28,440 bases of DNA from a virus (IMGVR_UViG_3300007539_000140:1-28440); one strand, 5' to 3'; positions 1 through 28,440 are shown, numbered from the stretch's first letter. Program-made: numbers and translations. Notes: generated by a model from the sequence alone, not told the origin.

Positions 1-599
1 ACTTCAATCCAACCGATTTGCGCCATATCAGATCCATTAACTTCGTACTTATCTTTAAGGATAATTGGAGAGTTAGTTTGGATATCTTTTGGAGCTTCGA
101 TAGAACCAGACATACCGTTAGTACCTTTCTTGAATTCAGAACCAAACGCATAAACTTTAAGTCCAGTCGTTGCTAGGTTTGCATCAAGGTTTGCACCAGA
201 GTAAGAACCTACAGTAAACGTGTCAGCGTCACTTGCAGTAATAATTGCTTTATCTGTATCGCCATCAGCATCGATGATGATTACAGTTTGATTATTTCTA
301 AAAGGGTGAGCAGTAGAAGTAATAACGTCACCAGAACGTGTAGCTCCAGTCACAGCTAAATGTAGTCTTCCTTGTTCAGCCCATTGAATAACATCAGAAG
401 CAAAAGGCATCTCAGCCCCTACTTGACGAAGAAATGAAGATACAGTACGATTACCATATTTTTCAAATTCCGCTTCGTATACTTCTGGTAAGTACTGAGA
501 AGTAAACTCAATACTTGATCCTAAATAATTAGTCGACAGTGTCGATTTAGTTGGAGAGGGAGTTAACGCACCACCTACTCCTGTCATAGTTACAGCCAT
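1..599 (-). CDS. Major capsid protein, N-terminal 199 residues (runs off the left edge)
   Basis: An open frame runs from an ATG (cat at 597-599) leftwards to the window edge without a stop, so about 199 residues of the N-terminus are present. It begins MAVTMTGVGG and contains YGNRTVSSFLRQVGAEMPFA followed by WAEQGRLHLAV, a pattern I associate from memory with capsid proteins of marine phages. It is followed by a Gly/Thr/Asp-rich insertion that could be the E-loop or an added domain. It is the next gene after terminase, portal and the acidic scaffold-like gene, which is the usual head-gene order. An HK97-type fold is expected but cannot be proved from this part. The start lies 18 nt after the scaffold-like gene's stop, in the same late unit. 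Confidence 0.85.
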   Translation of the reverse strand, partial: MAVTMTGVGGALTPSPTKSTLSTNYLGSSIEFTSQYLPEVYEAEFEKYGNRTVSSFLRQVGAEMPFASDVIQWAEQGRLHLAVTGATRSGDVITSTAHPFRNNQTVIIIDADGDTDKAIITASDADTFTVGSYSGANLDANLATTGLKVYAFGSEFKKGTNGMSGSIEAPKDIQTNSPIILKDKYEVNGSDMAQIGWIE

Positions 600-617
600 T
601 GTGTATTTTTTAAAAGA

Positions 618-1853
618 TTATTTTCGTTTTCTCATTTTGAGTCCACCAGAAAAGTCAGATTCACTTTCTAAAACACGGTACTTAGTTCCAGACTTATCAG
701 CTACTTGGTTAGATCTTACAGTCATATCAATATTCTTTGTCTCCTTAACGATGTTGTTTGTTGCATCGGCTAGACCCTGCTCGTAGGCAAGTTTAGCTAT
801 AAGGTCTGGATTCGACATAGCGAACGCAGATTTATGAAAAAGATAAGCATCTGCAAGAGCACCAGTTTCTTTATCTGTATATCTCGATAACATGTTATTA
901 ATGTCAGACTGAGACTTCTTTACCTCTTCAGGACTAGATAGCTTAAACATCAACTTTTTCTTCCCAACGTTAAATTCAAAACCTTTGAATTCTTCGTTAA
1001 ATAGGTTCTCTGTTTTCTGTGTAAACACATCCTGTAAAGCTTTAGCTTGCTGTTCAGATTTTTCGGTTTCCTCTTTATATTGGTTGTAAAACTTCAAAGC
1101 TTCTTGCGTGTCTTCCGACATATTAGCTCCACTTGACTCAAGCGGCACTTTATATTTGTCAGTCAATTCAGTAAGATACTTTTTCGCTTTATATACCTCA
1201 TCTTTATATGCAATCTGTTTTCCCTTAATTACTTTCGCATCGTCTTCATCTTCATTGTAGAGAAACTTTTCGTCTATTAAGTATTGGATGTCATCAACAG
1301 AAAGGTGAGGGTTTTGATCTTTGTACCATTCAAACAAAGCGGAAGAATCATCAAGATTAGACACGTCTCTTTGTGCCATTATAAAATCTTGCATAGACCT
1401 ACCAGTCTCTTGCTTAAACTTAAGGTACGTTTTGATATCCTCACTTAAGTCTTCAGATTGCTGTTTGTCATTATTTAAAAGAACTTCATCAATAGAAGTA
1501 AACTCCTTTTGATGTCTATCTTTGAGAAACTGTAACACAGCTTGCTCGTCAATTTCTTTTGGTTGCTCTTTTGTTTCTTCAGCTAATACCTCAGCTATAG
1601 CTTCCTCACTTACCTCTTCAGGTTCTTGTGATTCAACTTGAGCAACTTGTTCAGGTTTTTCAGTTCCAGATTTCTCTGGCTCTATTTCCGCCTTTGTTTC
1701 TACTTCTGGAGTTTCCTCCTTTTTTTCTGTAGCCGCTTCTACTTCCGTAGCCTCTGGCTTTTCTGCTTTCACTTCTTCCTTTTCAAACAACATGGGGTTA
1801 CCATCGTCATCGAGTGGAGTTAGCTTCCAGCCTAAATCATTTTCTTCTGCCAT
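618..1853 (-). CDS. Putative scaffolding / head assembly protein, acidic N-terminus (411 aa)
   Basis: The first 110 residues are extremely rich in Glu, Lys, Thr, Pro and Val with many EE and EKPE steps, so this part is acidic and probably disordered. The remainder is mainly helical and highly charged, with predicted coiled-coil stretches, and ends in a basic MRKRK tail. No enzymatic motif is visible. Its place between portal and major capsid protein, together with an acidic, helical, low-complexity composition, is typical of phage scaffolding proteins. The function is therefore inferred from context and composition rather than from a recognised family. The start ATG at 1851-1853 is preceded by an A/T-rich leader (TTAAATAAAATG) and a candidate promoter 32 nt upstream. 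Confidence 0.6.
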   Translation of the reverse strand: MAEENDLGWKLTPLDDDGNPMLFEKEEVKAEKPEATEVEAATEKKEETPEVETKAEIEPEKSGTEKPEQVAQVESQEPEEVSEEAIAEVLAEETKEQPKEIDEQAVLQFLKDRHQKEFTSIDEVLLNNDKQQSEDLSEDIKTYLKFKQETGRSMQDFIMAQRDVSNLDDSSALFEWYKDQNPHLSVDDIQYLIDEKFLYNEDEDDAKVIKGKQIAYKDEVYKAKKYLTELTDKYKVPLESSGANMSEDTQEALKFYNQYKEETEKSEQQAKALQDVFTQKTENLFNEEFKGFEFNVGKKKLMFKLSSPEEVKKSQSDINNMLSRYTDKETGALADAYLFHKSAFAMSNPDLIAKLAYEQGLADATNNIVKETKNIDMTVRSNQVADKSGTKYRVLESESDFSGGLKMRKRK

Positions 1854-1884
1854 TTTATTTAATTTAATTGTAACTATCTGATTA

Positions 1885-1892
1885 CAAAGGTA
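1885..1892 (-). promoter_or_regulatory. Candidate -7 element TACCTTTG upstream of the scaffold-like gene
   Basis: On the minus strand the short gap between portal and scaffold-like gene contains TACCTTTG, an exact match to the Bacteroidetes -7 consensus TAnnTTTG. A start there would give a leader of about 25-30 nt before the ATG at 1853. No good TTG -33 element is visible at the expected distance, so it may be weak or need a phage factor. The same octamer recurs at 4381-4388 and 16331-16338, each time just upstream of a major structural gene. Confidence 0.4.
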
Positions 1893-1899
1893 CTAACCT

Positions 1900-4323
1900 T
1901 TATTGTCCCATAAGTCCTTGAATACCAGACCCAAGGCTATCTTGACCATCAAAATCAATAGGATCTAAGTCTTGCTGTCTCTGCTGTATCATCTTAGATT
2001 GCTGAGTAGCTTGCTTTTCTGTCCTCTTGTCTTTTCTGTCTTCTTTAAAGTTTTCTTTAGCCATTTGTGTTGCAACATCAATACCTTGTTTTTGGTTATT
2101 GATCTCGCCTTGTTTTTCAAGCAAAGTTAATTTAGCTTGAAGTTCTTTATCCATCCTAGCTAATTCAAACTCGTTTTTCATCTGCAGTATCTGAGCTTCT
2201 AGTTCTAATCTTCTAGCATCTCCCTCTTGCTTTTTAGCTTCAACAGCCATTTGAGCTTCTTGTTGTGCCTGAGCTTGAAGTGTAATGTTCTCTTGCTGCT
2301 TTTGTTTTTCTAATTTGTCTTTTCTTTTCTTTCTTACCTTTAATAACTGAGACGCTATTTTGACGTTTTTAACATTCCTAACATCAATAGCATCATCGAT
2401 ATCTATCTTCCCAGCAGACAAAGAAGCTTGTATGTTTTGCTCTAATACCTGTCTTTGTTCTTCGTCTGGATGTAGTTCAATGAATATACCAAAATCATGT
2501 AAGTGTAAATCAGATATTTCTTGTAACAGCTCTACACTATATTTACCTACAGACTTAACAAAGTCTTCTCTAAAGTCAGCATATTCAAGTATGTCAGATA
2601 TCCTATACGAAACACACTCAGCAAGTCTTTGAGTCATAAATACGCCAGAGTGTAATACATGTCTAGTTGCTGTATTAGAATTTAACGCAGCAAGTTTCTG
2701 TACACCCACTAAGCTTTTAGAGTCTGGAGTGCTTCCGTCTCTAGCTTCGTTAAGGCCTGTTACAGACCTAATCATTTCTAAGTTATAATTGTATACACTT
2801 ACAAGGCTAGATATTTTAGAGTTAGCTCCACTAGACGTAAGCTCTTGAACAGGGATCTTTCCGTGATTGTATTCACCTTCCTCCGTATAGCTTCTACCAA
2901 TAACAGAACCTGTTTGGAAAAACAAGTTAAGTGCTTCTTGTGGATTATAAGTATTTCCGTTACCTAGGTTTATAGATGACAATCCATCTATATCTAAATA
3001 AACTCCATCAGGAATCATTTTAGAAGTCACCTGCTGTAACTTTAAGTGAGTAAGCTGTATTTGGTCAGCGAATGGAATCATCCTCTTTACTAAGGAATCT
3101 ACCGCCCCTCTGTACATTTTTGGTGCACTGGCAATATAAGGTGCATACACTTTTTGTACTGCCGACTTTGGACGCACCATGTTTTTCATTAACTCCCATT
3201 TCAGGATTTTGTCTGTTCCTAGAACAAGAACACCTTCGTACCATACATCTATTCTTTTAGAAAGTTTTTCAAATCTCGCTTGCTCTGTTTTTGGAGGATC
3301 GAAACTATCGTCTTTCTCTAATACCTTTTCCGTACCGTAGGCATTTTGTTTTTTCTTGTATACGATGTTCTTGTCAGTCTTATAACAGAAATATAAAAGT
3401 GTCGCAGTGTTGCGATCAAAGTTATCGGTGTTGTAACCACCTCTTACGCCAGGATAAACATCTGCCTTAGAAGACATCTTAGAAATTTCTTCTAGCTCTG
3501 ACTGTGTAAGTGATGGGTTTATTTTCTTGAGCTCAGTAATGTTGACATTTTTAACTTCGCCAAAATAATAGCAGTCTGCAAATTTTGGATCTTCAGTAGG
3601 ACTAAAAACCATGTTTGCTGGATCTACATAATCTATCTTGACTCCATCATGCTTATTGAATGAGTGCTTTAAAAAAGAAACGCCAAGAACCGTTTGGTCT
3701 TGATCAACTCTTTTCTTTATGTATTCGTAGTTGTTTGTTTTTAAAATACTTTCTATAGACTTCTCTTCAGCTACTTCAACATCATCCTTAAAATCAGTGA
3801 TCATTTGAAGATCCAACTCGTCATTGTTATCAGGCAAATTGTTTGCGTCTGCTGTAAAGATCTTAGCACCAAGAGTTTCCTCCATGTCCTCAAAATCTTC
3901 TTTATTTCTCATCTGAGTCTGAAGTCTGTTTTTGTAGATAGCTTTTTTGTTAGAAGAAACTGGATCAATAGCTTCTGCTCTTACATCATAAAGCCTATCA
4001 GACATTCCATTGACAACGATGTCTACAAATTTTGGAATAATAGGTACTGGAGTCCAGTCTAGATTTAGATAGGAAATATCTCCATTTATAGCAAGTTCAT
4101 TTTTATATTTTTGTACTGATTGCTCTCCAAGTGCATATTGCCTTAGCCTGTGGTAAGTTTCTCTGTTGTTTATAAACTTAGAAGATCCTCCTTCATTTCT
4201 AAACCACTCTTCTTCTATAGCTCTACCAACTCTTAGGCCGTAATCAGTTGACTGCTTTTCAGCGTCAGAAGCCAAAGAATTTGGCAGTCCTATAACTTTA
4301 CGTGAATATTTTCCGTTTGCCAT
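1900..4323 (-). CDS. Portal protein (807 aa)
   Basis: This large gene lies directly after the large terminase (10 nt gap) and before the scaffold-like and capsid genes, the standard portal position. The first 550 residues are a mixed alpha/beta body with portal-like stretches, for example VPIIPKFVDIVVNGMSDRLY near residues 92-111 and DYVDPANMVFSPTEDPKF around 230-250. They are followed by a helical region with a GLNEARDG loop. The C-terminal quarter, roughly 640-790, is a long Gln/Lys/Glu-rich coiled coil ending in a Gly-rich tail (GSGIQGLMGQ), which could form an internal barrel. Its length resembles portals of podoviruses with large portals, including crAss-like phages. Family membership is inferred from position and general pattern. 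Confidence 0.8.
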   Translation of the reverse strand: MANGKYSRKVIGLPNSLASDAEKQSTDYGLRVGRAIEEEWFRNEGGSSKFINNRETYHRLRQYALGEQSVQKYKNELAINGDISYLNLDWTPVPIIPKFVDIVVNGMSDRLYDVRAEAIDPVSSNKKAIYKNRLQTQMRNKEDFEDMEETLGAKIFTADANNLPDNNDELDLQMITDFKDDVEVAEEKSIESILKTNNYEYIKKRVDQDQTVLGVSFLKHSFNKHDGVKIDYVDPANMVFSPTEDPKFADCYYFGEVKNVNITELKKINPSLTQSELEEISKMSSKADVYPGVRGGYNTDNFDRNTATLLYFCYKTDKNIVYKKKQNAYGTEKVLEKDDSFDPPKTEQARFEKLSKRIDVWYEGVLVLGTDKILKWELMKNMVRPKSAVQKVYAPYIASAPKMYRGAVDSLVKRMIPFADQIQLTHLKLQQVTSKMIPDGVYLDIDGLSSINLGNGNTYNPQEALNLFFQTGSVIGRSYTEEGEYNHGKIPVQELTSSGANSKISSLVSVYNYNLEMIRSVTGLNEARDGSTPDSKSLVGVQKLAALNSNTATRHVLHSGVFMTQRLAECVSYRISDILEYADFREDFVKSVGKYSVELLQEISDLHLHDFGIFIELHPDEEQRQVLEQNIQASLSAGKIDIDDAIDVRNVKNVKIASQLLKVRKKRKDKLEKQKQQENITLQAQAQQEAQMAVEAKKQEGDARRLELEAQILQMKNEFELARMDKELQAKLTLLEKQGEINNQKQGIDVATQMAKENFKEDRKDKRTEKQATQQSKMIQQRQQDLDPIDFDGQDSLGSGIQGLMGQ

Positions 4324-4333
4324 ATTAAACAGA

Positions 4334-6592
4334 TTAGCCTTTTAAAATACTGCTGGTTAAGCCAGAGTTATTATACCTTGCAAAGGTAACGTTTATTTCG
4401 TTACTCTTTTTTGGTGGTTTCACAACGTAACGCTGTGTAGCCATTATTGCGAGTCCTGAACTTACAGTAGCATCAAATTTTGTTCTTTTATGTATATCGT
4501 AATTTGCCCAGTCTAGTAATGTCCTTGTAAAGTACATCTTTCCTATACTATCTTCAGTAAAACCTACATGTTGATTTATGTATGATTCAATAGCTTCAGC
4601 ATGTATAGATATAACAGAAGGAGATGATGGTACACCACCTAACTCTCTTTCAGCCTTAGAAAGATCTGCTTTATTTTTATCTGGTCTTGAAACTGAAAAC
4701 TTTCTATATCCTCTGTTCTTCAAATAATATAGTAGTCTTGGTTTGTTGTTCTCTGCTAATATTGGCATTCCGTAAAAATGTATAGCCATTAACACATCTT
4801 CAAAAAACAACTCGGCTGTTTGTGGTCTAGATATGTATTCTAAAAAGAAAACATTAGAAGGACCATCAAAGTTTAGTTTCGTCAAACCGTGAAGAGATCC
4901 CTTTGAACCACCACCTCCAACTGTTCCTGATATATCATATGAGTCACACCCAAATGCACCCATGTGTTCGTTTCCAGGAATAAACAGTCCGTTTGATCTT
5001 ATAGTATTGTTTCTTAATTCTTTTGGAGGTAGCCAACTTACAATGAATGGACCTTTGTTATCTGGTGTCCATATCACCTCAGTATCTCTTCTACCGTCTT
5101 TCCAAGAAAACCTACCACGCTTTACAATTCTTTGTCCCTCAATTGAGTCATTATGATCTATCTGATCATATATACGTGTAAGGTTAAATATACTGTTCTG
5201 CGCCTCATCTCTAAACGCATGACTTTCTGTTCTAGGAAACTGTCTATAGAATTCGTTTAAAGCATCTGGATCACTTTTAAGAGCCTCTGCTTCGTTGTTC
5301 CAGTAATCTATAGCACCTTGATAAATCAACTCGCCTTGAATATCTTTAACAGCTTTATCTGGATTGTAAAATACAGGGTGGCCATGTTGATCTATAAACC
5401 CTTCCATGTTCCATTCCATCGGTATAAACAAACTGTAGAGTCCACTTTTTGTTTGTCCATTAGAATTACGCTGGCTACAATCAGAGTCTTCATACAAACC
5501 TTTAAAGTTTTCACCTCCCTTGTCTCTAGCATTTACAGTAGAACCCATCAAACACTTACCTACAATACGTCTTCCTAATCTAAGGCACGTTTTAGTTACT
5601 CGCCAATTGTTGAGGATGTTATCTGGCTTTTCCCACTTGCCTGATTCATCATGTACCAGTAGCTGAAGTTTTTCCCCATCATAAGAGTTGTCCCCAGTGT
5701 TTCTCCAATCGATTGTGGTATCAAGTCCTGCAAGGTATTCCCTGTCGTTCCGCTCAATGCTTTTTCTGGTAAGTTTGCTTGCAGGTACTCTATAAGCGAG
5801 TTCTGTTTTTGGCTTGTCCATTCCGTCTTGTATTGGCTTAAAGAAAAAGGGGTAGTTGTTGGAGATGGGAACGACCTTATCTGTAAACATTTTTTTAGCA
5901 TCGGCTCCAGATTTGGACAGTATTCCGAACCGTGAATCTGAACTAATGGTAGCCTCATGCACGGTCTCTCCTGAAGACATGTAACTAAACCCAGAGCGTC
6001 TGTTCTTAAGATAGCACATACCATAAGACCTTGGATCGGCTTTGCACGCTTCCCAAAAAATGAAGAAAATTCTATTTGACTCTCTGAACTCTGGCTTCCC
6101 AACATCAATTTTAGTCCATTGCAAGTACATGTAATGAGAACCAGTAATGTAAGTATCAACGCCCTTGTTTTTAAACCAAAACCCATTGTCTCTTCTGTTA
6201 AATTCTTCCTCTATGTATTCTATGTAACTATTTTTAAAGTCAGATGGATATTCATTCCATTGAAACACTGTAGATATTTTCCGTAATTCTTTTGGATACT
6301 CAAACTCTTCCCAGTATTGCTCTGTTTTCTTACCACTTCTTTTATATACTTTTTTAGGGTTCTTAGGTAATCCTATTCTTAACCCCTGTACTTCTATTAT
6401 ACTGCCAAGCGTTCCATCCTTTGATATAATCACAACATCTAAGTCACGATTATAGCCGTACTCTATTTTTGTTTTCTTAGGTACGGATATATCTACTAAC
6501 TTCCATAAATCAAGATTTTCTACTTCTTGATTCTGCGAAGCTTTGGAATCCTGTATCTTTTCCTTTACTTGACTGTGACTCTTCCTGGTCAT
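4334..6592 (-). CDS. Terminase large subunit, ATPase plus nuclease (752 aa)
   Basis: This is the DNA-packaging motor. The ATPase half shows a divergent Walker A region at 195-206 (LKNRRSGFSY, lacking the usual GK[ST]), a clear Walker B at 311-316 (LLVHDE, with D315 and E316) and a coupling motif GSTVNA at 350-355. The RNase H-like nuclease half has candidate metal ligands D550 or D553 (FGCDSYD), E614 (ILAENN) and D707 (KFDATVS). Upstream is a small-terminase candidate whose 3' end overlaps this gene by 83 nt; downstream is the portal. The start at 6590-6592 is the only ATG for about 150 codons and follows GAAAAGTTAA. A frame on the same strand at 5596-6186 is only a shadow. Confidence 0.92.
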   Translation of the reverse strand: MTRKSHSQVKEKIQDSKASQNQEVENLDLWKLVDISVPKKTKIEYGYNRDLDVVIISKDGTLGSIIEVQGLRIGLPKNPKKVYKRSGKKTEQYWEEFEYPKELRKISTVFQWNEYPSDFKNSYIEYIEEEFNRRDNGFWFKNKGVDTYITGSHYMYLQWTKIDVGKPEFRESNRIFFIFWEACKADPRSYGMCYLKNRRSGFSYMSSGETVHEATISSDSRFGILSKSGADAKKMFTDKVVPISNNYPFFFKPIQDGMDKPKTELAYRVPASKLTRKSIERNDREYLAGLDTTIDWRNTGDNSYDGEKLQLLVHDESGKWEKPDNILNNWRVTKTCLRLGRRIVGKCLMGSTVNARDKGGENFKGLYEDSDCSQRNSNGQTKSGLYSLFIPMEWNMEGFIDQHGHPVFYNPDKAVKDIQGELIYQGAIDYWNNEAEALKSDPDALNEFYRQFPRTESHAFRDEAQNSIFNLTRIYDQIDHNDSIEGQRIVKRGRFSWKDGRRDTEVIWTPDNKGPFIVSWLPPKELRNNTIRSNGLFIPGNEHMGAFGCDSYDISGTVGGGGSKGSLHGLTKLNFDGPSNVFFLEYISRPQTAELFFEDVLMAIHFYGMPILAENNKPRLLYYLKNRGYRKFSVSRPDKNKADLSKAERELGGVPSSPSVISIHAEAIESYINQHVGFTEDSIGKMYFTRTLLDWANYDIHKRTKFDATVSSGLAIMATQRYVVKPPKKSNEINVTFARYNNSGLTSSILKG
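4381..4388 (-). promoter_or_regulatory. Candidate -7 element TACCTTTG inside the end of terL, before the portal gene
   Basis: An exact TAnnTTTG match lies within the last codons of the terminase gene on the coding strand. It would give a leader of roughly 50 nt before the portal ATG at 4323. There is no clear -33 box. It is listed because the same octamer precedes two other late structural genes. Chance occurrence inside coding sequence is possible. Confidence 0.25.
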
Positions 6593-6836
6593 TTAACTTT
6601 TCTCTTTCGTTATCTATGCGCTGCAATATTTCAAAAGCATCGAATATGGCAAGCTTTTTTGTAGCTGCCGCATTCTTTAGTCTGTCCGCAGCCAAATCAT
6701 CATCTGGATGTCCAGTGATTATTTCTTCCTGCGCAACCTTTATAAGCTCTTCTACAGCAGCTTCTCCAGCCTCAATGACCCTGAGTATAGTATCCTCTAG
6801 ATCTTTCTTTATTGATGGTCCCTGTGCTTTTTCCAA
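6510..6836 (-). CDS. Candidate terminase small subunit (108 aa)
   Basis: A small, mostly helical, charged protein begins MEKAQGPSIKKDLEDTILRV and carries GHPDDDLAADRLKNAAATKK and IFDAFEILQRIDNEREKL in its middle. Its last 27 codons overlap the start of the large terminase in another frame. Small terminase subunits are usually short, helical and encoded just before the large subunit, so this is the best candidate. I cannot see a definite helix-turn-helix and similarity to a named family was not tested. The start overlaps the end of the preceding 60-aa gene by 28 nt, which fits the tight packing of the late unit. The C-terminus is Ser/Lys/Arg-rich (SFAESRSRKS). Confidence 0.5.
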   Translation of the reverse strand: MEKAQGPSIKKDLEDTILRVIEAGEAAVEELIKVAQEEIITGHPDDDLAADRLKNAAATKKLAIFDAFEILQRIDNEREKLNDQEESQSSKGKDTGFQSFAESRSRKS

Positions 6837-6991
6837 AGTTCTTGAGCTTCTTTTATAGTTATAGTTTTGTTTTCTAGTAATTTTTCTATCGCTTCATAAA
6901 TATCTTTACAACATCTACTATTGGAATGACCTATTGCATTCGCAGTCGTCAAGGCGAAAACCGCAGCGATGACAGTTATTATTTTTTTCAT
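6809..6991 (-). CDS. Small secreted protein with signal peptide (60 aa)
   Basis: The protein begins MKKIITVIAAVFALTTANA, a textbook Sec signal peptide with a probable signal peptidase I site after Ala19. The mature part of about 41 residues holds two adjacent Cys residues (RCCKD) and a helical, Lys/Glu-rich tail with ITIKEAQELWKKHRD. No family is recognised. Its first 74 nt overlap the 3' end of the preceding 80-aa gene in a different frame, and its last 28 nt overlap the small-terminase candidate. The good signal sequence argues that it is real. A periplasmic role, for example in lysis or superinfection, is possible but unsupported. Confidence 0.55.
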   Translation of the reverse strand: MKKIITVIAAVFALTTANAIGHSNSRCCKDIYEAIEKLLENKTITIKEAQELWKKHRDHQ

Positions 6992-7160
6992 GTCGTTTGT
7001 GTGTTTGTGAGATTATTAATCTCGTTAGTGTATCTGCAATATGATCAAACGTTTCTGTTTGTCTTTGCAGAGTGATTGTTAGTGTGTCGATACTCTTACG
7101 TATCTCTTTTAGTTCGTTGCGCAAACCGTTGGATTTTACGCTAATGGTCTCTTTCGCCAT
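6918..7160 (-). CDS. Small coiled-coil protein with C-terminal Cys cluster (80 aa)
   Basis: The first 50 residues form a likely coiled coil with regular Leu/Ile spacing (LRNELKEIRKSIDTLTITL). The last 18 contain C63-x2-C66-x6-C73-x-C75 (CHRCGFRLDDCEC), a plausible zinc-binding knuckle. This Cys cluster is encoded by the same bases that encode the signal peptide of the next gene in another frame. The start ATG at 7158-7160 lies just after the stop of the 180-aa gene with the A/T-rich leader AATTAAG. No family is recognised. Confidence 0.55.
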   Translation of the reverse strand: MAKETISVKSNGLRNELKEIRKSIDTLTITLQRQTETFDHIADTLTRLIISQTHKRHEKNNNCHRCGFRLDDCECNRSFQ

Positions 7161-7161
7161 C

Positions 7162-7704
7162 TTAATTAAAATTAATGCAAATATCTTTATCTCTCATCTT
7201 ATACAATTTCTCATCGTCAACAACAAACTTGTATTCACTGTTCTTTGCAAATCCAACTTTTGTTCCTGGTTCAAATGTGTTAGAATACTTTACAATTCCC
7301 ACATGCTTTTCTTCCTTCTCATCTGTCCTATGTAGATCGCTATGCTGTACGTAATCCACAGGAGTAACAAAACAATTCCATCTGTAAGCTTTCCAAACAT
7401 TATCTCTTTTATATAAATATATTTTATCTGCAGAAACTAAATACACTCCATCCCTGAAGTACTCGTTGCTTCTCCTTTTATTTCCTTTCATGTCATAGTA
7501 GGTCCTAAACACATTGTGATGGACAAGTACAATATCTCCTTTTTTAAGATAATTGTCTGGCGAAGAAACAACCTCTCCAAGTCTGTTAACATAGTCAACA
7601 TCCTCAATAGAAGTATTTACAAGCAGGTCAACACCACCTACTTTTTTAATATTAGTATACTCACCGCCTACTGGCTTTATAAGTACACCTTTTCTTGGAA
7701 TCAT
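7162..7704 (-). CDS. Divergent Cpn10/GroES-like co-chaperonin candidate (180 aa)
   Basis: The N-terminal 120 residues follow the Cpn10 plan. They start with P-x-x-G-V-L-I-K-P, as in GroES strand 1, then have a Gly-rich loop with GGVDLLVN in the mobile-loop position (residues 23-30). Next come LGEVVSSP, LKKGDIVLVHHNVF and a final strand YLVSADKIYLYK. These correspond to the G-E-V, G-D-x-V and Y-x-[IV] blocks of GroES and of T4 gp31. It is longer than GroES (about 95 aa), with an insertion after the GDIV block and an extra C-terminal part of about 60 residues. The window also encodes a normal GroES at 21225-21485, so this would be a second co-chaperonin, placed in the head-gene region where gp31-like help with capsid folding would make sense. 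The assignment is by eye only. Confidence 0.5.
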   Translation of the reverse strand: MIPRKGVLIKPVGGEYTNIKKVGGVDLLVNTSIEDVDYVNRLGEVVSSPDNYLKKGDIVLVHHNVFRTYYDMKGNKRRSNEYFRDGVYLVSADKIYLYKRDNVWKAYRWNCFVTPVDYVQHSDLHRTDEKEEKHVGIVKYSNTFEPGTKVGFAKNSEYKFVVDDEKLYKMRDKDICINFN

Positions 7705-7922
7705 AAATCTATATTAAATTCAATTGTTGCTGGAATATTAGTGAATTCTTTCCATTGAAACACTTCGTTGTCTTTGTTTTTTATCCACACTGAAAAAACA
7801 TTCGCTTTATCTTGAGTAATCTCATTAATAATAAAACGACCTCCTAAAGTTTCGTTGCCAACCACGTAGTGCATTGCATCTTTGTAGTTGGCTCCGATAG
7901 ATATCTTTCTTATATTCTTCAT
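7701..7922 (-). CDS. Conserved-looking hypothetical protein (73 aa)
   Basis: A small soluble protein with alternating beta-type segments: ISIGANYKDAMHYVVGN near the N-terminus, then GGRFIINEI and VFSVWIKNKD with FQWKEF. It has no signal peptide, membrane span or catalytic motif. It lies between the 1979-aa virion protein and the Cpn10-like gene and overlaps the latter by 4 nt (ATGA), so the two are probably translationally coupled. Its start is one base after the stop of the 1979-aa gene. I do not recognise a family with certainty. Confidence 0.6.
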   Translation of the reverse strand: MKNIRKISIGANYKDAMHYVVGNETLGGRFIINEITQDKANVFSVWIKNKDNEVFQWKEFTNIPATIEFNIDL

Positions 7923-7923
7923 A

Positions 7924-10900
7924 CTATGCTTGTGATTCTGACCAAGAAACTTTACCTGTTACTGTTATTGGACTAGTAAAACTAACACCAGAGGTATCTT
8001 GAGGCTGAACCGCAATAGTAAGTAAGTCAGGACCTGAAGGGAATACACTATCACCTCCTAAAATCGAGTTACCTAATTCTAATAATTCACTTAAGTTTAT
8101 AGTGGTTGACCCAGCAGAAACTTTAGTAGCTAATATAACTGTTCCTGATTCAAGGGTGTCTCCTGAATTAAACTCAATCAATTGAGATAAAGAAGGAGAT
8201 CCTACTTTTTGGAATGATAAATTAGAAGGTTGTGGATTCAAGATAACAAACACCTCAAGGTCTCTGTTTGATGTTACACCTGCTTCTCTCAAGCCTAACT
8301 GCATTCGGTTCATTATTTCTCTTTCACCAATATCTCCAGTTAACGAAGAATCTACAGAGGGTGCTAACCTTACAGATATAAGAGGTATAGGTCTTGATAA
8401 ATCAACTGCATTTTCCTCTCCAAATCTAATTGACGTACCGTTAGGAATGTTTGGATACACTGCTTGACTAGGAAGCGTTGTAGTTGCTGGCCAAGACGTG
8501 TAAACCGTGGTGCTAGACAACCCTTCTTTCAACTGTGTAATATAAGTACCCTCTGGTAAATTAACAGGAATCACCTCTCTCGCATCCATACCTACTTTTA
8601 AGTCTTGTGCATCTATGTTAGATAAATTTAAAGCATACACAAATACCCTTTGACCATTGAGTGTAATTACTTCAAACTCACTGTCTTGTTGGATATTTAT
8701 TTGACTTTCATTCCCATTTGTAAATGCATGAGGTTTAGAGTTAGCTGTAAACAAGTACGCTTTATCATCATCAAAAGTACCATCCATAATAACAGACGTA
8801 CCAAAGTGGAATAATGTTGGTGACGCATTAGCATTAGGACCATTCATTATCTCATATCTTCCAGGCAAGTTACCAGAACGGAAGTAAGACTCGTCTAGTA
8901 TGTTGTTGTGTACAAATTCGTGTACATATTTTACATGACCTTTTCTGTCTTTAAATCCAAATCTAATCTTACCTGCCCCATACCAAGAGTAGTCAGCGTA
9001 TGCCATCTGTATTCTGTTGACATCCAACTCATAACCTGAAGGCCCAGTACCATCGCACGAATCAAGATTCCATTCAGATTGTTTTACAACCGTGTCTACA
9101 GTTCTAGTAACTTTAACTGCAGTGGCATTCAATCCTCTATAACTCGGTTGAACAATAAATCTAGCATCAGAAGAAACCTCAACCACCTTGTAGGATTGAC
9201 CTCTAATCACAACAAAATCATTAACATTTAACTGTGTTGTAAATGAAGTTTGATTACCAGTTATCACCTGTGAGTTTCTTGTAACATTTACATTACCTGC
9301 AAGTTGTTGTGTAGAAGATCTTCTAACACAAGATAAATCTTGTCCGTCATATTGAATAAAGAATCCATTTTGATCATCAAACATACCTGCTCTCACGTAA
9401 GAATCACTCCAGTTTTTAAGATAGTATGTTGGGAAACCAGCAGCTTTTTCTTGTTCTGGAGCTGCATCCATTGTATATTGGAAACTAAATGGAGTTGGAA
9501 CTGATGAAACAGTAAACTCTCCGTTAAATTCATTTACTCCAACACTTACTTCAGCGTTCTCTATAATTACAATATCTCCTGGGTTTAAGTTGTGAGCTTC
9601 TTGAGTCTCTATCTCTGCTGTAGTTCCATCTGATTTTATAAGGATTCTTACAACTCTTGGAGGGTTAAAGTTTATCGCAAAAGAGTTTTGTATACCCTTA
9701 CCAGATTGGTATCTAAAGTATTTACGACTTTGTCTTACGATCTTACTGTCTGGAGAAGTCCCAGCCGTTATGTTTACACCACCATCAAAAGGTAAATGAA
9801 TCCCATAACCATCTGGTCTTAATATCAATTCTGTTGCGGTAAAGTAATTTCTGTTCGTCAGAGAAATGTCTGGAGCAGAAAACAATACAAGTCTACTATC
9901 TGTTAATACTCTAGCAATTGTAAATTGTTTTGTAAAAGTTCCATTATCTATATAGATCTTGTCAAATCTCTTAAATTGTTTTAAGAAACTTGTACCATTA
10001 CCATTTATCTCGTTAGACCCTTGAACTAAATCAATTTGACCTACACCCTGATTTGCTTTTATTATGCTTTCAGATCTAAGTTTGTGAACTGAATTAGCCT
10101 GTTGAGCAAGAGATAAGGTTTGACCTTCTAAAGCCAAAGTCTCACTAGAAGCAAACTTAGACTCAGTTGCGCTAGTAGGTACTGCATAGACATAAAAGTC
10201 ATTACTAGCTAAATCTGTGTTAAAGTGATATACTGTATCTTGACCTGGATCGTATTTAACTTTCTCACCTAATAAGAAGTTGTGATCAGATCCAAAATCT
10301 ATAACGTTATTGCTTAGGTTTACGTTAGCGTTTATTATCTCATATTCTCTTTGCGGTATCTTTATGTCTGAAGTAATCTGGAAAGTGTCTGCTGTTGGTA
10401 TGTTATTTATTTCATATATACCATCATAGGCACCATCAAGAGCTTCGAAAGACAAGTTTTGTTTTCCTGACCCTGTTCCTGTAAATATAACCGAACCAAC
10501 ACCACCAGACAACACAAACTTAATTTCATAATAGTTCGACATTGATCCGTGAGCAAAGTTAACTTGGTTTGTTGGAAACAAATCTACAGAAATAGTACTT
10601 CCACCTGCTAACAATTCTGTTATATTTTTAGATACAAAAGAGTTTTCTTTTCTAAACACATCTGTATCCTGTCCATTTTGCGCTCCTATAAAGTATTGAT
10701 CTCCATCAGTAAATCTAAGAACTAGATATTCAAATCGTCCACCAAAGTCACCACGATACTGTATTTCAGTTATAGTTACCTCACTTGGAACTGCAGGAGA
10801 GAAAGGTGTTATCACATCTACACTAACAGCATTTTGAGCGGCATTACTTGCAAATCCTATTACATTAGAGTCTGCAGTTTCAACACTATTAGAGGTTTGA

Positions 10901-13863
10901 GCAATAGATAATCTAGCGTCATTTTTTCTAAGAACATTGTAAGTTGTATCGTTCGTTAGTCCCCCTATTTCGGTTCCTGCATCTCTAACCTCAATTGTAC
11001 CATGCATACTTATATGATTACCACAATAGTAATACAGGGTGTTTGGGGCAGTAGGAGGAACTGTCCAGCTAAGTGTACCATTGTCTGTTCGACTATTATT
11101 AACGCCAGTCACGTATTCATCGTTATATTGACCTGAAACATAAGAAGTATCACTAGTTGCAAGATAAAACGGATGACCAGTGGCATTTACCTGAAACTCA
11201 TAATCAGACCCTCTATAAACAATAATAGTTGGATCAAGTTGTGTTCCTGTAATTCTAGTACCGCTTATTGCATAATCTCCAGAACCACTATTTGTAACTG
11301 TAAAGACTTCTGGACTTGATTCGTTAAGACCTTCTGCAGTATAAGTTCCTTCCTCAACACCAACAATTTTGTGATCTTGAATATAGATCGTATTAAAGAG
11401 ATCGTTTTCTTTGGTATAAGATATTGAATACTCATCTGGGAACTCTAAAAGATCATCCGTAAAAGGAGCCTGTAAAACTTCCATTTTGAATATGTTATCA
11501 CTTATAACATTTATCTGAGCTTGAAATTCTTGAGGCATAAATACACCGTTACCGCTTGAATCGGAAAACAAGAAGTGTTGTCCAGTAAGGTTGTTTTGTG
11601 GGTTGCTAAAACCAGGAGGATTTATTTGATTCCATACAGCATCAGTAATACTTATCGTAACTTCTTGTCCATTTGGTATTCCATGATTCTGTAGAAATAT
11701 AGTGTTTCTAATCGTAGGAATAGTTTTTATAAACATGTAGTATACTTCTGCATCTTGATCATCCCAGCTAGAAGCATTGGTTGCCACCTCAAAAATACCG
11801 TTGTTGTAAACGTTAACAAGGCTTTCTGTGTTTCTTGCTTGAAGAACACCAAATCTTCCTTTTCTGTAAAGGTCACTAGCATAAGAATATGTGTCTTGAC
11901 TTCTTTGCCTATTACTAGCTCTCTTGCGCCCTTGGAAAGCGTATATTGCCTCTGGCTCGTCTACGCCTAATCCGTAGTCACTTGCTATAAGATCTTTCCC
12001 AGAGTAAGCTCCTGATGCGTTACCAGCAGTAAGGGATTTGAAGTAAACCTTGTGGTACATCCATCCATAGTGATTTTTGTATTGTCTAGTCCTAATACCT
12101 GCACCACCAGAAAAGTGGCTAGCTTGATTGTTATTAGATATAAAGTAAGCACCATATTCTCTACCACCTCTGTAGTACCAAGTTCTATATCCGATATTTC
12201 CAGAATAAACACCATTATCAGGCGTTCCTACTCTAGTATAATAATAATAGTAATAAAGACCTGAAGTGGCTATTCTTAATCCATCAACTGTTACAGGGTC
12301 ACTTGTACCAGTCCAACCTGGAGCATATGTAGACATAGCCCAATAACTATATCTATCATAAGAGTAACTGTAGCCTGCAAAAGCATTGATAGATGTTGTT
12401 TGGTAGTCTTCATAATTCCATCGAGTATACTTCCAGTATGCAGACTGACTATTATAAGCACCACCTCTTGATATTTGGTATACTAAACCTAATCTAGGAA
12501 AACCATAATCAAAATCAGCAGGAACAGAAAGACTAACTTGATTAAGTAAAGTCTCATCTTCGTATAAGGAAATTGTGTTTGCGTCAACTACTGATACATA
12601 ATAAACAGCACCATCTTCACAACCAATATCTTGTTCAAGTCTCCAAACTTGTTTGTCAAAGTTAACAACAGCATCTCTGCTGCGGCCAAGTGCAGTATTG
12701 TCTACACTATAGAAGCCTCCTTGTGATTCCCTATTTAAACCACCTCCTAGTATAGGGTCGTTATACAAAAGACAGAACCGATCTTCTAATCCATGAGCTG
12801 CCCAAGTAATTTGGTTATTTATCGGATCTATGTCTGATAAAGTTATATACTTTGTGTGTGTACACTCCCAGTCATACGCTACAGTACTGTTATATTGAAC
12901 ACCTCCACGAGAAGTGTCTCCAGCTTGAACTTGATTGTTTATGTTAAAGTTCGCAACAGTATCTACATAAGGTCTTCCATCTGGAGCTGTTCCAGTTGGA
13001 TCTTCTATTGCTAAATCTTTCGGTCCGACTGAGTTTCTAACGTAAAGCTTTGTTTTTGTTGAGAACCCATGAGTGGCTTCAGTCTTTACAGTAAGGACAC
13101 TTTGAGCCGCCTCGTCTGTAACAGCACCATCCGCATTGGAAATATTTAGCGCAGCACCCTCAAAAAACTTAGCTGGAACTATAGTAGTATATGACCCAGA
13201 TATTTCTCCAGTTGTAGTTGCAGGCAAGTCAATTTCATAAAAAAGCTCTAATGCATTGGGTACCCCTGATACAACAAAAAATCCTTCAGATTGATAATCA
13301 CTAACACCCTGAACAGAAACTGGATCACCAATAGATAGTCCGTGAGGTGTGTTGGTTGTAACTTTTATTTGTCTAGATCCTGACAAGGACTCTACAGAAG
13401 TAACTCCTTCAAGAGGAACATCTCCACCAGAAGAATATAATGTTGGAACGTTATTTACGGTTTGCAGTGTCTCCCATTTAGTAGACTGTAATCCATATTC
13501 AAAGTCAGTATCAATCAGGTTTTCAGGATTAGAAACTCTAAACTTACTTACAGGATCTACAAATGTTTCTGATGGCTCTATATGAACATCTGCAGAGTCG
13601 TAAAAAAGTTGAAAAGAGTTTGTCTCTAATATATCAGGATCATTGGCCATGTCATGAGTCATGGTAAAAGTTGTGCTAGAACCCTTACCATCAATGCTTG
13701 CTATAGCACCTTTGGTTAGATCATTAAACTGATAAATAACTTTATTAGCAGTAACGTCTGTTATAAGCAACAGACTTTCCAACGGTATAATGTCACCTAC
13801 AATAATAGTATTGTCAGCTTTGTTAACCGTTATTTTTGAAGAGTGTAATAGTTTTTTTGCCAT
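7924..13863 (-). CDS. Giant virion structural / tail-fibre-type protein with a cupredoxin-like module (1979 aa)
   Basis: This is by far the largest gene. The sequence is beta-rich and built of repeated modules, many with an HG[LFI]..G[DQ].V pattern (for example THGLSIGDPVSV variants, HGIPNGQEVTI and AHNLNPGDIVIIENAE). Residues about 500-620 are very rich in Tyr and Trp and include a run of six Tyr. Residues about 880-960 look like a cupredoxin: H897 in TGHPFYLA, then C947-x2-H950-x2-M953 in YYYCGNHISMHG. The C-terminal 140 residues (GEREIMNRMQLGL, SPSLSQLIEF, LGNSILGGD, SGPDLLTI, ending SWSESQA) resemble the end of large structural proteins of marine T4-like phages as I remember them. An outer virion or host-contact role is inferred. 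It is cotranscribed 12 nt after the 812-aa fibre-like gene. Confidence 0.8.
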   Translation of the reverse strand: MAKKLLHSSKITVNKADNTIIVGDIIPLESLLLITDVTANKVIYQFNDLTKGAIASIDGKGSSTTFTMTHDMANDPDILETNSFQLFYDSADVHIEPSETFVDPVSKFRVSNPENLIDTDFEYGLQSTKWETLQTVNNVPTLYSSGGDVPLEGVTSVESLSGSRQIKVTTNTPHGLSIGDPVSVQGVSDYQSEGFFVVSGVPNALELFYEIDLPATTTGEISGSYTTIVPAKFFEGAALNISNADGAVTDEAAQSVLTVKTEATHGFSTKTKLYVRNSVGPKDLAIEDPTGTAPDGRPYVDTVANFNINNQVQAGDTSRGGVQYNSTVAYDWECTHTKYITLSDIDPINNQITWAAHGLEDRFCLLYNDPILGGGLNRESQGGFYSVDNTALGRSRDAVVNFDKQVWRLEQDIGCEDGAVYYVSVVDANTISLYEDETLLNQVSLSVPADFDYGFPRLGLVYQISRGGAYNSQSAYWKYTRWNYEDYQTTSINAFAGYSYSYDRYSYWAMSTYAPGWTGTSDPVTVDGLRIATSGLYYYYYYTRVGTPDNGVYSGNIGYRTWYYRGGREYGAYFISNNNQASHFSGGAGIRTRQYKNHYGWMYHKVYFKSLTAGNASGAYSGKDLIASDYGLGVDEPEAIYAFQGRKRASNRQRSQDTYSYASDLYRKGRFGVLQARNTESLVNVYNNGIFEVATNASSWDDQDAEVYYMFIKTIPTIRNTIFLQNHGIPNGQEVTISITDAVWNQINPPGFSNPQNNLTGQHFLFSDSSGNGVFMPQEFQAQINVISDNIFKMEVLQAPFTDDLLEFPDEYSISYTKENDLFNTIYIQDHKIVGVEEGTYTAEGLNESSPEVFTVTNSGSGDYAISGTRITGTQLDPTIIVYRGSDYEFQVNATGHPFYLATSDTSYVSGQYNDEYVTGVNNSRTDNGTLSWTVPPTAPNTLYYYCGNHISMHGTIEVRDAGTEIGGLTNDTTYNVLRKNDARLSIAQTSNSVETADSNVIGFASNAAQNAVSVDVITPFSPAVPSEVTITEIQYRGDFGGRFEYLVLRFTDGDQYFIGAQNGQDTDVFRKENSFVSKNITELLAGGSTISVDLFPTNQVNFAHGSMSNYYEIKFVLSGGVGSVIFTGTGSGKQNLSFEALDGAYDGIYEINNIPTADTFQITSDIKIPQREYEIINANVNLSNNVIDFGSDHNFLLGEKVKYDPGQDTVYHFNTDLASNDFYVYAVPTSATESKFASSETLALEGQTLSLAQQANSVHKLRSESIIKANQGVGQIDLVQGSNEINGNGTSFLKQFKRFDKIYIDNGTFTKQFTIARVLTDSRLVLFSAPDISLTNRNYFTATELILRPDGYGIHLPFDGGVNITAGTSPDSKIVRQSRKYFRYQSGKGIQNSFAINFNPPRVVRILIKSDGTTAEIETQEAHNLNPGDIVIIENAEVSVGVNEFNGEFTVSSVPTPFSFQYTMDAAPEQEKAAGFPTYYLKNWSDSYVRAGMFDDQNGFFIQYDGQDLSCVRRSSTQQLAGNVNVTRNSQVITGNQTSFTTQLNVNDFVVIRGQSYKVVEVSSDARFIVQPSYRGLNATAVKVTRTVDTVVKQSEWNLDSCDGTGPSGYELDVNRIQMAYADYSWYGAGKIRFGFKDRKGHVKYVHEFVHNNILDESYFRSGNLPGRYEIMNGPNANASPTLFHFGTSVIMDGTFDDDKAYLFTANSKPHAFTNGNESQINIQQDSEFEVITLNGQRVFVYALNLSNIDAQDLKVGMDAREVIPVNLPEGTYITQLKEGLSSTTVYTSWPATTTLPSQAVYPNIPNGTSIRFGEENAVDLSRPIPLISVRLAPSVDSSLTGDIGEREIMNRMQLGLREAGVTSNRDLEVFVILNPQPSNLSFQKVGSPSLSQLIEFNSGDTLESGTVILATKVSAGSTTINLSELLELGNSILGGDSVFPSGPDLLTIAVQPQDTSGVSFTSPITVTGKVSWSESQA

Positions 13864-13875
13864 CGTTTTTTATTT

Positions 13876-16314
13876 TTATCCTCCTAAAGCTATAGCCATT
13901 GCCATAGCAAAAGAATTGTAATCCTGTAAATCGTTATTTTCCCATGCGGAGGTACTCGTATTGTATTGTAATATCTGTGAGTTTGCAGGAGATTGTATTT
14001 GTACATCTCCAAGGTCTGCAATATTTGAGGTACCAGCAGCAGCTCCTGTTGAAGTAAATGCTACTGATCTAAACAAGCCACCTTGTATAATTCTACTATT
14101 AGTCCCTGCGGACAAATCAGTTACCGTATTTTGTCCAATAACATAACCTAAGAATATTGCTTGAGTTGCAGTGTTTGTGTCTTCTGTAAAACTCTCAGCA
14201 TTAATATTAGTGTTAGCATCATCTAAACTCTGGTATTCGTTTCTACCGTAGTATGAAATTATCAAATCTGGTGTTCCTGGGAAATAATATAGTCTTTGGG
14301 TGGTAAACTTGTTGTTTGACACTGTAGCAAGAGTTCCGCTACCATCATCATAGTTTGTAAAATCTAATGCTGTATACCCAGCACCTTGAGCTCCATCATC
14401 TCTTATAAACCCACCAGAGCCATCTTGATAGTATCTATGTATAGTTACATTATCCTGTCCTGCATCAGTAACAAGAGACGGATTATCCTTATCAACTGAA
14501 TAGTTTCTACCTAAAGCAAAAGCAATCCCTGCTGATCTGTTTAGTCCTAAGCCTGTTGAATAAGCACTTATAACGTGACCACTCTTTTTTAGAGGACCAA
14601 ATATTCTCGCAAACTCACCAAATTGTTCTTGTTGTCCATAAGACGTATTGGGAAATGTTTTTACAAATTTAATAGTACCATCAGCGTGTATAGCACTCCC
14701 TAATATAATTTGAGACTTATACTGGCTTTCACTAAACTCATTAGGTTGTTGTTGTATTGTGCCTAACGCATCTACATAAAACCAAGCATTAAGTTGGTTG
14801 GCGTTACCAGGCGTTAAATTAGAAACCACTACGTCTTGCTGATCCCATTGTACTTTTTGCACAGTAGGATAACTTATTAAGCCTGCATCTTTATTTAAGG
14901 AAACTACAATGCCGTTACCTGAAGAGATTCTAACTGTGGTTCCGTTTAATACTGAAAGTTCTCCACCTTGATTAATACCAGTAGTTAAGTTGTTACTGTA
15001 ATAATCTAAGTAGTAAGTGTTACCTCCTTGTTTGAACGCTAGTTTAGGATCGTTTCCATCAATAGAAAAAATAGCGTTATCATATGTGGGTTCTGCAGAA
15101 AGTTGATCACTAAACTCTATACCTCCACTACCCACGGAGAAATCACCTAATGTTTTTACGTGTGAAGTATCCCTTAAATTTACTGGATCAAGACCATCTA
15201 TAGAAGTTCTTTCATCGTTAGTAATTATGTATCCAGATCCTGCGTCACTTACATCTCTTAATTCAATTACATCATGTATACTTAAGTCTGTTACATCTGT
15301 AGGCTTATTGTTTATATATGCATCATGATCTGTAACACTTTGAGTCCAATCTGCTTGTACGTTGACTTCTGCGTTATCCTCTATACCGTCTAGCTTAGTT
15401 TTTAAAATGGTGGTAAAGTCTTCTTCAGACAATTGCTTTCCTACAATTTTATCTACTTTGTCATCTAGAGCATCCTGTAGTCCTGCTATGTTGCTTATAC
15501 CTAAAGTATCTAACGTCTCTTTGTTTGCCTCTATAAAGTCTACTATCTCCTGTAATGTATCTAAATCTGTTTCATCACTTGTAAGGAGAACATTAATGGC
15601 ATCTATCGCATCCTTTAAAATTTTACCCTGATTTGCAGATAGAGGAACACCAGCATCAACAGTAAGTAAGTTGTCTACAACATCATCGTGTCTTAATCCG
15701 TTCAGATATATTTCGTTGTAGTTTATTCTTTCAATGTTACTTATGATTTCTCCTGACCCTGCATTGCTAACATCAGCAAACTCAGTGACTGAGTTGTCAC
15801 TAAAGTCTTGATCATTTATAGCTTGATAGTTAGATATGTAATAATTTTGGTTAGGAGACAATGCTCCATTTGTGTCTCTTATAGTAAGGGTAAGTTTCTT
15901 GTAGTAAGTGTTCCAGTCTTCTATGGCAATAACCTCGTATATTCCAAAATTATTAAGGTTTCCTTGCTCAGATATTTTTATGTAATTGTCAAGAGTTTTT
16001 TCTAGATAAGTATCAACGGTTGTGCCTTCAGTATCTTTTACGTGAAGATAAACATGAGTTAAAGCACTAAAGTTTGTTGTTAAGGTATTAGACCCAGTAA
16101 CACTTAGTATTCCCTGGCCTTCAGCAGTAGTATCTACGGCCTTGAAAGTATAGAGCACACCATCAAAAAGGTTTACTAGATTCTCATCATTAATAAGATC
16201 TACAAAACTTTGTATAGAATAGTTTTTAGTTGCTCCAGTCTCGCTGTCCGTACCTATCCACTGGTCCTGTTTACTAACAGTAGTATCCTGGGAAAACGTA
16301 CTTATTCTAGGCAT
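13876..16314 (-). CDS. Fibre-like virion protein (812 aa)
   Basis: The N-terminus (MPRISTFSQDTTVSKQDQWI) is a typical short attachment segment of phage fibre proteins, followed by an SIQSFVDLINDENL motif. Residues about 240-330 contain the helical pattern common in tail fibres: LQEIVDFIEANKETLDTL, then LQDALDDKVDKIVGKQLSEE and LDGIEDNAEVNVQADW with YINNKPT. The phrases DVSDAGSGYIITNDER and DVSNAGSGEIISNIER recur, showing internal repeats. The C-terminal half is beta-rich with many aromatic and Gly residues and may carry the receptor-binding head. It ends SFAMAMAIALGG. A candidate promoter precedes it. The receptor is unknown. Confidence 0.75.
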   Translation of the reverse strand: MPRISTFSQDTTVSKQDQWIGTDSETGATKNYSIQSFVDLINDENLVNLFDGVLYTFKAVDTTAEGQGILSVTGSNTLTTNFSALTHVYLHVKDTEGTTVDTYLEKTLDNYIKISEQGNLNNFGIYEVIAIEDWNTYYKKLTLTIRDTNGALSPNQNYYISNYQAINDQDFSDNSVTEFADVSNAGSGEIISNIERINYNEIYLNGLRHDDVVDNLLTVDAGVPLSANQGKILKDAIDAINVLLTSDETDLDTLQEIVDFIEANKETLDTLGISNIAGLQDALDDKVDKIVGKQLSEEDFTTILKTKLDGIEDNAEVNVQADWTQSVTDHDAYINNKPTDVTDLSIHDVIELRDVSDAGSGYIITNDERTSIDGLDPVNLRDTSHVKTLGDFSVGSGGIEFSDQLSAEPTYDNAIFSIDGNDPKLAFKQGGNTYYLDYYSNNLTTGINQGGELSVLNGTTVRISSGNGIVVSLNKDAGLISYPTVQKVQWDQQDVVVSNLTPGNANQLNAWFYVDALGTIQQQPNEFSESQYKSQIILGSAIHADGTIKFVKTFPNTSYGQQEQFGEFARIFGPLKKSGHVISAYSTGLGLNRSAGIAFALGRNYSVDKDNPSLVTDAGQDNVTIHRYYQDGSGGFIRDDGAQGAGYTALDFTNYDDGSGTLATVSNNKFTTQRLYYFPGTPDLIISYYGRNEYQSLDDANTNINAESFTEDTNTATQAIFLGYVIGQNTVTDLSAGTNSRIIQGGLFRSVAFTSTGAAAGTSNIADLGDVQIQSPANSQILQYNTSTSAWENNDLQDYNSFAMAMAIALGG

Positions 16315-16330
16315 AATTAAGGTGTTTGTG

Positions 16331-16338
16331 CAAAGGTA
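16331..16338 (-). promoter_or_regulatory. Candidate -7 element TACCTTTG upstream of the 812-aa gene
   Basis: An exact match to TAnnTTTG lies on the minus strand in the 48-nt gap between the 44-aa basic gene and the 812-aa fibre-like gene. It predicts a start about 10-15 nt before the ATG at 16314. A TTTG is present further upstream but only about 10 nt away, too close for a standard -33 box. It could add transcripts for the two largest virion genes. Confidence 0.4.
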
Positions 16339-16361
16339 CTAATAAAAACAAAGCAGTTTTC

Positions 16362-16496
16362 TTACCGCCCTTGGCCACGATACGGTTTAGCGTAGTTGCG
16401 GCTTGTTTTTAATTTAGATGTCTTTGTCTTTGAGTGAACACCTGGTCTTTTTACTTTGTGCTTTTTGTAGGTGTTTGTTGCTATTATTTTTGCCAT
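16362..16496 (-). CDS. Very basic small protein (44 aa)
   Basis: An ATG at 16494-16496 opens a 44-codon frame ending in TAA at 16362. The protein is rich in Lys, Arg, Thr and Tyr, with GVHSKTKTSKLKTSRNY and a final KPYRGQGR. I recall similar 40-50 aa basic proteins with a SKTKTSKLKTS core in marine phages, but cannot name a family. It is separated from the 91-aa membrane gene by only one base. Such basic peptides could bind DNA or RNA or be packaged in the capsid; this is inference. Confidence 0.65.
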   Translation of the reverse strand: MAKIIATNTYKKHKVKRPGVHSKTKTSKLKTSRNYAKPYRGQGR

Positions 16497-16497
16497 C

Positions 16498-16773
16498 TTA
16501 GTGATTTATGTAATACAAAATATATCCCACAACAAGGTTTGCATTTAACAACACTAAATTCCATTGTTTTGCTATCCATACTTGGGGTGTTAAAAGTATG
16601 CCACCTATGATATAAGTGACACATCCTATATTTCCATAATTAAGCAAGTATGGGGACATCATAATAAATGTTGACCCCATATAACCTAACCTAATAGATA
16701 TTCTTTCTTTGGCTGTAAGCCGTCTGTCTTTTACAAGTAATCTCAGTAATCTGATATTTTTACCCATAGCCAT
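16498..16773 (-). CDS. Small membrane protein (91 aa)
   Basis: A basic N-terminus (GKNIRLLRLLVKDRRLTAKE) is followed by two to three hydrophobic segments: about residues 31-45 (GSTFIMMSPYLLNYG), 48-65 (IGCVTYIIGGILLTPQVW) and 72-88 (LVLLNANLVVGYILYYI). The positive-inside rule would put the N-terminus in the cytoplasm. No family is recognised. Its first 31 nt overlap the end of the 108-aa secreted-protein gene. The start could instead be the third codon, also ATG (16765-16767). Its place next to the holin and endolysin genes suggests a membrane role in lysis, which is unproven. Confidence 0.6.
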   Translation of the reverse strand: MAMGKNIRLLRLLVKDRRLTAKERISIRLGYMGSTFIMMSPYLLNYGNIGCVTYIIGGILLTPQVWIAKQWNLVLLNANLVVGYILYYINH

Positions 16774-17069
16774 GATTGAGCTTGGCCTGGTTTAGAAATG
16801 ACCATAGTCTCATTTCCAACAAAAGTACCAAGAGTGTAGTTGTCGTAAACATCAGATCTTGTAATTACAAAGTAATTACCGTCACTTGTAATAGTACCTT
16901 GTGCTAACACAGACCCATCATTTGATCTGATAAAAACAGTCTGATCGTCATCTAGAAATATTCTTAATTGATCCTGGTGTTCGTAAGACACCCATGTTCC
17001 ATATGCGTCAATTGGCACTTGTTGTGAGTAAGCCGTAGCCGCAAATAGTAGTGCGATTATTATTCTCAT
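16743..17069 (-). CDS. Secreted beta-rich protein with signal peptide (108 aa)
   Basis: The start MRIIIALLFAATAYSQQ is a signal peptide, with likely cleavage after the SYS/AYS region near residue 15. The mature part begins with DAYGTWVSYEHQDQLRIF and continues as short strands (TVFIRSNDGSVLAQGTI, YFVITRSDVYDNYTLGTF, ETMVISKPG) ending WLWVKISDY. This is the kind of pattern seen in small lipocalin-like or META-like beta barrels. It has no lipobox Cys. The gene overlaps the preceding holin gene by one base (TAATG), so they are coupled. A periplasmic role during lysis is plausible but not shown. Confidence 0.6.
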   Translation of the reverse strand: MRIIIALLFAATAYSQQVPIDAYGTWVSYEHQDQLRIFLDDDQTVFIRSNDGSVLAQGTITSDGNYFVITRSDVYDNYTLGTFVGNETMVISKPGQAQSWLWVKISDY

Positions 17070-17449
17070 TATTTAGTTTTTCCTTTTAATTTTTCGAATG
17101 TTCTAAGTCCTCCTAAACCTAGCATTCCCATTAACACAGTAAACAGAGGTTCTGTATCCAGTTCAGGAAAATCGATATCTGGATATATAGTTCTAATGAT
17201 TGGGAAGGCGATAAAATGATAGGCAAAAGCCAGACTACAAACCCAACCAACACTGGGCCTCCAGCCAGCAACAAACATAGAACGGTGTTGTGCTTCAACT
17301 TCATTTATCTTAGTTTGTAGCTCTAGTATTTGATTTGGATCTAATTCCTTGCCTTTTATGGCTTCTCTTAAATCTAAAGCTAACCCACCAATCTTACTTC
17401 TACCTCCTGAGCTGCCTTGTCCTAAGAGACCTAGTAGTATTTTTAGCAT
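17069..17449 (-). CDS. Holin of the 3-TM (GTA holin) type (126 aa)
   Basis: After a Gly-rich start (LLGLLGQGSSGGRSKIGG) and a helical stretch (QILELQTKINEVEAQHRS) comes FVAGWRPSVGWVCSLAFAYH. This E-x-x-HRSMFVAGWRP-x-x-GW pattern is characteristic of the 3-TM holin family (GTA_holin_3TM), found in gene transfer agents and many phages. Hydrophobic segments are about residues 66-85, 104-114 and part of the stretch between. These proteins sit in the inner membrane and release the endolysin. The neighbouring M15 peptidase supports a lysis function. The start is one base after the stop of the 134-aa TM-coiled-coil gene. Confidence 0.8.
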   Translation of the reverse strand: MLKILLGLLGQGSSGGRSKIGGLALDLREAIKGKELDPNQILELQTKINEVEAQHRSMFVAGWRPSVGWVCSLAFAYHFIAFPIIRTIYPDIDFPELDTEPLFTVLMGMLGLGGLRTFEKLKGKTK

Positions 17450-17450
17450 T

Positions 17451-17855
17451 TTACTTATCTTCTTTTAATACAAATTGTGCTCCTACCACAGATAGTTTTG
17501 AGATAATCTCTCTTTGTAGTTCTATAATCATAGCCTCCAACTGGTCATTTCTTTTTTCCATAGTATCTGCTAAGGATTGAAGTGACTCCACTTTCTGCTG
17601 TAAAGAATTTACCTCATCTGGATTTTTCCCTATGATGGTATATATTACCACAGACAGACTCCCAACTATCATACCGATAATAGATACAAATATATCCTTG
17701 TTTGCAGAAGGGATGTCATTGAATGCTAAAAAAAGCATAAGTCCTACTACGAGTATAAATACGCCTGCAGCACCTATATAATGTCGTAAATCTTTGTTTT
17801 TCATCTTTGGTCTTTGTTTTTGATCTGGTCTTTTAATCAATGTCTCTTTGCTCAT
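17451..17855 (-). CDS. Two-TM coiled-coil membrane protein, possible second holin or spanin-like protein (134 aa)
   Basis: A basic N-terminal tail of about 25 residues (KRPDQKQRPKMKNKDLRHY) precedes two membrane segments, about 28-45 (AAGVFILVVGLMLFLAF) and 56-75 (FVSIIGMIVGSLSVVIYTII). These are followed by a coiled coil of about 50 residues (VNSLQQKVESLQSLADTMEK and on). It overlaps the M15 peptidase gene by 4 nt (ATGA) and lies directly before the 3-TM holin gene. Two spans with a long coiled coil suit a class II holin, an antiholin or a membrane anchor. No sequence family could be named. Confidence 0.65.
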   Translation of the reverse strand: MSKETLIKRPDQKQRPKMKNKDLRHYIGAAGVFILVVGLMLFLAFNDIPSANKDIFVSIIGMIVGSLSVVIYTIIGKNPDEVNSLQQKVESLQSLADTMEKRNDQLEAMIIELQREIISKLSVVGAQFVLKEDK

Positions 17856-18307
17856 ATCAGTTCGTATTTAGTTTTTCCGTTTAATTTATATGCTTTCAAA
17901 CATCTATTTCTATTTTGATCTTCACTCACGTAGCTAACGTGTATCCAATCAGGATTTTCTTCGTCTCCAAACTCCCATATGAGTTGATCAAAATTCAAAT
18001 TGTCTTTAATGTACTTAAACATCTCAGCATTTGTAGCGTGCCCATGAATGTCGTCTAGGTCAATTGCTCTACCCTGGCAATGTTGTGATCTAGAACTTCC
18101 GCCAATAGCACGGTTTAATTCTTCACACCTGTAAAAGCTATTCACTCTTATAGGTCCTCCAACCCATTCACGCAGAGGTTGGAATATTTTGTTTGCAACT
18201 AATTCCATGTTGCCTATTGTATATCCGTCAGGGGTATTGTCTATACCCAATCTTCGTGCCGTATTACTTCTAGTCGCTTCCTTTAAGCTTAGGTTTGTCG
18301 ATATCAT
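17852..18307 (-). CDS. Endolysin: D-Ala-D-Ala carboxypeptidase-type M15 zinc peptidase (151 aa)
   Basis: The whole protein matches the M15 peptidase plan. It has LSLKEATRSNTARRLGIDN at the start, LREWVGGPIRVNSFYRCEEL with LNRAIGG in the middle, then the zinc motif SQHCQGRAIDLD (H76 and D83). The final ligand region DWIHVS (H123) comes last, and E112 in WEF is a candidate catalytic acid. Such enzymes cut peptide bonds of peptidoglycan, so this is the likely lysis enzyme. It has no signal peptide and would depend on the holin encoded two genes downstream. The first 38 nt overlap the end of the 249-aa gene, but the LSLKEA block begins right after the chosen ATG, which supports this start. Confidence 0.88.
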   Translation of the reverse strand: MISTNLSLKEATRSNTARRLGIDNTPDGYTIGNMELVANKIFQPLREWVGGPIRVNSFYRCEELNRAIGGSSRSQHCQGRAIDLDDIHGHATNAEMFKYIKDNLNFDQLIWEFGDEENPDWIHVSYVSEDQNRNRCLKAYKLNGKTKYELI

Positions 18308-19019
18308 TTGTGATTGAATTATGCATTGGACATTTTTTAGAAGCTAAATAGTATTCTTTAGCAGGAAATATCCTACCGATCATGTTAGACGTTTTCATAA
18401 AGTAGTCATAATTTGGTTCCTCTACAAATCTAACAGGACCTGATGGACTATAAACCATCGCCAAAGGAAACCCTTTAGGTATCGTTATTGTTCTGTCAAC
18501 ACTTTTATTTACAAACATATTACAGTTTAAACCTGTAGCCCTGTCTGGAAGTATAGGCAGCAGTCCTGGTGCAGTTACAAGTTCTTGTTGTTGGTCCCAA
18601 TAAAAGGGCTGCATCCATACTAAATCAAACCTATGCTCGTTTGTCATCACCGATAATGGAAACTCCCATTTTAGGTTCATCCAATTAGGGTCAAACTCTG
18701 TACCCATTTGACTTCTAGGCTCTATCTCTTCATGTGTATGTGACTGAAACCTTACAGCATTCTCATCTGCAACGTAGCATTCGTATCCTGACGGTCCTAC
18801 AACTAATTCAACTTCACATGGAGATTTTATTAGGTAGGAGTTTTGCCACATATACAAGAAAGAAACGCATGTCTTTACAGACACATGTTTCGTATCTTCA
18901 AACTTTTCTGCTTCTACATTCTTATACCAATCAGGTAAAGCTTTTAAAGCAGGCACTACGTAATCTTTTAAGGAGTATTCCTCTGACCCTGTGTAGTGAT
19001 ACAAAACGTCATGATTCAT
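18270..19019 (-). CDS. Uncharacterised beta-rich phage protein, DUF6065-like pattern (249 aa)
   Basis: The sequence has an N-terminal ALKALPDWYKNVEAEK, then KTCVSFLYMWQNSYLIKSPC, NLKWEFPLSVMT and IPKGFPLAMVYSPSG. This order (acidic start, K-x-C-x-x-F with an aliphatic exit, L-K-x-x-x-P-x-x-x-x-T, and I-P-x-G-x-P-x-A) reminds me of a widespread phage family of about 230 aa, DUF6065. The match is from memory and not tested. It ends with a Lys-rich tail that includes KKCPMHNS. The gene overlaps its neighbours on both sides (11 and 38 nt) and sits between small membrane-protein genes and the endolysin. The role is unknown. Confidence 0.6.
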   Translation of the reverse strand: MNHDVLYHYTGSEEYSLKDYVVPALKALPDWYKNVEAEKFEDTKHVSVKTCVSFLYMWQNSYLIKSPCEVELVVGPSGYECYVADENAVRFQSHTHEEIEPRSQMGTEFDPNWMNLKWEFPLSVMTNEHRFDLVWMQPFYWDQQQELVTAPGLLPILPDRATGLNCNMFVNKSVDRTITIPKGFPLAMVYSPSGPVRFVEEPNYDYFMKTSNMIGRIFPAKEYYLASKKCPMHNSITNDIDKPKLKGSD

Positions 19020-19182
19020 TTGTTTTCTTTCGATTATATTTCCACATTAAATACCATTTATGGATTGTATAACCAATGGCGGTAAAACCAAGCATGACGC
19101 TTAATGCTGCGTCTATATCTAGTAGCGATATCGTAATCGCAAACGAATTAATTCCCCAGATCTTCAAATCTACGATATCCAT
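19009..19182 (-). CDS. Small membrane protein (57 aa)
   Basis: The chosen start is the ATG at 19180-19182, one base after the stop of the 104-aa gene (TAAGATG); a longer frame to 19245 would overlap that gene by 62 nt. The protein begins MDIVDLKIWGINSFAITI and has a hydrophobic stretch over residues about 9-42, perhaps two short spans (SFAITISLLDIDAALSVMLG and FTAIGYTIHKWYLMW). It ends in a basic tail YNRKKTNES. No family is recognised. Confidence 0.6.
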   Translation of the reverse strand: MDIVDLKIWGINSFAITISLLDIDAALSVMLGFTAIGYTIHKWYLMWKYNRKKTNES

Positions 19183-19183
19183 C

Positions 19184-19498
19184 TTATTTGTTAGACTTTT
19201 TTCTTCCTGGTCTTTTCTTACCAGAAAAAGCTTTTGGCACATCACCTATTTGATTACCAACTTCTTTTATTGCAGAGCCTACATCACTTAGCTCGGATTG
19301 TAAGCGGTCCTTTGTTTCTTTAAGATCTTGTTTTAATTCTTGTATTTCTTTTTCCACGGCATCTGGAATCCAGTCTTTGTCCTCATCTTTCAAAAAGGCA
19401 GTCTTTATCCATCCGATCTTGTTTAGAGCCATCGCTACTAAAAACACGACTAGTGTAAACACTAAAGCACATAGTAATATAATTGCAAACTCTTTCAT
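19184..19498 (-). CDS. Membrane-anchored coiled-coil protein with an Asp-rich loop (104 aa)
   Basis: One strong membrane segment lies at residues 4-26 (FAIILLCALVFTLVVFLVAM). It is followed by DEDKDWIPDAVEKEI, an Asp-rich loop of the D-x-D-x-D-x-I-P-D type known from calcium-binding thrombospondin type 3 repeats. Then comes a coiled coil of about 45 residues (IQELKQDLKETKDRLQSELS) and a basic tail KKRPGRKKSNK. The start overlaps the preceding 39-aa gene by 4 nt (ATGA). A single TM plus coiled coil near the lysis genes could suit a spanin or a membrane tether. The calcium idea is speculative because only one loop is present. Confidence 0.65.
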   Translation of the reverse strand: MKEFAIILLCALVFTLVVFLVAMALNKIGWIKTAFLKDEDKDWIPDAVEKEIQELKQDLKETKDRLQSELSDVGSAIKEVGNQIGDVPKAFSGKKRPGRKKSNK

Positions 19499-19614
19499 CC
19501 TCTCTTACGTTTTTTCAAAACCTTAAAATCAGATCCTGTTATTTTGTTGTAAGGTTTTGCAGCAGAGGCAATCTTCATTTGTTTCCCAGTAAGTTTTTTA
19601 TTTCCGTGTTTCAT
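19495..19614 (-). CDS. Tiny basic protein (39 aa)
   Basis: An ATG at 19612-19614 opens a 39-codon frame ending TGA at 19495. The sequence KKLTGKQMKIASAAKPYNKI followed by TGSDFKVLKKRKRG has the LTGKQ-x-x-IA...P-x-x-KI-x-x-x-DF pattern that I recall from short proteins of marine phages. It overlaps both neighbours by ATGA, giving a run of coupled tiny genes. The function is unknown; the charge suggests binding to nucleic acid or a place inside the virion. Confidence 0.65.
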   Translation of the reverse strand: MKHGNKKLTGKQMKIASAAKPYNKITGSDFKVLKKRKRG

Positions 19615-19745
19615 GATCTTGATCCTCTCCTTTTTTTAGTTGACTTGGGAACACAGTTAGGTACTTTACGGCCATTCTTCGTTTTCATTCCAATTGGCTC
19701 GTAACCCTTCCAACAAGTGTTCTTCATTTTTTTTCTTGTCGCCAT
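19611..19745 (-). CDS. Tiny basic protein with two Cys (44 aa)
   Basis: The frame from the ATG at 19743-19745 to TGA at 19611 encodes MATRKKMKNTCWKGYEPIGM and then KTKNGRKVPNCVPKSTKK. The C-W-x-G-Y-x-x-x-G-M-K-x-K-x-G-x-x-V-P-N-C-V-P-K pattern is one I recognise from many phage and algal-virus mini-proteins, without a known function. Its ATG overlaps the TAA of the 16-codon frame before it, and its TGA overlaps the ATG of the next gene. Confidence 0.7.
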   Translation of the reverse strand: MATRKKMKNTCWKGYEPIGMKTKNGRKVPNCVPKSTKKRRGSRS

Positions 19746-19795
19746 TATTTCTTAGGTTTTACTTTTGGCTTCTTCTTCTTTTTATTGTAAGGCAT
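19745..19795 (-). CDS. Lysine-rich micro-ORF (16 aa)
   Basis: A 16-codon frame (MPYNKKKKKPKVKPKK) begins 2 nt after the stop of the 55-aa gene and ends in a TAA that overlaps the ATG of the 44-aa gene. Nine of sixteen residues are Lys. Its exact fit between two genes, with coupled start and stop, suggests that it is translated. It may serve only to couple translation. The call rests on layout alone. Confidence 0.4.
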   Translation of the reverse strand: MPYNKKKKKPKVKPKK

Positions 19796-19797
19796 AA

Positions 19798-19965
19798 TTA
19801 AGTGCTTTTAGAGTTTTTATAAGGAAACAACTCATTTAGTTTTTTTCTACGCTGTTCACAGCCACATGGTCTGTTTGTTATTTCAGATATCTTGTTCACG
19901 GTTTTTTTTATACCCATGATTTCCGTTAAGCTAGAAACAGTGTCGCCTAAACCTTGATGAGCCAT
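19798..19965 (-). CDS. Small Cys-containing protein, first gene of the late unit (55 aa)
   Basis: The frame from the ATG at 19963-19965 to TAA at 19798 encodes MAHQGLGDTVSSLTEIMGIK and ends with RPCGCEQRRKKLNELFPYKN. The pattern G-D-x-[IV]...G-I-K-K...CGC-x-x-R-x-x-x-LN-x-x-FPY is one I have seen in small proteins of marine phages near tail and terminase genes. The CGC could bind a metal. The gene lies directly behind the divergent promoter region and probably starts the long leftward transcript. Confidence 0.7.
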   Translation of the reverse strand: MAHQGLGDTVSSLTEIMGIKKTVNKISEITNRPCGCEQRRKKLNELFPYKNSKST

Positions 19966-19980
19966 ACTTGTTATTTTCTA

Positions 19981-19997
19981 CAAAGATAACAAATTTA
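19981..19997 (-). promoter_or_regulatory. Candidate late promoter, two overlapping -7 boxes (TATCTTTG, TAAATTTG)
   Basis: On the minus strand TAAATTTG (19990-19997) and TATCTTTG (19981-19988) both match TAnnTTTG exactly and lie 16-32 nt before the first ATG of the leftward late unit. A TTG further upstream, inside the divergent gene's start region, is about 24 nt from the first box, slightly long for a -33 element. The short leader of about 10 nt after the second box fits the leader-poor starts seen elsewhere in the window. Confidence 0.45.
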
Positions 19998-20004
19998 TAA
20001 GTTG

Positions 20005-20012
20005 TATATTTG
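20005..20012 (+). promoter_or_regulatory. Candidate promoter TATATTTG for the winged-helix-like gene
   Basis: TATATTTG matches the Bacteroidetes -7 consensus exactly and would start transcription near 20017-20020, about 10 nt before the ATG at 20028. It overlaps a TTG at 20010 that could be read as an alternative start codon. Because that TTG lies inside the -7 box it is unlikely to be used. No clear -33 TTG is seen at 17-23 nt. Confidence 0.5.
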
Positions 20013-20027
20013 GGTAAAACACAACGG

Positions 20028-20507
20028 ATGTACAAAGCATTTTACCTGCATAAAAAACCAAAGCAAACTAAAAAATACACACAAAGAGAAAAAGAAAACA
20101 ACTACTTGAAGAACTGGAGAGTAGTTAGATATTACATACAAAAGAAGTATGATCTCAATATAAAAGAACTAGAAATGATCTTGTATTTGTATGACATGGG
20201 ATTGTTCACTAGAAAAGATTTGTATGATTACGGAAGGATATGTAGTTGGGGAAACAACGTTGTAACATTACTTAAGGATAGAGGACTTATAACCATGTGG
20301 ATGAAAGATCCAGGAAGGAAGAAAGATTTGTTTCACCTTACGCAGAAAGCAAAGCTTATATGTAATCACGCATACAAAAAGTTAAATGGGGAAGAAATAA
20401 TCTCTGAAAACCCATACAGGAACGAAATATTCAAAGGAACTACAAAGATTGATAAGGCTTACAAAAAGCTAATTAAGATGATGAACTCTCGTCACGAAGA
20501 AAAATAG
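20028..20507 (+). CDS. Winged-helix-like protein, putative regulator (159 aa)
   Basis: The central part has three helices and a wing. Helices are near residues 39-58 of the 159-aa form (LNIKELEMILYLYDMGLFTR), followed by LYDYGRICSWGNNVVTLLKD as the likely recognition region. LITMWMKDPGRKKDLFHLTQ looks like the wing strands, and a helical tail KAKLICNHAYKKLNGEEI follows. Both ends are strongly basic. The layout is similar to MarR-like winged helices and to small DNA-binding proteins I recall in flavobacterial phages. I chose the ATG at 20028 because an earlier TTG at 20010 falls in the promoter. It stands alone between two leftward units, and its last 35 nt overlap the 3' end of the convergent HTH gene. 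A switch between gene sets is a possible role. Confidence 0.6.
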   Translation: MYKAFYLHKKPKQTKKYTQREKENNYLKNWRVVRYYIQKKYDLNIKELEMILYLYDMGLFTRKDLYDYGRICSWGNNVVTLLKDRGLITMWMKDPGRKKDLFHLTQKAKLICNHAYKKLNGEEIISENPYRNEIFKGTTKIDKAYKKLIKMMNSRHEEK

Positions 20508-21225
20508 TTATAGCTTTTTTAATAAGAGAATAGTCTCGTATAGATGTCAGCTCTTTTAATGCCCTGACCTTTAACCCTTCTCCGTTGCTAGTTAGCAATT
20601 CTATGTTCTCAAGTAAAATTCTAATTTTTTGTTCTTCTCTTGTCAACTCATTGTATCGTTTCATTTTATCTCTTGTCTCTTTGTTTATTAATCTACTAAC
20701 TGTTGAGGTGCTGCAATTCAAATAACTTGCAATCGACCTAGATGTGGAAACAATTAACTGATCCCTTAAGGTGTCTATTGCAAGCAACACATCTATATTT
20801 GTGAACTTACAACCTCTTCTTATTACCTGAGCTGTTATAGATAACTTTTCTTCTGTAGATATTATTCTCTCAGGATTAAACACAACCCTCCTGTGTCTCC
20901 TGCAATAAGGTTTTTTCCTAGTAAAGAATATCTGTCTTAAAAAATGTTCTATCCTGGCTTTGCCATAAGTACGTATACACATACCAGAGTCTCTAGACCC
21001 TAGCCAGCAAAAATAACCTAAGTAGATTTCAAAATCAACATCACTATTGAGGTGCAAAAAAACTTCAGCTAGATACATCAGCTCATCAAACGATCCTATT
21101 TTCTTAGATATGTTTGTTAGAGAATAATGTTCTACTGGATTATCGTAAAAGACAAAGTCCATATCTTGAAAGTCATGTATCGTTTCAAGTATGAACTTAT
21201 CGTCTTCAAAGTCAAATAATACCAC
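20473..21225 (-). CDS. Helix-turn-helix protein, last gene of the chaperonin operon (250 aa)
   Basis: The N-terminal 100 residues are acidic and aromatic (DFEDDKFILETIHDFQDMDF). A basic linker follows (FTRKKPYCRRHRRVVFN), then a clear helix-turn-helix at about 160-183 with TSRSIASYLNCSTSTVSRLI, where SIASYL and STVSRL form the two helices. The rest is helical and charged, ending in four Ser. The start is a GTG (cac at 21223-21225) that overlaps the groES stop by one base; no closer ATG exists before residue 22. A DNA-binding role as transcription or replication regulator is likely. Its 3' end overlaps the convergent winged-helix-like gene by 35 nt, so their mRNAs would be complementary there. 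Confidence 0.6.
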   Translation of the reverse strand: MVLFDFEDDKFILETIHDFQDMDFVFYDNPVEHYSLTNISKKIGSFDELMYLAEVFLHLNSDVDFEIYLGYFCWLGSRDSGMCIRTYGKARIEHFLRQIFFTRKKPYCRRHRRVVFNPERIISTEEKLSITAQVIRRGCKFTNIDVLLAIDTLRDQLIVSTSRSIASYLNCSTSTVSRLINKETRDKMKRYNELTREEQKIRILLENIELLTSNGEGLKVRALKELTSIRDYSLIKKAITIFLRDESSSS

Positions 21226-21485
21226 TACAGTTTGATAACAATATGCGACTCATTTATTACCTCATATATATCATCCTCGTTAACACGGAGCTGAGAACTA
21301 GCAGCGATGTCGTAATACACGGAGTCTCCAACGACCAAATCATCTACTTCACTGCCTACGCTAATAACCTCTGCTAGTTTATGTCTCACTCCTTTATCTG
21401 TAACATCAGTGATTACCAAACCTAGTTTGTCTTTCACTTCTTCTTCTTTTCTTTTGAGTACAACCCATTTTCCTAGTGCATTCAT
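21225..21485 (-). CDS. groES: Co-chaperonin GroES (86 aa)
   Basis: A short Cpn10: GKWVVLKRKEEEVKDKLGLV covers strand 1 and the mobile loop, with LGLVIT in the place of the usual GGI-V-L. Then AEVISVGSEVDDLVVGDSVY matches the G-E-V and G-D-x-V blocks, and the roof region is short. It caps GroEL rings during folding. It follows groEL with a 4-nt ATGA overlap, the reverse of the usual bacterial groES-groEL order. At 86 aa it is slightly shorter than bacterial GroES (about 95). Its pairing with the adjacent GroEL is inferred from the coupling. Confidence 0.88.
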   Translation of the reverse strand: MNALGKWVVLKRKEEEVKDKLGLVITDVTDKGVRHKLAEVISVGSEVDDLVVGDSVYYDIAASSQLRVNEDDIYEVINESHIVIKL

Positions 21486-23101
21486 TCTTCGTCTTTTGGT
21501 AGTTCTCTTTTATTTGTTACTATACAATTAGTTTGTAAAACTATCTCAGCTACAGACAAAGCATTCTTAAATGCGGTTGTAGTCACTTTCGCTGGATCTA
21601 TAATTCCAGACTTGTACATATCTACGGTTTGTTTTTCTATAACATCAAAACCTGTTTCTATAGGTTTATCAGCCATATCCCTAAGTATGTCATCAACCTC
21701 TGCTCCTGTCTTTCCTGAGTTAATCATGATCGTTGCAATAGGAGAAGTTAAAGAGTTGTACAGTATAAATGCTGCGGCATCATGTTCTTGATCAGAGGAA
21801 GGCTTCATGTTTTTCTTAAACAAATAAATGCTTGCGTGATAAAGCGCAGCTCCGCCTCCTGGTAAAATACCTTCTTCTAATGCAGCTCTTGTTGCGCATA
21901 CAGCGTCATCAACTCTGTCTTTCTTTTCCTTCAGCTCTACTTCAGTGTAAGCTCCTACATATATAGTTGCAACTCCACCAGCAAGTCTACTGATTCTATC
22001 CTTGTAGTGCCAGTTGTTGTGAGGATCATCTTTACTATCTAAAAGAGACTTTACTACTTTAGCTTGATCCTTTATCTCTTTTGACGTAGTACCGTCTAGC
22101 GTTAGTATTGTGTGGTTGGCGGAGGATACTACTTTTTTTACCGATCCCATGTTACCTACACCCACGTTGGTCCAATCAACTCCTGTGTCATCTGAAACTA
22201 CGGTAGCACCTGTCATCACGGCTAAGTCTTCTAATAACTCCAGGCGATTCGAGCCCACTCCTTCAGGAGCCACCACACAGATGTCAAGTGCACCACGTAG
22301 TTTGTTGTTGTTAATATTGGCCATTACGTTTTGTTCCACTTCCCCTACGATAAGTAAAGGACGCTTCTGCGTAATAGATGCCTCTAAGTAGAACTGTATA
22401 TCAGCCCACTTCTTTATTTCTTTGTCAGCTACAAGTACAAGAGCATTCTCCAAGACACATAAAGACTTCTCTCTATCAGTAATAAGATAGTTGCTTGCGT
22501 ACCCTCTTTTTATTCTGGTACCGTCAACTACTTTTACATATGTCTTTTGATTGGATGAGGTCTCTATACTCACAGCACCATCTGTTCCTACTTTCTGAAA
22601 AGCCTCTGCAACTACACGTCCAAGTAATGGGTCGTTGTTAGCAGAAATGGTAGCTACAGACTGTAACTGTTTTTTAGTTACTTTCTTTGTGTTATCCTTG
22701 AGGTACTTTAATATGTCCTCACCGATAGCTCTCATTCTTTCTCTGACAACATTGTGGTTGAGGTGGGGTTCACCTTGCATTTTATCAGTAGCGTGTTTTA
22801 TTATGTCTTGAGCTAATACAACTGAAGTAGTTGTTCCGTCTCCTGCAATATCTCCTGTCTTCACAGATGCATCTCTAATTATAGACGCACCCATATGTTC
22901 TACTGGGTGAGATAGGTTAATTGATTTTGCAACAGTCACACCGTCTTTTGTAACGTGTGGTTTACCGAAGTCGTCTTCAATAATTACTGTTTTCCCTGCA
23001 GCTCCTAAAGTTGTTTTGACTGCGTTTGCTAGTGTGTTGATTCCTTGACGCAGGAATAAATTGGCTTCGTCTCCGAAGTCTACGAATTTTTCTATTGGCA
23101 T
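21482..23101 (-). CDS. groEL: Chaperonin GroEL (539 aa)
   Basis: This is a full-length Cpn60. The ATP site is intact: LGAAGKTVIIEDDFGKPHVT at 32-51, TKDG (D53), GDGTTT at 87-92 (D88), and RVDDA with D399, the residue equivalent to E. coli D398. GILPGGGAAL at 411-420 is present. The apical domain keeps RGYASNY (199-205, with both Tyr of the substrate- and GroES-binding face) and an extra-polar helix NVMANINNNKLRG. The usual C-terminal GGM repeats are missing; the protein ends KRELPKDEE. It probably folds phage proteins, perhaps the giant virion proteins. It is not a host fragment, since it sits within a compact phage operon with groES and an HTH gene, and the start follows a phage-type promoter region. 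Confidence 0.95.
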   Translation of the reverse strand: MPIEKFVDFGDEANLFLRQGINTLANAVKTTLGAAGKTVIIEDDFGKPHVTKDGVTVAKSINLSHPVEHMGASIIRDASVKTGDIAGDGTTTSVVLAQDIIKHATDKMQGEPHLNHNVVRERMRAIGEDILKYLKDNTKKVTKKQLQSVATISANNDPLLGRVVAEAFQKVGTDGAVSIETSSNQKTYVKVVDGTRIKRGYASNYLITDREKSLCVLENALVLVADKEIKKWADIQFYLEASITQKRPLLIVGEVEQNVMANINNNKLRGALDICVVAPEGVGSNRLELLEDLAVMTGATVVSDDTGVDWTNVGVGNMGSVKKVVSSANHTILTLDGTTSKEIKDQAKVVKSLLDSKDDPHNNWHYKDRISRLAGGVATIYVGAYTEVELKEKKDRVDDAVCATRAALEEGILPGGGAALYHASIYLFKKNMKPSSDQEHDAAAFILYNSLTSPIATIMINSGKTGAEVDDILRDMADKPIETGFDVIEKQTVDMYKSGIIDPAKVTTTAFKNALSVAEIVLQTNCIVTNKRELPKDEE

Positions 23102-23148
23102 AGTAGTTAAATTAAGTTAGATTATAATAGTCGTTGTTATCCTCCCAC

Positions 23149-23172
23149 GATACTTCTATCGAGATTAGTATC
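23149..23172 (-). promoter_or_regulatory. Inverted repeat GATACT-N12-AGTATC at the groEL start region
   Basis: GATACT (23167-23172 on the minus strand) and AGTATC (23149-23154) are perfect complements separated by 12 nt and lie immediately downstream of the groEL -7 box. This is where the initially transcribed bases would be. It could be an operator or a 5' hairpin of the groEL mRNA. It is not a CIRCE element. A six-base palindrome of this kind can arise by chance. Confidence 0.35.
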
Positions 23173-23179
23173 AAATGTA
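23172..23179 (-). promoter_or_regulatory. Candidate groEL promoter -7 box TACATTTG
   Basis: TACATTTG matches TAnnTTTG exactly and lies 71 nt before the groEL ATG in the 177-nt gap between groEL and the 98-aa gene. The -33 region is poor: the nearest TTG is only 12 nt upstream. The gap contains no gene, so an internal promoter that raises groEL expression apart from the upstream genes is plausible. A GGGAGG in the leader is too far (about 40 nt) from the ATG to act as its ribosome binding site. Confidence 0.4.
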
Positions 23180-23278
23180 CGCAAAATCCATCAATATCCC
23201 TAGTTTTTGGGTTAGTTAGTATTTCTGCTCCTAATAATATTGAGTAAGGTGGTTGGATTATAATTTTGAATGTGGTCA

Positions 23279-23575
23279 TTACTTTGCTTTCCTAGATTTT
23301 GGCGATGACTTAGTTGAGCCTCCTTTACCTGCCCACAGGTTTTTACAAGCCCAATACCTTGCCGACAACTTATTTGTTGCGGTAGCGCACTTGTGTCTAG
23401 CCTTAAAAGACTTTCTTGCTGCCTTGGAGTAGTTATGTCCGTATCCAGTAGCACCAAAGTGTATTAATTTTTCAGTTCCACCAGAACAAGCTTTGACCAT
23501 TTTCTTCTTACCTGGTCTTGTGCTTTTCCTGGGTTTGTTACAGGGCATGTCTTTTTTGGAAGTTTTCTTAGCCAT
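23279..23575 (-). CDS. Basic Cys-containing phage protein, DUF6321-like (98 aa)
   Basis: A Lys/Arg-rich protein that begins with KKDMPCNKPRKSTRPGKKKM, continues VKACSGGTEKLIHFGATGYG and has KSFKARHKCATATNKLSARY followed by WACKNLW. The order (M-P-C-N-K-P-R, V-K-A-C-x-G-G-x-E-K-x-I-x-F-G, and R-K-S-F-K-A-R-H...S-A-x-Y-W-A) is the DUF6321 pattern as I remember it from phages. Cys residues lie at 12, 30, 63 and 77 and could bind a metal. It starts directly after the stop of the TM-coiled-coil gene (TAAATG). The role is unknown, perhaps binding to nucleic acid or the virion. Confidence 0.7.
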   Translation of the reverse strand: MAKKTSKKDMPCNKPRKSTRPGKKKMVKACSGGTEKLIHFGATGYGHNYSKAARKSFKARHKCATATNKLSARYWACKNLWAGKGGSTKSSPKSRKAK

Positions 23576-23812
23576 TTACTTTTTCTTAAAAGCTTCTAGT
23601 AATCCTCTTTCGTATTCTAGCTGTTTCTCTATCTCAAGGATTCTATCCTCTAGGTCTGATATAACAACAATCTTCTTGTCCAATCTTTCGTGTACCGTAT
23701 GCAGCTCATTCTTCAAGGCGGTGAACTCAGAAAAAAGTCCGCCTGCTGTGAACACAGCTAGAGTAATAGACAACACAAAAGACAGGTTGTTCTTTATAAA
23801 AGTGTCAGCCAC
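23576..23812 (-). CDS. Single-TM coiled-coil protein (78 aa)
   Basis: One hydrophobic segment spans about residues 9-27 (NLSFVLSITLAVFTAGGLF). It is followed by a heptad-patterned coiled coil (LKNELHTVHERLDKKIVVIS and IEKQLEYERGLLEAF) and a Lys tail. The start is a GTG at 23810-23812, five bases after the stop of the CDGSH-like gene; an overlapping ATG is in another frame. It is probably a membrane-tethered dimer. No family is recognised. Confidence 0.6.
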   Translation of the reverse strand: MADTFIKNNLSFVLSITLAVFTAGGLFSEFTALKNELHTVHERLDKKIVVISDLEDRILEIEKQLEYERGLLEAFKKK

Positions 23813-23817
23813 ATCGT

Positions 23818-23979
23818 TTACTTTGCGTGAGTGCCATCACAAAAACCTGAAGGGTTAGATGTGTTTCCGCACGCACATGGTTTTGGTCTTTTCATATCGT
23901 TTTTTCCTACAAATGAAAATACAGTGTACCTTATTATCTCATATGCAACTACAAAAGCTAAGATACCTTGTATATCCAT
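23818..23979 (-). CDS. CDGSH-like iron-sulfur mini-protein with hydrophobic N-terminus (53 aa)
   Basis: An ATG at 23977-23979 opens a 53-codon frame ending TAA at 23818. Residues 4-25 (QGILAFVVAYEIIRYTVFSF) are largely hydrophobic and may anchor the protein. The tail is KRPKPCACGNTSNPSGFC followed by DGTHAK. This gives C35-x-C37-x2-T40-x2-P43-x3-C47-D-G-T-H51, very close to the CDGSH [2Fe-2S] motif (C-x-C-x2-[ST]-x3-P-x-C-D-G-x-H) but with one extra residue before the third Cys. The three-Cys, one-His ligand set is complete. A second ATG at residue 29, preceded by GTAGGAA, could give a 25-aa soluble form. It is the first gene of the groEL operon, 4 nt after a strong promoter. A redox or Fe-S role is inferred. 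Confidence 0.65.
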   Translation of the reverse strand: MDIQGILAFVVAYEIIRYTVFSFVGKNDMKRPKPCACGNTSNPSGFCDGTHAK

Positions 23980-23983
23980 ACAG

Positions 23984-24012
23984 CAAAAGTACTAATTATA
24001 TACACACACAAA
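23984..24012 (-). promoter_or_regulatory. Promoter TTTG-N17-TACTTTTG of the leftward chaperonin operon
   Basis: On the minus strand TTTG (24009-24012) is followed after 17 nt by TACTTTTG (23984-23991), matching both boxes and the spacing of Bacteroidetes sigma-A-type promoters. The predicted start is at or within a base or two of the ATG at 23979, so the transcript may be leaderless for the 53-aa form, or the internal ATG at residue 29 may be used. This is the best classical promoter on the minus strand in the window. Confidence 0.65.
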
Positions 24013-24465
24013 TGTGGCGTGTTTTCTTATCAAATAACTGTATACTATTATATAAACAGTAAGTGACAAACTTTATCGCCACACCAGATACAAAGAACTA
24101 GTGGGTTATATATAGATCTGGAAGGCCACACCCTACAGGAAAATCGAAATCCTAAACCCACACCCCTTAAACGATTCCCAAATAGAGTCAAAACTTTTAG
24201 CTTTTGATATCGGTATACCATAGCCAACTACTAACAGCTAAATTACCTCAACTATTACCACAGGAATTACAAGTTTTGTGAAATACACGGAACAAAACAA
24301 TAACCTCCCCTATCCTATTTGTTTTATCTATTCCATACCAGTACATGAGATGCTATACTATATAGATGCGTAACATAGGCTATTACAGTGTGTTATATGG
24401 CCGTAGTAAGGACGATGTAGTTTATCCTATTGGAGTCAACCATGTAAATTTATCATTGGATGCCA
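24013..24465. other. Non-coding spacer between divergent operons
   Basis: This stretch of about 450 bases lies between the leftward chaperonin promoter and the rightward early promoter. I see no convincing gene, tRNA or ribozyme in it. It holds a 6-bp inverted repeat, CCAGAT near 24083 and ATCTGG near 24115, and several short AT palindromes around TATA. A 63-codon frame at 24366-24557 overlaps the first early gene and contains its promoter, so I do not count it. Possible uses are operators or a replication start, but nothing in the sequence proves either. Confidence 0.5.
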
Positions 24466-24495
24466 TTGTTATTCCGATCTACTTCCCTATATTTA
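24466..24495 (+). promoter_or_regulatory. Early operon promoter TTG-N19-TATATTTA
   Basis: TTG at 24466-24468 and TATATTTA at 24488-24495 are 19 nt apart, with one mismatch to TAnnTTTG. Five bases later comes GTCAAAC, the start of the leader that also follows each ribozyme cleavage site. The first early ATG is at 24523. A second, similar arrangement, TTG-N18-TATATGAA then CAGTCAAAC, is at the right edge of the window. The two support each other as phage early promoters. Confidence 0.65.
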
Positions 24496-24499
24496 CAGA

Positions 24500-24522
24500 G
24501 TCAAACAAAAATAATACACAAT
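24500..24522 (+). repeat. GTCAAAC leader, copy 1 (promoter-proximal)
   Basis: GTCAAACAAAAATAATACAC with a short AT tail leads to the ATG at 24523. G to ATG is 23 nt, against 23, 22 and 22 nt in the three ribozyme-derived leaders. It has no Shine-Dalgarno sequence. It probably forms the 5' end of the primary early transcript. Confidence 0.75.
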
Positions 24523-24783
24523 ATGAAAACACAAGTAACTCAGTATCAAGGCATTAGCATCAAAAACAAGGCTAATTACCGCCAAACCAAGAAGGCCATT
24601 GATTGGCTGATCAAACACAATGAGGCCGACAGACTCCGTAACATCGCAGATGGAGAAGGAGATGAAAGAGCATACAACAAGTATGACAGACAGGCTGAGA
24701 AGACTTACGATAAGTACTTAGAGGCTATCGATTACCTTCCCAGTTACCAAGTTAAACTAATTGAAAAATCTAATCTTTATTAA
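24523..24783 (+). CDS. Hypothetical early protein 1, charged (86 aa)
   Basis: The chosen ATG at 24523 follows the conserved GTCAAAC leader; a longer frame from 24460 would run through the promoter. The protein begins MKTQVTQYQGISIKNKANYR and is strongly charged and mainly helical, with KKAIDWLIKHNEADRLRNIA and many Tyr/Asp/Glu residues (YDRQAEKTYDKYLEAIDYLP). No membrane span, Cys or catalytic motif is seen, and no family is recognised. As the first gene after the early promoter it may be made soon after infection, for example to take over host functions; that is inference. Confidence 0.7.
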   Translation: MKTQVTQYQGISIKNKANYRQTKKAIDWLIKHNEADRLRNIADGEGDERAYNKYDRQAEKTYDKYLEAIDYLPSYQVKLIEKSNLY

Positions 24784-24784
24784 A

Positions 24785-25144
24785 ATGAACAACACAATCA
24801 AAATTACAGAGCAAGACAGAGCATTCATGATGACCATTCGTGAGGCAAGAGATCAACAGATCAGAAGAGAAGAGGAAACTCTTCGAGTGATCAAGGATCA
24901 GATCAGGGAGAAAAAGTGGGCAGTAAATTACATGGGTGATTTTCTTCATGGAGAGATGTCTATTGACGTACTATTCACGACTCCTGATGGCGAGCAAGAG
25001 GTGATCTTCAAAGGCTTTTATTACGTAGAGGACAATGGGGTAAGCCTATTCCCTGAAGACGACAGCAATGCGTCAATGGTAAGCGTCATGGAAGACCTCA
25101 TCGCAGAGAGACAAATCAACATTAACTTTAGAAACAACAGATAA
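24785..25144 (+). CDS. Hypothetical early protein 2, acidic (119 aa)
   Basis: The ATG at 24785 directly follows the preceding TAA (TTAAAATG), so this start is preferred over an in-frame upstream TTG at 24761. The N-terminal third is helical and charged (ITEQDRAFMMTIREARDQQI), and the middle has beta-type strands (SIDVLFTTPDGEQEVIFKGF). Then comes an acidic loop VSLFPEDDSNASMVSV and a helical end. No known family. It is cotranscribed with the first early gene, without a ribozyme between them. Confidence 0.7.
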   Translation: MNNTIKITEQDRAFMMTIREARDQQIRREEETLRVIKDQIREKKWAVNYMGDFLHGEMSIDVLFTTPDGEQEVIFKGFYYVEDNGVSLFPEDDSNASMVSVMEDLIAERQININFRNNR

Positions 25145-25146
25145 TT

Positions 25147-25656
25147 ATGAAAACTACATTTACAAAAACAGAACTAAACGAACTGCTATCTATTGCAACA
25201 GCAGAGATCAAAGAACTCAAGGCAGACAACTCAATCCTCAAGAGAGAGAACAAAAGGATGCATGAGGAAAGGGATGACCTTTTTGATGATATCAGAAGAC
25301 TCAACAAAGAGAACAAAATGCGTTTTACAGTAATGCAAAAGCAGTTTGATGAATTGCAATCAAGCGAGAACATCGATTCGATTATTTGGTTTGGACTTAA
25401 TTACCCTCCAAACTTTATCAGAGAATGTTGGTCAGATGATCCATGCTTGGCTAATCATTTAAACGACAAGTTTGCGATGTGTCATGAAGGAACAGATGAA
25501 ATGAAAGGATGGGTTAAGACAAGGTTGTCATATGGAGTCTTTACTCGATTCTTAACCATGCTTGATGACGGAAACAGGGATAAACTATACCAGTACATCC
25601 TTGACACCTATTCACGTAAAACAGGATTCAAAGTCAGGCATACTGAAGAGGCTTAG
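25147..25656 (+). CDS. Hypothetical early protein 3, N-terminal coiled coil (169 aa)
   Basis: Residues about 8-75 form a long coiled coil rich in Glu, Lys, Arg and Asn (IKELKADNSILKRENKRMHE and on). The rest is a compact domain with NYPPNFIRECWSDDPCLANH and LSYGVFTRFLTMLDDGNRDK. The last codons, VRHTEEA and the TAG stop, are shared with the first hammerhead ribozyme: the codons for R-H-T-E-E-A form stem I, the CTGAAGA core and stem II, and TAG is the first triplet of loop II. No family is recognised. It follows the preceding gene by 2 nt. Confidence 0.7.
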   Translation: MKTTFTKTELNELLSIATAEIKELKADNSILKRENKRMHEERDDLFDDIRRLNKENKMRFTVMQKQFDELQSSENIDSIIWFGLNYPPNFIRECWSDDPCLANHLNDKFAMCHEGTDEMKGWVKTRLSYGVFTRFLTMLDDGNRDKLYQYILDTYSRKTGFKVRHTEEA

Positions 25657-25693
25657 ATTAGCCGAAACAGGGAGTAACATCCCTGTCTATGTC
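25637..25693 (+). ncRNA. Hammerhead ribozyme 1 (type I)
   Basis: All parts of the hammerhead core are present in order. Stem I 5' strand is GGCATA (25637-25642), then CTGAAGA (25643-25649, position 7 may be any base). Stem II is GGCT/AGCC (25650-25653 with 25660-25663) with loop TAGATT, followed by GAAA (25664-25667). Stem III has 7 bp (ACAGGGA with TCCCTGT, loop GTAACA), giving GTC with cleavage expected after C25687. Stem I 3' strand is TATGTC (25688-25693). Stem I may extend through a CA/AA internal loop to AAGT/ACTT. The 5' part overlaps the end of the upstream CDS; its stop TAG opens loop II. Cleavage leaves a 26-nt leader before the ATG at 25714. Confidence 0.93.
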
Positions 25694-25713
25694 AAACTTA
25701 AAAATACACAATT
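25691..25713 (+). repeat. GTCAAAC leader, copy 2
   Basis: GTCAAACTTAAAAATACACA followed by ATT leads to the ATG at 25714, 23 nt from G to ATG. The first three bases are also the end of ribozyme stem I. It is nearly identical to the copy at 26336-26357 and similar to the promoter-proximal copy. There is no Shine-Dalgarno sequence; the A-rich stretch probably directs ribosomes, as is usual in Bacteroidetes. Confidence 0.8.
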
Positions 25714-26037
25714 ATGACACAGAAAGAAAAATTTATCAGAGAACGACAGGCAGACTTTCCTGCGATTGAACAGATGCAAGACTGGATCGACAAAGGCTAT
25801 GTATGGTCAATGGAAGGATCAGTAGGTAGAGCCGCCCACAGTGGGTTAGAATGCGGAATGTACTTCCTGCCTAACGAGTCATTCGTCAATCCCTATGGTA
25901 CACGCATACCGTCAAGGGAAGAGATCAGGATAGGCACCGAAGGATCACTGGACAATGCCTATGATTTCTACAACGATGATAATAACCTTTGGGAACTGGA
26001 ACTGGAGTATAATGCTTACGAAGATGACCAATGGTAA
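25714..26037 (+). CDS. Hypothetical early protein 4, acidic (107 aa)
   Basis: A soluble acidic protein that begins MTQKEKFIRERQADFPAIEQ, with MQDWIDKGYVWSMEGSVGRA and FVNPYGTRIPSREEIRIGTE in its middle. It ends in a very acidic, aromatic tail (YDFYNDDNNLWELELEYNAY). Small, acidic phage proteins of this kind are often inhibitors or DNA mimics, but nothing specific is visible here. It is the first gene after ribozyme 1 and starts with MTQ, as does the first gene after ribozyme 3. The next gene overlaps its end by 7 nt. Confidence 0.7.
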   Translation: MTQKEKFIRERQADFPAIEQMQDWIDKGYVWSMEGSVGRAAHSGLECGMYFLPNESFVNPYGTRIPSREEIRIGTEGSLDNAYDFYNDDNNLWELELEYNAYEDDQW

Positions 26038-26303
26038 AACTGGAAAACACCCAATACTGGCTATTGAAGAATAGTAGGGGTCAGTACATCTGTGATCAAG
26101 GTAAGATCAAGCAGAACTCAGGCAAGGCCATAACGTTCGACACCAAGAGAACTGCTGTAGACTACGCTAAGATCAACAGAAGGAGAGCATTTAATCCTGT
26201 AGAAGTAATCAGCATCACATGGATCGACAACAGCAGACATCCAAGAACTGTGGTTACGTCTGAGGAGAAAATGATCGAACACAGGCATACTGATGAGGAC
26301 TAA
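26031..26303 (+). CDS. Hypothetical early protein 5, basic (90 aa)
   Basis: The start ATG at 26031 lies within the last codons of the preceding gene, so the two are coupled. The protein is basic with short strands: NTQYWLLKNSRGQYICDQGK, KAITFDTKRTAVDYAKINRR and FNPVEVISITWIDNSR. This pattern suggests a small beta-sheet protein. The last residues, RHTDED and the TAA stop, overlap ribozyme 2 in the same frame as in ribozyme 1 (RHTEEA). It has no membrane segment and belongs to no family I can name. Confidence 0.7.
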   Translation: MVKLENTQYWLLKNSRGQYICDQGKIKQNSGKAITFDTKRTAVDYAKINRRRAFNPVEVISITWIDNSRHPRTVVTSEEKMIEHRHTDED

Positions 26304-26338
26304 TGTCCGAAACTCCCAGTCAGATGGGAGTCTATGTC
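26284..26338 (+). ncRNA. Hammerhead ribozyme 2 (type I)
   Basis: Stem I 5' strand is GGCATA (26284-26289), followed by CTGATGA (26290-26296). Stem II is GGAC/GTCC (26297-26300 with 26305-26308) and loop TAAT. GAAA is at 26309-26312. Stem III is ACTCCCA with TGGGAGT (26312-26318 with 26325-26331), loop GTCAGA, and the GTC triplet ends at C26332, the expected cleavage site. Stem I 3' strand is TATGTC (26333-26338). Stems II and III differ from ribozyme 1 at most positions but still pair fully. The upstream stop TAA opens loop II. Cleavage leaves 25 nt before the ATG at 26358. Confidence 0.94.
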
Positions 26339-26357
26339 AAACTTAAAAATACATAAA
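26336..26357 (+). repeat. GTCAAAC leader, copy 3
   Basis: GTCAAACTTAAAAATACATA followed by AA leads to the ATG at 26358, 22 nt from G to ATG. It matches copy 2 at 18 of the first 19 bases. An ATG at 26334-26336, inside stem I, happens to be in frame with the gene, but the other copies show that this is part of the leader and not the start. Confidence 0.8.
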
Positions 26358-26948
26358 ATGGAAAATGACAATTTACAAAAATGCAACTGCTGTGAGCAGG
26401 AAATCGATTACGACACAATGTACTCAAAGGAAACCCTACAGGGTGAAGTGTTATGTGAAGACTGCTGTGATGAACCATGGGAACACTCCCCTACCTTAAT
26501 TAGCTTTGGACATCCAACTCATGACGAAGGTGAGAAGTTTTACTGGTGTAAGGAATATGATTTTGCCAATTCATACCTTGAAGAACTCTATGGAGACGAT
26601 GAGCAGACTCTACCAGTCAATGGGTTTGAGTACGTGAGAACCGATGCATGGAGAGGATACTGGAGTCCACAGATCAGAGAGGAATTCATGTCATTCGATG
26701 GATGGTATACAGGATGGGTAGACGAGACGATCTCTCACAAACTAACCCTCAACCAACTCCTTGATGATTTAGGAGAGCAACACCTTGATCTATACTTTCC
26801 AATTTGGGTGATTATGTGTCCAACGTCAAACGTCTTTAGCCAGTCAACTGATATAATGATCAAGAAGGCTGATTTAAGCCGTTTTGAGGACTTATTGTTC
26901 GACAACTATGGTATAACATCAAAAGAACTACAAAACTCCTTAAAATGA
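26358..26948 (+). CDS. Hypothetical early protein 6 with a zinc-finger-like N-terminus (196 aa)
   Basis: The ATG at 26358 follows the conserved leader, so it is preferred over the in-frame ATG at 26334 that lies in ribozyme stem I. The N-terminus has C9-x2-C12 and C33-x2-C36 (KCNCCEQEIDYDTMYS and VLCEDCCDEPWEH), a pairing typical of a zinc ribbon or treble-clef finger of about 28 residues. The rest is aromatic and acidic, with GFEYVRTDAWRGYWSPQIRE and FDGWYTGWVDETI, then LYFPIWVIMCPTSNVFS. No family is recognised. It overlaps the next gene by 4 nt (ATGA). Confidence 0.7.
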   Translation: MENDNLQKCNCCEQEIDYDTMYSKETLQGEVLCEDCCDEPWEHSPTLISFGHPTHDEGEKFYWCKEYDFANSYLEELYGDDEQTLPVNGFEYVRTDAWRGYWSPQIREEFMSFDGWYTGWVDETISHKLTLNQLLDDLGEQHLDLYFPIWVIMCPTSNVFSQSTDIMIKKADLSRFEDLLFDNYGITSKELQNSLK

Positions 26949-27154
26949 AGGAAAAAGATTTAGCTTTAATTACTGCCATAATTATCCAAGAGGATTTACT
27001 TGGAGGAACCGTTTTCCAGACCTTCGATAAGGCATGGGAACTTGCCATTGAATTCCAAAAACTGTACGCTCATGATTTTTATTGGGAGAGACAGGAAAAA
27101 GATTTCGATGAGGCTATTATAGATTTTGTAAACTCTAAACTTGAATTAGTATGA
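26945..27154 (+). CDS. Hypothetical early protein 7, helical (69 aa)
   Basis: A small helical protein with DLALITAIIIQEDLLGGTVF, TFDKAWELAIEFQKLYAHDF and a final FDEAIIDFVNSKLELV. It is amphipathic rather than a true membrane protein. The start overlaps the preceding stop (ATGA, preceded by TTAAA), and its own TGA overlaps the start of the 52-aa gene in the same way. Translation of the three is therefore probably coupled. The function is unknown. Confidence 0.65.
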   Translation: MKEKDLALITAIIIQEDLLGGTVFQTFDKAWELAIEFQKLYAHDFYWERQEKDFDEAIIDFVNSKLELV

Positions 27155-27309
27155 ACGTGATAATAGACATGAAGACAGCCTATGGGAACTACAGATCCTT
27201 TCCCAAGCAATTCAATGACGAAGGCCATATGAACAACTGGATCAGAGTCATGAACAACAAAGGCCACAAGATCATTGGAATACACGACAGGCAATCTGAT
27301 GAGTCCTGA
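27151..27309 (+). CDS. Hypothetical early protein 8 (52 aa)
   Basis: An ATG at 27151, overlapping the preceding TGA, opens a 52-codon frame that ends TGA at 27309. The protein begins MNVIIDMKTAYGNYRSFPKQ and ends GHKIIGIHDRQSDES. It is basic to neutral with a likely beta-hairpin near the end. The last codons (R-Q-S-D-E-S) and the stop overlap ribozyme 3 in the same frame as the RHTxEx ends of the genes before ribozymes 1 and 2, which supports that this short frame is real. Confidence 0.7.
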   Translation: MNVIIDMKTAYGNYRSFPKQFNDEGHMNNWIRVMNNKGHKIIGIHDRQSDES

Positions 27310-27346
27310 ATGGACGAAACTGCATCCTTGTGGTGCAGTCATTGTC
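27290..27346 (+). ncRNA. Hammerhead ribozyme 3 (type I)
   Basis: Stem I 5' strand is GGCAAT (27290-27295), followed by CTGATGA (27296-27302). Stem II is GTCC/GGAC (27303-27306 with 27312-27315) with loop TGAAT. GAAA is at 27316-27319. Stem III is ACTGCA with TGCAGT (27319-27324 with 27334-27339), possibly extended by T-G and C-G pairs. GTC ends at C27340, the expected cleavage site. Stem I 3' strand is ATTGTC (27341-27346). Compared with copies 1 and 2, stem I has changed on both strands (GGCATA/TATGTC to GGCAAT/ATTGTC) and still pairs, which is true covariation. The stop TGA opens loop II. Cleavage leaves 25 nt before the ATG at 27366. Confidence 0.94.
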
Positions 27347-27365
27347 AAACTAAAAAATATATAAA
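27344..27365 (+). repeat. GTCAAAC leader, copy 4
   Basis: GTCAAACTAAAAAATATATA followed by AA leads to the ATG at 27366, 22 nt from G to ATG. It differs from copies 2 and 3 by small changes in the A-rich part only. The GTCAAACT start and the spacing are kept. Confidence 0.8.
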
Positions 27366-27788
27366 ATGACACAACTTAAATTAGCAGTCACAGAAGTAAG
27401 GTCCTTCGAGACTCGCAGAGGTACAGGATACCAATGTACCACCAACGTAAAGAATGTAGAAATATGGAACGATGGTAATGGAGGTGGGACATGGATTCCA
27501 CCGCACGGCACCTACACTAAACCATATAGTGAACTAACAGGTATGGAACTGGAAAGTCTTATAGATGACTATGAAAAGAAAATTGACGATAGGCTGGAAA
27601 AAACTATTCAGAAGTATAAAAAACCACACAAAGGAGATAAATCCTCTGATGCATACGATGAAGAGAGACTTAAGACAGAACTGAACTGGTGGAGAAACTA
27701 CGGATATTATGTAGCAAACAAACACAACAACGTAGATGCAGAAGCCTGTGGGTATGCTGATGGAGACGAAGAATACTTAAAATCTTAG
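27366..27788 (+). CDS. Hypothetical early protein 9 (140 aa)
   Basis: The N-terminal half is beta-like and Gly-rich (LKLAVTEVRSFETRRGTGYQ, then WNDGNGGGTWIPPHGTY). The C-terminal half is helical and charged (MELESLIDDYEKKIDDRLEK, KTELNWWRNYGYYVANKHNN) and ends GYADGDEEYLKS. No Cys pairs or membrane span stand out, and no family is recognised. It starts right after the ribozyme 3 leader. Five bases separate it from the next gene, with no ribozyme there. Confidence 0.7.
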   Translation: MTQLKLAVTEVRSFETRRGTGYQCTTNVKNVEIWNDGNGGGTWIPPHGTYTKPYSELTGMELESLIDDYEKKIDDRLEKTIQKYKKPHKGDKSSDAYDEERLKTELNWWRNYGYYVANKHNNVDAEACGYADGDEEYLKS

Positions 27789-27793
27789 ATCAA

Positions 27794-28054
27794 ATGGAAA
27801 TTGTAAAACAATCAGAGTACAGCTTTACGACTATCACAGTCGGATACTTGGCCTTTACTTCTGTAGACGGAATGGAAAGGGTGGAGGTTAGAGTAGAAGG
27901 CGAATATGATGCCGATGGTTTCAATGTAAACAAAAGGATCATAGAGGAAGGAAGTGATATTACCCTGTACGATGCAGGTTTGCTTTTAGTAAACGACATC
28001 AAGGACATGGACAAACTTCTTAAACACACAGATAACTTAATTAATGACTATTAA
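27794..28054 (+). CDS. Hypothetical early protein 10, acidic (86 aa)
   Basis: A small acidic protein with strands YSFTTITVGYLAFTSVDGME and RVEVRVEGEYDADGFNVNKR, followed by a helical end LLLVNDIKDMDKLLKHTDNL. It looks like a compact alpha/beta domain, but no family is recognised. Its TAA is one base before the ATG of the last gene (TATTAAAATG), the same junction type as between early genes 1 and 2. Confidence 0.65.
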   Translation: MEIVKQSEYSFTTITVGYLAFTSVDGMERVEVRVEGEYDADGFNVNKRIIEEGSDITLYDAGLLLVNDIKDMDKLLKHTDNLINDY

Positions 28055-28055
28055 A

Positions 28056-28286
28056 ATGAAAGACACAAAGAAACACACAATCAAGGTTGATTCAGATTCT
28101 GAAGAGGTGACGTTATACCTCAATACAGAATTCGGTTACTCAATCCATTCCTTTGACATAAGTGATGGAGAAGTGGAGATCACTGACAGGAGAAAGTTTA
28201 CTTTGATCGCTCAAGTACTTGGGATTACAGGTAAGACGTTAGAGCGACAAATTGAGGACGCAATAGAGGACGCAACCGTCACCTGA
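28056..28286 (+). CDS. Hypothetical early protein 11, last gene of the operon (76 aa)
   Basis: The ATG at 28056 follows TATTAAA, the usual junction; an in-frame ATG at 28044 would overlap the preceding gene. The protein begins MKDTKKHTIKVDSDSEEVTL, has a beta-type middle (FGYSIHSFDISDGEVEITDR) and a helical end (LGITGKTLERQIEDAIEDA). The function is unknown. It is followed after 19 nt by a strong terminator hairpin, so it closes the early operon. Confidence 0.65.
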   Translation: MKDTKKHTIKVDSDSEEVTLYLNTEFGYSIHSFDISDGEVEITDRRKFTLIAQVLGITGKTLERQIEDAIEDATVT

Positions 28287-28305
28287 TTTTGGTCCAAATT
28301 ATGTT

Positions 28306-28337
28306 AAGGAGGGAGGGGTAATACCCTCCTTTTTTTA
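28306..28337 (+). terminator. Rho-independent terminator of the early operon
   Basis: AAGGAGGG (28306-28313) pairs with CCCTCCTT (28324-28331) around a 10-nt loop and runs into seven T residues. It lies 19 nt after the last early stop codon. It is the only clear intrinsic terminator I found in the window. Confidence 0.88.
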
Positions 28338-28395
28338 TGCGATTGTTTTAAATACACAAAGGAAAAATTTGTTTATAACATTTATTGTGTGTAAC

Positions 28396-28424
28396 TTGTC
28401 CACAAATTAAATCTAATATATGAA
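28396..28424 (+). promoter_or_regulatory. Second early-type promoter TTG-N18-TATATGAA
   Basis: After the terminator, TTG (28396-28398) and TATATGAA (28417-28424) are 18 nt apart and are followed at once by CAGTCAAAC. This is the same arrangement as at 24466-24502, where TATATTTA is followed by CAGAGTCAAAC. An alternative reading, TTTG (28368-28371), N20, TAACTTG, would put the start further upstream. The shared GTCAAAC start favours the first. Confidence 0.5.
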
Positions 28425-28426
28425 CA

Positions 28427-28440
28427 GTCAAACTAATAAA
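28427..28440 (+). repeat. GTCAAAC leader, copy 5 (cut by the right edge)
   Basis: GTCAAACTAATAAA ends the window. If the spacing of the other four copies holds (22-23 nt from G to ATG), the next start codon lies at about 28449-28450, just outside the window. An ATG at 28420 overlaps the promoter and is not taken as a start. Confidence 0.6.

Follow-up and report, generated by a model that had tools for sequence, protein, structure and literature searches.

Three complete type I hammerhead ribozymes separate the four gene blocks of a single phage operon. Where they sit, how their stems covary, the reuse of the leader and the exchange with other structured elements all support a role in intercistronic processing, in which cis-acting cleavage at the junctions would probably divide the polycistronic transcript into four mRNAs. 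The ribozymes lie in a virus fragment of 28,440 bases (IMGVR_UViG_3300007539_000140), referred to here at its full length as the window. A first-pass annotation had proposed a hammerhead at each of three junctions on the plus strand, and all three were found at those positions with the core, three stems and a cleavage site (Table 1); the gene coordinates bear out its placement of them in one operon, here a co-directional gene block. The core that it listed (CUGANGA, GAA-A, A15.1-U16.1 and H17 = C) is exact in every copy, and the 5' ends that it predicted (25688, 26333 and 27341) agree with predicted cleavage after C25687, C26332 and C27340. The type I assignment also holds in sequence order, with the ends entering through an open stem I and with a loop closing each of stems II and III in all three copies.

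The terminase and portal proteins of the window fit the PHROG terminase large subunit and portal families. The closest named terminase record, at 63% identity, is from the uncultured podovirus MW202828, followed by terminases of Flavobacterium, Maribacter, Cellulophaga and Tenacibaculum phages (43-33%), a ranking that makes a Bacteroidota host likely for this phage. The hammerhead operon is on the plus strand, divergent from the structural genes on the minus strand, and extends from promoter-like sequence (24466) as far as a terminator-like hairpin; this divergence, together with its small genes without annotated function, suggests an early operon. Its proteins gave no convincing Pfam or PHROG match, and blastn of the operon against phages gave no match. 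Genes inside each of the four blocks overlap or almost touch, and the hammerheads lie between blocks. The sequence before the first gene, TTG-N19-TATATTTA, which we take to resemble the Bacteroidota promoter consensus, belongs to a loose pattern with 19 matches in the window that is weak alone, and the argument for it is its position directly before the leader.

Table 1. Coordinates of the operon features in the window
Feature	Position	Strand	Details
Promoter-like sequence, Bacteroidota-type	24466..24495	+	TTG-N19-TATATTTA, before first operon gene; pattern scan
First-gene leader	24500..24522	+	GTCAAACAAAAATAATACACAAT, before first ATG (24523), without hammerhead; resembles HH1 post-cleavage leader; direct reading
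Gene block 1	24523..25656	+	ORFs 24523-24783, 24785-25144, 25147-25656; no known function
HH1	25637..25693	+	stem I 25637-25642/25688-25693; core 25643-25649; stem II 25650-25653/25660-25663; GAA 25664-25666; stem III 25667-25673/25680-25686; predicted cleavage after C25687
Stop TAG of upstream gene	25654..25656	+	in loop II of HH1
Leader after predicted HH1 cut	25688..25713	+	26 nt, up to ATG 25714
Gene block 2	25714..26303	+	ORFs 25714-26037 and 26031-26303, overlapping
HH2	26284..26338	+	stem I 26284-26289/26333-26338; core 26290-26296; stem II 26297-26300/26305-26308; GAA 26309-26311; stem III 26312-26318/26325-26331; predicted cleavage after C26332
Stop TAA of upstream gene	26301..26303	+	in loop II of HH2
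Leader after predicted HH2 cut	26333..26357	+	25 nt, up to ATG 26358; in-frame ATG 26334 inside stem I
Gene block 3	26358..27309	+	ORFs 26358-26948, 26945-27154, 27151-27309; starts/stops overlapping
HH3	27290..27346	+	stem I 27290-27295/27341-27346; core 27296-27302; stem II 27303-27306/27312-27315; GAA 27316-27318; stem III 27319-27326/27332-27339; predicted cleavage after C27340
Stop TGA of upstream gene	27307..27309	+	in loop II of HH3
Leader after predicted HH3 cut	27341..27365	+	25 nt, up to ATG 27366
Gene block 4	27366..28286	+	ORFs 27366-27788, 27794-28054, 28044-28286
Intrinsic-terminator-like hairpin	28308..28336	+	GGAGGG/CCCTCC and seven T, block end

Stems I, II and III measure 6, 4 and 7 bp in HH1 and HH2 and 6, 4 and 8 bp in HH3, and in all three copies loop II opens with the stop codon of the upstream gene. 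The leaders after the predicted cuts begin NNNGTCAAAC and continue A-rich. In genomic context, ViennaRNA gave almost no stem I pairing (0.00-0.06) and predicted competing folds; for the isolated element, the hammerhead was the minimum free energy fold in HH1 and HH2, and in HH3 it came within 0.2 kcal/mol of that fold, in an energy model that leaves the core and tertiary contacts out of account. Given this software preference for other stem I pairings in context, the hammerhead fold would have to prevail through kinetics and tertiary contacts.

A descriptor of the core and three helices matched the window three times on the plus strand and never on the minus strand, with no match in 200 dinucleotide shuffles of the window (both strands) or in 1.56 Mb of reversed sequence. 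HH1 to HH3 score 58-64 bits with a covariance model of the family, which indicates consistency and not proof as the 38 rows used for training include all three; independent evidence comes from the covariation and from about 230 relatives. In the Rfam search that the first-pass annotation had put forward as a check, the whole window gave no match at E <= 1, and a 1.8 kb stretch gave only sub-threshold matches to hammerhead models, at 26.8, 25.6 and 24.4 bits for RAGATH-1-hammerhead (RF03152; gathering threshold 56.3) and 16 bits for Hammerhead_3. The best-scoring models, Hammerhead_1 (RF00163) and RAGATH-1-hammerhead, share the core and the open stem I with the window copies, but these all score below gathering, lack the conserved RAGATH-1 upstream hairpin and mispair at the positions of that hairpin in the model, placing them outside RF03152. 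At gathering threshold the Rfam models also miss the hammerheads of five other loci, so that their silence here reflects a gap in the library models. Rfam was consequently dropped as a decisive test, as it fails for the whole of the present family and a lack of match does not mean absence. Annotation pipelines overlook the family for the same reason, that current Rfam models miss it at their thresholds.

Across 38 aligned hammerheads, 98.6% of stem cells were paired, a percentage inflated by the descriptor, which preselected pairing sequences; the variety of pair types is not so affected. The alignment held 197 double-sided changes versus 53.7 when shuffled, and a covariation score of 0.834, whereas shuffles scored 0.182 and slid controls no more than 0.111, such that all three helices around the core are kept by covariation, as in a hammerhead. 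These results bear on the idea that the repeats are promoters or protein-binding sites with an incidental likeness to hammerheads. The leader portion of the repeats does also follow promoter-like sequence, both in the window and at locus L011, but the absence of chance matches in the controls and the stems that vary freely while keeping their pairing, unlike DNA-binding sites, largely refute this idea and leave it scarcely credible. Sixty-eight records of Flavobacterium elemo phages, related to the studied phage, gave blast matches to the element, and both of those examined (elemoE_6-9C and elemoC_13-1C) hold a hammerhead. The two phages are near-identical, but their stem II sequences differ by two compensatory pairs (GACT/AGTC to GGTT/AACC) and a change at N7, in a surrounding stretch that is almost identical; read from these two sequences, this compensation points to present-day selection on the fold.

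Relatives were collected with two patterns, one requiring the leader and leaving the stems free (63 viral-contig stretches) and the other fixing stem II and its loop and leaving stem I and the leader free (at least 120 matches). Pooled, they gave at least 237 distinct hammerheads in at least 150 loci, nearly all on phage contigs; in sequenced bacterial genomes, the second pattern occurred in seven contigs only. Among the matches listed, 226 of 237 have a stem I of precisely 6 bp and 219 of 237 a stem II of 4 bp, loop II is mostly 5 nt long (mostly UNAAU), and arrays reach six copies (locus L159) with a median spacing of 619 nt. Each search pattern biases some feature, and copies found by proximity alone served as a check: stem I was 6 bp in 48/56 and 22/25 of these, A-7 was present in 49/56 and 25/25, and A+7 in 43/56 and 23/25. 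The conserved A-7 and A+7 and the 5-nt loop II beside a constant 6-bp stem I suggest a possible tertiary contact between the stem I region and loop II.

Placement is near-constant as well. Among the matches listed, an ATG-started frame lies 8-80 nt past the predicted cut in 220 of 237 copies versus 64 of 237 on the opposite strand, at a median distance of 26 nt (middle half 24-29), and the copies of any one locus all lie on one strand. Upstream stop codons are matched in position to the ribozyme: again among the matches listed, they peak at -9/-8, -3, +1 (the UGA of CUGA) and +11 in loop II, the last being the position used by all three window copies.

The distribution of the family is patchy. 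Hammerheads were absent from four complete genomes of the closest relatives (TerL 63-75%), which indicates that the ribozymes are dispensable over evolution, and none was found in 80 loci of close TerL relatives, most of which do not cover the operon region. This patchiness and the resemblance among copies within one genome could be expected of relics or passengers, selfish cassettes of ribozyme and leader that bring no current benefit. We regard such an origin as highly improbable, however, as all core positions are intact, the stems are kept by compensation across deep divergence and between sister isolates, and the placement is fixed.

The leader has a wider distribution than the ribozyme. 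Its 12-mers match 139 same-strand sites away from hammerheads versus 21 on the opposite strand, and in the window a leader-like sequence also stands behind the promoter-like sequence. A 65-kb contig with the most similar terminase (75%) has no hammerhead, and its corresponding gene block holds seven variable paired hairpins, followed by GCTTCATATACTAATCT and by an ATG about 30 nt on. In hammerhead phages with the leader TCAAACTTCAA, a long imperfect hairpin with some double-sided changes (10 cells) directly precedes the same leader at other junctions. The non-hammerhead junction hairpins gave no match to other ribozyme classes in Rfam. Most leader-bearing genes have no hammerhead, and the leader therefore does not need cleavage; its recurrence away from hammerheads and behind other hairpins makes it a part of the gene start, in front of which various RNA elements, among them the hammerhead, are set. 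The leader GTCAAAC was considered as part of the ribozyme and rejected because it recurs without hammerheads; among the matches listed, it accompanies 5 of 168 hammerheads found without requiring it.

Ribozyme structures, conservation, placement and leader reuse are shown here, and from these we infer cleavage in the cell, the chemistry of the ends and effects on translation and stability. Cuts are predicted at three junctions where the neighboring genes lack translational coupling. Each upstream mRNA would finish in the stem III hairpin with a 2',3'-cyclic phosphate terminus, and each downstream mRNA a 5'-OH leader of 25-26 nt resembling the first-gene leader, so that cleavage would recreate roughly the 5' end given by the transcription start. 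Four mRNAs would result, each carrying two or three coupled genes, with 5' ends equalized for translation and possibly for stability.

The main rival of processing is dosage control, in which the hammerheads would destabilize the transcript, the cut fragments decaying to limit or time operon expression and the separation of mRNAs being a by-product. Self-cleavage can lower or raise mRNA stability, the 5'-OH and 2',3'-cyclic phosphate ends may act in either direction, and ribosomes terminating at the loop II stop would cover the core, such that translation could hold off cleavage. A cut at a near-constant distance before the start codon, a conserved leader and a hairpin kept at each 3' end nevertheless fit the making of translatable mRNAs better, and we consider dosage control rather unlikely as the primary role.

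Fragments between hammerheads might instead be re-ligated into circular mRNAs, by the ribozyme or by an RtcB-type ligase, a route that is chemically possible. The predicted ends of each inner fragment are 5'-OH and 2',3'-cyclic phosphate, all 6 positions of the 5' end that HH1 would leave can pair (6/6) with the 5' strand of HH2 stem I, and, among the matches listed, consecutive pairs are fully compatible in 46% of cases versus 6% between different loci. Other same-locus pairs are compatible in 35%, however, which makes the enrichment small, so that duplication explains most of this signal, and HH2 to HH3 pairing reaches only 4/6. Circular or spliced products were sought by Perreault et al. 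and none was found (PMC3088659). Self-circularization was rejected as the main role, strand compatibility being explained by duplication, and such circular mRNAs appear very unlikely.

The position of the same class in cultured phages also favors the proposed processing. The hammerhead occurs in the T7-like pelagiphages Eistla (two copies), HTVC142P and Jormungand; those of Eistla and HTVC142P are found between small genes preceding the phage RNA polymerase gene. In the corresponding early region of T7, RNase III sites process the transcript, which is the basis of the analogy. Both systems would represent intercistronic processing of an early polycistronic transcript, the T7 side of the comparison being general knowledge; the T7 sites need a host enzyme, whereas hammerhead RNA would cut itself. 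More tentatively, each junction may be a modular cassette: a constant leader with its start codon, preceded by an RNA element that can be exchanged, be it a hammerhead, a long RNase III-like hairpin or a short hairpin. Each internal mRNA would then begin like the primary transcript. The hammerhead might be a protein-free version replacing RNase III sites, as suggested by its occurrence in T7-like pelagiphage early regions, with the loop II stop allowing terminating ribosomes to time the cut.

Serial hammerheads in phage operons are already known, having been published in 2011. The first-pass annotation had described phage hammerheads as reported singly and suggested that serial copies would be new, which is contradicted by the serial hammerheads of prophage operons for which processing of operon RNA was proposed (Perreault et al. 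2011, PMC3088659). Clustered prophage cases include C. scindens, A. caulinodans and the A. tumefaciens ardA triple, and for tandem prophage hammerheads cleavage is documented both in vitro and in E. coli (PMC3088659). The three copies in the window follow the same serial arrangement, several hammerheads flanking single genes or short blocks, with the same proposed processing role. The published clusters are of prophages and of mixed types I-III, whereas here a single type I subfamily with near-constant geometry and a shared leader occurs in Bacteroidota-type and T7-like phages, a distinction drawn from the descriptions in PMC3088659. HHphage of haloviruses HF1/HF2 likewise lies just upstream of an early-gene start, with a 5' end in HF2 mapped within 3 nt of the hammerhead cut (PMC3088659), but it is a single copy with a core variant, 13 nt before the start, in an archaeal virus. 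Theta ribozymes of gut phages (Kienbeck et al. 2024, PMC10879173) are also self-cleaving phage ribozymes with a proposed role in transcript maturation, but are HDV-like and adjoin tRNAs. In the open-access literature we found no description of an uncatalogued family of constant geometry, leader reuse or interchangeable junction elements, nor of stop codons that form part of the ribozyme, the occurrence in early regions of T7-like phages or the absence from Rfam at threshold.

The hammerhead is also carried by Methylophilales phage MEP301 and the N4-like Agrobacterium phage OLIVR1. The near-constant geometry, the common leader and these cultured carriers (elemo, Eistla, HTVC142P, MEP301 and OLIVR1) make the processing hypothesis directly testable. 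In the elemo phages, an annotated protein runs antisense over the ribozyme.

Hammerheads of the window's class also occur, unannotated, in the early regions of T7-like pelagiphages (Autographiviridae), and high-scoring members of the family were found in two Bacteroidota genome contigs, from Mucilaginibacter pedocola and Aquimarina algiphila, which are possibly prophages. The longest array found comprised six copies within one 5-kb stretch of the locus L159, several of them with stems I and II of 5 bp each and a different loop II. In Flavobacterium phage elemoE_6-9C, the hammerhead is overlain antisense by the annotated protein KNV12_gp65, which is probably not a real gene.

At gene junctions in nine loci, the leader TCAAACTTCAA is directly preceded by a long, imperfectly paired hairpin whose loop reads CTGAACGTAGTGA or TTCATTTATGAA; this hairpin resembles an RNase III site and had no match in Rfam. 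Seven gene junctions of contig IMGVR_UViG_3300017913_001710 carry a variable GC hairpin followed by a constant GCTTCATATACTAATCT and then ATG; no Rfam family matched these GC hairpins, which may represent a processing site, a terminator-promoter or a protein site.

Coordinates of hammerheads, junction hairpins and other features
Feature	Location	Strand
Hammerhead, M. pedocola	L312 7474-7524	
Hammerhead, A. algiphila	L315 6637-6690	
Hammerheads, pelagiphage early region	L320 8787-8845 and 10041-10104	
Hammerhead, pelagiphage early region	L318 663-726	
Hammerhead, pelagiphage early region	L321 38219-38279	
Six-hammerhead array	L159 8745-13228	-
KNV12_gp65 over hammerhead	L263 16289-16396	
Long imperfect hairpin and leader	Gene junctions in L016, L018, L024, L036, L051, L064, L190, L193, L229	
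GC hairpin junctions	L302-L305, IMGVR_UViG_3300017913_001710, 60655-63522	-
GroEL-like protein	Window 21482-23101	-
GroES-like protein	Window 21225-21485	-
DUF805b RNA	L304 19354-19388	

The window phage encodes its own GroEL-like and GroES-like proteins (21225-23101, - strand), as do several related phages. The hammerhead-free sister phage contains a DUF805b RNA (RF02914; 51.2 bits, above gathering).
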